From Metallosphaera yellowstonensis MK1 (GTDB lineage: Archaea > Thermoproteota > Thermoprotei_A > Sulfolobales > Sulfolobaceae): a stretch of 64,000 nt of DNA. Position numbers and translations under genes: made by a program. Positions 1 through 64,000 of this stretch are shown here, one piece after another (the stretch's first letter is position 1; every line of letters begins with the position of its first letter). The notes beneath the pieces are model-generated. The model was not told the DNA's origin and searched no databases. It saw only the letters and a program-made list of their open reading frames with translations. The DNA is taken from the NCBI RefSeq assembly GCF_000243315.1, contig NZ_JH597768.1:427322-491321 (forward strand), in the 5' to 3' direction.

Positions 1-550
1 CCGAGGTTCTCACGTGCTTAGGTACTCTTTTAAGTAATTTTCTTAGATATTTTTCATCTATTCCTAGAATTTTTAGTATAATATTGAGTTTCCTTCTATT
101 TGAGCGAAACACCAAGAATGCCGTGAGTGCCACCCTGGTTTTGAGTCTCAAACCACTGAACCAACCTTCTTTCTCCATATAGGTATAGGTCTTTAACATC
201 TTTCCGTCCAGACGTAATAGTTCCAATGCCTCTAAACTCTCCTTAGATATGATGTGACCTACGCTAAGTCCTTCTTCTTTTGGTTCAACATAAATTCTTA
301 ATTGTTTTATATTTCTTATATTTCTTGATTTTTTAAGAAGACTGTTGAATTTTCTCTCGGAATCCCTCTTTACACTACTAACCTCCAAAACTTGGGGATA
401 ATTTACTAGGATTTGATCAGATTCGTAATAATGTTTCTGATTAAAATAGATTCTCTCTAATACTAGTCCACAATCTCCACATATAACGGTGCCCGACTTG
501 TTATCCCATACTAGGTTAGTTGAGCCGCATGAATCACATCTTAAGTCCAT
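1..550 (-). CDS. TFB-like transcription factor, C-terminus beyond window
   Basis: The minus strand reads from ATG at 550 to the window edge without a stop. Residues 1-35 form a TFIIB-type zinc ribbon (CDSCG near residue 5, CGDCG near 27) and a helical, basic segment follows that fits the first cyclin-like repeat. The linker between them lacks a recognisable B-finger/reader. TFB proteins recruit RNA polymerase to TATA/TBP; the ribbon plus missing reader resembles the truncated TFB3 type that Sulfolobales use as an activator after DNA damage. That subfamily assignment is inferred, because the C-terminus is not visible. The start codon overlaps the start of the divergent gene at 549. Confidence 0.75.
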   Translation of the reverse strand, partial: MDLRCDSCGSTNLVWDNKSGTVICGDCGLVLERIYFNQKHYYESDQILVNYPQVLEVSSVKRDSERKFNSLLKKSRNIRNIKQLRIYVEPKEEGLSVGHIISKESLEALELLRLDGKMLKTYTYMEKEGWFSGLRLKTRVALTAFLVFRSNRRKLNIILKILGIDEKYLRKLLKRVPKHVRTS

Positions 551-1037
551 GAGTGAATATGAAATCTCGCCAGCATATAGTCTCCTACTTTCTCCAGCAA
601 GTACAGGCCCAGAGATGATCGAAACTGATTTAAGTCATTACCTCATCAACCTTACCTCAGTGAAAGAAGGTCATTACGACGATATAGTCAGCAAGATTAT
701 CGACGGAAGGATAGATGAAATAACTGACAGGTTAACGGAACTAGCTACGAACGAAGAAAACGGCTGGAACAAATTAGTAGTGTATCTCGATTTACGTATG
801 AGGGGTAAGAGACTAGCTAATTCTAATATACCTAATGTTGTATCCGTTGTTGACAGGAGCGATAAGCCCACTACATTTGTCATGATAGCCTCTGAGACTA
901 GGCCTATCAACCTAGTTAGGCTCATAAAATTGCTTGACCTGTCTAAATCCTTGGGGGTTAACGTTGTTCTAGCCATAGTAGATAAGTATGGCGACGTAAC
1001 ATATTATAGTCTTGAAGAGATTAACCTCCTCAAGTGA
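549..1037 (+). CDS. tRNA-splicing endonuclease subunit-like protein (probably structural)
   Basis: About 162 residues from ATG 549. The C-terminal half has the layout of the EndA catalytic fold: a YLDLRMRG strand-helix, a central strand followed by a helix (RPINLVRLIKLLDLSK), and a closing VDKYGDVTYYSL segment. The catalytic Tyr/His/Lys of active subunits are not evident: the usual His region reads ASETRP and the Lys region GVNVV. It therefore looks like the non-catalytic partner of the heteromeric crenarchaeal enzyme. Two tRNAs in this window carry apparent introns that such an enzyme would remove. A GTG at 489 would extend the frame, but that extension overlaps the divergent TFB gene. hisS follows 4 nt later. 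Confidence 0.6.
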   Translation: MSEYEISPAYSLLLSPASTGPEMIETDLSHYLINLTSVKEGHYDDIVSKIIDGRIDEITDRLTELATNEENGWNKLVVYLDLRMRGKRLANSNIPNVVSVVDRSDKPTTFVMIASETRPINLVRLIKLLDLSKSLGVNVVLAIVDKYGDVTYYSLEEINLLK

Positions 1038-1041
1038 GTCC

Positions 1042-2328
1042 ATGATCTCTTATGAGCCTGTCAGGGGAATGGAGGACTACTTCGGCGAAAAAGCTCAACA
1101 AATAAGATTTGTAGAAAATACGTTCAGGGCCGAAGTGGAGAAAGCTGGGTATATGGAGGCGATAACACCAGTAGTAGAAGAGTTTAATCTGTTCTCTATA
1201 AAGGGAGGAGAGGAACTTAGGCAAACAATGTACGTATTCAAGGATAAGGCGGATAGGGAACTCGCATTAAGACCAGAAATAACCCCTAGCATAGTTAGGC
1301 TTTTCATGAATTCATTACAGCACTATCCAAGGCCTGTTAGGCTATACTATGTGGGAAGGGTCTACAGATACGATGAGCCTCAATTGGGTAGGTATAGGGA
1401 GTTTAGACAGGCTGGAGTAGAAATGATTGGATCGGATTCTATATTATCGGACTTTGAACAATTCGAAATCCTCAGCAGATTCTATTCGAGATTAGGAATG
1501 AAAGATAAAATAGTTATTAAAATAAATAATATAGGAATATATAGAAGAATTTTTGAACAATCGTCAATAGACGACAACTCTCAAGAGCATATTTTACATC
1601 TAATGGATAAGGGAAAGATTGACGAAACGATAAAGATTTTGGAAAATAGTTTAAAATCTAATGATCTGATTGAATTTATCCGATCATTATTATCTAATAA
1701 ATCAGAAAATTTGAATGAAATAATAAATAATGCTGAAAAAATTGGGATAAGGGGTCTTACCGACGAGATTCAGAGGTTGGTGAGACTACAGAATTTAGTA
1801 GGATCCTTAGGTCTAAGGACGAAGGTCGACCTGTCTTTCGTTAGAGGATTAGCGTATTACACGGGGTCAATCTTCGAGGTGACTGTGCCTGGATTACCCT
1901 TTAGCATAGCAGGTGGAGGGAGATATGATACTTTAGTTGAAATTTACGGAGGGCCTAAAGTTCCGTCTGTGGGTTTTGCTATAGGGGTGGAGAGGACATT
2001 GTTGGCCATAGGTGAGATGAAGCCTAGCAAGCCTAAAGTTATAGTTGGGGCAGTCCTCTTAGAGGAAGCCGCCATGGATTATGGACTTAGAATAGTTTCA
2101 ATCTTAAGGGAGGCTGGAATAACTACCGTCTTAAATGTTAAAGAAATCCCGTTATCTAAGCTTGTTCCACTTCATGCAGAGCAAGGATTCACACATTTAA
2201 TTATCATCGGTCGTAGGGAAAAAGAATCTGGCAAGGTCACGGTGAGAGAGCTTCAATGTAAGAAGCAGTTAGAACTAAATGTTAAGGAATTAGTGAGCAG
2301 GCTTGAAAGTTGGAACGGATGCCAATAA
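1042..2328 (+). CDS. hisS: Histidyl-tRNA synthetase
   Basis: Charges tRNA-His with histidine in the cytoplasm. A class II synthetase core is visible: motif 1 region near the start (RGMEDYFGEKAQQI), motif 2 (YYVGRVYRYDEPQLGRYREFRQAGVE), the histidine-specific LAYYTGSIFEV segment, and motif 3 (GGGRYD, then GFAIGVERTL). The C-terminal anticodon-binding domain begins around residue 330. The ATG at 1042 is chosen because it begins MISYEPVRGMEDY as in homologues; a TTG 30 nt upstream would overlap the preceding gene. About 428 residues, a normal length. Probably cotranscribed with the endonuclease subunit 4 nt upstream. Confidence 0.95.
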   Translation: MISYEPVRGMEDYFGEKAQQIRFVENTFRAEVEKAGYMEAITPVVEEFNLFSIKGGEELRQTMYVFKDKADRELALRPEITPSIVRLFMNSLQHYPRPVRLYYVGRVYRYDEPQLGRYREFRQAGVEMIGSDSILSDFEQFEILSRFYSRLGMKDKIVIKINNIGIYRRIFEQSSIDDNSQEHILHLMDKGKIDETIKILENSLKSNDLIEFIRSLLSNKSENLNEIINNAEKIGIRGLTDEIQRLVRLQNLVGSLGLRTKVDLSFVRGLAYYTGSIFEVTVPGLPFSIAGGGRYDTLVEIYGGPKVPSVGFAIGVERTLLAIGEMKPSKPKVIVGAVLLEEAAMDYGLRIVSILREAGITTVLNVKEIPLSKLVPLHAEQGFTHLIIIGRREKESGKVTVRELQCKKQLELNVKELVSRLESWNGCQ

Positions 2329-2640
2329 TAAAGAACAAGACGAACTTTGCCCCTTCTACGAACTCGTCGTCTCCACGATCAAGTGACCCTTATCCTTCAT
2401 CCTGGATCACAACCGAGCAGCACCCGCAAAGGGGTATATAACCCTTTAGGCCTCAGGGAACCCTCGACCTTCCAGGGCAAGGAGTAAGTCAGATCCTTCA
2501 CTGAAGCGGTCATCATCTCACGGCCAAAGCCAGGTCCAAGAGTTTAGGCTTAAATAGAAATCTTAGAAAAATTCGATGAAGGCCGAACCCCTTAAGACAA
2601 ATATTATAACCCTTGAACTGTTTGTAACCCAGGGATATGT
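2329..2640. other. Non-coding gap with transposon-end-like motif and psmB promoter
   Basis: No convincing gene on either strand. Positions 2428-2447 form an AAAGGG/CCCTTT hairpin around TATATA. Positions 2565-2590 (AAAATTCGATGAAGG then CCGAACCCCTT) closely match 61668-61690 downstream of the IS607 element, so this is probably scrap of a TnpB-element end. A TATA-like ATATTATAA lies at about 2598-2606, upstream of the psmB start, and likely serves that gene. Confidence 0.5.
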
Positions 2641-3231
2641 ATGGAGGAATTACCTTCAACAGCTATTGGTATTAAAGTACAAGATGGCGTAATTCTAGGT
2701 GCGGTTAGGAGATTAAGTTACGGCGGTTACGTGCTTAGCAAATCGGCCCGGAAAGTTTTCACTATATCTAGGTTCGGTATAGGAGGTGCAGGACTATTCG
2801 GGGACCTTCAGGCATTAACTAGGATAATGAATGCCAACATAAGATATTATGAGCTTTATAATGGTAGGCCGATATCAGCTAGAGCTGCTGCTAAACTACT
2901 CTCAATAATTCTTTATCAGTACAAATACATGCCCTTTATCTCAGAGGTACTTTTTGCCGGTATAGATGACGGAACTCCTCAGCTGTTCGTCTTAGATCCC
3001 TTAGGTTCACTCCTGGATGATATATACGCTGCAGTTGGGTCTGGTGCTAGGGTTGCCATAGGGGTCTTAGAGGCTGAATATAAAGATTCGATGAATCTAA
3101 CTCAGGCCAGGGAGCTAGCCCTTAAGTCACTGAGGGCGTCGGTAGAGAGAGATGTAACTTCTGGTGACGGAATAGACCTCCTAATCATTGATAAGAACGG
3201 CAAAATAAGCGAGGAATTTCTTACTTCTTAA
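2641..3231 (+). CDS. psmB: Proteasome beta subunit, apparently non-catalytic
   Basis: 196 residues, an Ntn-hydrolase fold across the full length ([50 protein letters not shown]). Beta subunits form the inner rings of the 20S proteasome. Aligned with the Thermoplasma subunit, the mature N-terminal Thr1 falls on Ser6 and the acidic residue 17 on Val22, while Lys33 is kept (Lys38). Sulfolobales carry two beta paralogues, one needed for structure and one for proteolysis; this matches the structural one. The propeptide is only five residues. A promoter-like TATA lies about 40 nt upstream. The gene stands alone, followed by transposon debris. Confidence 0.9.
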
Positions 3232-3305
3232 ATTTAATTTTCTGGATCTAAGCCACCGTTTTATCTTACTGGGAGACTTGGAGGCAGAAGACCCTCCAGA
3301 GGAGA

Positions 3306-3536
3306 CTGTAACGCTTCTACGTAACTACTACAAATAGTTTTTATTGATGATCTCCCAACTGATGACGGGCACTGCTCACGGGGGTGGGAGTGATAAAAGT
3401 GGATGGGAGGGTATTGAAGTTTCCCTCGACTAACCCCAATGATCTGAGGGTGACCGTGCATGATCCCTTAGGAGGGTGCCCGTGGCGGAATTAGAAGTGA
3501 CTAAGAGTGAGGAGAAGTTACGCCACGGGTAATCAC
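3306..3536 (+). repeat. Degenerate ~190-bp repeat, copy 1
   Basis: Positions 3344-3536 match 18298-18486 almost throughout, and the motif AGACTGTAAC...TACGTAACTACT at about 3306-3331 matches 18200-18226. This copy is broken by small indels (extra bases near 3390, one base lost near 3470), while the second copy keeps an open frame. An inverted repeat, CCCGTGGCG at 3479-3487 and CGCCACGGG at 3521-3529, could form a hairpin. Copy 1 abuts TnpB debris, so it was probably carried by or inserted with a mobile element. Confidence 0.7.
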
Positions 3537-3540
3537 ATCC

Positions 3541-3580
3541 GAATGTGAGCTACCCCCGCCATAAAGGAGGGCTTCCTGCT
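3541..3580 (-). repeat. TnpB-element right-end hairpin (omega-RNA 3' end-like)
   Basis: Read on the minus strand: GGAAGCCCTCC, a short loop, GGCGGGGGTAGCTCAC. IS200/IS605-type tnpB genes in archaea commonly end in a GAAGCC...hairpin...TAG-TTCAC block that forms the 3' end of the omega RNA. It lies directly downstream of the decayed tnpB at 3550-4066 on the same strand, which supports the reading. The guide position would begin just below 3545. Function is unlikely because the nuclease gene is broken. Confidence 0.55.
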
Positions 3581-4066
3581 CCCTTCCCCCACCTTGCCCG
3601 TAGTGTTTGGCCACGGGTGGAGGGCGGAGGACCACAGGCACTACAGGCCACCAGTCCTGATCTCTTGAGCACGTTCAGGGAAGCGTTGTAGTCACGGTCT
3701 GTTACCCAACCGCCCAGAACACGCGATCTGCTAAGGTCTAGTCCTTCACGTGTCCGCACCTGGCACAGGCCTTGGAGGTACATGATGGTTCGACGAGGAC
3801 CAGTTCCTTGCCGTACTTCTCCACCTGGTACTTCAGGACGGTCTCGAGCTCGTGGAACGCGACGTCGCGGAGCCTCATCCTCCTTGAGGACCTACCCACC
3901 AGTTCCTTAACTTGAACGTCCCCCATGACGACCACGTCGTACTTCTCGGGGAAGTGTTTGCCCAACCTCACGTCCCTCAGCTCCTTCGAGCGCCCGTGAG
4001 CCTCGGCGAGCTTGACCTCTCTTGGACAGGAACTCCTTCCTGGAGAGGTCCCCCGTGGGCCTCCCT
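3550..4066 (-). pseudogene. tnpB (IS200/IS605 OrfB) C-terminal remnant
   Basis: Three reading-frame pieces in order on the minus strand give a TnpB C-terminus: LGRPTGDLSRKEFLSKR; then VKLAEAHGRSKELRDVRLG through VVMGDVQVKEL, FHELETVLKYQVEKYG and CTSKACARCGHVK (the first half of the zinc finger); then GGWVTDRDYNASLNVLKRSG. Two frameshifts separate them and the N-terminal half is missing. Intact relatives are RNA-guided nucleases encoded by IS200/IS605 elements. The sequence differs from the IS607-linked tnpB at 60-61.6 kb, so it represents a second TnpB lineage. Confidence 0.8.
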
Positions 4067-4069
4067 AGG

Positions 4070-4102
4070 TTGAAGAGAGTTTACGTAAGGGTTAAGTCTA
4101 CT
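4070..4102 (+). pseudogene. 33-bp scrap of IS607-type tnpB
   Basis: These 33 bases are identical to the part of the IS607 tnpB that encodes KRVYVRVKST (about 60769-60801). The match starts and stops abruptly, with the other tnpB remnant on its left and a hairpin element on its right. It looks like a leftover of a deletion or recombination between elements. Confidence 0.6.
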
Positions 4103-4166
4103 CAGCAGTTATGGGATTTCTCGTTAGGTGTAGCCTTGAAGTCAAGGCAAAATCTAATAACTGCTG
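4103..4166. repeat. 64-bp hairpin element with 10-bp terminal inverted repeats
   Basis: CAGCAGTTAT at 4103-4112 is the exact reverse complement of ATAACTGCTG at 4157-4166. Inside, GATTT/AAATC and the near-perfect GCCTTGAAGTCAAGGC (4133-4148) extend the pairing, so the unit can fold almost completely. The end sequence CAGCAGTTATGRGA recurs at 17794-17807, at the 3' end of the decayed IS4-type transposase. The likeliest reading is a miniature derivative of that IS. Confidence 0.6.
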
Positions 4167-4231
4167 TAACACCATAACCCTTCTCCTCCCTCCAACGATT
4201 ATAACCCAATTTCGGAGATCAAAAACCTTTT

Positions 4232-4278
4232 ATACTAATGGGGCTATCCACCCCCCGCCTCAGGGAGGCGAGGTTTTC
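4232..4278 (-). repeat. Orphan GC-rich hairpin resembling TnpB-element right end
   Basis: CGCCTC, three bases, GAGGCG forms a perfect stem next to a run of C. Read on the minus strand it resembles the GCC...GGCGGGGG-TAG block at 3541-3580 and the hairpin at 17675-17715, but no tnpB accompanies it. Probably a relic of a lost element. Confidence 0.4.
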
Positions 4279-4357
4279 CGCTCCTTTGAACCCCCATCTA
4301 TAACCTTAGCGCCCATCTAACAATATGTAACCAGGCGCTCGGGGAGTATCAGAAAGA

Positions 4358-4397
4358 TTTTTATATAACCACTTCTAAAGGATCCCGGAAAGGTGAT
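4358..4397 (+). promoter_or_regulatory. thsB promoter and ribosome-binding site
   Basis: TTTTTATATAA at about 4358-4368, preceded by AGAAAG (BRE-like), lies about 35-45 nt upstream of the ATG at 4402. An AGGTGAT Shine-Dalgarno-like sequence at 4391-4397 precedes the start and decides for 4402 over the GTG at 4393. Confidence 0.65.
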
Positions 4398-4401
4398 CGT
4401 A

Positions 4402-6066
4402 ATGGCTTCACAAGCTACTGTTGCAACAACACCAGAAGGCATACCTGTAATAATATTGAAGGAAGGCTCCAGTAGAGCCTTCGGGAAGGAGGCCCTGAGA
4501 GCCAATATTGCCGCGGTAAAGGCAGTAGAGGAGGCTTTGAAAACCACTTACGGGCCTCGCGGTATGGACAAAATGTTAGTAGACAGCCTTGGCGACATAA
4601 CGATTACTAATGACGGCGCAACTCTCTTGGACAAGATGGATCTACAGCATCCTGCTGCTAAACTCTTAGTGCAGATAGCTAAAGGACAGGACGAAGAAAC
4701 AGCAGATGGAACTAAGACAGCAGTCATCCTCTCCGGAGAATTGGTTAAGAAGGCTGAGGATCTTTTGTACAAAGAAGTCCATCCCACTATAATCATTAGT
4801 GGATACAAGAAGGCGGAAGAGGTGGCGCTTCAGACTATCCAAGAAATTTCGCAGCCTGTAACTATAAACGATGTGGATTTGTTAAGGAAAGTCGCAATAA
4901 CTTCGCTAAGCAGTAAGGCTGTAGCTGGATCTAGGGAGTATCTCTCCGACATTGTAGTGAAAGCTGTATCCCAGGTAGCAGAGCTGAGAGGTAACAAATG
5001 GTACGTAGATCTTGACAATGTTCAGATAGTTAAGAAAGCCGGTGGTGGTATAAATGACACACAACTTGTCTACGGTATAATTGTTGACAAAGAAGTGGTA
5101 CATCCAGGAATGCCTAAGAGAGTGGAGAACGCTAAGATTGCACTTATAGATGCTCCGCTTGAGGTTGAAAAGCCTGAGTTGGATGCAGAGATAAGAATAA
5201 ATGACCCAACACAAATGGAGAAATTCCTTCTAGAGGAGGAGAACATAATAAAGGAAAAAGTGGACATGATAGCTAAAACTGGAGCTAACGTAATAATATG
5301 TCAAAAGGGTATAGATGAAGTAGCTCAGTCATACCTGGCAAAGAAAGGCATTCTGGCAGTGAGGAGAGCCAAAAAGAGTGATCTGGAGAAGCTTGCAAGG
5401 GCCACAGGAGGAAGAGTAGTCTCCAATATAGAGGAGATTAGCGAGCAAGACTTGGGCCATGCTTCCCTTGTTGAGGAGAGAAAGATAGGAGAAGACAAGA
5501 TGGTGTTCGTCGAGGGAGCTAAGAACCCAAAGGCTATCAGCATATTGATAAGGGGTGGATTAGAGAGAGTAGTTGATGAGACTGAAAGAGCGTTGAGAGA
5601 TGCTCTAGGTACCGTAGCTGACGTGATAAGGGATGGAAGAGCAGTCGCAGGAGGAGGTGCAGTCGAGATAGAGATAGCTAAGAGATTAAGGAAGAAGGCT
5701 CCCCAAGTTGGAGGAAAGGAGCAACTGGCCATAGAGGCTTACGCTAACGCCCTTGAGAGTCTAGTGATGATCCTCGTGGAGAACGCAGGATTCGATCCCA
5801 TAGACCAATTGATGAAGCTTAGGTCGTTACACGAGAACGAGGCAAACAAATGGTTCGGCGTAGATCTAGTTACTGGACAGCCCACCGATAACTGGCAAAA
5901 AGGTGTAATTGAACCGGCAGTTGTGAAGATGAATGCCATCAAGGCAGCGACTGAGGCTACCACGTTAATACTTAGAATAGACGATTTGGTCGCGGCTGGG
6001 AAGAAGTCAACCGGAGACAAAGGTAAGGAATCTAAATCCGAAAAGTCTTCGTCAGAAGAAGACTAA
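4402..6066 (+). CDS. thsB: Thermosome (group II chaperonin) subunit, beta type
   Basis: About 554 residues. ATP-driven folding chamber subunit, the TF55 heat-shock protein of Sulfolobales. Visible signatures: TYGPRGMDKMLVDSLGDITITNDGAT and GDETADGTK-like equatorial motifs, the apical domain in the middle, GGGAVEIEIAKRL near the C-terminus, and an acidic/Ser-Lys-rich tail after residue 535. The start MASQATVATTPEGIPVIILKEG fits the beta subunit of Saccharolobus. The gene stands alone behind its own strong promoter, with transposon debris upstream and a convergent HerA-like gene 16 nt downstream. Confidence 0.95.
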   Translation: MASQATVATTPEGIPVIILKEGSSRAFGKEALRANIAAVKAVEEALKTTYGPRGMDKMLVDSLGDITITNDGATLLDKMDLQHPAAKLLVQIAKGQDEETADGTKTAVILSGELVKKAEDLLYKEVHPTIIISGYKKAEEVALQTIQEISQPVTINDVDLLRKVAITSLSSKAVAGSREYLSDIVVKAVSQVAELRGNKWYVDLDNVQIVKKAGGGINDTQLVYGIIVDKEVVHPGMPKRVENAKIALIDAPLEVEKPELDAEIRINDPTQMEKFLLEEENIIKEKVDMIAKTGANVIICQKGIDEVAQSYLAKKGILAVRRAKKSDLEKLARATGGRVVSNIEEISEQDLGHASLVEERKIGEDKMVFVEGAKNPKAISILIRGGLERVVDETERALRDALGTVADVIRDGRAVAGGGAVEIEIAKRLRKKAPQVGGKEQLAIEAYANALESLVMILVENAGFDPIDQLMKLRSLHENEANKWFGVDLVTGQPTDNWQKGVIEPAVVKMNAIKAATEATTLILRIDDLVAAGKKSTGDKGKESKSEKSSSEED

Positions 6067-6082
6067 TAATTTTTTCATTAAT

Positions 6083-7663
6083 CTAGTTTTGTATTTTAAC
6101 AACTATAGGAGTTTTAATGTTAGGTGCGGACAAGATTGCCTCTCCTGTTTCTAATTTGTCCAGTATGTCAAATTGCCAGTGGGACAGAGAGAGCGAATCT
6201 GCAATTATCCTCTTGTCCAAGTCTGATTTTATGCTATGGACGATCTTTATGTTAGTATTTTTGAGAACCTCGTCTGTTATTGAAGAGGGAGACTGAGATA
6301 TTACACAAAGAGCCACACCATATTTCCTGATCTCACTCAGTAGTTTATCTAGAAAGAGATTCTCCTTGAAGAAGAAGTTATGAGCTTCCTCCACGATCAC
6401 AAGTAGAGGATCGTTAGGTTTATTAGACATATAATAATCAGTAACAAGTTTTATAACGAATAAGCCATATATTCTTCTTAATCGAACATTTTTGATAAAA
6501 CTAAGATCTATAATAGAATTAAGTATTGTTTCTATCCGAAAGTTCGCTTTTTCACCAAAGATTATCCTCGCTTGCCTTGTAAATAAAAGATATATCTTTC
6601 TTAATAAGCCATATTTTACCTCTCTTATCCAGTTTGAACTCTCTTCTATTGATTTCAAAATCGAGAAAAACGTCTTATTATCAAACTTATTTATCTTTTT
6701 CATACGAGAGAGAGTTGTGTGAAGCAGAAATCTCTGTGGATCGCTCAGGTGAAGAACGTCTCCCAGGATCTCTACAGTGTCCTCTATTTCGCCTAGAGCT
6801 ATTGGATTGATGATCAGGGGATTTTCCTCGCTAAACACATTAAGAGTATTGATCTTCTCTTTATACTCTCCGTGCCAATCTATTACTAGAATCTTTATAT
6901 TCTTTTCTAAAAGTTTTTTAATAAGTGAAAGAGCAGTAGTGGACTTTCCACTACCTGTTGTCCCGAATATGCCTATGTGTCTAGTGAGATCCTGTAATCT
7001 TATTCCCACTCTTATCTCTCCAGCGTCAGTCCTCATGGAGCCGATCTCGATATCGTAATCATAAATGACGTGTTCGTTGGAGGGGGTATCAATAATTTTT
7101 TGAAATACCTTGGCGTAAGATAGATCCCCCCATGTCCTGGGTACCGGAACGATTTTGTTGGAGGGTCTAACAACTTCCAAGGAGATGTGAGGGGATACGG
7201 CTCTCGCTATGTCTTGCACGTTCCTAAATTCTTCTATTATTTTGTCCTTACAAGATTCACATGTGGCCTGGATGAGGAGGACGGAACTCGATCTCTTCTT
7301 TGACAGTGACGTTAAAACGTAATATTCAAATCCTGATTCCCTTCTACTTAACGTCTCCATTAAGGCCTCGAGTTCCTTTTGAAAATTAACCTGATTCTTA
7401 TCAAGTTCTATTTTCCCACTAATTTTAGCTATTATTCCAAATGTTTTTTGCTCATCTACATTCGTTTCATACGTATTGTTCTGGAGCATTATATTTCCTA
7501 ATATTTTATTTTTACGTATAAGTTGAGAAAAAATAAAAATAACAAGAACAATGATACCAGGTGTTATTATCATTATGTAATTAATGGAAAAATCTACAAA
7601 ATTGTAGATGAGTAGAAGAGTGCCTAGAATGATGAGTAATAATGGATATGCTTTGGAATTCAT
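6083..7663 (-). CDS. Membrane-anchored HerA-like (DUF87) ATPase
   Basis: 526 residues. Two hydrophobic helices (about 7-24 and 28-48) form an N-terminal hairpin anchor; a soluble region follows; the HerA/FtsK-like ATPase has Walker A GTTGSGKST near residue 234 and Walker B LLVIVEEAH near 415, with an arginine-rich C-terminal segment. HerA proteins are hexameric DNA-pumping ATPases that normally act with the NurA nuclease, but no NurA lies beside this gene and the canonical HerA has no membrane anchor. It is therefore a HerA-family paralogue of unknown substrate. Codon use is more AT-rich than its neighbours. It ends 16 nt from thsB, convergently. Confidence 0.8.
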   Translation of the reverse strand: MNSKAYPLLLIILGTLLLIYNFVDFSINYIMIITPGIIVLVIFIFSQLIRKNKILGNIMLQNNTYETNVDEQKTFGIIAKISGKIELDKNQVNFQKELEALMETLSRRESGFEYYVLTSLSKKRSSSVLLIQATCESCKDKIIEEFRNVQDIARAVSPHISLEVVRPSNKIVPVPRTWGDLSYAKVFQKIIDTPSNEHVIYDYDIEIGSMRTDAGEIRVGIRLQDLTRHIGIFGTTGSGKSTTALSLIKKLLEKNIKILVIDWHGEYKEKINTLNVFSEENPLIINPIALGEIEDTVEILGDVLHLSDPQRFLLHTTLSRMKKINKFDNKTFFSILKSIEESSNWIREVKYGLLRKIYLLFTRQARIIFGEKANFRIETILNSIIDLSFIKNVRLRRIYGLFVIKLVTDYYMSNKPNDPLLVIVEEAHNFFFKENLFLDKLLSEIRKYGVALCVISQSPSSITDEVLKNTNIKIVHSIKSDLDKRIIADSLSLSHWQFDILDKLETGEAILSAPNIKTPIVVKIQN

Positions 7664-7690
7664 CTACATCGGATGGTTGAGAAATGCCAC

Positions 7691-8050
7691 TCACTCTATC
7701 GAAATTATTGCGTTGGTAGAAAGAGCTATCCTCTCCTCCCAATTCTTAATGAGCGTTGGAGGGAACTCCCATGAATCTTTGCAGCACTTTATGATATATC
7801 TCCTCTTCTGTCCGTACTTGCTTAATGCCTCATCTATCTGGTCCGTGGCTGCCAACAAAGTCAAGAAAAAGAGTGAAGGGTTTCTTATTTTTCTTTTTTC
7901 AAGATAGCGGAAAAAGAAGAAACAGGCCTGCCTTAATAGGGCCTCGCTGGGAAGCTCTCCCAGGATCTGAGTGACACAATTACCATCAAAGCCTATTAAG
8001 TCCTTTTCGTTTATCGAGCCCTCTATCTTCAAAACTCTCAGCAAGATCAA
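7691..8050 (-). CDS. Probable KEOPS subunit Cgi121
   Basis: 119 residues. The segment RNPSLFFLTLLAATDQIDEALSKYG matches the core of the Cgi121 family (a helix pair ending in a T-x-Q-I-x-x-A-L motif). Cgi121 binds the tRNA 3' end within the KEOPS complex, which makes t6A37 on ANN-decoding tRNAs. The frame overlaps the upstream ubiquitin-like gene by 4 nt, so the two are translationally coupled. Sequence similarity is weak outside the core; the assignment rests on that motif and on length. Confidence 0.55.
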   Translation of the reverse strand: MILLRVLKIEGSINEKDLIGFDGNCVTQILGELPSEALLRQACFFFFRYLEKRKIRNPSLFFLTLLAATDQIDEALSKYGQKRRYIIKCCKDSWEFPPTLIKNWEERIALSTNAIISIE

Positions 8051-8292
8051 CCACCGTGATTCACTGGTAGTATCTCTATGACGTCGGTGTCCTTTACCGA
8101 CAGGTCACCTAAAAGCCTGAAGTCCACTCCGTTGACGAGGATAATATAACCAGACCTAATTTTAGAATTCGATATTATGACTGATCCTCTGTCTAACTTA
8201 TATAACAATGTCAATAAATTATCGGCATCTACCTTTATTTCCTCTTTTCCAAAAACGTTAGAGAGGGGACCTCTAAGTATTACCTTTACCAT
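8047..8292 (-). CDS. Ubiquitin-like / MoaD-ThiS family small protein ending in Gly-Gly
   Basis: About 81 residues starting MVKVILRGPLSNVFG and ending NHGG. A beta-grasp fold with a terminal diglycine is the hallmark of MoaD/ThiS sulfur carriers and archaeal SAMP/Urm1 modifiers, whose C-terminus is adenylated by an E1-like enzyme. No moaE or thiS partner is nearby, so carrier versus modifier cannot be decided here. The ATG at 8292 overlaps the S17e stop region; a start at 8301 is possible. Coupled with S17e upstream and the Cgi121-like gene downstream. Confidence 0.7.
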   Translation of the reverse strand: MVKVILRGPLSNVFGKEEIKVDADNLLTLLYKLDRGSVIISNSKIRSGYIILVNGVDFRLLGDLSVKDTDVIEILPVNHGG

Positions 8293-8293
8293 A

Positions 8294-8524
8294 TCATTCA
8301 TCTACTGGCTCCTGCTCTACCACCACTTCAGACGCTCTCTTCGCCTGCTTTGCCCTCCTGGTAACATACCCTGCTACTCTATTTCTTACTTTTTTGGAAT
8401 AAGCGTCGAGTACCTGTTTCACTAGTTCCTTGTTCTTTGCGTAATCCAAAGTTATCTGATCCTTGTAAAGCTCGTAGATCTGCTGTCCGATCCTCTTTAT
8501 GTCCCTTGTATATATGTTTCCCAT
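8294..8524 (-). CDS. rps17e: 30S ribosomal protein S17e
   Basis: 76 residues starting [20 protein letters not shown], the N-terminus typical of eS17, with the conserved [13 protein letters not shown] segment. Component of the small ribosomal subunit of archaea and eukaryotes. The ATG at 8524 is preceded at a proper distance by a GGGAGGT ribosome-binding site on the minus strand. First gene of a compact three-gene unit with the ubiquitin-like and Cgi121-like genes. Confidence 0.93.
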
Positions 8525-8574
8525 CACTACCTCCCTCATTTCTATGATTACCCGGAATTAAAAATTACTGACCC

Positions 8575-8630
8575 TCTCCACTCCCTGAGGGAGTGGACTC
8601 CCCCGAGCCTCAGGGGTTTTTACGCCCCTT
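8575..8630. repeat. Palindromic GC-rich hairpins between S17e and fbp
   Basis: CCACTCCC-TGA-GGGAGTGG at 8578-8596 is a perfect hairpin and is followed by CCCCGAGCCTCAGGGG and a T run. It could end transcription of fbp, which reads into it on the minus strand, but it also resembles the orphan TnpB-end hairpins at 4232 and 17675. Either reading is possible. Confidence 0.4.
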
Positions 8631-8639
8631 TGCCTCTTT

Positions 8640-9791
8640 TTAGTCAGTTTCTTCCCCCTTTCCAACGTATATGCTCCTCTTGGCCTTAGTTACATCCTCT
8701 TCTTTCTTGAACCTATCCTTAAGTTTCTCTACTATAGTAGGTAATGTTGTATACTCCATCTCCGTTGGCTCTAATCTGTGAGGCATGAAGGGACCATGTC
8801 TTCTCATATAATCAGTTATTACTGAAGCCGTTCTCCTGACTTCATCAAATGCTGGATCATCGAATAAGTCTGACGGCCCTGTGAGTTTCCCATTCTTCAC
8901 GTTGAAACCTAGACCTATGAGCCGCGGAGGACCATCAAACCTAGTTGCTCTGGCGTCTCTTTGGGATACCGGCATGAGCGGGCCATAATGACTTCCCCTC
9001 ATCCAACCTGGTACCAAATATGGGAATGAGAAGGCCTCCAGTGCCTCTCCCAGTGCGGGGAAGCCGTGTTGCAGTCTAACCACCAGTACTGGATCGTCTT
9101 TTCCCACGTATTTACCTGCAATGAGGTTTAATCTCTCTATGGAAGTTACTGATCCTAACATGTTGTCTTTTTTCCTCCTAACCTTTCTGACCACGTATCT
9201 AGCAGGAGTTCCTATCAACGCTAAGAGTGTATAAATTTCTTCTGGACAACTAAGTTCTACTGCCTTTCCTTCGTATACATCCAACACCTCAAACTTGAAA
9301 CCCTCGTTCATTGTTGGATCTATCACTAATCCTGGTGTGTTGAACGGATCCGCAAACATCTTATAAAGAGGTAAGTTAAAGGCTCCAGGTTCAGTCTTAT
9401 CCGCCATGAAAATCGCTATTGGCTCTGAAGGCCTCTCTTCTAACTCTAGTTCTGCCATTCCAGGTCCCATACCCTTAAGGTTTCCAGAAAAGGTATCGGA
9501 GAGTAGGTCCTGCCCTGCTGCATAAAGTCCTAGCTCCTTAGCTACATTAGTTGCTTCTTTGAATGCATTCCAGGCCACTTCGTGAACCTTCTGATCCAGT
9601 TCACCTCGAGTGTGAGTCATTATTAACTCAAGATCGTCTCCTACGTTAGTAATGTAATAGTCCAAGATTATCGATTGTCTCTTAGCTTCAGCTAGAACCC
9701 TGTTCGCTGCTGCCATGGTATCCGGATGAACTACGTGATGTCCTGCAAGGCTACCTATATCAGCCTTTATAACACTAACTGTTGTTCTCAT
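8640..9791 (-). CDS. fbp: Fructose-1,6-bisphosphate aldolase/phosphatase
   Basis: 383 residues, the usual length. This bifunctional archaeal enzyme condenses triose phosphates and dephosphorylates FBP to F6P, driving gluconeogenesis. Visible: the N-terminal KADIGSLAGHHVVHPD metal-ligand segment, HTRGELDQKVHEVAW, the catalytic loop around LYAAGQDLLSDTFSGNLKGMGPG, and GSHYGPLMPVSQRDARATRFDGPPR. The start MRTTVSVIKADIGS agrees with homologues. A TTTTTATG TATA-like box lies about 20-28 nt upstream on the minus strand, fitting a leaderless or nearly leaderless transcript. A separate palindrome lies further up at 9851-9866. Confidence 0.96.
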   Translation of the reverse strand: MRTTVSVIKADIGSLAGHHVVHPDTMAAANRVLAEAKRQSIILDYYITNVGDDLELIMTHTRGELDQKVHEVAWNAFKEATNVAKELGLYAAGQDLLSDTFSGNLKGMGPGMAELELEERPSEPIAIFMADKTEPGAFNLPLYKMFADPFNTPGLVIDPTMNEGFKFEVLDVYEGKAVELSCPEEIYTLLALIGTPARYVVRKVRRKKDNMLGSVTSIERLNLIAGKYVGKDDPVLVVRLQHGFPALGEALEAFSFPYLVPGWMRGSHYGPLMPVSQRDARATRFDGPPRLIGLGFNVKNGKLTGPSDLFDDPAFDEVRRTASVITDYMRRHGPFMPHRLEPTEMEYTTLPTIVEKLKDRFKKEEDVTKAKRSIYVGKGEETD

Positions 9792-9850
9792 GAATCGAGA
9801 TTAGATCGGTGAACATAAAAATCTTGTGTGAGAACTGCATTGCGAGCTAC

Positions 9851-9866
9851 TTCGATTGTTATCGAA
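9851..9866. promoter_or_regulatory. 16-bp palindrome upstream of fbp
   Basis: TTCGAT-TGTT-ATCGAA is perfectly symmetric and lies about 60 nt upstream of the fbp start, just above its TATA-like box. It may be an operator; nothing in the window identifies the regulator. The remainder of 9792-10001 shows no gene. Confidence 0.3.
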
Positions 9867-10001
9867 ACTGACCTTGAGCCTTCTTTTAATAGTACGCTTG
9901 ATTTTGAGTTTTAGGGAGCCTATCGACGATATTCCCTGAGAAAATTGAAATGTCCAAAACAACGAGAAATTGCTTCAGGACGGATGAGTTTCTCCCAGAT
10001 T

Positions 10002-11804
10002 CTAATCCTTTATAGTCTCCATGGAGTAATATTCGTTCCTGTCCCTCTGGAGTCTGTCTAGATAACTTCCGATCTTGTTAGCCCTGGGTCGCCCAGTATC
10101 TGCGTCTCTCCTAAAGGTTAGGCCTATTCCTTTAAGGAACATGTTCATCCCTTTACTTAGAGTTAAGGGAGATGAGGCGTGCCCTTCCTTTCCTGGAATC
10201 CCTGAAAATACCATTATTCGATCTGAGATATAATCGTGAATGGCTAAGTCGTGATCCACAAGAAACGTTACAGACTTCCGCTCTCTGGTAATTCGTTTTA
10301 TGGCCTTCGCGACCACGTACCTTTCCTCTACATCTAGATAGGATGACGGTTCGTCGAATAGGTAAACGTCGGCGTCCTTAGCCAAGGCAGCAGCTACATA
10401 CAGCTTCTGCAGCTCTCCTCCGCTTAAGTTTTTGACGTATGAGTCCAATAGCTTGTGCAACTTCAGTCTCCTGGTCACTTCCTCGTAAAACCACGAAGAC
10501 GTGGAGAGGATATCCTTGCTCGCCTGCTCTAGGTACTCTCTTACCGTGCCTTCAAAGTTGGGAACTATTCGTTGTGGCTTATAAGACAAGGTTAAGCCCT
10601 GCGGAAATATTACTCCCGTATCTGGCTGGATCTCCCCCACTATCATCCTTATGAAAGTTGTCTTGCCTATGCCATTCGGGCCTAGTAATCCTATTATCTC
10701 TCCTTCCCTTGCTTTACCCTCTTCCACTACAAGGGAGAAGCTATCTAACGCCTTCGTCATTCTTTGCCAAAGTAATTTCTCACTTACGTCCTTTCTCACA
10801 TCAAGATCAGTTATATCTTTTAAATAAAATTCTATTTTATAATCCATTATTCTCATATTCTCAGCGGGTAAGTATCCATCTATGAAACTGTTTATTCCTA
10901 CTCTTGTGGAATAAGTCTTGGAGACCTTTCCATAGACTCCCCCCTCCCCATACAATATAGATATCATGTCTGCTATATAATCTAAAACAATGAGATCGTG
11001 ATCTACAACTATCACGTATTTCCCTTTGGTTAGCTCCCTTATGGCCTTTGCTAAATTTATCCTCTCCCTCACGTCCAGATAAGAGGACGGTTCGTCAAAT
11101 GCGTACACATCAGCGCTGCGAAGCAGGGCAGCTCCTACTATGGTTTTTTGAAGCTCTCCTCCACTGAGCGTTGATACATCTTTATTCCAAAAGCTGTCCA
11201 TATAGAGAAGACTTTTGACTTCATCCAACTTTCCCCTTTCGTCGACCTTTTTAAGTAGACCCCCAACTTCGCCCTTTAGAAGCTTCGAGACATACTCTAT
11301 GTATTGAATTTTATGTACTACTTTAATTTTTTTATTATAAAGGTCGCTAAAGTAAGAGTAGAGCTCTTTTCCCTTGAACCTTTGTAGAACCTTCTCTGGA
11401 GTTGGCTCATGCTCCAAGTCACCAAAGTTTGGAATCAACTCTCCACTTAGGATCTTCAATATGGTAGTCTTTCCGGTACCGTTTTTTCCCAGCAAACCCA
11501 TGATGTTGTCTCGCTTCAATATAGGTAACCCGAATAGCTCGAAGCCATTGATTCCATATCTATGTATTACCTCTTTCTCGAAGTTATCTGGTACATTGAC
11601 TATGGAGATTGCGTCAAAGGGGCACTTCTTGACACATATACCGCATCCTATGCATGTTTCTTCGTAGATTACTGGTTTTCCTGATGCCTCTTGAGAGAGC
11701 TCTATTGCTTTACTTCCAGACCTATTTATTGGACAGAACCTGACGCACTCGATACCGCATTTATCAGGTTTACATGAATCATAAGCTATTACTGCAACCC
11801 TCAT
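10002..11804 (-). CDS. ABCE1 ribosome-recycling ATPase
   Basis: 600 residues. The protein splits post-termination ribosomes into subunits. Two iron-sulfur cluster motifs lie at the N-terminus (CGIECVRFCPINRSG, CIGCGICVKKCPFDAI). Two ABC domains follow, each with Walker A (GKNGTGKTT, GPNGIGKTT), signature LSGGELQK and a switch segment (DEPSSYLD with VDHDL). The C-terminus has the hinge region. Start MRVAVIAYDSCKPDKCG is as in homologues. It lies 52 nt downstream of an acidic 26-residue ORF on the same strand. Confidence 0.97.
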   Translation of the reverse strand: MRVAVIAYDSCKPDKCGIECVRFCPINRSGSKAIELSQEASGKPVIYEETCIGCGICVKKCPFDAISIVNVPDNFEKEVIHRYGINGFELFGLPILKRDNIMGLLGKNGTGKTTILKILSGELIPNFGDLEHEPTPEKVLQRFKGKELYSYFSDLYNKKIKVVHKIQYIEYVSKLLKGEVGGLLKKVDERGKLDEVKSLLYMDSFWNKDVSTLSGGELQKTIVGAALLRSADVYAFDEPSSYLDVRERINLAKAIRELTKGKYVIVVDHDLIVLDYIADMISILYGEGGVYGKVSKTYSTRVGINSFIDGYLPAENMRIMDYKIEFYLKDITDLDVRKDVSEKLLWQRMTKALDSFSLVVEEGKAREGEIIGLLGPNGIGKTTFIRMIVGEIQPDTGVIFPQGLTLSYKPQRIVPNFEGTVREYLEQASKDILSTSSWFYEEVTRRLKLHKLLDSYVKNLSGGELQKLYVAAALAKDADVYLFDEPSSYLDVEERYVVAKAIKRITRERKSVTFLVDHDLAIHDYISDRIMVFSGIPGKEGHASSPLTLSKGMNMFLKGIGLTFRRDADTGRPRANKIGSYLDRLQRDRNEYYSMETIKD

Positions 11805-11856
11805 TGCTCTAAACCTCCTTGTTATAAATACAAAAATAGTTAAAATTTCCTGTAAG

Positions 11857-11937
11857 TTACCACTCGTCTTCTTCCCAGTCTTCCTCTTCTATCTCCTCCC
11901 AGTCTTCCTCTTCTATCTCCTCCCAGTCTTCCTCCAT
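11857..11937 (-). CDS. 26-residue acidic tandem-repeat micro-protein
   Basis: ATG at 11937 to TAA at 11857 on the minus strand. After MEE the peptide is two copies of DWEEIEEE followed by DWEEDEW, built from a 24-bp tandem DNA repeat. Two thirds of the residues are Glu or Asp, and Trp recurs every eight residues. An AAAATTATAAGT TATA-like sequence lies about 40 nt upstream on the same strand. No function is known to me; an acidic, Trp-spaced peptide could bind a basic surface such as the ribosome, and the next gene is ABCE1, but that is a guess. It could also be a non-coding repeat. Confidence 0.5.
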   Translation of the reverse strand: MEEDWEEIEEEDWEEIEEEDWEEDEW

Positions 11938-12191
11938 CAACGCAACACCACACAATCCTCATTTGAATGGTACTTATAATTTTCGTCGCCAGGAAATACT
12001 AACCTAAAGATTAGTTGTCTCGGACACTTTTAAACTAATCATAATCAATGCTACTTTACTCATAACATCTTGCCCCCGCGTTCCCGATAACAAGGGTCTT
12101 AATACAGTTTAGGAACTTATGCGTGTCCTCCAAATTGCATAGTTGACACGAAGTATAGATCCAAGAAAAGTAGTCACATAACTCCACGGGA
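11938..12191. other. Non-coding gap upstream of the acidic micro-ORF
   Basis: No gene is apparent on either strand. It holds the TATA-like box of the micro-ORF near 11970 and an inverted repeat, GATTAGTT at 12009-12016 with AACTAATC at 12033-12040, whose loop contains a smaller GTC-TCG-GAC hairpin. The inverted repeat could be a protein-binding site or a stem in a transcript. Confidence 0.35.
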
Positions 12192-12266
12192 CGGACCCGC
12201 CGGGATTCGAACCCGGGACCATAGGCTCCGAAGGCCTACGCTCTGTCCTGGCTGAGCTACGGGTCC
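12192..12266 (-). tRNA. tRNA-Arg (anticodon TCG)
   Basis: Cloverleaf read on the minus strand: acceptor GGACCCG/CGGGTCC, D-arm GCTC...GAGC, anticodon stem TAGGC/GCCTA with loop CTTCGGA (anticodon TCG), T-arm CCGGG-TTCGAAT-CCCGG, discriminator G. No intron; CCA is not encoded. Reads CGA and related Arg codons. Confidence 0.95.
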
Positions 12267-12304
12267 TAACAAGAAATAATTATTTGGTAGAATATTTAGA
12301 TTCG

Positions 12305-12997
12305 ATGGAGGATCCAAAAGCGATAGTAGCTAGACACGCGCTTAAGTATATTGGAGACGCCAAGTTAGTAGGTCTGGGCACAGGTAGGACAGTAAGGAAG
12401 TTAATTGAAGTCTTACAAGAGGCTGGTTTACTTAATGGCAAGAAAGTGGTGGCGAGCTCCCTAGATACTGAACTCCTGATAGCTAAAGCGTTTCCAGACT
12501 CTGTTTTGTCACTCGTTTCAGGTTCGATTCCTGACGTATATTTCGATAGTTTTGATCAGTTAGTGAAAGGGGGGAACTCTTGGACCCTGGTAAAGGGAGG
12601 TGGAGGGGCATTACTTAGGGAAAAGGTTCTCTCTTACTCCTCTAGGAGGAGAGTGTTCCTAGGTGAGAAGAGTAAATTGTGGGAAGGCCGTACAATAAAG
12701 GTACCAATAGAGGTTGTTCCGGTTGCCCTTTCCTACGTTCTTAGAGGCCTGGAAAACATGAAGGTAGTGGCAGAAGTGAGAGAAGGAACGGGGAAAATAG
12801 GTCCTGTCCTCACTGATAATGGAAATGTGGTTATGGATGTCGTTGTGGAAACGAAGGATTTGTGTCATCTTGATAAGAGACTGAAGAGTATACCAGGAGT
12901 AATAGAGACGGGGGTGTTCTGTGAAGAGCTTTACGATGTCATCATTTTAGGAGATCCGACCGGAAATGTGGAGATCGTGGAAAAGAGCAGAAGCTGA
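12305..12997 (+). CDS. rpiA: Ribose-5-phosphate isomerase A
   Basis: 230 residues from ATG 12305. Interconverts ribose-5-phosphate and ribulose-5-phosphate. Recognisable motifs: VGLGTGRTVRKLIEVL near the N-terminus, the substrate loop PDVYFDSFDQL, KGGGGALLREKV with the active-site lysine, and a C-terminal GVIETGVF segment. A TTG at 12284 would add seven residues; the ATG is preferred because MEDPKAIVARHALKYI matches family N-termini. The SWIM gene starts inside its end. Confidence 0.9.
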   Translation: MEDPKAIVARHALKYIGDAKLVGLGTGRTVRKLIEVLQEAGLLNGKKVVASSLDTELLIAKAFPDSVLSLVSGSIPDVYFDSFDQLVKGGNSWTLVKGGGGALLREKVLSYSSRRRVFLGEKSKLWEGRTIKVPIEVVPVALSYVLRGLENMKVVAEVREGTGKIGPVLTDNGNVVMDVVVETKDLCHLDKRLKSIPGVIETGVFCEELYDVIILGDPTGNVEIVEKSRS

Positions 12998-13310
12998 CGT
13001 AAAGGAAGGCAGGATAGTCAAGCTAACTACTCCAGACGGTTCTATCTCGATATATCTATATGTGGCCTCTGAGAGGGGTAGACATAATGACCATGTGATA
13101 AATGGAAAGCATTGTGACTGTGAGAGTTTCCTGTTTAATCACGTGTTAAAGGAGGGAGAACCTTGCGTTCACATAAAAGCATTTCTAAAAGCAACAGAAG
13201 GGGAGAATTACGTTAAATTAGTTTTATCCAAGACGGAGCTGAAAGAAATCCTCACGGAAATATACGTTTACGGAAAATCCTTAAAGCTTAGAAAATTACT
13301 CTCAAGTTAA
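12966..13310 (+). CDS. SWIM zinc-finger protein
   Basis: 114 residues with a CDCESFLFNH...CVHIKAF segment, the CxC-xn-CxH pattern of SWIM domains, which bind zinc and mediate DNA or protein contacts. In archaea small SWIM proteins are linked to recombination factors, but the partner here is unknown. Start ATG 12966 overlaps rpiA by 32 nt; the stop TAA shares its last base with the ATG of the following micro-ORF. Confidence 0.75.
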   Translation: MWRSWKRAEADVKEGRIVKLTTPDGSISIYLYVASERGRHNDHVINGKHCDCESFLFNHVLKEGEPCVHIKAFLKATEGENYVKLVLSKTELKEILTEIYVYGKSLKLRKLLSS

Positions 13311-13474
13311 TGTTCGACCTATCAACGATCCAGGCCATAATGATAGCATCGGTGGTGGTACTCATAGGGAGTGTGGTGTATCTCACTTTCACCGACGTAC
13401 TCGTGCCTCTACCAGCTAAGAAGGAGTCAGTGAGGGGAGAAAGGAGGAAGAGAGGTGTAACACATGGGAGGTAA
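13310..13474 (+). CDS. 54-residue single-pass membrane micro-protein
   Basis: ATG 13310 to TAA 13474. Starts MFDLSTIQAIMIASVVV; one hydrophobic helix covers about residues 8-30, then PLPAKK and a basic tail (RGERRKRG), so the tail would face the cytoplasm. The ATG overlaps the SWIM stop (TAATG) and the end overlaps the elf1 start by 11 nt, an arrangement expected of a translated operon member. I do not recognise the family. Confidence 0.6.
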   Translation: MFDLSTIQAIMIASVVVLIGSVVYLTFTDVLVPLPAKKESVRGERRKRGVTHGR

Positions 13475-13799
13475 GAGGAAGAAAAGAACTAAGATAGTGA
13501 GACCTAAACCAAAACTTCCAAAAGCGTTTGAATGTCCTAGGTGCGGAAGGATTTCGATAAGTGTGGAATTCGACGAGGCAAGTGATGGAACAAAAGTGGC
13601 AGAAATAAAGTGTGGAAGTTGTGGTCTGAATGCTGAGATTGAGGTCCCTTCGGTCTTTGATGAGGCAAACGCTTACGGACGCTTCATAGACCTATACCTA
13701 GAGGGGAAGTTGAAAATAAAAGAGGAAAAAGAGGATACATCAGATGAGCATAATGAACCTGAAGGGGAAGGTAGCGAGTTATCTTCAGAGACTAATTGA
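13464..13799 (+). CDS. Elf1-like transcription elongation factor
   Basis: 111 residues: a basic N-terminus ([19 protein letters not shown]), then a four-cysteine zinc ribbon (CPRCG at 24, CGSCG at 50) and an acidic tail rich in Glu and Ser. This is the archaeal Elf1 layout; Elf1 binds elongating RNA polymerase. Its 3' end overlaps the GGGP synthase start by 56 nt in another frame. Confidence 0.85.
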
Positions 13800-14511
13800 C
13801 GAAGGGTCCCCCATACATTTTTCGCTTATAGATCCTGACAAGGTAACAGACCTGGAAATATTGCAGAATGTTGCAACCAAACTCTACAGATCTGGTTCTT
13901 CAGCGTTTCTAGTTGGAGGGACTCTTGGAGTATCTAAAGAGAGGCTTGACGGGATCCTGGAGATACTCAACGATTACCCCATTCCTAAGATAATTTTCCC
14001 CAGCAACGTGAACTTAATATCTGAGAAGGCTGATGCCATACTCTTCATGTCTCTTCTCAACTCAGACGATTTGTACTATGTTATTGGCGCTCAAGTTGCT
14101 GCATCCTTCATTGTCAAGTCGATGAAATTGGAACCTATACCCACCGGATACCTGATAGTAGGTCACGGGGGGACCGCTGCACACATAGGTCGGGCGCGTG
14201 TAATTCCATATGATAATGCCGAGTTGGCCTCGGCTTACGCCCTGGCTGCAGAGTTTATGGGCATGGATTATCTCTACCTGGAGGCTGGGTCTGGGGCCCC
14301 AGAGACCGTTAGACCTGAAATGATCCGTACCATCAGCAGGGTCTCTAGGATTAACCTGATAGTGGGAGGAGGAATCAGGTCTCCAGAGAGGGCGGTGGAG
14401 ATAGTGAGAGCAGGCGCTAAGGCCATAGTTACAGGTAACGTTATAGAGAACGACACTGAAAGGGCATTAAAAATAATAGAAGCTATTCAGAACCTTAGGG
14501 TGGGGTACTGA
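13744..14511 (+). CDS. Geranylgeranylglyceryl phosphate synthase
   Basis: About 255 residues, a TIM barrel of the GGGP synthase/PcrB family. It makes the first ether bond of archaeal lipids from glycerol-1-phosphate and GGPP. Visible: [72 protein letters not shown] and [12 protein letters not shown] (phosphate-binding glycines). The ATG at 13744 or the one at 13753 could be used. It supplies the pathway that ends at the tetraether synthase at 37.6 kb. Confidence 0.94.
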
Positions 14512-14685
14512 ATGCCCGCGACTAAGAAAAAGAAAGAAAATGTCCCAGTCATGTCCATGGCGGGTTTAATAAGGTATTATGAGGAAGAGCACGAAAAGTT
14601 TAAGATTGATCCCATTTATGTAATAATAGGTAGTATCGTGTTAGTATCAATAGTTGTCCTTATTACTAAAATAATACCACCGTAG
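14512..14685 (+). CDS. Preprotein translocase Sec61 beta subunit (SecG)
   Basis: 57 residues, ATG immediately after the GGGP synthase stop. Lysine-rich N-terminus (PATKKKKEN), the conserved MAGLIRYYEEE segment, then one C-terminal transmembrane helix (IYVIIGSIVLVSIVVLI) ending KIIPP. That is the archaeal Sec61beta layout; it forms the SecYE-beta channel in the membrane. Confidence 0.92.
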   Translation: MPATKKKKENVPVMSMAGLIRYYEEEHEKFKIDPIYVIIGSIVLVSIVVLITKIIPP

Positions 14686-14695
14686 GTCAGCTAAA

Positions 14696-15250
14696 TTGCT
14701 CATAGATCCATCTGAATTAAGAAGAATGAGGGAGCTAGCAGGCCTCACACAGTCGGAGTTAGCTAAAAGATTGGGAGTCTCTCAATCTCTCATAGCTAAG
14801 ATTGAGAAGGGAAGAATAGATCCTAAGCTGTCTCTTGTAAGGCGCATAATGGAGGAATTAACTCCTCTGATAGAGACCTCCGAAACTGCGTCAACGATAA
14901 TGCATTCTCCAGTGATAGTAGCCTACCCAGATGAGAGAATCCAGGAAGTAGTCGAGAGGATGGAGAAGTTCAACATCTCGCAGTTACCGATAGTTAACTC
15001 TCACGGAAAACTGGTCGGAATGATATACGACTACGTGCTCATGAAGAGATTAGCATCGATAATCCAAAGGCCTTCTAAAGCAATCGAGGTTGTGGCTCCC
15101 CTTCCTCCTTTAGTCAGCCCCAATACCCCAGTTAACCAGGTCATGAAACTCCTCACTAAGAACTCGGTCACATTGGTAGTTGAGGAGGGTCTTTTTCCTT
15201 TGGGGATAATAACGAGAAGCGATTTAATAGCCTTCCTCATTAAGAAATGA
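14696..15250 (+). CDS. HTH-CBS transcriptional regulator
   Basis: 184 residues. N-terminal Cro/cI-type HTH (LRRMRELAGLTQSELAKRLGVSQSLIAKIEKG), followed by two CBS repeats (about 65-120 and 125-184). CBS pairs commonly bind adenosine nucleotides, so the regulator may sense energy charge; its targets are not known. The start is TTG 14696: the HTH needs the residues before the first ATG. RNase P RNA begins 1 nt after its stop, so the two may share a transcript. Confidence 0.85.
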   Translation: MLIDPSELRRMRELAGLTQSELAKRLGVSQSLIAKIEKGRIDPKLSLVRRIMEELTPLIETSETASTIMHSPVIVAYPDERIQEVVERMEKFNISQLPIVNSHGKLVGMIYDYVLMKRLASIIQRPSKAIEVVAPLPPLVSPNTPVNQVMKLLTKNSVTLVVEEGLFPLGIITRSDLIAFLIKK

Positions 15251-15251
15251 C

Positions 15252-15559
15252 AGGGGAGCCAGGCAGAGGGCCACGGGAAACTGAGGAAACTCCAGCCTCT
15301 AGGCCAGGGGGAGTCCCATGAGGGACGGGGGTAGTGCCTCCGACCACTGCACAGAAACGAGACCTCGTCAGGTTCAGATGAATAGGAACCGATGGTTCCT
15401 CCGGTGACGGGGGAACTTGGCGAGAGAGCCTGACGGGGTTGAAACGGCAGATCTCCCCTTGAGCAAGTCAGAGGAACCGTGATGGGGCCGAGAGTTCCTC
15501 TAAGTACGCTAAGCGGAATCCCTCATATACAGAAGCTGGGTTATTGCCTTGGCTCCCCT
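15252..15559 (+). ncRNA. rnpB: RNase P RNA
   Basis: The ends form helix P1: AGGGGAGCCAGGCA at 15252-15265 pairs with TGCC-TTGGCTCCCCT at 15545-15559. Inside are the conserved GGAAACTGAGGAAACTCC region, CACTGCACAGAAACGAGACC, GAGCAAG, and the 3' ACAGAAGCTGGGTTAT segment, all typical of archaeal type A RNase P RNA. It is the catalytic part of the ribozyme that trims tRNA 5' leaders. Its 3' 19 nt overlap the end of tsr3 on the opposite strand. Confidence 0.93.
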
Positions 15560-16053
15560 AATATCTTGCCTATGATCTCACTCTCCTCCACTTCTATCCC
15601 TTTCCTATCCTTCCCCCTATAGGCCTCTAGGAGTTCCCTATTCAGTTCCACGAAAGTCCTTCCCCATTTGACGAGGGAGGAGAGCCTCAAGGCGATCTCT
15701 AAATCTCCCAAAATATAATATGATGCGATGGCTGCCTCAACAGAGGAGAGTTTAAATGGTTTCCCAAAGTTTACCGGATTTCCTGCTAGGAGTAACGGTA
15801 ATCTTCTACTGTCGTATTTAAGATACCTCTTAAAGAACCTTTCATCAGACTTGTTCCAGGAGGAGTCGATGATAGTTATCCCCTTATTTATGGCTACTTC
15901 CCTGTCCTCAACTGATATAATGAGATGAGCCATAGGGTTTAGGACGACTCCGATAGGACGGTTTGTTCTCACCGCAAAACCAGCTCTCACCATCTTTCGG
16001 CCCGTACATTTCTTAGGATCGTCTTCTGAAAACTCCATGACGAAAATGGGCAA
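15541..16053 (-). CDS. 16S rRNA aminocarboxypropyltransferase Tsr3
   Basis: 170 residues of the DUF367/Tsr3 family, with the N-terminal DDPKKCTGRKMVRAGFA motif, PIGVVLNP, DSSWNKSDERFF and the LSSVEAAIASYYILG helix. Tsr3 transfers the aminocarboxypropyl group of SAM to a hypermodified base in helix 31 of small-subunit rRNA. It converges on rnpB and overlaps it by 19 nt, so both cannot vary freely there. Divergent from the Lrp-like gene across about 43 nt. Confidence 0.9.
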   Translation of the reverse strand: MPIFVMEFSEDDPKKCTGRKMVRAGFAVRTNRPIGVVLNPMAHLIISVEDREVAINKGITIIDSSWNKSDERFFKRYLKYDSRRLPLLLAGNPVNFGKPFKLSSVEAAIASYYILGDLEIALRLSSLVKWGRTFVELNRELLEAYRGKDRKGIEVEESEIIGKILGEPRQ

Positions 16054-16096
16054 TAACTATCGTAAAGTTCTTATAACTTTATATTTATTAAAGCTA

Positions 16097-16357
16097 ATGG
16101 GAAGTAACTTGGTAACCGCGATAGTCCTTATAAATACTGACCCAGGAGGCGAGGAGGAGGTATTTAATAAACTAAAGCAGATGAACGAGGTCTCAGAGAC
16201 TTACATTGTTTACGGAGTATATGATATAGTGACGAAGCTGGATGCGCCTGACATGGACACTTTAAGGAACTTCATTAGTAATAATATAAGAAAACTCCCT
16301 AAAGTGAGATCCACATTAACCATGATAATTATGGAGGGCAAGACACAGAAAAAATGA
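16097..16357 (+). CDS. Stand-alone Lrp/AsnC effector-binding (RAM) domain protein
   Basis: 86 residues from ATG 16097 (MGSNLVTAIVLINTDPGGEE). The alternating strands and helices (ETYIVYGVYDIVTKLDAP, RSTLTMIIMEG) match the ligand-binding domain of Lrp/AsnC regulators, without a DNA-binding HTH. Such proteins can join with full-length Lrp proteins or sense amino acids. A TATA-like CTTATAAC at about 16069-16076 sits 24-28 nt upstream, pointing to a leaderless transcript. tiaS overlaps its stop by 4 nt. Confidence 0.8.
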   Translation: MGSNLVTAIVLINTDPGGEEEVFNKLKQMNEVSETYIVYGVYDIVTKLDAPDMDTLRNFISNNIRKLPKVRSTLTMIIMEGKTQKK

Positions 16358-17601
16358 ATACGAAGAGATATACCATAGGATTGGATGATCACGACTCGCC
16401 CGTAGCAGGATGTACCACTCATTTTTCATTTCTATTAATCAAAGAACTGGAAAGAGAGGGACTTAAACTCGTAGGTTTTCCTAGATTGGTAAGACTTAAC
16501 CCCAACATACCATGGAAGACCAGGGGAAACGCTGCAGTGAACTTCACCGTAGAAACTGACAGGGACCCCTCAGAAGTCCTGGATCTGATATGGGACAAAT
16601 CCTTACAATATGTCTCAGAGATCTCTAAAGGCACGCAATACGGGAGGTCCCCAGGGGTCGCAATAGTAAAGGACGTTAAAACTAATGAACTAGGCTGGCT
16701 CTACAGAAAGGCAGTCACTGACGTGGTAACTAGGGATCTTGTGGAGAAGATTGCCGTCAAAACGGGCGTCTTATTTCAGGGAGGTAGAGGAGTCGTTGGA
16801 TCCGTGTCTTCCATGGGATTCCGGGGGGAAGGGAAGACGTTGGAGTTGCTCACGTACAGGTTGCCAGAAAACTGGGAAAAGAGAAGAGAAGTTGACCTGC
16901 AGTCACTGATAAACTTTGAAGAAAGGTATTTCCCAGACGTTTACGCAAACGTGGACTACATTAATGGTAAGCCACTCATCCTCTCCCACGGGAGAGACCC
17001 AGTACTTTTCGGGATCAGAGGAAGAAATCCTTCCGTACTTTTAGAGGGATTAAAAATGATAGAGGTATCGGAGATGATAGATGGTTTTATGATATTTGAG
17101 ACTAATCAGGGTACAGATCATCATTTCCTGAGGATAGGTGATAAACCATATCAGAGCATCATAGCCGAAGTTGAGGTAAAGGATGTAAAGATCATGCCTG
17201 GGGGTGATTGTATAATATTTTCTACCCACGGAACCATGATTGTTTACAAAGAAACTGGGGAGTTAAACGATATGGCTAGAGAGCTTATGGAGGGCGACGT
17301 AATAAGGGTATATGGAGCCGTCAAACCTTCCGTGAGTTTCGGCAAGATTATAGAGCCAGAAAGAATTGAAGTCCTTCGGCTATCGAGTGTCACTAAATAC
17401 CTCAATCCCAAATGCCCCAAGTGCGGAAACTCTTCGGAATCCCTGGGGAAAAATAAGGGTTTCAGGTGTAGGAGATGTAACTACAGGTTTAACTCGGAAA
17501 AAATCCCTATAGAATATCACAGACGTATATCCATTGGAACATATCAATCGAGATATTATAGGCATTTGACGAGGCCAATTTTCTGGGAAAACGAGAGCTA
17601 A
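16354..17601 (+). CDS. tiaS: tRNA(Ile2) 2-agmatinylcytidine synthetase TiaS
   Basis: 415 residues. Attaches agmatine to C34 of tRNA-Ile2 so it reads AUA. Visible: the N-terminal GLDDHDSP and GCTTHFSFLL kinase-like motifs, KGTQYGRSPGVAIV, the GGRGVVGSVSSMGF loop, an OB-fold region around residues 270-340, and a C-terminal zinc ribbon (CPKCG near 350, CRRC near 371). Length and order match the family. Coupled to the Lrp-like gene by a 4-nt overlap. Confidence 0.94.
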   Translation: MNTKRYTIGLDDHDSPVAGCTTHFSFLLIKELEREGLKLVGFPRLVRLNPNIPWKTRGNAAVNFTVETDRDPSEVLDLIWDKSLQYVSEISKGTQYGRSPGVAIVKDVKTNELGWLYRKAVTDVVTRDLVEKIAVKTGVLFQGGRGVVGSVSSMGFRGEGKTLELLTYRLPENWEKRREVDLQSLINFEERYFPDVYANVDYINGKPLILSHGRDPVLFGIRGRNPSVLLEGLKMIEVSEMIDGFMIFETNQGTDHHFLRIGDKPYQSIIAEVEVKDVKIMPGGDCIIFSTHGTMIVYKETGELNDMARELMEGDVIRVYGAVKPSVSFGKIIEPERIEVLRLSSVTKYLNPKCPKCGNSSESLGKNKGFRCRRCNYRFNSEKIPIEYHRRISIGTYQSRYYRHLTRPIFWENES

Positions 17602-17793
17602 CAATGAACGTTATAGTCAAGATTCGGGTAAACTGGGGGAGTAAGCGAGTTTAACATGTGTCATGTAATAGGTCAAAAAGCCTCTACCCCGCCCCTAGAG
17701 GAGGCGAGACTTGTCGTTCGTTTTATCAATTATCCTGAAATCCATCTAAATCCTTAATTATAATTAGTTTAAGACTTCTACTGAAATATATTA
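17602..17793. other. Gap after tiaS with orphan hairpin
   Basis: No gene is seen. Positions 17675-17715 contain GCCTCTA...TAGAGGAGGCGAG, resembling the hairpin at 4232-4278 and the TnpB-element end at 3541-3580. A TTAATTATAATTA palindrome lies near 17753. Confidence 0.4.
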
Positions 17794-18206
17794 CAGCAGT
17801 TATGAGACTTTAAGGTAACTTGAAGATTTTCCTCCGGTCCGATCCACTTAAATACCTTATCATCAACTAATTTCAGGAAGTCCCCCACACTGACTAGGTT
17901 TAGATCTATCACCAACTCCTTGATCTCGTTGACCATGACGAAGAAGAGGAGATAGGCTTGGAGTTATTCCTTCAACCTAAACTACGAGTCCTCCGGGTCC
18001 AAGGTCTTGAAGTCCCTGTGGAACTACTCTATCTCTCACCTGATCCTTCAGGTTTACTTGATCTTCTCCAGGTCGAAGGATAGGTCGGTCGTGTAGAGTT
18101 GCTTTCTCTCATGATTCCCGTCGAATTTCGAGTTGTCCTCATCTCATATGATAAACTTGAATGTAACCGGGGTATCCCCTAGGTTAGGTCGTCGTAATAG
18201 ACTGTA
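17794..18206 (-). pseudogene. Decayed IS4-type DDE transposase (C-terminal part) with terminal repeat
   Basis: One minus-strand frame from about 18206 to 17806 gives a readable protein interrupted by seven stop codons but no frameshift. It contains TPVTFKFII, ERKQLYTTDLSFDLEKIK, then R-x-E-I-E-x-FHRDFK, which fits the R(3)E(6)K part of the IS4 signature, and QAYLLFFVMVNEIKELVIDL. The end CAGCAGTTATGAGA at 17794-17807 matches the terminal repeat of the 4103-4166 hairpin element. The N-terminal half and the other end were not found. Confidence 0.65.
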
Positions 18207-18257
18207 ACTCTTTTACGTAACTACTCGTTATTTTCAATTTTATAAATATCGTTTTGA

Positions 18258-18486
18258 CGTCGGTCATGTTCATGTAGTATTACCCAAGAATTCTCTCTTG
18301 ATGATCTCCCAACCGATGACGGGCACTACTCACGAGGATGGGAGAAGTTGGATGGGAGGGTATTGAAGTTTCCCTCGACCAGCCCCAATGATCTGGGGGT
18401 GACCGTGTATGATCCCTTAAGAGGGGTGCCCGTGGCGGAATTAGAAGTGACTAAGAGTGAAGGATAAGTTACGCCATGGGTAAACA
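18258..18486 (+). pseudogene. Gene remnant within ~190-bp repeat, copy 2
   Basis: Positions 18298-18486 match copy 1 at 3344-3536. Here a frame is open from 18258 to TAA 18465-18467 (69 codons) and reads like protein: DDLPTDDGHYSRGWEKLDGR, then VLKFPSTSPNDLGVTVYDPL, then RGVPVAELEVTKSEG. No normal start codon is present in the open part. I do not recognise the family. The CCCGTGGCG/CGCCATGGG inverted repeat straddles its stop codon. It lies about 75 bp from the origin. Confidence 0.5.
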
Positions 18487-18560
18487 CTCTGAGGATAACT
18501 CAACCCCTTGGAGGTACCCTCAGCCTCCTACGCTCCTGGGATTAACCGGGGAGTAAATAA

Positions 18561-18752
18561 CCCCTCTGTTTCCACTGGAAGAAGTCAAGAAAACTACCAC
18601 ACCCCTCTTTTTCCAGTGGAAAATGAATTGGGGTACAATTTTGGTTAAAGGTCTAATTCTACGGTTTGTATATCTTATATTCTCTACTCGACAACAACTT
18701 ATCATAATTCAGTCAAATGTTAAACTGAGGGTCTCCAGTGGAAACGGAGGGG
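18561..18752. other. Replication origin oriC1 with ORB-like sites
   Basis: Three origin recognition box-like sites are visible. Two are on the minus strand: 18561-18582 (CCCCTCTGTTTCCACTGG then AA) and 18604-18624 (CCCCTCTTTTTCCAGTGG). One is on the plus strand at 18733-18752 (TCCAGTGGAAACGGAGGGG). Each joins a TTCCAGTGGAA-like dyad to a G-string that points outward. Between them, 18628-18725 is AT-rich and fits an unwinding element. Sulfolobus oriC1 lies upstream of cdc6-1 and has this ORB type; cdc6-1 begins 380 bp to the right. Cdc6-1 would bind these sites and load MCM. Confidence 0.85.
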
Positions 18753-18835
18753 TCCCCGTCAGGGGGTTAGAACATCAAGAAAGGACGGGAATGACTTAAG
18801 TTGAATTTATAATCAAAACCTCATTTAGTCTAATT

Positions 18836-18910
<75 letters not shown>

Positions 18911-19130
18911 GGAGGGAGTGGGGAGCGCGACCTCACTTCCCTGAGATTATTAGACAAAGAGTTATTCTTCTTTCCTGAGATCCCCAAAACGTACAGGGTT
19001 GCCTAAGCGTAATGGGTGGGAATAGAACTCTGCAAGGTTTGAAACTATGGGCTCCGGTAGTTATGATTAACTCCCCAGTTAATTCAGGGATCCAATTCCT
19101 TTTATCTCATACTGTATAAGAGTTTAGTAA

Positions 19131-20321
19131 ATGAGTGACATTATAGACGAGGTCTTGCTTTCTGTCAGGAATTCGTCCATTTTCAAGAGCAGGGAGTACA
19201 TGTTGCCAGACTACGTGCCAGACGAACTACCTCATAGGGAAAACGAGATCAAGAGGTTGGCCAGTATACTAGTCCAGCTCTATCGGGGAGAGAGGCCGAG
19301 TAATACATTCATATATGGACTCACGGGTACAGGAAAGACAGCTGTCACGAAATATGTGTTGAAGAACCTTCAGAAGAAACTGCAGAGCTTCGATTTCGTT
19401 TATATAAACTCCAGACAAAGTGATACCCCATATAGGATCCTAGCCGACATCTCTGAGACGTTAGGCTCAAAGGTACCCTTTACGGGCCTCTCTACGGCAG
19501 AGTTGTACCGAAGGCTCGTCAAGGCCCTAAAGCAGACCCAGAAGCTGATCATAATAGTGCTGGACGAGGTTGATGCGTTAGTGAAGAGACATGGTGACGA
19601 CATCCTGTACAAGCTCACGAGAGTCAACTATGAAATAGAGAAGGGGAAAGTCTCCATAATAGGGATAACTAACGACGTCAAGTTCATAGACGGCCTCGAC
19701 CCAAGAGTGAGGAGCAGCCTTGGTGAGGAAGAACTTGTTTTCCCTCCCTATAATGCTGAACAACTAGAGGATATATTGACCAAGAGGGCCGCAGTGGCGT
19801 TCAAGGACGGGGCGGTATCACAACAGATAATCAAATTATGTGCAGCAATAGCAGCCAGGGATCACGGCGACGCCAGGAGGGCCTTGGACCTCCTAAGGGT
19901 CTCTGGGGAAATAGCTGAGAGGGAGAGGAGAACTACGGTGACACAGGAAGATGTTGAGAAGGCCAGGTGGGAGATCGAGAGGGACAGGGTCTACGAGATA
20001 GTCTCGACCCTCCCACTACACTCCAAGCTAGTCTTGACCTCCATTCTGAAGGGCCTCAAGAACAAGCCCAGCCTCACTACAGGAGAGATATATGAGACGT
20101 ATAAGAGGACGGCGAAGTCACTGTATGCGGAGTTCGTGACACAGAGGAGGGTGAGCGATATAATCAATGAACTGGATATGGTAGGGATAATTTCGGCAAA
20201 GGTCGTAAACAGAGGGAGGTACGGGAAGACCAAAGAGGTGAGCCTCGCAGCAGACCAGGGAATAGTGTTGAAAGCGCTGGTGGAGAACGATGAGAGGCTT
20301 GCTGATATCTGGCGTAGATGA
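19131..20321 (+). CDS. cdc6-1: Orc1/Cdc6 replication initiator, Cdc6-1 type
   Basis: 396 residues. Recognises ORB sites and loads the MCM helicase. AAA+ motifs: Walker [11 protein letters not shown] near residue 65, Walker [12 protein letters not shown] near 145, sensor 1 IGITND, sensor 2 [12 protein letters not shown]. The C-terminal winged helix includes [19 protein letters not shown] and [11 protein letters not shown]. The start [30 protein letters not shown] is the Cdc6-1 N-terminus. A TTTTATCT box at about 19099-19106 lies about 27 nt upstream, so the message is likely leaderless. Overlaps the next gene by 32 nt. Confidence 0.95.
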
Positions 20322-20817
20322 CGGATTTTTCCCAACCTCATATAAGGGGATGAGGGGTAAGGCTCCACTGGTCGTCACAACTTACAGTGAAATGAAGCTC
20401 GTGGACCTTGACATAGATTTTGTGGTGGTTGACGGTAAAGATGCTACTCAAAAGTTTAATAGAATGAGGAGAGGTGATATAGTAGTACTAGACGGAGTAA
20501 CCTTCGGAGGTTTTAACTATATAATTCCGGACAGGAAATTTATTGTGTTTTACGGTAGTAGACCTAATACGATAGATGTTAGGAAAGCTTTGGAGAGACA
20601 TTTCGCTGATGAGAGGAAGGAGGTGATTCTAAGCGTCCTGGGAAGTTTAAGGAGAATAGAAACCAAGTGGGGTTCGGTCTACGTGTATACAGACCTGGAT
20701 CTCTCGACAGCGAGAGTTCTAATCGAGAGATATCAGACGATCTCAAAATATCCAGAACCCATAAGAGTGGCTCACGTGATAGGAAGGGCAATAGGTCATT
20801 GGCATGTGGTCTGTTGA
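20290..20817 (+). CDS. DUF99 family (endonuclease V-like fold) protein
   Basis: 175 residues of the UPF0215/DUF99 family, with SGVDDGFFP near the N-terminus, [20 protein letters not shown] and a C-terminal [18 protein letters not shown]. The fold is related to endonuclease V, and a role in handling deaminated bases has been proposed for the family. The position next to the origin and cdc6-1 would suit DNA maintenance, but this is an inference. It converges on the thioesterase gene with a 22-nt overlap. Confidence 0.75.
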
Positions 20818-21716
20818 AGAGACTTGGCTAATTTTAACCTCTCTTCCCTCTCCTTCACTCGTTGCTCCATAACTTTTCTCTCATATTCGGAAGACGGTTC
20901 CAGTTTGGGTATGGATCTAGGTTTACCTTGATCGTCTATTGCCACGAAGCTAAAGACAGTTCTCGAAACCAACCGTTTTACTCCAGTAAAGTGATTGATG
21001 GCATAGAGCTTAGCTCCGACGTCCAAGGAGGAGTTCCCAGTGTACTCTACAGCTCCCTGAATCTCCAATATATCGCCTATCTTCACTGGCACAAGGAAAT
21101 CAGCAGATCCTGCTCCCGCGGTGAAGGTGTTACCCTTAGTGTAGAGTTTAGCCACTATGGCTAAAGCCTCATCCAACATAGTGTACATCTTGCCAGCGTA
21201 CAGAATTCCGTTTCCGAAGCCGTGTTCGGGATATATGGTTCTAACGTAGCTCCTACCGAAAGTCATTCCAGGAAGGAGTTCCTGAGTGTCCTCAGATACG
21301 CTCCTCTTTCTTTCGAGTCTTTTCCTCTTCCTTTGTTGGGCCTCTTCATCAGGTTCGATCACCTCGGTTACTGGCCTGGGTCTGTTGTTTTCGTCTACAG
21401 CTACATAGCTCATTAACCCCATAGCGCCCAATTCTTCACTCTCGCCTCTCCTTACACAGCCCCTCACTTCTATCTCCACTGAGGTCCTCCAAGTAGCCTT
21501 GGAAGTGGCCACAACTCTAACGACGTCTCCTAACCTAGCAGGTTTAAAGAGGAATAAATAATCCACGGAAGCTAGGAGGTAGTTACCTTGACTTAAACTG
21601 GACATCAGAACTCCTGCAGTATCTATCAGCCAGCTCATATAGATCCCTCCGTGAAGGGATCCGAAGTGGTTGGTATGCCATGGGAAGACGCTATAATAGG
21701 TCTCCGTCTTGTACAT
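20796..21716 (-). CDS. Double-hotdog acyl-CoA thioesterase
   Basis: 306 residues with two hotdog domains. The first has [22 protein letters not shown] (about 14-35), the second [23 protein letters not shown] (about 165-190). A charged linker rich in Arg/Lys/Glu joins them. Hotdog thioesterases hydrolyse acyl-CoA; in Sulfolobales they may serve fatty-acid or branched-acyl turnover. Specificity cannot be read from the sequence. nadM lies 6 nt upstream, so they are probably cotranscribed. Confidence 0.85.
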
Positions 21717-21722
21717 CTCACT

Positions 21723-22244
21723 TCACCTCTTGTCAGTTCCAACTATCTCCTTTAGTCTCTCCTCACCCCCTATATTCTTAATGAAGTAAAATACCTCCTT
21801 GGGAACCAGGTCGTTCCACGTTTCACCGGTGATCATATATTTCCTTATCAATGTCGAATTGTACTTCTCTCTTTGAAAAGATGGTGGGATCAGGATTTCA
21901 TTCCCAGCCTCCTTAAAGAGACGTAGTACTAAGGGATTTCTCGCAATAACTGAGCTAAATGAAGGAACATACATCTTTACGTGATATACCCAGACACTGT
22001 TCATGAGAACGTCAGGTATGGGAATAAGGTAATATCTGTCCGAGCTTACCCCCTCCGCTGAGAGGGTCCTCTTTATCATCTCGATCCTCTCACCCGCTGT
22101 GAAAGGATTGGAAAGGGTGTGACTCTCTTGGGCGCTTCCTATGAGCACGATGAGTTCATCTACCCTCTCAAGGGCCCACTTAACCACGCTGAGGTGACCT
22201 AAGTGGAATGGCTGAAATCTTCCTGGGTAAAGCCCTCTATGCAG
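21723..22244 (-). CDS. nadM: Nicotinamide-nucleotide adenylyltransferase, non-standard start
   Basis: Makes NAD from NMN and ATP. The family motif [17 protein letters not shown] is encoded in frame upstream of the first normal start (GTG 22187), with [19 protein letters not shown] and NSTLIRKYM further on. The frame upstream of RGLYPGRF holds only TGA-GGT-CTG-CAT before the motif, so the only near-start codon is CTG at 22244 (173 residues, the usual length). Starting at GTG 22187 would delete the nucleotide-binding motif. The beginning overlaps the end of the SAM hydrolase gene by 46 nt, so re-initiation is possible. Confidence 0.85.
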
Positions 22245-23011
22245 ACCTCATCACCTTCTTTCACACCTAGAACTACAGAGGCGTCACCCTTATTTAACCC
22301 TACTTCGAGGAAGCTATAGCCATTCTCGTATACCAGTAGATCGTTACATCCTCCGTCTTGGAAAGTCCTCGCTGTAGTTCCCTCGAACTCTCTTTCACCC
22401 ACTTTAATCTTTACCCTCTTCCTTGGAGTCACGTCTTCCACCCTCTTTGCCAGCGCAACATTACCAAAGTGGTCTATGTGAACTACTGTAGCACAAAGGG
22501 AATTATTGGAATATCTTTCATGAAAGTTAAGTTTGTGTAAATCCTCCATAGAGAGGGAAGGCCCCATCACTTCCGGCCTAACCCTTAGGGAAAGTAAGGC
22601 AGCAGCAACTGAGAAGATGTCCCTTCCGTGAAACGTATTGGATATCCTTTGGCTCAGATATACTCTTGGATTGGAGATTTCCCTGATCTCAACTATTCCG
22701 TCTTCAGAGACCGCGGGGTAAAGGACTCCGTTATCCGGCCCGACAAAGGTATAACGCGTAGTCCTTATTACCAAGGCCCTCCTGCTAGTTCCAACTCCTG
22801 GGTCAACAACCGTGAGGAATATCGTCCCCTTCCTGAAATATCTGAACGAAGTGAGAAGGAGATATGCAGCAGAGATCACGTTGAAGTTCTTCGCGTTACC
22901 GCTTATGTACGTAAACTCTACGTTAGGGTTCAATCGTCTTATGACTGCCTCCATAGTACCGTTGTAGTTATCCGAGACACCAAAATCAGTGAGAATCGCT
23001 ATTGTCACCAT
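22199..23011 (-). CDS. SAM hydroxide adenosyltransferase (DUF62)
   Basis: 270 residues. Family members hydrolyse S-adenosylmethionine to adenosine and methionine. Signature segments: [14 protein letters not shown] at the N-terminus, [43 protein letters not shown], and [13 protein letters not shown]. Overlaps the CYTH gene upstream by 26 nt and the nadM start downstream, forming a tight NAD/SAM-related unit. Confidence 0.9.
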
Positions 23012-23540
23012 ATTTCTCTACCTTGAGTTCAAGGTATGACTTAGTTATAACCTCTCCGAACACCTTAAGCTTGTCCCTCAGTTCCTCAAAGAACTTCACC
23101 AGCTCCTCCTCCGTTACATTTACTCCCTCTATTTCCACAAAGTCTCCTAACCCTTCAACAGTATCAATACAGACTAGGAAATTATCCTTCTCCAGTATAT
23201 ATCTACGCTTTCTCACCTTGCTGGCAGGCTTGTAGCCCAACCTTTCCATTATCCTCAGGATTCCATCCCTATCCCAGACGCGAACCGACACTTCCTCCCT
23301 TGACTTAGTCATCCTTCCAAGCTTAGGGCCCTTATAGGTGAGCTCTACCTCACCGTTGACGATCCTCAGCCTTAGTGCTTCGTCCGTCTTCCGGAAATCC
23401 CTATCCAACCCGTTGAAATATATATCTTCCTGCTCTTCCTTTCCCTTGAATCGAAATCCCATCCCCATCAAATTTCTCATGAAGGTCTCTGGATCCTCCA
23501 GGAGCTTCACTTTTATCTCGCGTTCTATGATACCTGTCAT
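22986..23540 (-). CDS. CYTH-domain protein (class IV adenylate cyclase / triphosphatase family)
   Basis: 184 residues. The EREIKVK motif at 6-12 is the ExExK metal/phosphate signature of CYTH enzymes, followed by RLRIVNGEVELTYKGPK, VRKRRYILEKDNFLVCID and VEIEGVN. Members act on triphosphates, as adenylate cyclase (CyaB) or as thiamine or inorganic triphosphatase; which applies is not visible. An AGATATAAATCC TATA-like box sits 25-35 nt upstream, inside the divergent gene. Its ATG overlaps that gene's ATG on a shared CATG at 23538-23541. Confidence 0.85.
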   Translation of the reverse strand: MTGIIEREIKVKLLEDPETFMRNLMGMGFRFKGKEEQEDIYFNGLDRDFRKTDEALRLRIVNGEVELTYKGPKLGRMTKSREEVSVRVWDRDGILRIMERLGYKPASKVRKRRYILEKDNFLVCIDTVEGLGDFVEIEGVNVTEEELVKFFEELRDKLKVFGEVITKSYLELKVEKYGDNSDSH

Positions 23541-24555
23541 GTATATGGAGGATATGGATTTATATCTAAAAAAACATGATGAGGTCCTCTACCACTATGA
23601 CATCGATGACCATGTGAGAGAGCTGGCTAGGAAGTATGGGTTCTTGGAGTATATGGTTGAAAGGTACCTGAACATATTCGGTTCCGATGCCGAGATCTTC
23701 ATGAAGTCCTGCTCAGCACAACTCAAACGGTCCCTAAGGTGCAATACCCTCAGAACTGACTGCAAAAAACTGGAAGATAGAATGAACGAGAGGGGATTCA
23801 AGTTGTCTAAAGTAAGTTGGACTAGGTACGGTTACGTTGTGGAGAATACCCCCGTTAGACCCACTTTGGGGTCTACTCTGGAGTACATGAAAGGGTATTA
23901 CTACATTCAGGGTCTTGCCTCAATGATTCCCCCAGAGGTTTTGTCTCCGTCCGAGGACGATCTAGTCCTAGATATGGCTGCCTCTCCTGGAGGAAAGACC
24001 AGTCAATTGGCCCAACTGATGGGCAATAGGGGAGTAATAGTGGCTTTAGAAAAGAACACAGCTAGGCTAAGGAGACTCAACTCCAACTTGGCTAGGCTAG
24101 GAGTAGCCAACACGATAACAGTTCCGATCCCTGGAGACTATGTCTCGTCCATAGGGATTAAGTTCGACTCTGTACTTCTAGACTCTCCATGCTCTGGCGA
24201 GGGATTACTTCCAGTAGATCCTTCTAGAAGGACGAAGACGCTTCCCCAACATCTCAGGGAGTTTCAAAGGGTCCAGTTGTCCCTTTTGATAGCAGGTATC
24301 AGGTCACTAAGGAAAGGCGGTAAGCTGGTTTACTCCACATGTAGCATTGCTCCCGAGGAGAACGAAGTGATAGTGAACTTTGCGGTCGAGAAGTTTGGAC
24401 TCAGGACTGAGGAAATAAGGGGGATCCCCGCAGATCCCGGATTGGTGGAGTATAAGGGAGTCCGCTTCTCGGAAGACATTAAGAAATGCATCAGACTATA
24501 TCCGCATAAACATGGGACCGAGGGGTTTTTCGTTTGTTCCATGAGAAAAGAGTAA
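23539..24555 (+). CDS. RNA m5C methyltransferase (NSUN/RsmB family)
   Basis: About 338 residues from ATG 23539 (another ATG lies at 23545). SAM-dependent motifs: DMAASPGGKTSQLAQLMG (motif I), LLDSPCSGEGLL with the PC catalytic pair, and YSTCSIAPEENE with the TC nucleophile. An N-terminal helical RNA-binding domain precedes them. It methylates cytosine in tRNA or rRNA; the target is unknown. A CTTTTATCTC box at about 23509-23518 lies inside the divergent CYTH gene and suggests a leaderless start. The next gene overlaps its 3' end by 22 nt. Confidence 0.9.
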   Translation: MYMEDMDLYLKKHDEVLYHYDIDDHVRELARKYGFLEYMVERYLNIFGSDAEIFMKSCSAQLKRSLRCNTLRTDCKKLEDRMNERGFKLSKVSWTRYGYVVENTPVRPTLGSTLEYMKGYYYIQGLASMIPPEVLSPSEDDLVLDMAASPGGKTSQLAQLMGNRGVIVALEKNTARLRRLNSNLARLGVANTITVPIPGDYVSSIGIKFDSVLLDSPCSGEGLLPVDPSRRTKTLPQHLREFQRVQLSLLIAGIRSLRKGGKLVYSTCSIAPEENEVIVNFAVEKFGLRTEEIRGIPADPGLVEYKGVRFSEDIKKCIRLYPHKHGTEGFFVCSMRKE

Positions 24556-25040
24556 GTAACGCGAGGCCCCTTACACTGGAGGAGAAGGAGAAGATAGTGG
24601 AACTCTTGAGAAGACGATATCGATGTGGAGAGATGAAAGAGTTGATTGATGCTAGTTTGTACTCTTTACGCGATAAAGTGTTCATGTTTCCTCACGGACT
24701 CCCGCGACAGCTCCATTCTAAGGTGTTGCTAGGAGCCTTTCCAATAGCTTCCATAGGTCTACCCATTTTATTGAAGAGGAATACGTATTTACCGCTGTTA
24801 CCTTTAGGCCCCTATCTCGTGGATCACTGTCAAAATAAGCTGAACCTACCTGATAGGCTCTCCCAGAAATTACTCTATGGAAAGAAGATAAAGGTGAGAG
24901 AGACGTACTCCTTCGAGGACGCACTCCTAGTGGATAACAGCAATGAGTTCTTAGCGTTCCTTAGACTCAGACTCGTGTCAAAAGGTACTGAGATAATACC
25001 CGTTTTAGACATAGGTTGGTATTTAAGGGAGGGAGGATAA
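24534..25040 (+). CDS. Nip7-like PUA-domain protein
   Basis: About 168 residues. The N-terminal RPLTLEEKEKIVELLRRRY resembles the Nip7 pre-PUA start, and the C-terminal ALLVDNSNEFLAFLRLR...VLDIGWYLREGG fits a PUA domain ending in the D-I-G-x-Y-L-R motif. Nip7-type proteins bind rRNA during large-subunit assembly. The start is uncertain: TTG 24534 overlaps the methyltransferase gene. Pairing with an RNA methyltransferase supports an RNA role. Confidence 0.55.
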   Translation: MFHEKRVSNARPLTLEEKEKIVELLRRRYRCGEMKELIDASLYSLRDKVFMFPHGLPRQLHSKVLLGAFPIASIGLPILLKRNTYLPLLPLGPYLVDHCQNKLNLPDRLSQKLLYGKKIKVRETYSFEDALLVDNSNEFLAFLRLRLVSKGTEIIPVLDIGWYLREGG

Positions 25041-25102
25041 TGGTTAAGTATTTATGGGTAAAAGGGGATCTAATCTATTAAACATGGAAGGGATGATAAG
25101 GT

Positions 25103-26077
25103 ATGGCTGATCAGGTAGAGGAGAAGAGAAGGATCAAGACTGTTAAGGATCTAGCTGGAGTCGGGCAGGCTGTGCTAAGCAAACTCACAGAGGCAGGATA
25201 CTCCAGCCTGGAGGCCATAGCAGTGGCCTCTCCTCAAGACTTGAGCACCGCTGCCGGTATCCCCTTAACGACTGCACAGAGGATAATAAAGGAGGCTAGG
25301 GATGCCCTGGATATAAGGTTTAAGACGGCGTTGGAAATAGAGCAGGAGAGGGCAAGTGTTAAGAAGATAACTACCAGTAGCCAAGCACTAGATGGTCTGT
25401 TAGGCGGAGGAATAGAGACTAGGACTATGACGGAGCTTTTCGGGGAGTTCGGGTCAGGAAAGACTCAGATATGTCATCAGATCTCAGTCAACGTTCAGCT
25501 TCCCCCAGAGAAGGGAGGACTGGCAGGAAAGGCACTATACATAGACACTGAAGGAACTTTCAGGACCGAGAGGATAAGGGCAATGGCGTCTGCACTCGGG
25601 CTAGATCCTAAGGAAGCTCTCTCCAATATCATGAGCATAAGGGCTATAAATACTGATCATCAGATAGCCATTGTAGAGGAATTGCAAGACCTCATTGCCA
25701 AGGACGACAGGATAAAGTTGGTCGTAGTGGACTCCGTTACATCTCACTTCAGGGCAGAGTATTCTGGAAGGGAGAACTTGGCTGCAAGGCAACAGAAATT
25801 AAATAGGCACCTTCATCAGTTGGTAAGATTGGCCGAGATATACGATCTAGCGGTAGTTGTCACTAATCAAGTCATGGCTAGACCGGATATGTTCTACGGA
25901 GACCCAACAGTGGCGGTAGGAGGACACACCTTATACCATGTTCCTGGTATTAGGGTTCAGATCAAGAAGAGCAGAGGTAACAGGAGAATAGCCAGAATGG
26001 TCGATGCCCCTCACTTACCAGAGGGAGAAGTTGTGTTCAGCATAACCAATGTTGGGATAAGGGACGCTGAAGAGTGA
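25103..26077 (+). CDS. radA: RadA recombinase
   Basis: 324 residues. Forms filaments on single-stranded DNA and catalyses strand exchange. N-terminal helix-hairpin-helix region ([26 protein letters not shown]), then the RecA core with Walker [10 protein letters not shown] near residue 114, Walker [14 protein letters not shown], and the L1/L2 region [14 protein letters not shown]...[10 protein letters not shown]. Start ATG 25103 follows a GATGATAAGGT-type ribosome-binding site. Followed by the HIT gene 33 nt downstream. Confidence 0.97.
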
Positions 26078-26110
26078 AAGATTCATTATAATGTAGTCAC
26101 TAGTCAGGAT

Positions 26111-26623
26111 ATGGATCACCTTTGGGCCCCGTGGCGTTCTAAATACATCCAGGAAGCATCCAAGGGAAAGTCCGACTCATGCCTCTTTTGCAGGGTTCTA
26201 GAGGAGAACGATGACGAGGGAAACTTGGTCGTCTGCAGGGGTAAAAACGTCTTTGTGATCCTCAATAAGTTCCCATACAATCCAGGGCACGTCATGATAG
26301 TTCCCCGAAGACATGTCCCCTCTCTAGAGCTCCTGGGAGAGTCTGAAGGAGCAGAGCTATTCTCGGTTACATCTAGGACATTAAGGGTTCTCAGGGAGTT
26401 ATACTCTCCGGATGGGTTCAATGTAGGAGTGAACATAGGGAGAGTGGCTGGAGCAGGAATCGAGCAACACGTCCATATTCACATAGTTCCTAGGTGGAGT
26501 GGGGATGCCAACTTCATGCCAGTCATCGCTGAGACGAAAGTGTTACCGGAATCTTTACAGGATACATATAAGAAGATAAGTCAAAGAAGATCAATTTGCG
26601 GTGAAGAGGCTCTCGATCGCTGA
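26111..26623 (+). CDS. HIT family nucleotide hydrolase/transferase
   Basis: 170 residues. N-terminal WAPWRSKYI and CLFC segments, [15 protein letters not shown], and the histidine triad [11 protein letters not shown] near residue 120. HIT proteins act on nucleotide phosphates such as Ap4A or AMP-linked compounds. Lies 33 nt after radA and just before ilvA. Confidence 0.88.
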
Positions 26624-26650
26624 GATGATGAGGAGGGCAGGGTTTTTCGG

Positions 26651-27862
26651 ATGAACATCCAAGAAATACAATCTCTGATCTTTAAGGTCAGACAACAGAT
26701 AGCTGGATCAATTCATGAGACCCCGGTCGACTTTTCCTCTACATTCTCTAAAATGAGTGGTTCAAAGGTATATTTGAAATTAGAGAACCTTCAGAAGACT
26801 GGGTCCTTTAAGGTACGTGGTGCCTTCAGTAAACTGTTAAACATCTCTCAGGAAGAAAGAAGGAGGGGAGTCATAGCAGTCTCAGCGGGGAACCACGCAC
26901 AAGGCGTAGCATACGCCTCAAAAATGCTAGGGATAAGATCGGTGATCGTTATGCCCGAAACGGCCCCCGTATCTAAGTATAACGCTGCGAGGAACTATGG
27001 GGCCGAGGTTATACTTTACGGAAGATATATCCACGAGAGCATGAAAAAGGCAGAGGAGCTAATTCATCAACAGAATCTTACACTCATTCATCCCTATGAC
27101 GACCCCTACGTCATAGCAGGGCAGGGAACCCTGGGAGTCGAGATCGCATCGCAAGATCCAGACATTGTTATAGTGCCCGTAGGGGGAGGGGGCCTGATCT
27201 CTGGCATCTCTTTAGCGCTCAAAGCCTTAAACAAACCAACCAGAATAATAGGTGTTCAATCGTATGCCTCTCCATCTTTGAAAATATCTAAAGACTTAGG
27301 CAGACTTACTGAAGTGGAACCCTCTTATTCAATAGCTGACGGAATATTGGTCAAGTCACCCTCCCTCACTACCTTTGAGGTAGTGAGGGAATACGTCGAT
27401 GACATAGTACTCGTGGACGATGAGGAAATAGCAACTTCCTTGGTTCTCTTACTAGAGCGGTCTAAAACAGTAGTAGAGCCCGCAGGCGCAGCGTCCCTAG
27501 CTGCACTTCTATCTGGAAAGGTGAAAGCTGAGGGTAAGAAGGTCATAACGGTGTTAAGCGGAGGAAATATTGACATGTCTCTTATGGCGAGGATAGTCGA
27601 TAAGACACTCTATAAAACTAAGAGGATAGTCAAGGTCAAAGTCATGGTTCCTGACAAACCTGGTTACTTGAATAAGGTTCTGAGCTACGTAGCCCAAATT
27701 AGAGGTAACGTGATAGACGTGATTCACGATAGGATCAGTAGCGATGTGAGGCCTGGATATACAAAAATTTACGTTATGTTTGAGGTCGCTGAGCAGGAGG
27801 CTTTGGGTACCTTCCTCACGAAACTTCAGAGTGAAAACATAGAGGCCAGGCTGATAGAGTAG
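26651..27862 (+). CDS. ilvA: Threonine dehydratase with ACT domain
   Basis: 403 residues. PLP enzyme converting threonine to 2-oxobutyrate and ammonia, the entry to isoleucine synthesis. The PLP lysine lies in TGSFKVRGA (K54), the phosphate loop is [11 protein letters not shown], and [10 protein letters not shown] is the substrate loop. A C-terminal ACT domain starts around residue 330 ([18 protein letters not shown]), allowing feedback control. Start ATG 26651. pheA, another ACT-containing enzyme, follows after about 70 nt. Confidence 0.93.
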
Positions 27863-27938
27863 AAGACGTCAAGGAAGGAGTTAAGTAACGTTTTTAAGAC
27901 AGTTTCCCATTTTAACGCTTGTCGATCCAAATGGAATT

Positions 27939-28715
27939 TACTATCTAGGTCCGGAGGGAAGTTTCTCCCACGAGGCGGCCTTGAGGATACGTGGACAACG
28001 GACTCCAGTTACATCTATAACAGAGATATTTGATGCTGTAATGAGAGGAGGTCTAGGCGTCGTTCCAGTCGAGAACACGTTGGAGGGTCCAGTGAATGAA
28101 ACTTTGGACAACCTTTACAATAGGGATGAGATATTCGTAAACTTTAGGATAGATCTACCAATAAGGCTCGTGTTAGCGGCCAGAGAGGGGACACGATTGG
28201 AGGATATAGAGACAGTGTTTTCACACAACCATGCTATTCATGAGGCCAGATCCTGGTTATTGAAGGCTGGTTTAACCAACTTAGTACCAGTTGAGAGCAC
28301 TTCTAAAGCAGCCAGGATGGCTCTCAACGAGCCTAGGTCTGCAGCCGTATGTTCGGAGTTGGCTTCGAGGATATATGGCCTCAAAGTACTCGCGAGAGAC
28401 ATTCAAGACGGAGTAAATATCACCAAGTTCATTGTGATCTCCAAAAATTATACAGACCAAGGTGATAAGAGCATAATCTTCTTCACCGTCCCAGACAGGC
28501 CAGGAGGTCTTTATATGGCACTGGAGAAATTTTATAAGAAAAATATTAACTTAACAATGATATACTCTAGACCTACGAAGGTGATTCCGTGGAATTACTA
28601 TTTCTACTTGGAGTTTGAAGGAGACATAAGGAGCGCCGAAAGGTCAGGCCTCATCCAAGACCTGAGGGGATCCACGCTTGAACTAAAAATAAAGGGAAGC
28701 TATAGGACCCTTTAG
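27939..28715 (+). CDS. pheA: Prephenate dehydratase, start codon missing or frameshifted
   Basis: Converts prephenate to phenylpyruvate for phenylalanine synthesis. The frame begins with the conserved YYLGPEGSFSHEAAL segment at 27939, then GVVPVENTLEGPVNET, the catalytic NITKF (TRF/TKF) motif, and a C-terminal ACT domain (TVPDRPGGLYMALEKF). No ATG, GTG or TTG lies in frame between the upstream stop and this segment. An ATG at 27931 is in the wrong frame by one base: one extra A after GAA would give MEIYYLGPEG. The first in-frame conventional codon is TTG 27981, which would delete the conserved N-terminus. A real one-base deletion, a sequencing error or an ATT start are all possible. Confidence 0.85.
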   Translation, partial: YYLGPEGSFSHEAALRIRGQRTPVTSITEIFDAVMRGGLGVVPVENTLEGPVNETLDNLYNRDEIFVNFRIDLPIRLVLAAREGTRLEDIETVFSHNHAIHEARSWLLKAGLTNLVPVESTSKAARMALNEPRSAAVCSELASRIYGLKVLARDIQDGVNITKFIVISKNYTDQGDKSIIFFTVPDRPGGLYMALEKFYKKNINLTMIYSRPTKVIPWNYYFYLEFEGDIRSAERSGLIQDLRGSTLELKIKGSYRTL

Positions 28716-29681
28716 TCACATTACTATGCCAGGTTTTAAATTATCGAGACTGAACAGTAACATGTAACTCTTGGCTCCTGTGAGCTTCACCGCGTTTTTC
28801 GATACCTCTCCAATTATTCGTTTATCCTTTCCGTGGATCATACAGTAACAAAGGTAATCCCAAGGCTTATTGCTTTCCCTCAGCACTACGTGAGTAGCCT
28901 CATTAAGGTTTTCCGCTATTTTTTCACAGGATTTCTCTATATTATCGGTGTTTACTAATAACATAGCGTTTTCCTTTATACCTACCTTCTCCCCGTTGAG
29001 TGTAGCACCGTAATCCTTGATGACATGTTTTTTCCTGAGTTCCCCAATGAGCTCAACCAGTTCCTCTTCAGAGTAACCGAATCTTTCCGCGATACCTCTG
29101 AAGGGCCTCTCGGCTATTGGAAGGGGATAAGACAGAGCCTTCAATAACTCTAAGTTCAGTCCCATCTCTTCTGCCGTTGGAATTTTCTCTGGTGTCTTCT
29201 CAGTCTTACTCCAGGAGACCCCTCTGATTACGTCGTATTTAACGCTTAATTTCAAATTTCTTTTGGAGAACAGGATTACATAATCCCGAGCTCCTACATC
29301 CTCCATGAGGCTCATGACCTTTCTTTCAAGTGATTCCCTAGAGTCAGCCTTAAGGACGTACCACACATTATATCTGGGGTGATTTCTAATGAAGTTATGA
29401 GTCAGTTCCCTTATGTGAAGTGCTTCTCTCCTGAATTTGTCCAGATTTTCTGGAGGAATATCGGCAGCGATCAGTGCCCCTTCCATCCCTTTAGCCCTAA
29501 AGTTGACATACATCCCTATTCTCTTTATTACCTCAGCATCTATCAGTCTGTTGATCATGTTAAGCGTCTCTCTGACAGGAATTCTCAGTTTGTCCGAAAT
29601 GATGTTAAATGGTTCGGGGTGGAGAGGGAACTCATATTGTAATTCCATGAGTAATTTAGCTTCCTTCTCCGAAAGGCTCAT
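28716..29681 (-). CDS. Fused siroheme decarboxylase AhbA-AhbB
   Basis: 321 residues with two Lrp/AsnC-like halves. The first has [15 protein letters not shown], then [22 protein letters not shown]; the second has [16 protein letters not shown], then [23 protein letters not shown]. These correspond to AhbA and AhbB, which decarboxylate siroheme to didecarboxysiroheme in the alternative heme pathway and are usually separate proteins. Often mislabelled as AsnC regulators. The heme-contacting histidines in the THNF and MIHG segments are present. Converges on pheA with no gap. Confidence 0.85.
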
Positions 29682-29790
29682 AGGTTATATGAAGGGTTGA
29701 TGGTTAAAAATAATGTGATTAGGAGTAGCCGTTGTTAGTAGTTCCGATAGACTGTGAAATTTATACTCTTTGTATGTAAGTTCAATTGTA

Positions 29791-30139
29791 ATGCTGAAAC
29801 CTAAGGAAGTGTACCAAGAATTGGGAATATCCTACCGCACGTTGCAGAGCTACGTTAAGAAGGGTTACATTAAACCTGTACTAGAGACCGGGAAGTGGAG
29901 GTTCAGGGATGACGTGGAAAAGTTGATGAGAATTGTTAGGAAGAGGAAAGTAGTATTATACGCTAGGGTATCATCAAATACACGAAAGGACGACTTGATA
30001 AACCAAGTTAAATACCTTGAGGAGAACGTTAAAGAACGACCAAGTGATAACCGACGTGGGATCAGGGTTGAACTTGAAGAGGAAGGGGTTCCTCAACTGA
30101 GGATGATACTCAACAATGAGGTGTCAAAAGCCATACCTT
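29791..30139 (+). pseudogene. IS607 tnpA (serine recombinase), truncated
   Basis: Begins MLKPKEVYQELGISYRTLQSY, a MerR-like HTH, then RKVVLYARVSSN with the catalytic serine of small serine recombinases. From about residue 92 a frame change (KERPSDNRRGIRVEL) departs from the intact copy, which reads KEYDQVITDVGSS. The protein ends at the deletion joint and lacks the rest of the catalytic domain, so it cannot be an active recombinase. It might still bind DNA. Confidence 0.8.
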
Positions 30140-30284
30140 ATCCCGAAAGGTCGGCAGGACTTTCAGGTGTGAGAGGTGTGGTTTCACCCTAGACAGACAA
30201 CTGAACGCGTCCCTGAATATCTACCTCAAGATGTGCGGGTTTCCCCACCTCTTTCTTACTCTCACTGGGAGTATGTGGGTTTAG
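30140..30284 (+). pseudogene. IS607 tnpB C-terminal stub
   Basis: Encodes SRKVGRTFRCERCGFTLDRQ and then LNASLNIYLKMCG to TAG 30282-30284: the second half of the TnpB zinc finger and the RuvC-III end. This stub is intact here, unlike the same region of the full-length copy. It has no start and overlaps the putative omega-RNA scaffold. Confidence 0.8.
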
Positions 30285-30345
30285 GTTCCCCCGCTAAGGG
30301 GGCGGAGGAGTAACGGGTTTCCCCGTGACCCCGGTGAAGCCCAAA
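30190..30345 (+). ncRNA. Omega-RNA-like 3' region of deleted IS607 element
   Basis: Conserved with 61498-61640. It keeps a CCCAC...GTGGG stem with an inner TACTC/GAGTA, a CCCCC-GCTAA-GGGGG stem, and the CGGAGGAGTAACGGGTTTCC 3' block. The stems hold despite base changes between copies. TnpB guide RNAs come from this part of such elements, the guide being the flanking host sequence after the right end. Expression is not shown. Confidence 0.45.
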
Positions 30346-30460
30346 CCCCCACAGACGGATGTACTAATAGGGCTAGACCTCGGTTAATTTGAACTCAACG
30401 ACAAGTTGCTTTACATCAAGATCTATGAAAATTTAGATGAGAAAAATGTTACAAGAGGAA

Positions 30461-31882
30461 TTAGTGCAGGTAATCTATACCTAGCTTATTAAGTATGCCT
30501 CTAGCTGCCAATATTCCAGTAGCAGCTGCTATGTTTATTCCTCTGGATAGTCCGGCTCCGTCTCCCGCTGCATAAAGGTTATCCACCACGGTCTCCATAT
30601 TGCTATCGACTACCGCTCTCATGCTGTAATATTTAATTTCAGGTGCGTAAAGCAAGGTATTGGACGAATATATCCCTGATGCAACGTTGTCAAGCCTCTC
30701 TAAACCTTCTATCAAGTCAGAGACTACCCTGTAGGGCATACCCATACTTATATCCCCTGGAGTGACGTCCCTAAGCGTGGGTTTAACCGTAGACCTACCT
30801 ATTCTCTCCCACGTGCTCCTTCTTCCCTTCTCGAAGTCGATGAGTCTCTGAAGGATGGGCTTCTCACCTCCCAGTCTGGTCATCAGTCTGGCCACGCTTT
30901 TTCCGTACTCTATGGTATCTTCGAGGGGATCTGACAATTTTATCGTTGCTAAAAATGCGAAATTGGTATTTCTACTTTTCTTGTCGACATATGTCTCACC
31001 GTTGACGCCGATTGTTCCATCATCATAGACTTCCTTCATTATGAAGCCTCCTGGGTTTACGCAGAAAGTCCTGACCTTGTCGTCATACTTCCTCGAATAC
31101 ATTATTATCTTGGGATCCCACACAGCGGAGGTCAGCTCTTCCGTTATGAATGATTCTACCTCTACCCTGACCCCTATGTCAAGGGGCCCAGAGATCATGT
31201 CTACACCTAATTTCTTTGCCTGATCGTAGAACCATTTGGCACCTGATCTTCCAGGAGCAGCTAACACTATCTTGGCTTCCAGTTCCCCCTTGTTGGTCTT
31301 CAGATTGAAGATGTTACCCTTCTTACTTATAGTATAGACTTCAGTGAGCTCCGAAATCTTTATTCCCTTTCTCTCAACATAGTTAGTCATCTCCTCAATT
31401 ACAACGGGACTCTTGTCTGTGCCTATATGCCGTTGAAGTATAGGAACGAATTCGGCTCCAGCCTTGGCCGCACGTCTCTGAATTTCCTTGACTTTCTCCT
31501 CATTGGGTCTAAACAATCTATCCTTGGGTGCTCCGAACTTAACGAAGACGTCGTCAACGTAATTAACGAGTTGTTGCGCTTTGTCCCAACTTCTCATGAG
31601 CTCATGAAGCTCTCCTCCTATGTCGGGCCTTAAGTTAATTATTCCGCTACTGAAAGTTCCAGCTCCACCTAAACCATAATTGATGTGACAAGGGGTGCAG
31701 AAGGTACACTTCTCCTTTGGAGAAAGGAGAGGACAACTCCTCTTTGAGGCCCTGACACCTTTATCTATGAGCAGAACCTTATAATCCGAGTCTTGAGGCA
31801 AGGCATTAGCTATCTCGTAAGAGGCGAAGAGTCCGGCAGGACCTCCTCCTATTATGACCACGTCGTACTCCATTTCACTCAC
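30461..31882 (-). CDS. FAD-dependent dehydrogenase (COG2509 type)
   Basis: 473 residues. N-terminal Rossmann FAD site [16 protein letters not shown], a cysteine-rich [18 protein letters not shown] segment near residue 50, and a C-terminal [22 protein letters not shown] dinucleotide-binding motif. The pattern fits the uncharacterised COG2509 dehydrogenases. The substrate is unknown. Overlaps purA by 8 nt, so the two are coupled. Confidence 0.85.
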
Positions 31883-32888
31883 CCAGTTTCTCCTTTCTTA
31901 GGTCAATCATATCTAACGAGTCTTCTCCAGTTCCTATCAGTGTTACTGGAACTTTTAGTTCATTCTCGATGTTTTCTATCCAATTCCTCGACCCAGCAGA
32001 AAGCTTGGAGTAGTCGCGTACGTGCTTGTCCTGTTTAAAGATGGCGTCCAGTTTTGTTATAGCGACTTGGGTAGCAGAGTTAAGTCTTACTGCCCTCTTG
32101 GCTAAGCTAATGTTGAAAGGAGCAACCCTCCTAGGTCTTCCGGTGACAGTGCCCTTCTCCACGAGTCCCATCTCTTCCGCTTTCTCCCTAGGAAGTTCTC
32201 CTTCTAAGTATCCCTCTCCCACTCTACTCACAAAGGACTTAAACACAACTATAACGTCTCTCACGTACTTGGGCCCAACTCCCACTTCGCTGAGAACCCC
32301 GCCAGCAGTGGTGTTCCTGCTCGTGACAAAGGGGTACTCCCCATGGAATAAACTCAGGTAGGTTCCTTGGGTTCCCTCAGCTATTACACTGTTACCTTCA
32401 CGTATGGTCTCAATTATGGTTTCTGGGACGTCACCTATCACGCTTTCCAGCTCCCGAAAGTCCTTAGCCAACCTGAGCTTTCTTAGGACTCTCTTGGACT
32501 CTGCAGTCCCTACCCCTTGTCCGGTACTGCCTATGATCTTCATCAGAAATTCGTCTCTTTGTTCCTCCAACACCTCCGCTTTTGTTATGATGCCCACATG
32601 AGGGTCAATTAGTATTCTTGACTTGGAGTTGGTTTCCTCAAGTTCCTTCTCAAGCTGTTCAATTGAAGTTAAGAGCCCAGGTCCCAGGGCCAACTTAACG
32701 TTTGGGTTGACGAACGCTGAGGGAATCACTCGTATCTTCCAAGTCCTGCCCTGATAATTGACTGTATGCCCAGCGTTTATGGAACCGGTTCTCACGGCGA
32801 GGGTATAGCCACCCTTTAAGCCTAGGTAAGAAGCAACTTTCCCCTTGCCTTCATCTCCATAGAATCCTCCCACCAAAATATCTAGCAT
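31875..32888 (-). CDS. purA: Adenylosuccinate synthetase (short archaeal form)
   Basis: 337 residues, the shortened form typical of archaea (bacterial enzymes have about 430). Joins IMP and aspartate with GTP. Motifs: [16 protein letters not shown] (P-loop), [34 protein letters not shown] and [23 protein letters not shown] box upstream on the minus strand (about 32920-32932) is a plausible promoter. Works with purB at 35.1 kb to make AMP. Confidence 0.95.
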
Positions 32889-33044
32889 TAGACACCGTTT
32901 TGAATAGTGACTTCCTTAAGTATAAAAACGTCACTTGCCGTAATCTGTCATTACAAAATCCATTAGTTCAGTGGAGTGATCCACCCAGAGTCGAGAAAAT
33001 TATAATCATAAACTTTCGTTGTGGCAATACTCCTGTTAAGTGCT
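32889..33044. promoter_or_regulatory. Intergenic region with purA promoter
   Basis: Contains the TATA-like AAGTATAAAAACG at about 32921-32933, which on the minus strand precedes purA. Nothing else is evident. Confidence 0.4.
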
Positions 33045-34088
33045 TTAGCTAAGGATCATCTCCTCCCGTTTCTTTAGGATTCCTTCTTTTATTTCTATGG
33101 CAATCCTACGGCCTAAACTGATCGGTTTACCGAAATAGAGTTTAGAGTACTGGCTCCCTATCCCCATGTAGGCGTTGGTTCCCCCACCTATCCTTGGGGC
33201 AACGTCGAAGACTACAGTCTCAAGTTCTGGAGTAACTGCAAGTTGTAATGTGAAAGGTCCTATTATGCCAGGGGGTTCTAGTCTCTTAGTGGCTTCAACG
33301 AAGGAATAGCCGAGCTCAAAAAGTTTCTCTAGGAGACTCTCCCTTATGGTGACTGGTTCATGGCCTACCTCGATAAGCCGAGGTAACTTCCCTAACTTCA
33401 GTTGAACTTCGGCCGGCAACCTATAGAGGGAATCCCAGTCTGTCTGTATTCTTCTATCTATACTAATAATTTCTACTCTATCAAACAAAGGAGAATAAAA
33501 GTAATTAACATTAAAATGGGCTCCAAAAACAAACTCTTCTATTACCATAGATTTGAGACTCTCGTTATCTATTATTCCGTCCCTAAGCATTGTTCTTATT
33601 TTGTCCTCTAGGTCACCTCTGTCTACGGCTAGTAGAAACCCTCTTTCCACCCTTCTTTTGGCTTCAGGCATCTTTACTATCACAGGTCCCTCCACGTTAT
33701 CTATCGAGAAGGTCTTAGGTCTTCTAATTTTGGCTTCGTCCAGTATTCTGTAATAGTTTTTCTCTCCAATCCTTTCCTCCCATCTAAGAATTCTCCTATT
33801 TCCGAAGAACCTAACGTTCATGGTCTCTATGGCATCATAACCGAGATAGACTGCCATACTCCGATTCGGCACGATGACTGCATCGAGCTCCACGAGCCTG
33901 CGCTGAACTACCTCACTGGAGATCTCCATAAAGTCGTTCAAGACGATACACTCATCTACGACTCTTCTGAATTCTAAGTAAGGTCTTTCTCTCCCCTTTT
34001 TGCACAGAGCTATTGTCCCAAAACCTTCATCTTTAGCCCCATCAAAAACGTCCAGTGCTGAATGGCTGGCCAGAGCCGAGATCCTCAC
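33045..34088 (-). CDS. purP: PurP-like ATP-grasp ligase, copy 2
   Basis: About 347 residues from GTG 34088 ([23 protein letters not shown]). The N-terminal [12 protein letters not shown], the ATP-grasp core ([31 protein letters not shown]) and the C-terminal [16 protein letters not shown] match FAICAR synthetase, which formylates AICAR using formate and ATP. The glycine-rich loop reads AKRRVERGF instead of the usual GGRGYF type, so activity may differ. A start at 34178 would overlap the upstream paralogue by 90 nt; GTG 34088 follows its TAG as TAGTG. Confidence 0.85.
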
Positions 34089-35086
34089 TACGTGGTCACC
34101 TCTGCTAGCTTGTTCCTCTCCATAGCTAGATTTATTTCTCTCGCTATTCTCCTTCCGACACTCATGGGTTCGTCCCAATAAAGCCAGCTGTAGGGACTCC
34201 CGTAGGTGTAAAGATTAGTGCCAGCAACTATCCTCCCAGAGAATTCGAACACCACGACGTCCAACTTATCCGTTACGATGCTCTCTAGGCAAAACGGACC
34301 TATCATCCCTGGAAAAACCAGTTCCCTGGTAGTATTGACGAATCTTTCGGCGTAATCGAAGACCGAAGGTAATATGCTCTCTCTAGCCACGGCTGGAATA
34401 TTTCCAGCCACCACGAAGGTTGGATCGATCCTCATATCTGGTGGTAGCCTTCTTAGCCCATCCACATTCGTTTCATACCTGATGTCTATCCCAGTTATCT
34501 CCACTCTACTTAGGATAGGACTATAAAAGAACTGAAAGTACATGGGAATTCCAACAATATACTCCTGGATAATCAGGTCAGACTTATCCTTAATCATTCC
34601 TGACTTCAGTAGGTCATTAATACCCCTCTTTACCTCCTCCTTCGTCCTCGCTAAGAAGTAACCTTTGCCTCCCTTGGCTCCTGGTAGCTTGACTATGACA
34701 GGCCTGTCCACATCTTCTTCGTCCTCGAACTTCTCAGGAACCTTAATCTTGCTACGTTCCAGAAGGCTCATTTTTTTATGCTGGTTCGCCTCCCAAGGGA
34801 ACAGTTTCCTATTACCGAAAATAGGAACAGTTATCTTGCTAACCCTATCCATACCGAGATATTCAATCAGACTTCCATGGGGCACGAATACAGAGTTGCG
34901 GAAGCTGTTTATCCCTAGTACGGCCTCATCCTCATTACTGTAACTGTAAAAGTTGTCGATAAAAGCAAATCGTCTATAGAAATTTTCTCTGGAATAATTC
35001 GCTATTATTCCAGTTTCAAAACCCTCCTTTTTAGCTCCGTGGAGGATCTGCAGAGAGGAGTGGCTGGCTAGAGTCGTGATCAGCAT
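34088..35086 (-). CDS. purP: PurP ATP-grasp ligase (FAICAR synthetase), copy 1
   Basis: About 332 residues from ATG 35086 ([23 protein letters not shown]). Contains the ATP-grasp [24 protein letters not shown] with an intact glycine-rich loop, [19 protein letters not shown], and [21 protein letters not shown]. It is the better candidate for the genuine FAICAR synthetase. Its stop overlaps the start of the second purP by one base. Divergent from purB, with about 58 nt between starts. Confidence 0.88.
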
Positions 35087-35144
35087 TTTCCACAACTATC
35101 AACATAAAGAGGACATTTTTAAGCTTCCCGAAACTTTCCATCTC

Positions 35145-36503
35145 ATGGATTACGTGTGTCCGCTGGATTGGAGGTATGGTAGTGAAGAGATGAGAAAGAT
35201 CTTTGAAAGGGAGTCCGTACTGAAGTATAGAATAAGGGTAGAGTTGGCTCTACTTAATACCCTCTCCGAGTTAGGTTATCTCCCTAAGACGGACGTCGAG
35301 CTTGTGAGCAGAGTAGCTTCTAAGGTAACCCCAGAAGAAGTAGATATCTTAGAGGCCAAGTTGGGCCACGACATCATGGCGATGGCCGTGGCAATTGCCG
35401 ACAAGGCTGGTGAGGCAGGCAGGTTCGTTCACTTCGGAGCAACCAGCTACGACATAGTGGACACAGCATATGCCCTCATGCTTAAGGACGCGTTGAGCAT
35501 ATTGAAGAGCAAACTGGTTAACGCATTAGAGGAATTGAAGGACATGGCTTTAAACTACCGAGACATGATAATGGTGGGAAGGACTCACGGGCAACACGCA
35601 CTCCCCATAACTTTTGGATTTAAGGTCGCTAACTACCTGTATGAGCTGAGTCGGTCCCTAGAGAGAATAGTCGAGACCGAGAAGAGGGTAATAAGGGGAA
35701 AGATGAGTGGGGCTGTGGGTACTATGGCTGCTTGGGGAGATAAAGGGATTCTGATAGAAGGCGCTACGCTTAAACAATTGGATCTAGAACCCCACTTCAT
35801 CACTACACAGGTAGCTCCAAGGGACGGCTTCGCGGAGCTGCTTTCTAACCTGGCGATTCTTGGATCTGTGCTAGAGAGGTTTGCCCTTGAAGTTAGAGAA
35901 CTTATGAGGCCAGAAATAATGGAACTAGCTGAAGGAGTAGGAGGTAGGGTAGGGAGTAGTACCATGCCGCAGAAGGAGAACCCAGTTACGTCCGAGAAGA
36001 TCTGCGGCCTCTCGAGGATCCTTAGGGGACTGGTTGTGGCTCAGATGGAAAATATCCCTTTGTGGCACGAGAGGGATTTAACCAACAGCTCTAGCGAGAG
36101 AATAACTATCTCCCATGGTCTTCTGATCATCGATGAGATGCTGGAAAGTTTCTTAGAGCTCTTGAAGGGGTTGAGAGTGTTCCCGGAGAACATGATGAGG
36201 AACCTCAAACTAACTAAAGGTACAATAATGGCAGAGAGTCTTATGGTTAGGCTGACCCTCAAGGGCCTTCCAAGACATAAGGCGCATGAGATAGTAAGTA
36301 AACTATCTAGAGAGGCTTGGAGGTCCGGAAGGGAACTTTATGAGGTGGCCTTAAATGATCCTTCAATCAGATCATCTTTCACCCCTGATGAGTTGAGGAC
36401 AATCCTAGATCCCTCAACGTATCTAGGGATGTACAGGCAGCTCATCGAGAGGACTATTGCGTTTTACGAGAAGGTTAAGGAGAGTTCCGGAGTAACAGTT
36501 TAA
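35145..36503 (+). CDS. purB: Adenylosuccinate lyase
   Basis: About 452 residues from ATG 35145 ([17 protein letters not shown]). Cleaves SAICAR and adenylosuccinate in purine synthesis. Family signature [16 protein letters not shown] is present, as are [16 protein letters not shown] and [12 protein letters not shown] with the catalytic His/Ser region. Upstream frame extension to 35076 lies in the promoter area and overlaps the divergent purP. tRNA-Thr follows. Confidence 0.95.
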
Positions 36504-36526
36504 TATGCCTCAAAACCGATTTTTAG

Positions 36527-36613
<87 letters not shown>

Positions 36614-36628
36614 TCACGGTGAACTCGG

Positions 36629-37567
36629 ATGAAAATGAAGGATATTGGGGAACATGAGTTTATTTCTAAAATAGTCTCGAAATATATATCTTCAAACCCT
36701 TATTCTGACGTATATGTTCAGGATAACATAGCCCTCAAAATAGATGGGTTTCCGTTGAAGTATTCGTTTCCTTTCATGGATTCCTACGATTTAGGGTGGA
36801 AGGCTGTAGTGGCTACCCTTAGCGATCTAATATCATTTGGGTCGATACCAGTAACTGTTTTGGTTTCTATTGGCGTGAATCCAGAGATAGAGATATCGGA
36901 AGTGGAAAACATGTTAAAGGGAATAAATGACGCATGCGCCTACTATAACGCCAAATTCGGAGGCGGCGATACCAATTCCGCTAATGGCTCTGGATGGATA
37001 GACGTGTCGGCCTATGGGGTCCTATCATGTAAGGAGAGGCCGGTGCCAGTTCCAGGCGATTTAGTCTATATGACTGGAGAAATAGGATTAACAACAATGG
37101 TCTTCATGGAACTCCTTTATAAGAATGTAGGAGTTCTGCCTAAGGAGTCTGTGGACAGAATACGACATCCCGTCATTCCTAGGCCGTTAATCAAGGCCAA
37201 TGAGGAACTATGCGAAACAGTGTCGGTTTCATCCGATGTGAGCGATGGATTACTAATTACGCTACATAAACTCACGAAATTAACCAACCTCGGAATGGAG
37301 TTATGGAAAATACCGCTCGCTACCGTGGCGGAGGAGTTCATGTCATCTAAAGGCTTGCCTCTCGAAGAATTATTGAGAGTTTCTGGCGAAGAATACGAAA
37401 CAGTCTTCCTTGTGAAGAAAGAAAGCGAGCCTCTCTTCACACACATCATGAAGAAGTGGGGGATACGAGTAACGAAGATAGGTAAGCTCGTAGAATCGCC
37501 TTTAATTCGATTGGGGAATAAGGAAATAGAAGTGCATGGATGGGATAATTTCAAGGGATGGTTTTAA
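36629..37567 (+). CDS. thiL: Thiamine-monophosphate kinase
   Basis: 312 residues. Phosphorylates TMP to thiamine pyrophosphate. N-terminal MKMKDIGEHEFISKIV matches ThiL; further motifs are a DLISFGSIPVTVLVSIG segment, FGGGDTNSANG (metal binding), YMTGEIGLTT and VSSDVSDGLLITLHKL. Start ATG 36629 lies 15 nt after the tRNA. The usual N-terminal aspartate pair appears as MDSYDLGWKAV. Confidence 0.88.
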   Translation: MKMKDIGEHEFISKIVSKYISSNPYSDVYVQDNIALKIDGFPLKYSFPFMDSYDLGWKAVVATLSDLISFGSIPVTVLVSIGVNPEIEISEVENMLKGINDACAYYNAKFGGGDTNSANGSGWIDVSAYGVLSCKERPVPVPGDLVYMTGEIGLTTMVFMELLYKNVGVLPKESVDRIRHPVIPRPLIKANEELCETVSVSSDVSDGLLITLHKLTKLTNLGMELWKIPLATVAEEFMSSKGLPLEELLRVSGEEYETVFLVKKESEPLFTHIMKKWGIRVTKIGKLVESPLIRLGNKEIEVHGWDNFKGWF

Positions 37568-37635
37568 CCATCTAAACCACTTATAGAGTGAATATACTTA
37601 TATACATTTCACGGTAGAAGTGTAGAAGAGAAATC
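37568..37635 (+). promoter_or_regulatory. Promoter of tetraether lipid synthase gene
   Basis: ACTTATATACATTTC at about 37595-37609 is TATA-like and lies about 30-40 nt upstream of the ATG at 37636, with GAAGAGAA just before the start. Confidence 0.5.
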
Positions 37636-39381
37636 ATGGCTCAAGCTGAAACTGAGGCTAACAGAGGGTTCAGGTTATTGCCTGCACCTTCAAAATTCGA
37701 GGATGGAGTTGTAAAGTTTGGCGATAGGGACATTAAGATTGGTGGGCCTCTCCCCAAACTCGCCAGTGACGAAAAGCTAATTAGGGTAACTCACTCGTTG
37801 TGTCCAGCCTGTTATAGGCTCCTCCCAGCTACTATTTTCGAAAAGAACGAAAAAATGTACATCAGGAAAATTTGTCCCGAACATGGTGAGTTCGAAGATC
37901 TATATTACGGAGACGTAGGAATGTACTATAAGTTCGATTACTGGGAATATGAGGGAAAGGGGCCTAAGGTACCATACGTTGATCTCAAGTCTCCATGTCC
38001 TTATAACTGCGGACTTTGCCCGATGCACCATCAGCATTCCGCTTTAGTGAACTTGGTCATCACCAATAGGTGTGACCTTTCGTGTTGGTATTGTTTCTTC
38101 TATGCAGAGAAGGCTGGATACGTCTTTGAACCCACGCTGGAACAGATAAAATTCATGGTAGATCAATTGAAGAGGCAAGACACTACTCTAGTTATCCAAG
38201 TCACTGGAGGGGAGCCGACCCTAAGGGAGGACATCATTGAGATCATAAGGCTACTTAGAGAGACGGGAGTTAAGCACATTCAGCTCAACAGTTGGGGGGG
38301 AACGTTTGCGAAGATGTATATGGCAGACCCTGACAAGGCAATAAGGTACGCCATAGCCCTAAGGGAAGCCGGAGTAAACACGGTATACATGAGCTTCGAC
38401 GGTACGACAAGAAAGACCAATCCTAAGAATCATTGGGAAGTCCCCTATACGTTTGAGGTATTTAGGAGAGCCGGGATCACGAGCGTGGTATTGGTACCTA
38501 CAGTGATAAAGACCGTTAATGATCATGATCTAGGTAACATCGTCAAATTTGCAGCTCGGAATATGGACATAGTGAGGGCGATAAACTTCCAGCCCGTGAG
38601 CTTAACTGGAATGATGAAGAGAAACATGAGAGCTAAGTTTAGGATTACGATACCTGAGGTGTTAAAGAACGTAGAGGATCAGACTGACGGAGAGATAACG
38701 AGGGACAGTTGGTATCCTATAGGTACATCAGTGGTGTTCTCAAGACTTGTGGAAGCCCTGACGGGTAAGGAGCAGTTCGAGATGGCCAACCACCCAAGTT
38801 GCGGTGCCGGAACCTACGTTTACGTTGAGTGGAGAGAAGGTCAGCCACACTTTATACCCATATCTAAATTCATTGATCTGGAGGGTCTGCTCGAATACTT
38901 CAAGGAGAAGTCTGAAGAGCTAAAGGAGGGAGCTAACAAGTACTGGGTCGGCGCGAAGATACTCTATAACATAAGGAAGTTCATAGACAAGGAGAAGGGA
39001 CCAAAGGACTTCGATGTGTTTAAAATGCTATACAGCGTAGTCATGAACCACAACTACGAGGCGTTGGGAGAGTGGCATTACAGGACGTTGTTCTTGGGAA
39101 CTATGCACTTCATGGATCTCTATAACTACGATATCCACAGAGTAATGCGCTGCGACATCCACTACGTCGTTCCTGACGGGAGAGTGATACCGTTCTGCAC
39201 CTATAACGTTCTTAATGATTTATACAGGGATAAGGTTCTAAAGGAGTACCAGATACCCTTAGATGACTGGATAAAGAAGCACGGAGAGAACAGCCTTGGA
39301 GACGCCATGAAGTACCGAAGAGTAGCAAGTACACTAGAAAAGGGAGAGATATACAAGACCACCTACGCTGGGTTTGAATAG
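37636..39381 (+). CDS. tes: Tetraether lipid synthase (radical SAM)
   Basis: 581 residues. The radical SAM cluster motif CDLSCWYC is at 146-153; further cysteine sets are SLCPACY (56, 59) with C80, and CPYNCGLCP (121-128). Tes joins two archaeol phosphate chains into the membrane-spanning GDGT tetraether by C-C coupling. No B12-binding domain is present, which argues against the GDGT ring synthases GrsA/GrsB. Other Cys near the C-terminus ([15 protein letters not shown]) may bind the extra cluster. Acts after GGGP synthase, encoded at 13.7 kb. Confidence 0.85.
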
Positions 39382-39404
39382 ATACGATAAGTTTAACCTT
39401 TAAT

Positions 39405-40028
39405 TTATTTAATTTTGTACTTTAATATTATTTCTTTTCCGCATTGGCAAAAGTATGAGTTCTCGAGAACAAGCCTCGGTGCATCCTTACCTGGGAAGCC
39501 CTCGCCTTGAAAGACGTTAACTCCTTCTCCAAATATCGTGGGTGATATTGTGAGCCTGAGTTCATCTACGCAACCTTCCCTCAGTAGAGCCCAATTTAGC
39601 TTGCCTCCACCCTCAACCATTACCTTCCTTACATTAAAGTGTTCTCCAAGATCCGTTATGATATCGCAAACTGTTCCGAATCTCCTCACGATAACTCCCC
39701 GACTAATGAACTCCCTAAGTTGAGGACTATCAGCTTTGGTGTAAAGAATAGTCGTGGGAGGCGTTTGAAAAACTCTATAGGAAGGATCTAAGTTTCCAGA
39801 CTCACTTACAATTACCCTTACAGGATCCTTTCCTTTGAAGTACTTTAATTTAAGGGATGGATTATCCACCCTTACGGTGTTTGCCCCGACCATTACAGCG
39901 TCGACCTCTGATCTCAGCACATGTTGTCTTATTTTGTCGTATGGGCAACTTAATTCACTGAACCCGTCCCTTGAGGCGAGTCTACCGTCAATACTCATTG
40001 TGCTGGAGATTATGACGAATGGCCTCAT
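39405..40028 (-). CDS. arfC: Riboflavin-pathway reductase (RibD C-terminal domain family)
   Basis: 207 residues. Reduces the ribosyl group of the pyrimidine intermediate with NADPH in archaeal riboflavin and F420 synthesis. Motifs: [48 protein letters not shown] and ISPTIFGEG. Its ATG overlaps the stop of the Cys-rich micro-ORF upstream (ATGA), so translation is probably coupled. Confidence 0.9.
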
Positions 40029-40195
40029 ACTAGGGATTTGACGGTTCTTAGACTATAAAACCAAACCCTCAAATCACACCTATCTCTGATTTCGCACTCT
40101 ACACAACAATTGTAGCAAATATCGATCCCCTTTATTCTACAAGACTTGAGAACTTTAGGTCTATTACACACTCCACAATACTCCTCGTATACCAT
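40025..40195 (-). CDS. Cysteine-rich 56-residue micro-protein
   Basis: ATG 40195 to TGA 40025 on the minus strand. Starts [16 protein letters not shown] and has eight cysteines (positions 7, 10, 19, 27, 30, 31, 34, 40), including CGVC, CYNCC and CVEC, so it could bind zinc or an iron-sulfur cluster. It fills the gap between the MBL-fold gene (1 nt after its stop) and arfC (4-nt overlap), which is strong support for translation. I do not recognise the family. Confidence 0.65.
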
Positions 40196-40196
40196 A

Positions 40197-40721
40197 CTAG
40201 ACACGCACGTAGTCGTATAGGCCTAACACATATTTAATCTTTGGAGATATTGGCCTCAACTTTGATGCCCCAACGAAGAGGTTTTCGCCAAACTTAACGA
40301 GAATGGAACCTGGGGTAGGAGAACCACTCCTGATGATCTCCACATCTCCTATCCTCATTTGATTATCTCTTATAACTAAAGAAATACGCGAAGGTTTATA
40401 CTTCGTATTCCCGCAGTTACCGTGTCTGACCCCAACTGAATCTAGTTCGTGCACTACAACTTTTACTCCCAAAACTTCTGAAATAAAAGAAGTACCGGCA
40501 GCAGCGTCCCTTAAACAGCTGGTCAATATGAGGTAGTCAACCCTGCTCTCCCCACGAGAGATCTCCAAAACGTTTCTGATCACGTTTACGGGATCCTCGA
40601 TCCCCCCAGTATCTATGAGGATAATCGCCGAATCGGTCTGAAGAAGATAAGCGTTAGACTCGTTTCCTTGCTCCCTAGAGCCTACAAGATAAACGTTCCT
40701 TCCCAGCTTAGCTACGCTCAA
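40197..40721 (-). CDS. MBL-fold protein lacking the HxHxDH metal motif
   Basis: 174 residues. The N-terminus (NAYLLQTDSAIILIDTGG) and spacing of strands match a metallo-beta-lactamase fold, but where HxHxDH is expected the sequence reads LTSCLRDAAAG, and later metal ligands are also unclear. It is probably not a normal zinc hydrolase. Overlaps the phosphoribosyltransferase-like regulator upstream by 4 nt, suggesting an operon down to arfC. Confidence 0.65.
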   Translation of the reverse strand: MSVAKLGRNVYLVGSREQGNESNAYLLQTDSAIILIDTGGIEDPVNVIRNVLEISRGESRVDYLILTSCLRDAAAGTSFISEVLGVKVVVHELDSVGVRHGNCGNTKYKPSRISLVIRDNQMRIGDVEIIRSGSPTPGSILVKFGENLFVGASKLRPISPKIKYVLGLYDYVRV

Positions 40722-41425
40722 ATCTTAAACATGACCTCCGTAGCGTAATTGGTCAGATCTCTAATTGAAGACTCTTGGGCCACGATAAGGAGGATTCCAG
40801 CAACAGTACCTCCCCCCTTCGATATCAAACTTATGGAGGACCTAATGGTTTTCCCAGTTTTCATCACGTCGTCAACAATTAGTATTCTATCGTCTTTTGA
40901 AACAAAATTCTTCCTCACGTATACGTTAGTTACTACACTATCTGCCTCCTTCATGCTCTCTTCTAAGTACTCCAGATATATGGAGTCCTTATGTTTCTTG
41001 GCAACGAGGAGAGGCTTGCCCAGGATCATTGATGCCATAGTGGCGAAGGGAACCCCGTTTGTGGCTATGCTGAACACTTTGTCCACTCTGCCGAACTTGG
41101 AAAGTATAGGCTCCATGGCGAGCCTCAATAGGCTCGGATAGTGGAGAAGCTCAGAGGTGTCTATGAAAGAGTCTGGATATATCTTTATTTTGTCCTTGAA
41201 GAATTTCTGGAGAAAATCTCTGTTCGTGGTCCAGCTTAGCAGCTCTCTGGCTTGCTGCTCACTTGGCACCGTTGTTCCGTTTACGTACCTACATAATAGA
41301 CTCTCCTGAAGACCGAAGATTCTTGAAAGCTCTTTGTAAGTATAAGTCCTTTTCAGTTCCCTCAGTATATCTATCGCTAGCAGCCTTTCTCTCATCTCCC
41401 TATCTTTGCTTGTATTTTGCATCAA
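40718..41425 (-). CDS. HTH-phosphoribosyltransferase regulator (GfcR-like)
   Basis: 235 residues. N-terminal HTH (YTYKELSRIFGLQESLLCRYVNGTTVPSEQQARELL) fused to a type I PRTase domain with the PRPP loop ILIVDDVMKTGKT near residue 185. Such fusions act as archaeal transcription regulators that sense PRPP or nucleotides, like the GfcR family. Targets may include the operon it heads. ATG 41425 or 41422 may be used. Confidence 0.75.
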   Translation of the reverse strand: MMQNTSKDREMRERLLAIDILRELKRTYTYKELSRIFGLQESLLCRYVNGTTVPSEQQARELLSWTTNRDFLQKFFKDKIKIYPDSFIDTSELLHYPSLLRLAMEPILSKFGRVDKVFSIATNGVPFATMASMILGKPLLVAKKHKDSIYLEYLEESMKEADSVVTNVYVRKNFVSKDDRILIVDDVMKTGKTIRSSISLISKGGGTVAGILLIVAQESSIRDLTNYATEVMFKI

Positions 41426-41455
41426 CGATATATCACCCTCCGCATAACATGCTAA

Positions 41456-41508
41456 AGGATGATTGGGATTTTAAGTGCTGAGAAAGTGATGATAAACCCA
41501 CGCCCTGA
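41456..41508 (+). ncRNA. Candidate C/D-box sRNA
   Basis: Box C AGGATGA (41456-41462, one mismatch to RUGAUGA), D' CTGA (41478-41481), C' GTGATGA (41486-41492) and D CTGA (41505-41508) occur in order and spacing. The two guide segments are TTGGGATTTTAAGTG before D' and TAAACCCACGCC before D; the nucleotide paired five upstream of each box would be 2'-O-methylated on rRNA or tRNA. It fits exactly between the gatB stop and the start of the upstream regulator, on the opposite strand. Target sites were not identified. Confidence 0.6.
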
Positions 41509-42942
41509 CTATACACCAAGCTTTCTCCTTATCAATTCATTTACGAGTTTAGGATCGGCCCTCTTGCCAGTCTTCCTCATCACCTTGCCTACAATGTAGT
41601 TAGCCACCTTAGGGTCTTTCTTAACTTTCGTGACTAGCTCGGGCTCTTCTGTGATAACTTCCTCAATTATAGTCTCTATCAGCTTCTCATCGGATACTCT
41701 GGTTAATCCTAACTCATCTACTATCTCCCTAGGCATCTTCCCCTCAAGGATAATCGTGGGCAGAATTTCCTTTGCTATTTTTATCGTAATAACGCCTGAG
41801 TCTAACAACTGCATCAGTTGTACTATATGTTTTGGAGTAGCCTTGGAGTCGCTAAGTTTCATGTTCCTATCGTTTATCCATCTGAGATAGTCGTTAATGA
41901 GAAGGTTCGAGAGTCTCTCGTAATCCTTCACTTCAGCGGAAGCGGCCTCAAAAAGATCTGCTAATGCCTTATCCATGACGAGCACAGTGGCATTATATTT
42001 GGAAATACCATACTGTTTTGACAATCTTTCAATTCTTGAGTCAGGTAATTCTGGAAGAGTTTCCTTCACTCTTTCAATATACTCCTTCGTTATCGGAAGA
42101 GGAGGTAGATCTGGATCTGGGAAGTATCTATAATCCTCGTCCGTTTCTTTGACTCTCGAAGATACAGTAACTTTCCTGTCCGAATCCCAATGTCTAGTCT
42201 CTCTCTGAACCTTAAGACCCTGGAGTATTGCTGCTCTTTGTCTAGCAGACTCGTATTCTATTACGTCCTTCACATCGCTAGGCGACCCTACATTTTTAAC
42301 TTCTACTCTCTCCCCACCAGTGACTGAGATGTTCACATCAGCCCTCATGGACCCCTCTATGCTACAGTCACAGACATCAAGGTGTTCCAGGATGGACTTT
42401 AATTTATCAAGGAAAGATTTAGCCTCCTTGGCATCCTCTATGTCGGGTTCAGTTACGATCTCCAACATTCCTATCCCAGATCTATTATAGTCTAGGAGAG
42501 TGTAGGGACTAGTCAAGATAGAGCCAGTAGGATAGACGCTCTTGGCAGGATCTTCCTCGATATTTATTCTCCTTATCCTAATCTTTTTCTCTCCTAACCA
42601 CACTGCCCCGTTCTTAGCTATAGCTGCAGTTCCAGGGCCGTCATATTGCGATATTTGATAATTCTTGGCCATATCTGGATAAAAATAATGCTTCCTAGAG
42701 AACATTAATGAAGGTGCTATATCACATCCTAATGCTAAAGCAACCATAATCGCCTTCCTGAGGGCCTCCTCATTTAGGACTGGAATCGCCCCAGGCAAAC
42801 CCAGGCATACTGGACACACATCAGAATTTGGGTCAAGATTTACATAGTTAGACGGGCAGGAACAAAACAGTTTAGTCTTAAGCGAGGTTATATGAACATG
42901 TACCTCGAGGCCAACCTTTATTTTAAGTTCCGAGCTCATCAT
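41509..42942 (-). CDS. gatB: Asp/Glu-tRNA amidotransferase subunit B
   Basis: 477 residues. Kinase-amidotransferase that helps make Asn-tRNA or Gln-tRNA from misacylated precursors. Segments VGLEVHVHITSLKTKLFCSC, YPDMAKNYQISQYD, RINIEEDPAKS, DYNRSGIGMLEIVTEPD and the YFPDPDLPPL loop are present; the C-terminal tail (YqeY-like) carries VANYIVGKVMRKTG. Its GatA/GatC partners are not in the window. Lies 3 nt from cdd. Confidence 0.95.
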   Translation of the reverse strand: MMSSELKIKVGLEVHVHITSLKTKLFCSCPSNYVNLDPNSDVCPVCLGLPGAIPVLNEEALRKAIMVALALGCDIAPSLMFSRKHYFYPDMAKNYQISQYDGPGTAAIAKNGAVWLGEKKIRIRRINIEEDPAKSVYPTGSILTSPYTLLDYNRSGIGMLEIVTEPDIEDAKEAKSFLDKLKSILEHLDVCDCSIEGSMRADVNISVTGGERVEVKNVGSPSDVKDVIEYESARQRAAILQGLKVQRETRHWDSDRKVTVSSRVKETDEDYRYFPDPDLPPLPITKEYIERVKETLPELPDSRIERLSKQYGISKYNATVLVMDKALADLFEAASAEVKDYERLSNLLINDYLRWINDRNMKLSDSKATPKHIVQLMQLLDSGVITIKIAKEILPTIILEGKMPREIVDELGLTRVSDEKLIETIIEEVITEEPELVTKVKKDPKVANYIVGKVMRKTGKRADPKLVNELIRRKLGV

Positions 42943-42945
42943 AGA

Positions 42946-44213
<1,268 letters not shown>

Positions 44214-44284
44214 TATTCCTAACCTCTAATAAGGTAATAGCAATTCACTTATATACTTCACTCAGAGTGTTAAGATGAGTTCAT

Positions 44285-44470
44285 ATGGTTTCGTCGCATA
44301 GGTGCAGCTTTTGTGGCACAGAGATACCGCCAGGAACTGGTATGATGTACGTTAAAAATGACGGGACTATTTTATGGTTCTGTTCAAGTAAGTGCAGAAA
44401 ATATATGCTAATTCAAAGAAAGGACGCTAAAAGGCTCAAGTGGACAGAGGCTTACTCGAGGGTTAGATGA
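44285..44470 (+). CDS. rpl24e: 50S ribosomal protein L24e
   Basis: 61 residues, eL24. Zinc-finger cysteines CSFCG and CSSKCRKY, then [15 protein letters not shown], are typical. Start ATG 44285. The stop overlaps the ndk start by 4 nt, coupling the two. TATA-like TTATATAC upstream at about 44249. Confidence 0.94.
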
Positions 44471-44895
44471 TGTCTCTGCAAAAGACGTTCGTTATGATCA
44501 AGCCAGACGGAGTGAAGAGAAAGCTGGTGGGTGAAATAATAGGCAGAATAGAAAGAAAGGGCTTGGACATAATTGCCATGAAATTGGTGAAGATGTCTAA
44601 GGAGGCTGCAGAAAAGCTCTACGAGGAACACAAAGGGAAATCGTTCTATCAAGACCTAGTGAGTTATATCACTTCAGGACCGGTTCTCTGCATGGTTGTA
44701 GCTGGAGACGAGGCTGTAGCAGTGATGAGGAAAATGATCGGTGCTACTGATCCTAAGGAAGCATCTCCAGGAACCATAAGGGGAGACCTAGCTTTGTCTA
44801 AAGGAGAGAACGTAATCCACGCTTCAGACTCAGAAGAGAAGGCAAAAAAGGAGATGTCGATATTCTTTTCCGATAGCGAGATCATAGCTGGATAG
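44467..44895 (+). CDS. ndk: Nucleoside diphosphate kinase
   Basis: 142 residues. Balances NTP pools by phosphate transfer through an active-site histidine, seen in NVIHASDS near residue 118. N-terminal [23 protein letters not shown] and [17 protein letters not shown] are diagnostic. ATG 44467 or 44470. Converges on infB with a 14-nt overlap. Confidence 0.96.
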
Positions 44896-46678
44896 TCGCA
44901 CCGTAGAGCGGATTCTCCGTTCTCTTTATCTTTATTATTTCCTTTACGACCTGAAGCATATCGTCAGTTACGACTTCCCTGAAGTTCGTGAACAACGTCT
45001 CTAGGTCGTCGGCAGGTATGTCGGTGTAGAGTACCTCTCCCTCCTGGATATGTCTTCCGACCATAATGTTCCCCCTTATAGACAACGCTACTTCCATTCC
45101 CGCGGTGGCTTTATCTACGTTCTTCTTGTTGTCCTGGATACCTAAGACCTCACCTATTCTCTTCCCGTCTTCCTTCATTAATGGATATTTAGGCCTTATT
45201 ATTCCACCTAAGACCTGAACCCCTACTATGACTGGATCACTCCTTCTAAATACATAGCCAGGAAGCAACTTTATCTTCCCCGGTAAGATCAACGAGTCTA
45301 AGGTTCTCCTCTTCTTCCTCTCTCTAACTTCGGTTAGGTAGCGTTGAACTTCGTCTATCAATTGATATATAATATCACTATATATTATTTTAACTTTAGA
45401 AACGTCCAGCCCAGGCAAGACCTTGACTCTAAAAGCTGCAATCAAATTAAGCTCCTCGCTCTCCTTTCCTGAAAGTTCTGCCTCCATCACGTCCCTTTTA
45501 CTTATAGGCCCTATATCCGCCACCCTCACAGGGATTCCCAATCTTTCAAATGCTGCCACAAGCGACTCAAGAGATCCTAAGCTGTCTGCCTTCACAACTA
45601 TTCCTGAAATATTTTTTGAGAATCTAACTTGTGACATCTCCTCCTCAATGCTCTTTTTAAATTCCTCGATTTTTTCAAAAGAGTCCACAGAATATAGTGG
45701 AGATCCAGCCAGGGCCTCCTCCAAACCAGGTGCAGAGATCTTCACTCCTGCTGCAGCAACAACTTCATCGATACTTCTGAAGCCACTCTTCGCAATACGC
45801 ATGTCTTGTAGTGGTGCAGGAACGAAGATGTTTCTGACCTTAGTTGTAATAACACCATTAATTCCCCCCAGGAGTATGGTATCATTTCTCTTCAAGATAC
45901 CATCATAGATGATCACATCAATAGTGTGACCTAAGCCCTGTTCTTCTTTTACCTCAAGAACTACTCCTTTGGCAGGTCCTTCTGCCACTCTAAGCCTGGT
46001 CTTCATGTAGTGTTGGGTGAGTCCAGCCAAAAGTGCCAGGAGTTCAGGGATTCCTTCTCCTGTTTTTCCAGACACTGGTACAATCGTAACGTATTTAGTG
46101 AAGTCTCTCACTCGATCGAATCTTTCTGAATTAAAGCCTAACTCAGCAAGCTGAAGAACTAGTTTGTAAACGTAATTGTCAATACTTTTTTGAGTTGCAG
46201 CTGCCTGTTTCTTAAGTGAATAAGTGAAAGGCTCGTTCTCGTAAGGTTTCCACCCAGGTATCTTGTCTATCTTGTTTGCTGCCACTATGAACGGAACCTT
46301 CTTTTCTTTCAATATCTGTATTGACTCTATAGTTTGTTTCTGTATACCCTCAGTAATGTCCACTACGAGTATGGCGATATCCGCAACACTTCCCCCCCTC
46401 TTTCTGAGGTTAGAAAAGAGTTCGTGACCAGGGGTATCTATGAACAACAGACCAGGTATCTCTAATTTGACTGGAATGACGTTTTTAAGCGGTTCAGCTA
46501 ACTTCTCTATAACAGAACTTGGAACGAAACTCGCACCTACCTCTTGAGTCATTTCTCCTGGCTCCTTCTTCACAATAGCAGTTCCTCGAATTTTGTCCAA
46601 TAAAGTAGTCTTTCCGTGATCTACGTGACCCAAGACTACCACTATTGGTTGCCTCAGTTTCAATGTGGATTGAACCAA
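44882..46678 (-). CDS. infB: Translation initiation factor aIF5B (IF-2)
   Basis: 598 residues. GTPase that promotes subunit joining. G1 [10 protein letters not shown] near residue 16, switch [11 protein letters not shown]3 DTPGHELF, G4 NKID, then beta-barrel domains and the C-terminal IF2 domain. Archaeal length, without the bacterial N-terminal extension. The ATG at 46678 is as in homologues. Shares a short divergent promoter region with the malic enzyme gene. Confidence 0.97.
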
Positions 46679-46765
46679 GCCAGAACACCCAGAATTATTG
46701 ACCGATTGTTTATTTCATTGAAGTTAATCCTTATATATTTTATAAGCTAAGTTGGATTCCCTAGA

Positions 46766-48058
46766 GTGGGAAGGAAGTTGGAAGACTTCGGTAAACTGGC
46801 TCTAGAGATATCTGCCAAGTATAAGGGAAAGATTCAGATAACACCAAAGGCTCCAGTGAGGTCTCTGGATGACTTCTCGGTTCTTTACACGCCTGGAGTG
46901 GCCGCGGTTTCCCAAGAGATAACGAAGGACAAAGATCTCTCCTTTCGTTACACATACAGGTGGAACGCTGTAGCCATAGTTACAGATGGTTCCAGGGTTT
47001 TAGGGCTGGGCAACATAGGTCCAGAGGCAGCGATGCCAGTGATGGAAGGGAAGGCCTTGATATTCAAATTCCTAGGGGGCGTGGATGCTGTACCCCTTCC
47101 CTTAGGTACATCTGATGGAGACAAGCTAGTAGAAACAGTCAAGATTCTAGAACCTGCATTTGGAGGGATAAATCTCGAGGATATAGAGTCCCCGAAGTGC
47201 TTCTATATTCTAGAAAAATTAAGGTCTCTCCTCAACATACCAGTGTGGCACGACGACCAGCAAGGGACTGCAGGAGCAACGTTGGCGGGGCTAATAATAG
47301 CCCTTGAGCTTAGTGGAAAGAAGTCCTCTGAGGTCAAGATAGTACTTTATGGGACTGGAGCAGCTAACATAGCTACCGCACATCTCCTAAATAAATATGG
47401 TGTACCGTACAAAAACATGTACCTTATAGATTCCGCGGGAGTCCTTTACAAGGGCAGGAAAGACGAGGATAAGTTAAAGACCGAAAATCCGTGGAAATAT
47501 GAGTTACTCAAGGAGACTAACGGCGAGGGAGTGACTACAGTGGAGGAAGCGTTTAGGGGAGCGGATGTCGTAATAGCGGCGTCGAGACAAGGTCCCAATG
47601 TGATAAAGAAAGAGTGGATAAGATCAATGGCGGATGATCCCATAGTGTTCGCATTGGCTAATCCAGTCCCAGAGATATGGCCTTCAGAGGCAAAGGAGGC
47701 GGGGGCTAAAATAGTCGCTACAGGAAGGGGAGACTTCCCTAATCAGGTCAACAATTCTCTGATATTTCCAGGAGTGTTCCGAGGAGCTCTAGATGTGAGG
47801 GCAAGAACCATCACCGACGAGATGGTCATTGAGGCATCTAGGGAATTGGCCAGCCACGTTAGGGAGAGAGGACCTTCACTCGATTACATAATACCCAAGA
47901 TGACTGAGTGGGAAATATATCCCAGAGTAGCTGCTGCTGTGGCAATGAAAGCATTAAAACAGGGAGTAGCTAGGCGTTCCTTGAGTTATGATGAGCTTTA
48001 TGAGAACGCGAGGAAAATAATCGAGAATGCGCGTAATCATATGTCCAGCATAGCTTAA
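46766..48058 (+). CDS. Malic enzyme (NAD(P)-dependent malate dehydrogenase, decarboxylating)
   Basis: 430 residues from GTG 46766. Oxidatively decarboxylates malate to pyruvate. Motifs: [54 protein letters not shown] (metal and catalytic region), YGTGAANIA (dinucleotide binding) and [11 protein letters not shown]. Divergent from infB; TATA-like TTATATATTTTATAAG lies about 25-45 nt upstream. Confidence 0.93.
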
Positions 48059-48114
48059 ATTTTTATAAGCACAGACAGAATGAACTTTCGCTCAGTACAC
48101 TGAAGGTGTAAGTT

Positions 48115-48366
48115 ATGCGTTCAACTTCTAAAAAGGTGGATCCTAGAGATCATGTTCTCGTCCCCAAACATGAGGTGTTACCTGTTGAGGAGGCCTATAA
48201 GATTCTCAAGGAGTTAGGTGTAGGTCCAGAACAGTTACCTTGGCTTAAAGCGTCCGATCCTGTAGCGAAGGTAATAGGGGCAAAACCTGGAGATATAGTT
48301 AAGATAACCAGACATAGCCCCGTTGTAGGGGAGTTAGTGGTATACAGGTACGTGGTGAGTGGATAA
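48115..48366 (+). CDS. rpoH: RNA polymerase subunit H (Rpb5 C-terminal homologue)
   Basis: 83 residues, the archaeal RpoH with [39 protein letters not shown] and a closing YRYVVSG. First gene of the large polymerase operon. TTTTTATAAGC at about 48060-48070 is the promoter, giving a leader of some 20-25 nt. The next gene starts 3 nt after its stop. Confidence 0.95.
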
Positions 48367-48369
48367 GAT

Positions 48370-51300
48370 ATGCTCTCCATAGACGATAGATGGATAATTG
48401 TAGAGGCCTACTTCAAGTCAAGGGGGCTGGTGAGACAGCACCTGGACTCCTTCAATGATTTCGTAAGGAATAAGCTCCAAGAGATAATTGATGAACAAGG
48501 AGAGATAACAACGGAAATACCAGGACTGAAGATCAAATTGGGCAAAATAAGGGTGGGAAAGCCTAGGGTGAGGGAGGCAGACAAGGGAGATAGGGAGATA
48601 ACTCCAATGGAAGCTAGGCTGAGGAACCTAACCTACTCTGCCCCAATCTACCTTACCATGATTCCCATCGAGAACAACATAGAGGGAGAGCCGATAGAAG
48701 TTCACATAGGTGACATCCCGATCATGTTAAAATCCTCTGCTGATCCCACCTCAGAGCTCAGCCCTGAAAAATTAGTAGAAATAGGAGAGGACCCAAAGGA
48801 CCCAGGCGGTTATTTCATCATTAATGGCAGTGAACGCGTCATAGTCACCCAGGAGGACTTAGCCACAAATAGGGTCCTGGTGGACGTTGGGAAATCCGGC
48901 TCCAACATAACTCATACTGCAAAGATAATTTCGAGCACGGCAGGCTATAGGGTGCCCATAACTATAGAGAGACTTAAAGACTCCACAATTCACGTTTCTT
49001 TTCCCGCAATGCCTGGTAGAATACCTTTTGTAATTCTAATGAGGGCCTTGGGGATATCAACAGATAGAGACGTCACTTATGCCGTCTCTTTGGATCCAGA
49101 AATCCAAAACGAGTTACTTCCCTCCATTGAACAGGCAAGCTCGATAGCAACTAAAGAGGACGCGCTGGACTTCATAGGAAATAGGGTAGCTATAGGCCAG
49201 AAGAGAGAGATGAGAATACAAAAGGCAGAACAGATCCTAGATAAGTACTTCCTCCCCCACTTAGGTACGTCTCCATCAGACAGAATGGCTAAGGCGTACT
49301 ATCTGGCTTTTGCCGTATCTAAACTGATAGAGCTTTATCTAGGTAGAAGGGAGCCCGACGATAAGGATCACTATGCCAACAAGAGGCTCAAACTGGCGGG
49401 AGACCTCTTCGCCAGTCTCTTCAGGGTCGCGTTCAAGGCATTTGTGAAGGATCTAGTGTATCAGCTCGAAAAGTCTAAGGTGAGAGGTAGAAGGTTAGCC
49501 CTGAACGCTCTAGTGAGGCCCGATATCATCTCAGAGAGGATAAGGCATGCTTTAGCTACTGGGAATTGGGTTGGCGGTAGAACAGGAGTAAGTCAGCTCT
49601 TAGACAGGACTAACTGGCTATCCATGCTCAGCCACCTAAGGAGGGTCGTATCGTCCTTGGCCAGGGGCCAACCAAACTTCGAAGCGAGGGATTTGCACGG
49701 TACGCAATGGGGTAGGATGTGTCCCTTTGAAACTCCAGAGGGTCCCAACAGTGGACTGGTCAAAAACATAGCCCTACTAGCTCAGATTTCAGTGGGTATA
49801 AACGAGAGGAACGTTGAGAAGACCTTATACAATCTAGGCGTAACCCCAGTGGACGAGATCATAAGGAAGGTGGAGGCTGGGGAGGACGTTTCGGAATATC
49901 AGGGTTGGAGTAGGGTAATATTAAACGGTAAGTTAGTGGGCTATTATCCTGATGGAGAGGAGCTAGCTCAAAAGATCAGGGATAGGAGAAGAGAAGGAGA
50001 GTTGAGCGATGAAGTCAATGTAAGTCACATGGTCACGGAGAGCTTCGATGAGGTATACATAAATTGTGATGGCGGGAGGGTCAGAAGGCCACTCGTAGTG
50101 GTCAGGAATGGCAAGCCTTTGGTCGCGAAGGAAGACATCGAGAATCTGAAGAAGGGCAAGATCACTTTCGACACCTTGGTGAGGGAAGGCAAGATCGAAT
50201 TCCTAGATGCCGAAGAGGAGGAGAACGCTTTAATTGCCATGGAGCCTAAGGACGTAACAAAGGATCATACGCACTTGGAGATATGGGCCCCTGCCGTTCT
50301 AGGCATAACTGCCTCAATAATTCCTTATCCAGAACACAACCAATCACCTAGGAATACATACCAGTCAGCTATGGCCAAACAGGCTTTGGGACTATATGCT
50401 GCCAACTATCAAATACGTACTGATACGAGAGCTCACCTTCTTCATTATCCTCAGAAACCCATAGTCCAAACTAGGGCATTAGAAGCGATAGGTTACACAG
50501 AGAGGCCTGCAGGGAATAACGCAATCTTCGCGTTGATGTCCTATACAGGGTATAACATGGAGGATGCGGTGATCATGAACAAGTCCTCCGTGGACAGGGG
50601 GATGTTCAGGTCAACGTTCTTCAGACTTTACTCTGCTGAAGAGATAAAATATCCCGGAGGTCAAGAAGATCAGATACTCCTTCCAGAGGCTGGAGTTAGA
50701 GGATATAAGGGAAAAGAGTATTATAGACTCTTGGAGTCAAACGGTATCGTTTCGCCTGAGGTAGAGGTCAAGGGTGGAGACGTGTTAATAGGGAAGGTAA
50801 GCCCTCCTAGATTCCTCCAAGAGTTTAAGGAATTATCACCAGATCAATCCAAGAGAGATACATCAATCATAACCAGGCACGGTGAGAGAGGTACGGTAGA
50901 CCTAGTATTGGTCACAGAGACATCTGATGGTAATAAATTGGTTAAAGTGAGGGTGAGGGACTTGAGGATACCGGAGATCGGTGACAAGTTTGCCACTAGA
51001 CACGGTCAAAAGGGAGTGATAGGAATGCTAATACCTCAAGTAGATATGCCCTATACGGTAAGGGGTCTCGTGCCTGACATTATCCTCAATCCCCACGCTC
51101 TTCCCTCTAGGATGACGGTAGGACAGATCATGGAGGCCATAGCGGGCAAATATGTCGCTGCTTCTGGTCATCCTATAGATGCCACGCCGTTCTACAATTT
51201 ACCCATCGAAGAAATCCAGAAGAAGCTTTCGGAGCTAGGATATCTTAGCGACGGAACAGAAGTGGTGTATGACGGAAGAACAGGTGAGAAAATAAAATCG

Positions 51301-51736
51301 AGAATATTGTTTGGCATAGTGTATTATCAGAAGTTGCATCATATGGTGGCAGACAAGATGCATGGTAGGGGAAGGGGTCCAGTCCAGATATTGACCAGGC
51401 AGCCCACAGAGGGTAGGGCTAGGGAAGGTGGACTTAGGTTTGGAGAGATGGAGAGGGACTGTCTGATAGGATATGGAGCGGCAATGTTGATTAAAGATAG
51501 ACTTCTGGATAACTCAGACAGGGCGGTAGTGTACGTATGTGATCAGTGCGGCTACGTTGGATGGTACGATAGGGCCAAGAACAAATATGTTTGCCCTATA
51601 CATGGAGATAAGACCACGTTATCTCCAGTAACAATTTCCTACGCATTTAAGCTATTGTTGCAGGAGCTTATGAGTATGGTAATTGCACCCAGGTTAGTTC
51701 TTGGCGATAAAGTATCAATAGGAGGTGGAAATTCCA

Positions 51737-51744
<8 letters not shown>
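48370..51744 (+). CDS. rpoB: RNA polymerase subunit B
   Basis: 1124 residues, one unsplit polypeptide as in Crenarchaeota (many euryarchaea split it). Present are the lobe region, [23 protein letters not shown], the [17 protein letters not shown] active-site segment, [11 protein letters not shown], and the C-terminal zinc ribbon [23 protein letters not shown]. rpoA1 overlaps by 8 nt. Confidence 0.97.
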
Positions 51745-55578
<3,834 letters not shown>

Positions 55579-55588
55579 GTGAAAAGTT

Positions 55589-55903
55589 ATGTCTCAGTCT
55601 ATAACTTTCGAGTCAGAGATAAAGGTCCTCTTGAAGACCGGAAGGGTGATCCTCGGTAGCAAGAGATCTGTCAAGGCCTTGAAGGCTGGTAAGCTGAGAG
55701 GAATAATCTTAGCTTCCACAGTAAGGAGTGACATAAGAGAGGATGTGAAGAGGTATGCGGCTTTAGCTGGAATTCCAGTGGTGGAGTATAGGGGAAGTGG
55801 ATGGGAGTTAGGTACGTTAGCCGGTAGGCCTTTCCTTATATCAACTATAGGTGTAGAGGATCCTGGGGAGTCAAAGATCCTAGAACTATCGCAGACAAGG
55901 TGA
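55589..55903 (+). CDS. rpl30e: 50S ribosomal protein L30e
   Basis: 104 residues, L7Ae/L30e fold: [37 protein letters not shown], and [21 protein letters not shown]. In the standard archaeal position after rpoA2 and before nusA. Start ATG 55589 follows AGGTGAAA. Confidence 0.93.
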
Positions 55904-55910
55904 TACGGGA

Positions 55911-56342
55911 TTGCCTGATATCAAGTTAACTCCAGAAGAAATGCGTTACATGTCACTTTTTCAGGACGTTACAAGGGTTACAGTTAGGGACTGCGTAATT
56001 GACGAGGAGGGGAACAGGATAATATTTTTGGTAGACCCAGAGAACATGGGTATGGCCATAGGGAAGGGAGGTTCAAACATCAGGAAGCTCAAAAAAATTA
56101 TAGGAAAAGACATAGAAGTTGTTGCCTACAGTGAAAACTTGGAAGATATAATAAGGAATCTTATGTCTCCTGCTAGAGTCAGAAACGTTAAGCTGATCGA
56201 TAGCAACTCCAAGAAAACCGTTCATGTGACCGTGGATCCCCAGGATAAAGCCATAGCCATAGGGAAGGGAGGGAAAAATGTAATGAGGGCCAAAATAATT
56301 TTAAAAAGATATATGGACATAGACTCCGTGATAATAAACTAG
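55911..56342 (+). CDS. nusA: NusA-like KH-domain transcription factor
   Basis: 143 residues: two KH domains with GxxG loops ([15 protein letters not shown] near residue 48 and [15 protein letters not shown] near 118). The archaeal form lacks the S1 and polymerase-binding domains of bacterial NusA. Start is TTG 55911. Fits between rpl30e and rps12, as in other archaea. Confidence 0.9.
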
Positions 56343-56352
56343 AGGTGTCCTT

Positions 56353-56793
56353 TTGGTAGGAAAATCTCCTAAGGGTATATTCGCGGCAAGGAAACTGAGG
56401 CTCAAGAGATTGAAGTTTAGATGGAGTCAGAGGAAGTTCAAGACTAGAGTCCTTCAATTGAAGAAGAGATTTGATCCACTTCAAGGAGCTCCGATGGCTA
56501 GGGGTATAGTTCTTGAGAAAGTGGGTATAGAGTCTAGGCAGCCAAATTCTGCTGTACGCAAATGCGTTAGGGTTCAGCTGGTCAAGAACGGTAGAGTAGT
56601 CACTGCGTTCGTCCCAGGTGACGGAGGAGTTAACTTCATTGATGAACACGACGAGGTCATAATAGCTGGTATCGGAGGTACTTTGGGGAGATCTATGGGA
56701 GACCTGCCGGGAGTAAGATATAAGGTGATAATGGTCAACGGTGTCTCTCTGGACTCGTTATATAAGGGTAAAAAGCAGAAGCCGGTCAGGTAA
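56353..56793 (+). CDS. rps12: 30S ribosomal protein S12
   Basis: 146 residues, uS12 of the decoding centre. Key segment [49 protein letters not shown] includes the conserved PNSA loop. The start is TTG 56353 after a GAGGTGT site. A convergent nuclease-family gene lies 4 nt beyond its stop. Confidence 0.95.
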
Positions 56794-56797
56794 ATCT

Positions 56798-57262
56798 CTA
56801 TTTCCTAAAACCCCTCTCCTGGGATCTGTCGACCAATTCCTTTTTGACCAATATGGGCTTACCAGTTAAGAGAGCTAGATATATGGCGTGGCTCGGTATC
56901 ATTCTCTTCTGAATAACCAGTCCCCCGAAATTGAGCTCCAAGGTAGCCAGGTATATATCATCCAGGATTCCATCTATGGCTATATACGTTACCCTCTTGC
57001 TTAACTGCTCCGTTATCTCCGGGATGAATGAAATTATATCATAAACAGTCTCACGCTTAGCAAGTTCTGATGTGTAGGTAGTCTCTACCTGGTCTGGTCT
57101 TAGGAGCTTATTTATAGCCTGAACTATATCTGCGGGTACGTAGAACAGATTAAACTCCCTTCCGTCCTCCAAATAGCACACTATTACTGGTACCCCATTC
57201 ATTGGCGATATGAACGCATCTACCTTACTGACCTTGATGTACTCCTGTTCCTGTGCAACCAT
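56798..57262 (-). CDS. Bifunctional-nuclease (DUF151) family protein
   Basis: 154 residues with the DUF151 pattern: VPVIVCYLEDGREFNLFYVP, and RMIPSHAIYLALLTGKPILVKKELVD at the C-terminus. Plant and bacterial relatives have RNase/DNase activity; the archaeal role is unknown. It is the only minus-strand gene inserted into the polymerase-ribosomal run, between rps12 and rps7. Confidence 0.75.
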   Translation of the reverse strand: MVAQEQEYIKVSKVDAFISPMNGVPVIVCYLEDGREFNLFYVPADIVQAINKLLRPDQVETTYTSELAKRETVYDIISFIPEITEQLSKRVTYIAIDGILDDIYLATLELNFGGLVIQKRMIPSHAIYLALLTGKPILVKKELVDRSQERGFRK

Positions 57263-57346
57263 TAATTCTAATGTTACCCAAGAAGGCTATTAAACCCTTT
57301 ATGAATAGTTATTTTAACTTGTCGGACGTCACTAAGAGGGAAGAAA

Positions 57347-57931
57347 ATGGATAGTTACCAACTCTCTGAGCTGGACATAAGGGTCTTTGGGAAGTGGGAC
57401 ACCAATGTTGAGATAAGGGATCCCAGTCTAAAGAAGTATATTTCGTTAATGCCAGTCTACCTTCCCCATTCAGGAGGCAGGCATGAGCATAGAAGGTTTG
57501 GAAAAGCTAAGGTTTCAATCACTGAAAGATTGATAAATGAATTAATGAGACCTGGTAAGAACAAAGGAAAGAAAGTCTTAGCGTACAACATCGTGAAGGC
57601 GACTTTCGAGTTGATAGGTACTAGGACAGGACAAAATCCGATACAAATTCTAGTGAGAGCCATAGAGAACTCTGCTCCGAGGGAGGAAGTTACAAGGATA
57701 ATGTATGGTGGAATAGTTTATTATGTAGCAGTAGACGTTGCCCCTCAACGTAGGGTTGACATAGCGTTAAGGCACCTTGTGGAGGGAGCTAGAGAAGTGT
57801 CGTTCAACAATCCCAAACCCATCGAGGAGGCCTTAGCGGACGAAATAATTTCGGCTGCTACGGGAGACCCAAAGAGTTATGCAATAAGGAAGAAGGAAGA
57901 GATGGAAAGAATAGCCCTAAGCTCCAGATAA
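57347..57931 (+). CDS. rps7: 30S ribosomal protein S7
   Basis: 194 residues, uS7. Segment [51 protein letters not shown] is the rRNA-binding core. Archaeal N-terminal extension present. ATG 57347 follows GAGGGAAGAAA. Confidence 0.95.
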
Positions 57932-57985
57932 ATAGCTAAACTTTTATTAACTGGATGGAAGATTGCGGTAGGGAGTTGAAGCTAC

Positions 57986-59293
57986 ATGTCTCAAAAACCG
58001 CACTTGAATCTGATAGTAATAGGCCACGTGGATCACGGTAAGAGTACTTTAGTAGGAAGGCTTTTGATGGAAAGGGGTTTCTTGGACGAAAAGACGATTA
58101 AGGAGGCAGAAGAGGCAGCCAAGAAGCTAGGCAAGGAGTCGGAGAAGTATGCGTTCCTCTTGGATAGGCTGAAAGAGGAGAGAGAAAGAGGCGTAACCAT
58201 TAACTTAACCTTCATGAAGTTCGAGACTAAGAAGTACTTCTTCACAATTATCGATGCACCTGGTCACAGAGACTTCGTCAAGAACATGATTACAGGGGCC
58301 AGTCAGGCTGACGCAGCAATATTGGCAGTCTCAGCCAGGAAGGGGGAGTTTGAATCAGGAATGAGCGTTGAGGGCCAGACCAGGGAACACATAATTCTCG
58401 CGAAGACTATGGGTCTAAACCAAGTGATCGTGGCTGTTACTAAGATGGATGCCACCGAACCTCCCTATGATCAGAAGAGGTTTAACGAAATAAAAGACAC
58501 CGTGGAGAAGTTCATGAAGTCCTTCGGATTCGACATGAGCAAGGTTAAATTCATTCCGGTAGTGGCAATAACTGGGGAGAACGTCACTAAGAGATCAGAG
58601 AATATGAAATGGTATAACGGACCAACTCTAGAGGAGGCCTTGGACGTACTTGAGATACCTCCTAAACCAGTGGATAAGCCACTCAGGTTACCCATTCAGG
58701 AGGTCTATTCAATCTCCGGTGTCGGTACGGTACCAGTGGGCAGGGTTGAGAGCGGAGTTTTGAAGGTCGGAGACAAAGTCGTGTTCATGCCAGCAGGTAA
58801 GTCCGCTGAGGTAAGATCTATCGAGACCCATCACACCAAGTTGGAGAAGGCGGAGCCTGGTGATAATATAGGATTCAACGTCAGGGGTATCGACAAGAAG
58901 GATATAAAGAGAGGCGACGTAGTGGGTCATACAACTAATCCGCCAACAGTCGCTGAGGAATTCACTGCGAGGGTAATAGTGGTCTGGCATCCTACAGCTT
59001 TAGCAGTGGGATACACTCCAGTAGTCCACGTTCACACCGCAAGCATAGCATGCAGGGTTTCTGAGATAGTGTCCAGGTTGGATCCAAAGACAGGCAAGGA
59101 GGCAGAGAAGAACCCACAGTTCATTAAGCAAGGGGAGTCTGCTATAGTGAAGTTCAAACCTATCAAGCCCCTGTGTGTAGAGAAGTTCAGTGAGTTTCCA
59201 GCCTTGGGCAGGTTCGCAATGAGGGATATGGGAAAAACGGTGGGCGTCGGAGTAATAAACGACGTCAAGCCCAGTAAGATAGAGATAAAGTGA
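57986..59293 (+). CDS. tuf: Translation elongation factor EF-1 alpha
   Basis: 435 residues. Delivers aminoacyl-tRNA to the ribosome. GTPase motifs GHVDHGKSTLVGRL, DAPGHRDFVKNM and TKMDA are present, plus the RGVTINLTFMKFETKKY effector loop and beta-barrels with VESGVLKVGDKVVFMPAG. CTTTTATTA at about 57939 can serve as a promoter for this and rps10. Confidence 0.97.
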   Translation: MSQKPHLNLIVIGHVDHGKSTLVGRLLMERGFLDEKTIKEAEEAAKKLGKESEKYAFLLDRLKEERERGVTINLTFMKFETKKYFFTIIDAPGHRDFVKNMITGASQADAAILAVSARKGEFESGMSVEGQTREHIILAKTMGLNQVIVAVTKMDATEPPYDQKRFNEIKDTVEKFMKSFGFDMSKVKFIPVVAITGENVTKRSENMKWYNGPTLEEALDVLEIPPKPVDKPLRLPIQEVYSISGVGTVPVGRVESGVLKVGDKVVFMPAGKSAEVRSIETHHTKLEKAEPGDNIGFNVRGIDKKDIKRGDVVGHTTNPPTVAEEFTARVIVVWHPTALAVGYTPVVHVHTASIACRVSEIVSRLDPKTGKEAEKNPQFIKQGESAIVKFKPIKPLCVEKFSEFPALGRFAMRDMGKTVGVGVINDVKPSKIEIK

Positions 59294-59320
59294 TTTTTCC
59301 CTTAATACGGTGTTGGTTTT

Positions 59321-59629
59321 ATGCCCAATAAGGCCAGAATCAGACTTTGGAGCACCAATGTTAATGATCTCAATTACGTTGTTAACCAGATAAGGGCGAT
59401 AGTAGAGAAGACCGGTGTAAACATGAAGGGACCCATCCCATTACCTACCAGGAGAATGGAGGTTCCAGTGCTCAAACTCCCCCACGGAGAAGGCAGGAAG
59501 AAGTGGGAGAAGTGGGAAATGTCTCTACACAAAAGGGTCATTGATATAGCTGCTGACGAGAGAGTTATGAGGCAACTGATGAGGGTAAAGGTCCCAGAGG
59601 ACGTATACATAGAGATTCAGCTTATATAG
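59321..59629 (+). CDS. rps10: 30S ribosomal protein S10
   Basis: 102 residues, uS10, with [43 protein letters not shown] and [20 protein letters not shown]. Standard partner of tuf; ends about 35 nt before tRNA-Ser. Confidence 0.95.
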
Positions 59630-59663
59630 TCCATGTAGGTAATGGTTTTTTGTGTGACATAGT

Positions 59664-59763
59664 GCCGGGGTGCCCGAGCGGACCAAGGGGCTGGCCTGGA
59701 GTTATGCACGGACAGCCAGTGGGGGCCAACCCTGCGCGGGTTCAAATCCCGCCCCCGGCGCCA
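59664..59763 (+). tRNA. tRNA-Ser (anticodon GGA) with ~12-nt intron, CCA encoded
   Basis: Class II cloverleaf: acceptor GCCGGGG/CCCCGGC, discriminator G and a genomic CCA (59761-59763), anticodon stem CTGGC/GCCAG, long variable arm GGGG-GCCAA-CCC, T-arm GCGGG-TTCAAAT-CCCGC. The anticodon loop is 19 nt; removing 12 nt (TTATGCACGGAC) after position 37 gives CTGGAGA, anticodon GGA. A fair bulge-helix-bulge (one G-A pair) can be drawn. The IS607 element starts a few bases after the CCA. Confidence 0.92.
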
Positions 59764-59823
59764 TAGTCAACAGTTTCCGATAAGCCGTGAAGTTTATATA
59801 CTTTGTATGTGAGTTTAATTATA

Positions 59824-60408
59824 ATGCTGAAACCTAAGGAAGTGTGCCAAAAACTGGGAATATCCTACCGCACGTTGCAGAGCTACGTTAAGAAAGGGTA
59901 CATAAAACCAATAGTACTACAGAGCGGGAAGTGGAGGTTCAGGGAAGAGGATGTCGAAAGATTGATGGGAATTATTAGAAAGAGAAAAGTGATACTTTAC
60001 GCTAGGGTATCATCAAATACACAAAAAGATGATTTAGTAAACCAAGTTAAATACCTAGAAGAGAACGTTAAGGAATACGACCAGGTGATAACAGACGTGG
60101 GATCTTCATTAAACATGAAGAGGAGAGGATTCGTCAAGTTGTTAAGTATGATACTGAATAACGAAGTATCAAAAGTAATCATAGCCTACCCAGACAGACT
60201 TGTTAGGTTCGGCTTCGAGATACTTGAGGAAGTGTGCAAAGCGCACAACTGCGAGCTCGTGGTGTTGAACAGGGAGGACAAAACACCAGAGCAGGAACTG
60301 GTCGAAGACTTAATCTCTATACTAGTCTCCTTTAGCGGAAAGTTGTATGGTATGGGGAGTCACAAGTATGAGAAGGTGAAGAAGTGCATCGAGGAAATTA
60401 AGGCCTAA
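59824..60408 (+). CDS. tnpA: IS607 TnpA serine recombinase
   Basis: 194 residues from ATG 59824. MerR-like HTH (MLKPKEVCQKLGISYRTLQSY) followed by the small serine recombinase domain with catalytic Ser in ILYARVSSNTQKDDL, then ITDVGSSLNMKRRGFVKLL and VIIAYPDRLVRFGFEIL. All expected blocks are present, so it may be active in trans on both copies. A TTTATATAC sequence at 59792-59800 may be its promoter. Confidence 0.93.
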   Translation: MLKPKEVCQKLGISYRTLQSYVKKGYIKPIVLQSGKWRFREEDVERLMGIIRKRKVILYARVSSNTQKDDLVNQVKYLEENVKEYDQVITDVGSSLNMKRRGFVKLLSMILNNEVSKVIIAYPDRLVRFGFEILEEVCKAHNCELVVLNREDKTPEQELVEDLISILVSFSGKLYGMGSHKYEKVKKCIEEIKA

Positions 60409-61577
60409 ATCGTTTCAACCAGAGGAGGAATACGTCTACCTAACTTACTCCCTGAAGAATGATAAGGGGGAGAGAGCAGGGTACTGCTGGAGAACTACAA
60501 AAAACTACTGCAGAGGGCTTTAGACTGGTTATGGGAGAGGATCAAGGTTGAGAGGAGAGAGATCAGGAGGGATAAGAAAGTCCTCACGAAGGTCAAGATA
60601 ACCCTCCCAGAGAAGAAGGGAGTGTACAAGACGTTGAGGGATGAACTGGAAAAGGTCAACGTCCTAGCTTCCCACTACGTGGATAAGGCAATAAGCGACG
60701 CTTACTCCGTGTTGAGGAGCTGGAGGAGGAGGGCCGAGAAGGGGCGAGCTTCACTGAGGAAACCTAAACTGAAGAGAGTTTACGTAAGGGTTAAGTCTAC
60801 TCTGAGGAAGGTTGAGGGTGAGAGTGTGAGGATTACTGTAAGACCGTATGAGTACATTACCTTCTCATGATCCCACACCTGGTTTTCAGGGAGGGTCAAA
60901 GGGTTAGAACTGGGTGAGCCCGTGATAAAGGAGGACAAGGTTCACCTACCATTCCGTTACAGATTACCCTGGTTTACTCCCCTAGACTTCCTGGCAGTTG
61001 ACAGTAACCTCTACACGCTGGACGCTTACGACGGCGAGAAGTTCGTCACTTTCTCCTTGAGGGAGTTGTACAGCCTTAAGTTTGGGATGGAGTTGAAGAG
61101 GGGTAGAATCAAGTCCTTCGCTTCAAAGCACGGTAGGAAAGGGAAAGTGTTGATGGAGAAGTACTCACACCGTGAAAGGGACAGCGTCCTAGATTACGTT
61201 CACAAGTTCGTGAACAAGTTGCTGGAGATGTATCCCGTGACTACGTTCGCTATAGAGAAACTGAACAAACAAGAGATGTTCCAAGACGCTAACGACAGGT
61301 TTTCTAAGAAGATTTCAAGGACTGTATGGAGGTCGATCCACCGTGTGTTGAAGTACAAGGCCCCACTATACGGCTCCCTAGTTAAGGAGGTGAACCCGCA
61401 TTTAACTTCCAAGTCCTGCCCCAGATGTGGACGGGTTTCCCGAAAGGTAGGACTTTTCGTTGTGAGAGGTGTGGTTTCACCTTGGACAGGCAACTGAACG
61501 CATCCCTCAACATCTTCCTCAAGATGTGCGGGTTTCCCCAACTCTTTCTCACTCCCTCTGGGAGTAGGTGGGTTTAG
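60409..61577 (+). pseudogene. IS607 tnpB, three lesions
   Basis: Readable TnpB in pieces: EEYVYLTYSLKNDKGE, a frameshift near 60480, then ENYKKLLQRALDWLWERIKV through KRVYVRVKST to PYEYITFS. An in-frame TGA at 60868-60870 interrupts it; the same frame continues through FRYRLPWFTPLDFLAVD, FAIEKLNKQEM and SCPRCGRVSRK. A further frameshift near 61446 (a net 4-bp loss compared with the deleted copy) precedes FRCERCGFTLDRQLNAS. RuvC-like residues and zinc cysteines survive, but no full protein can be made. Confidence 0.88.
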
Positions 61578-61640
61578 GTTACCCCGTTAAGGGGGCGGAG
61601 GAGTAACGGGTTTCCCCGCGACCCCTGTGAAGCTCAAGGG
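61498..61640 (+). ncRNA. Omega-RNA-like 3' region of IS607 element
   Basis: Matches 30190-30345. The first stem is CCCAA...GTGGG around CTCCC-TCT-GGGAG, the next CCCC-GTTAA-GGGG inside GTTAC/GTAAC, then the CGGAGGAGTAACGGGTTTCC block. Position and folding fit the TnpB guide RNA, which overlaps the tnpB end and continues into flanking DNA. Confidence 0.45.
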
Positions 61641-62130
61641 CTGAGGATTGGATACAAATTCATGAAAATTCAATGAAGCCCGAACCCCTTGAAGCTAAAA
61701 TCAATTGTAACCATACTAGATGTGGATGGATTTTCCGCTTGTCCCTACACTTTCATTTCACTCATCTTATGTTCAATCATGATGAAGTGTAGGGACTTAG
61801 CCCTCAACCACCCACCAGCCTTAACGGTAGGTGGGTCATGGGACTCCTTTGAGCCCAACGGCACGGGGCTCACATCCCAGATCACTCCCACCCTTTTGGG
61901 CAGAGCCCACATCGGCGTGAGAGATCATCCTTTATCAACAAAAATATTATAAACAATATAAAAAGATTTCTATTAATGTGAAAAAGGATTCAGCCCAAAG
62001 GTAGGTAGTAGTCTCAAGATATGCTGGTTTCCCTACGCTCGTGGAATTCAGCAGGTGTGGTCGGGGTCGCTCCTATAGGTTTCTCCTCTTTCTCTAATAT
62101 TATCCGAACTCTACAGTAAACCCTGAAACA
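61641..62130. other. Non-coding gap after IS607
   Basis: No gene is seen. Positions 61668-61690 repeat the CCGAACCCCTT motif found at 2580. GTCCCTACACTT (near 61742) and AAGTGTAGGGAC (near 61785) form a 12-bp inverted repeat; CCCACC...GGTGGG near 61810-61838 forms another hairpin. These look like ends of further decayed TnpB-type elements. An AT-rich stretch at 61935-61975 could hold the promoter of the cobyrinate synthase gene. Confidence 0.45.
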
Positions 62131-63498
62131 GTGTTAACAAAAGAGTTCTTAAGGCCCAGAGATACTAAACTTACCGCGAATATCTTGCATCTCCCTCGAC
62201 TTATAGTAAGTTCCGACAGGAGCGGTTCAGGGAAGACACTCATTTCTTCAGGGATAATGGCGGCGTTGGCAAAAAGGCTTAAGGTTAGAGGTTACAAGGC
62301 CGGACCCGATTTCATAGACGGGGGTTACCATAGGCTGGCCACAGGAAGGCCCTCAATCAACTTGGACCTCTTCATGATGGGGGAGGAGGGCGTGAGGAGG
62401 AGCTTAGTAAAGTACTCCAGAGGATTCGATTTGGCTGTAATTGAGGGGGTCATGGGATTATACGACGGTCATGGCATGAGTTATAGTACCTTCCAACTTT
62501 CTAAAACGTTGAAGACACCCATCGTCCTAGTCGTGGATTGTAGTGCTATGGGTAGCACGGTAGGCGCAATAGTCTATGGGTTGAAGAGCTATGCAGGGGC
62601 TGACGTTAAGGGAGTGATATTTAACAGGATAAGTTCTGAGGGACATTTCAACTACTGTGCAAGCGGAGTAAAGGATGTAAAGATTCTAGGTTATATTCCC
62701 TTTGTAAAGGATATTAAGATCCCCTCTAGGCACCTGGGCCTATTCACTACAGAAACTCTTAGGGACGCAGAGAGGATAGTGAAGGAGGTAGCCAGTCTAG
62801 TAGAGAGCTACGTTGATTTGGATTCAGTGATGGAGGTAGCAGAATCGGCAGGCAAATTAGAACTAGAGCCAGAGAGTCATGAGAGCCCTGAAACGAAGAC
62901 TCATGGAGTTGCAGCAGTAGCCTACGATCAGGCGTTTAGTTTTTACTATGAAGAGAATTTAGACAGGTTAAGGGAGAGGTATGAGCTAAGGTTCTTTAGT
63001 CCTCTAGAAAATGAGAGGGTAGAGGACGCTGATTTCATATACATAGGAGGTGGGTACCCAGAGCTCTTCACCTCTGAGCTGAGTTCGGCACACTTGACAA
63101 AGAAGTGGATATTAGACTCAGCAAGTTCTGGAGTACCCATTCTGGCTGAATGCGGGGGACTAATGTACCTTTCTAGGTATATTAAGGGACAGGATCAGAC
63201 TAAACGTGATATGGTAGGACTTTACGACATAGGAATTTTCATGCCTGGGAAGCTCACCTTAGGCTATAGAAGTCTCAAGTCCATAAGTCCAAACATGTTG
63301 GCCGATGAGGGAGACAGCATAAGGGGTCACGAATTTCATTACTCCGCTCCCGAATACGTCAATGAGAGTAGGTTCGCTTTCAAAACAAGTAGTGGGAAAG
63401 GTATCAAGGACGGTTTAGATGGAGCCATCACAAATAACGCTATCGCTCTCTACACTCATCTTCACTTCTCAAACATCAAGAAGAGGACTGTCTTTTGA
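62131..63498 (+). CDS. cbiA: Cobyrinic acid a,c-diamide synthase
   Basis: 455 residues. Amidates cobyrinate using glutamine in cobamide synthesis. N-terminal dethiobiotin-synthase-like P-loop SSDRSGSGKTLISSG, KAGPDFIDGGYH, EGVMGLYDG; C-terminal glutaminase with the nucleophile in ILAECGGLMYLS and the final EFHYS histidine. Start is GTG 62131 or a downstream TTG, since the conserved part begins at LIVSSDRSG. Overlaps the convergent membrane-protein gene by 23 nt. Confidence 0.92.
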   Translation: MLTKEFLRPRDTKLTANILHLPRLIVSSDRSGSGKTLISSGIMAALAKRLKVRGYKAGPDFIDGGYHRLATGRPSINLDLFMMGEEGVRRSLVKYSRGFDLAVIEGVMGLYDGHGMSYSTFQLSKTLKTPIVLVVDCSAMGSTVGAIVYGLKSYAGADVKGVIFNRISSEGHFNYCASGVKDVKILGYIPFVKDIKIPSRHLGLFTTETLRDAERIVKEVASLVESYVDLDSVMEVAESAGKLELEPESHESPETKTHGVAAVAYDQAFSFYYEENLDRLRERYELRFFSPLENERVEDADFIYIGGGYPELFTSELSSAHLTKKWILDSASSGVPILAECGGLMYLSRYIKGQDQTKRDMVGLYDIGIFMPGKLTLGYRSLKSISPNMLADEGDSIRGHEFHYSAPEYVNESRFAFKTSSGKGIKDGLDGAITNNAIALYTHLHFSNIKKRTVF

Positions 63499-64000
63499 GC
63501 TCAAGCCTCTTCACCCTCTCCAACATTTCCACTAGCTTGTCCACGTCTTTAGCGTAAAGTCTTATCTTGTAGGGATACTTGGCTGAAGTAGAGTCGATTT
63601 CAACGTATTTTTTCTCCCTATTTAATACCATGTTCGAATTAAGGAGATGCTTAGCGTGAAGGAAAACCGACATTCCGCCAGAGCCTATTATCCCCTTTTC
63701 GGTCACCTTATAACTTAACGGTGCCATAGTAGACATCATTGAGGGTCTAAATAGTCTCCTGTAAACGAAGAAGCCGAACAGATATATCACTTCGAAGTAA
63801 GCCAAATATACTCCAAGTCTGTAGTAGGGATCAGTTTGTGCTGTTGCTAGTTTGGAAACGTAATTATAGACGAAAAACAAAACGACAATATATATTAAAT
63901 ATGAGAATAACATCATCATGTTCTTCTTTGCAAACTGCATGTACTCTCTCTGGTAATCTTGATCCTTTGTTATGAGCTCATTGGCGTTCTTTTCCTCATA
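63476..64000 (-). CDS. DUF2208-like membrane protein, N-terminus beyond window
   Basis: The minus-strand frame is open up to the window edge (codons for KNANELITKDQDYQREY precede the internal ATG at 63940), so the start lies outside. Two hydrophobic helices are visible (LFSYLIYIVVLFFVYNYV and LGVYLAYFEVIYLFGFFVY), then a soluble C-terminal domain ending RLELKRQSSS. It resembles DUF2208 proteins known from Sulfolobales, of unknown function. Confidence in the family name is moderate. Confidence 0.6.
   Translation of the reverse strand, partial: YEEKNANELITKDQDYQREYMQFAKKNMMMLFSYLIYIVVLFFVYNYVSKLATAQTDPYYRLGVYLAYFEVIYLFGFFVYRRLFRPSMMSTMAPLSYKVTEKGIIGSGGMSVFLHAKHLLNSNMVLNREKKYVEIDSTSAKYPYKIRLYAKDVDKLVEMLERVKRLELKRQSSS

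Follow-up and report, generated by a model that had tools for sequence, protein, structure and literature searches.

An oriC1-type replication origin of Metallosphaera yellowstonensis MK1, apparently inverted together with a tRNA-Ala gene between tiaS and cdc6-1

The best-described counterparts of the locus reported here are the oriC1 origins of Sulfolobus islandicus and Saccharolobus solfataricus, in which three origin recognition boxes (ORBs) are arranged as ORB3-DUE/ucm-ORB2-ORB1 next to the initiator gene cdc6-1. In S. islandicus, the ucm ATTATACAAAC is bound by UBP and is required for oriC1 firing, which in vivo also needs ORB2 and ORB3, and the corresponding mutants have normal Orc1-1 levels (PMC12141716). 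The same origin is described as containing palindromic C2 and C3 sites to which Cdc6 proteins bind (PMC3718332); sites of this class are recognized by Cdc6-2 or Cdc6-3. The oriC-1 of Sulfodiicoccus acidiphilus HS-1 comprises three ORBs upstream of cdc6 and a ucm, with ACCCCTCTGTTTCCACTGGA as an ORB sequence (PMC6647314).

We analyzed a stretch of 64,000 nucleotides from Metallosphaera yellowstonensis MK1 (hereafter, the window), which lies within contig C17 (563 kb) of a 2.82-Mb draft genome in 21 contigs. ORBs were scanned for with the family ORB consensus TCCASTGGAAANNGAGGGGT. The locus contained the following features.

16354-17601, plus strand: tiaS, tRNA-Ile2 agmatinylcytidine synthetase (NCBIfam NF040849, E 1e-81, under the curated cut-off)
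17814-18212, minus strand: decayed ISC1217-type transposase (PF04693 DDE_Tnp_2, E 4e-11; homologous part about 17889-18176)
18199-18487: copy of a dispersed, MITE-like repeat of about 290 bp (from the alignment of copies)
18542-18557, minus strand: 16-bp palindrome TTTACTCCCCGGTTAA adjoining ORB1, at the left end of the putatively inverted block
18560-18579, minus strand: ORB1, the outer ORB of the pair (0 mismatches to TCCASTGGAAANNGAGGGGT)
18601-18620, minus strand: ORB2 (0 mismatches to TCCASTGGAAANNGAGGGGT), 41 bp from ORB1, the same spacing as in congeners
18621-18733, between ORB2 and ORB3: AT-rich interval, presumed duplex unwinding element (same position in relatives)
18664-18674, minus strand: ucm-like motif GATATACAAAC, which has 2 mismatches when compared with the published 11-mer ATTATACAAAC (presumed UBP site)
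18734-18753, plus strand: ORB3 (0 mismatches to TCCASTGGAAANNGAGGGGT)
18835-18910, plus strand: tRNA-Ala(GGC), 100% identical to the tRNA beside oriC1 in congener G005
19067-19082, plus strand: second palindrome copy TTAACTCCCCAGTTAA, where the cdc6-1 promoter ancestrally carries it, at the right end of the block
19099-19106, plus strand: TATA-like element CTTTTATC of the putative cdc6-1 promoter, assigned from sequence (aligns with congeners)
19131-20321, plus strand: cdc6-1/orc1-1 initiator gene (Cdc6_C PF09079, E 4e-29)

The initial annotation had described three ORB sites, two on one side and one inverted on the other, with an AT-rich stretch between them. All three were recovered without mismatches, each a dyad with a G-string directed outward, away from the interval between the sites; the span first given, 18561-18752, located them correctly and was one base short on each side. 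At up to three mismatches, 0.18 ORB sites per window were expected by chance, and three sites arose in 0 of 100 shuffles. Mismatch-free ORB sites numbered exactly three in the 2.82-Mb genome, all at 18560-18753, against an expectation of 0.0006 from base composition. A 19-mer three mismatches away from the ORB consensus, TTCAAGGGAAAGAGAGGGG, occurred in about 35 identical copies in the genome and apparently belongs to another repeat family. Comparison with known oriC1 sequences, which had been proposed as a check, showed that the ORB at 18560-18579 is letter for letter the published ORB of Sulfodiicoccus oriC-1, and that the order and spacing of the elements are those of the relatives once the segment is inverted. 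The interval between ORB2 and ORB3 was 68% AT compared with 55% in the window, which ranked it among the 2.6% most AT-rich stretches of its length, and it carried the ucm-like motif in the position expected of a Sulfolobales oriC1, between ORB2 and ORB3. This motif was found with identical letters in congener G002, and its core TATACAAAC was invariant across the genus alignment. GC skew within the window had no turning point at 18.6 kb and was uninformative about the origin.

The start of cdc6-1 was located 378 bp past the last ORB (380 bp in the initial annotation), so that the linkage to cdc6-1/orc1-1 characteristic of Sulfolobales oriC1 was present. The gene shared 73-80% identity with its Metallosphaera and Aramenus counterparts, and the genome contained two further orc1/cdc6 genes. 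The tRNA-Ala gene was confirmed to lie between origin and initiator and is still directed outward from the origin. On the left side, tiaS was also the neighbor of the origin interval in G001, G002, and G005. The gene debris noted earlier on this side was real and comprised the transposase relic, with seven in-frame stops and 68 matches in the genome, and the dispersed repeat, of which there were about 40 near-full copies; rather than abutting the origin, it ended at about 18487, some 55 bp before the conserved elements of the origin begin.

The sequence, number, spacing, and polarity of the ORBs, the ucm-like motif, the AT-rich interval, the adjacency of cdc6-1, and the tiaS synteny were all as in relatives. 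These data argue strongly that 18542-18753 is the Metallosphaera chromosomal oriC1, as the initial annotation had considered probable, and that it very probably forms part of an origin and tRNA-Ala segment, about 540 bp long, whose orientation between tiaS and cdc6-1 has been reversed. Judged by its motifs, the oriC1 itself is a typical origin of a known kind. It shared with the oriC1 of S. islandicus and Saccharolobus solfataricus the three-ORB polarity, the AT-rich center with a ucm, a palindrome, probably of C type, beside ORB1, and the adjacency to cdc6-1, whereas in the window the origin was reversed, lay 378 bp instead of about 65 bp from cdc6-1 with tRNA-Ala in between, and had the palindrome on both sides of the block. 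Sulfodiicoccus acidiphilus HS-1 is probably genome G013, in which the start of cdc6 adjoins the published oriC coordinates; G013 retained the ancestral arrangement, with ORB1 as the neighbor of cdc6, in contrast to the inverted order of the window. In Metallosphaera javensis AS-7 and the other congeners (G001-G005), the block of palindrome, ORB1, and ORB2 was 78-87% identical to that of the window with the same 41-bp spacing, and the tRNA-Ala and, where checked, the tiaS neighbor were also the same; however, the origin was not inverted in these genomes and was accompanied by a single palindrome, whereas the window had two copies.

To place this arrangement within the family, we compared all 31 Sulfolobaceae genomes in the sample (one genome per species), among which 28 genomes other than that of the window had recognizable ORBs. 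Read toward cdc6-1, the order was ORB3 (reverse), ucm, ORB2 (forward), ORB1 (forward), and cdc6-1 (forward) in all 28 ORB-bearing relatives. ORB1 was located 55-250 bp upstream of cdc6-1, ORB3, where found, was distal and of opposite polarity, ucm was oriented like ORB1 and ORB2 in every genome in which it was found, and a divergent tRNA-Ala usually lay past ORB3. In the window, the order was ORB1 (-), ORB2 (-), ucm (-), ORB3 (+), tRNA-Ala (+), and cdc6-1 (+), with each element before cdc6-1 reversed; the side bearing ORB1 and ORB2 does not face cdc6-1 and ORB1 is absent from the promoter, in departure from a rule that derives from the 28 genomes and is no part of the published definition. When the minus strand was read, tRNA, ORB3, ucm, ORB2, ORB1, and palindrome aligned unbroken with G001, G002, and G005, and the alignment with G003 held from ORB3 onward. 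Similarly, the blastn matches of window positions 18542-18623 (78-87% identity) and of the tRNA ran antiparallel to cdc6-1 in five of five congeners, and the start region of cdc6-1 gave a same-strand match.

These alignments support the inversion of oriC1 and tRNA-Ala as one block inside a conserved tiaS/cdc6-1 interval. Since tiaS and cdc6-1 bracket the interval in congeners as well, the change appears to be local and confined to it. The initial annotation was right in calling the neighborhood rearranged and missed the nature of the change, very probably a block inversion of the origin and tRNA-Ala relative to cdc6-1. By parsimony, the inversion would be derived in the lineage of the window, and the inverted oriC1 is, on the aligned genomes, a new arrangement within the Sulfolobaceae as sampled with one genome per species; we found no published work on an inverted oriC in Metallosphaera. 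The tRNA-Ala is an ancestral neighbor that formerly lay distal to the origin, and its interpretation as an insertion or intruder was rejected on this ground. Independent gain and loss of ORBs in place of an inversion was likewise ruled out, since the ORB1-ORB2 spacer, the orientation of ucm, and the tRNA were reversed together.

Other departures from the common arrangement were observed in the family. In two genomes of one genus (g3: G007 and G016; loci L065 and L067), the tRNA-Ala upstream of ORB3 lay on the same strand as cdc6-1, against the family rule, with the origin in its usual orientation, which points to an independent event that turned only the tRNA gene around. The oriC1 of G021 (L070) was about 150 bp away from cdc6-1 and retained the ancestral orientation. 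No recognizable ORB was found upstream of cdc6-1 at L072 (G011)/L005, Sulfolobales archaeon HS-7, so that its oriC1 has either moved or is built on another ORB sequence.

Next, we focused on the ends of the block. Congeners had a single near-palindrome TTTACTCCCCGGTTAA, separated from the preceding ORB1 G-string by 2-4 bp and followed closely by the cdc6-1 TATA. The window contained two copies in opposite orientations, one at the ancestral spacing to ORB1 and the other at the ancestral spacing to the TATA-like element. The palindrome at both ends suggests an inverted block of about 540 bp that is bounded by it, and the right breakpoint is only bracketed because the stretch 18911-19066 had no detectable match in relatives. 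Duplication of the palindrome would follow from a staggered break that was filled in; alternatively, it may have occurred by recombination with a dispersed palindrome copy. The right copy differed at 2 of 16 bases, and its similarity to the dispersed copies extended beyond the palindrome. Within 17600-19140, the block was not spanned by any inverted repeats exceeding about 20 bp, and inversion through recombination of long inverted repeats was ruled out on this basis. Given this result and the lack of a second copy of the 290-bp repeat on the right, mobile DNA is a neighbor of the inversion and not its demonstrated cause.

By analogy with S. islandicus, the palindrome beside ORB1 is probably a C2/C3-type initiator site and was retained as such a candidate. 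It was kept in nearly all genomes of the family, with its central hexamer in either orientation. The exact palindrome TTWACTCCCCRGTWAA occurred in 5-11 copies per Metallosphaera genome versus none for the backward-read control, and several copies clustered within a few kb of an orc1-3-like gene; Orc1-3 or Orc1-2 is a possible reader. Apart from window positions 18542-18557 and 19067-19082, palindromes were recorded at loci L137-L146, L184, L185, and L189-L202. Another recurring setting was a conserved pair with a spacing of about 2.5 kb, often in coding sequence. A reading as a SegB site was rejected, since SegB has the motif TCTAGASTCTAGA.

If the origin works like those of Sulfolobus islandicus and Saccharolobus, the cdc6-1 product Orc1-1 would bind the three ORBs. 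Published work suggests that Orc1-1 on ORB2 and ORB3 would recruit MCM, as two hexamers, to the AT-rich interval and that UBP, at the ucm between them, would aid helicase exit. In the proposed rearrangement, a segment of about 540 bp with the origin and tRNA-Ala would have inverted between tiaS and cdc6-1, with the right breakpoint past ORB1 but short of the palindrome in the promoter of cdc6-1, such that the palindrome was left on both sides. The origin would have retained every internal part and its geometry, and cdc6-1 would have kept its TATA and palindrome while losing the ORB from its promoter. Replication is bidirectional, and the forks should therefore be unaffected by the inversion.

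Three other explanations of the locus were considered. The origin might be real and its inversion an error of assembly, a concern raised by the fragmentation of the draft into 21 contigs, its great richness in insertion sequences and repeats, and the dispersed-repeat copy at the left edge of the site. We regard this as unlikely, because both ends of the 563-kb contig are over 100 kb away from the site, neither long inverted repeats spanning the block nor a copy of the dispersed repeat on its other side were found, which leaves no obvious repeat that could have misled an assembler, and a palindrome at both ends is not created by a simple mis-join. Slightly less probable still is that oriC1 died after the inversion and an invasion of insertion sequences, leaving replication to the other two origins. 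S. islandicus replicates from three origins, the window genome has two more orc1/cdc6 genes, and insertion-sequence debris lies beside the origin, all of which would fit such a relic. Loss of oriC1 activity is also tolerated in ORB and ucm mutants of S. islandicus (PMC12141716). Against decay, all three ORBs were free of mismatches, and the ucm core, the spacing, and cdc6-1 were intact; ORB3 was in fact worse in four of five congeners, with one or two mismatches or not found at three.

The proposal that the three sites serve mainly as an operator for autoregulation of cdc6-1 rather than as a replicator draws on relatives in which ORB1 sits inside the promoter, 55-90 bp ahead of the start of cdc6-1. 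It is the least probable of the three and very improbable in itself: the sites of the window are at least 378 bp away, with a tRNA gene in between, and are still perfect, and firing in S. islandicus needs ORB2, ORB3, and ucm, with normal Orc1-1 levels in the mutants (PMC12141716). A replication origin inverted relative to its initiator gene remained our preferred reading of the locus.

In the Sulfolobaceae compared here, origin and initiator promoter are merged, with ORB1 inside the cdc6-1 promoter, and it is consequently hard to tell which function conserves ORB1 and the adjacent palindrome. The window genome was the only one found in which origin and promoter appear to be cut apart, and it may therefore offer a direct test of initiator autoregulation against origin function. 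ORB1 was still perfect at its 41-bp spacing with the origin, and the promoter had no ORB, which hints that ORB1 may be conserved for the origin. We tentatively propose, as a possibility short of an even chance, that a natural inversion parted oriC1 from the cdc6-1 promoter, with ORB1 and its palindrome remaining perfect beside the origin, that ORB1 was kept for the origin and not for autoregulation of cdc6-1, that oriC1 works either way round, and that the palindrome has separable roles. The inversion would also illustrate a route by which a shared regulatory site stays on both halves. If this proposal is true, oriC1 would be functional whichever way it faces its initiator gene, and the C-type palindrome would combine two separable functions, an origin function and a promoter function.
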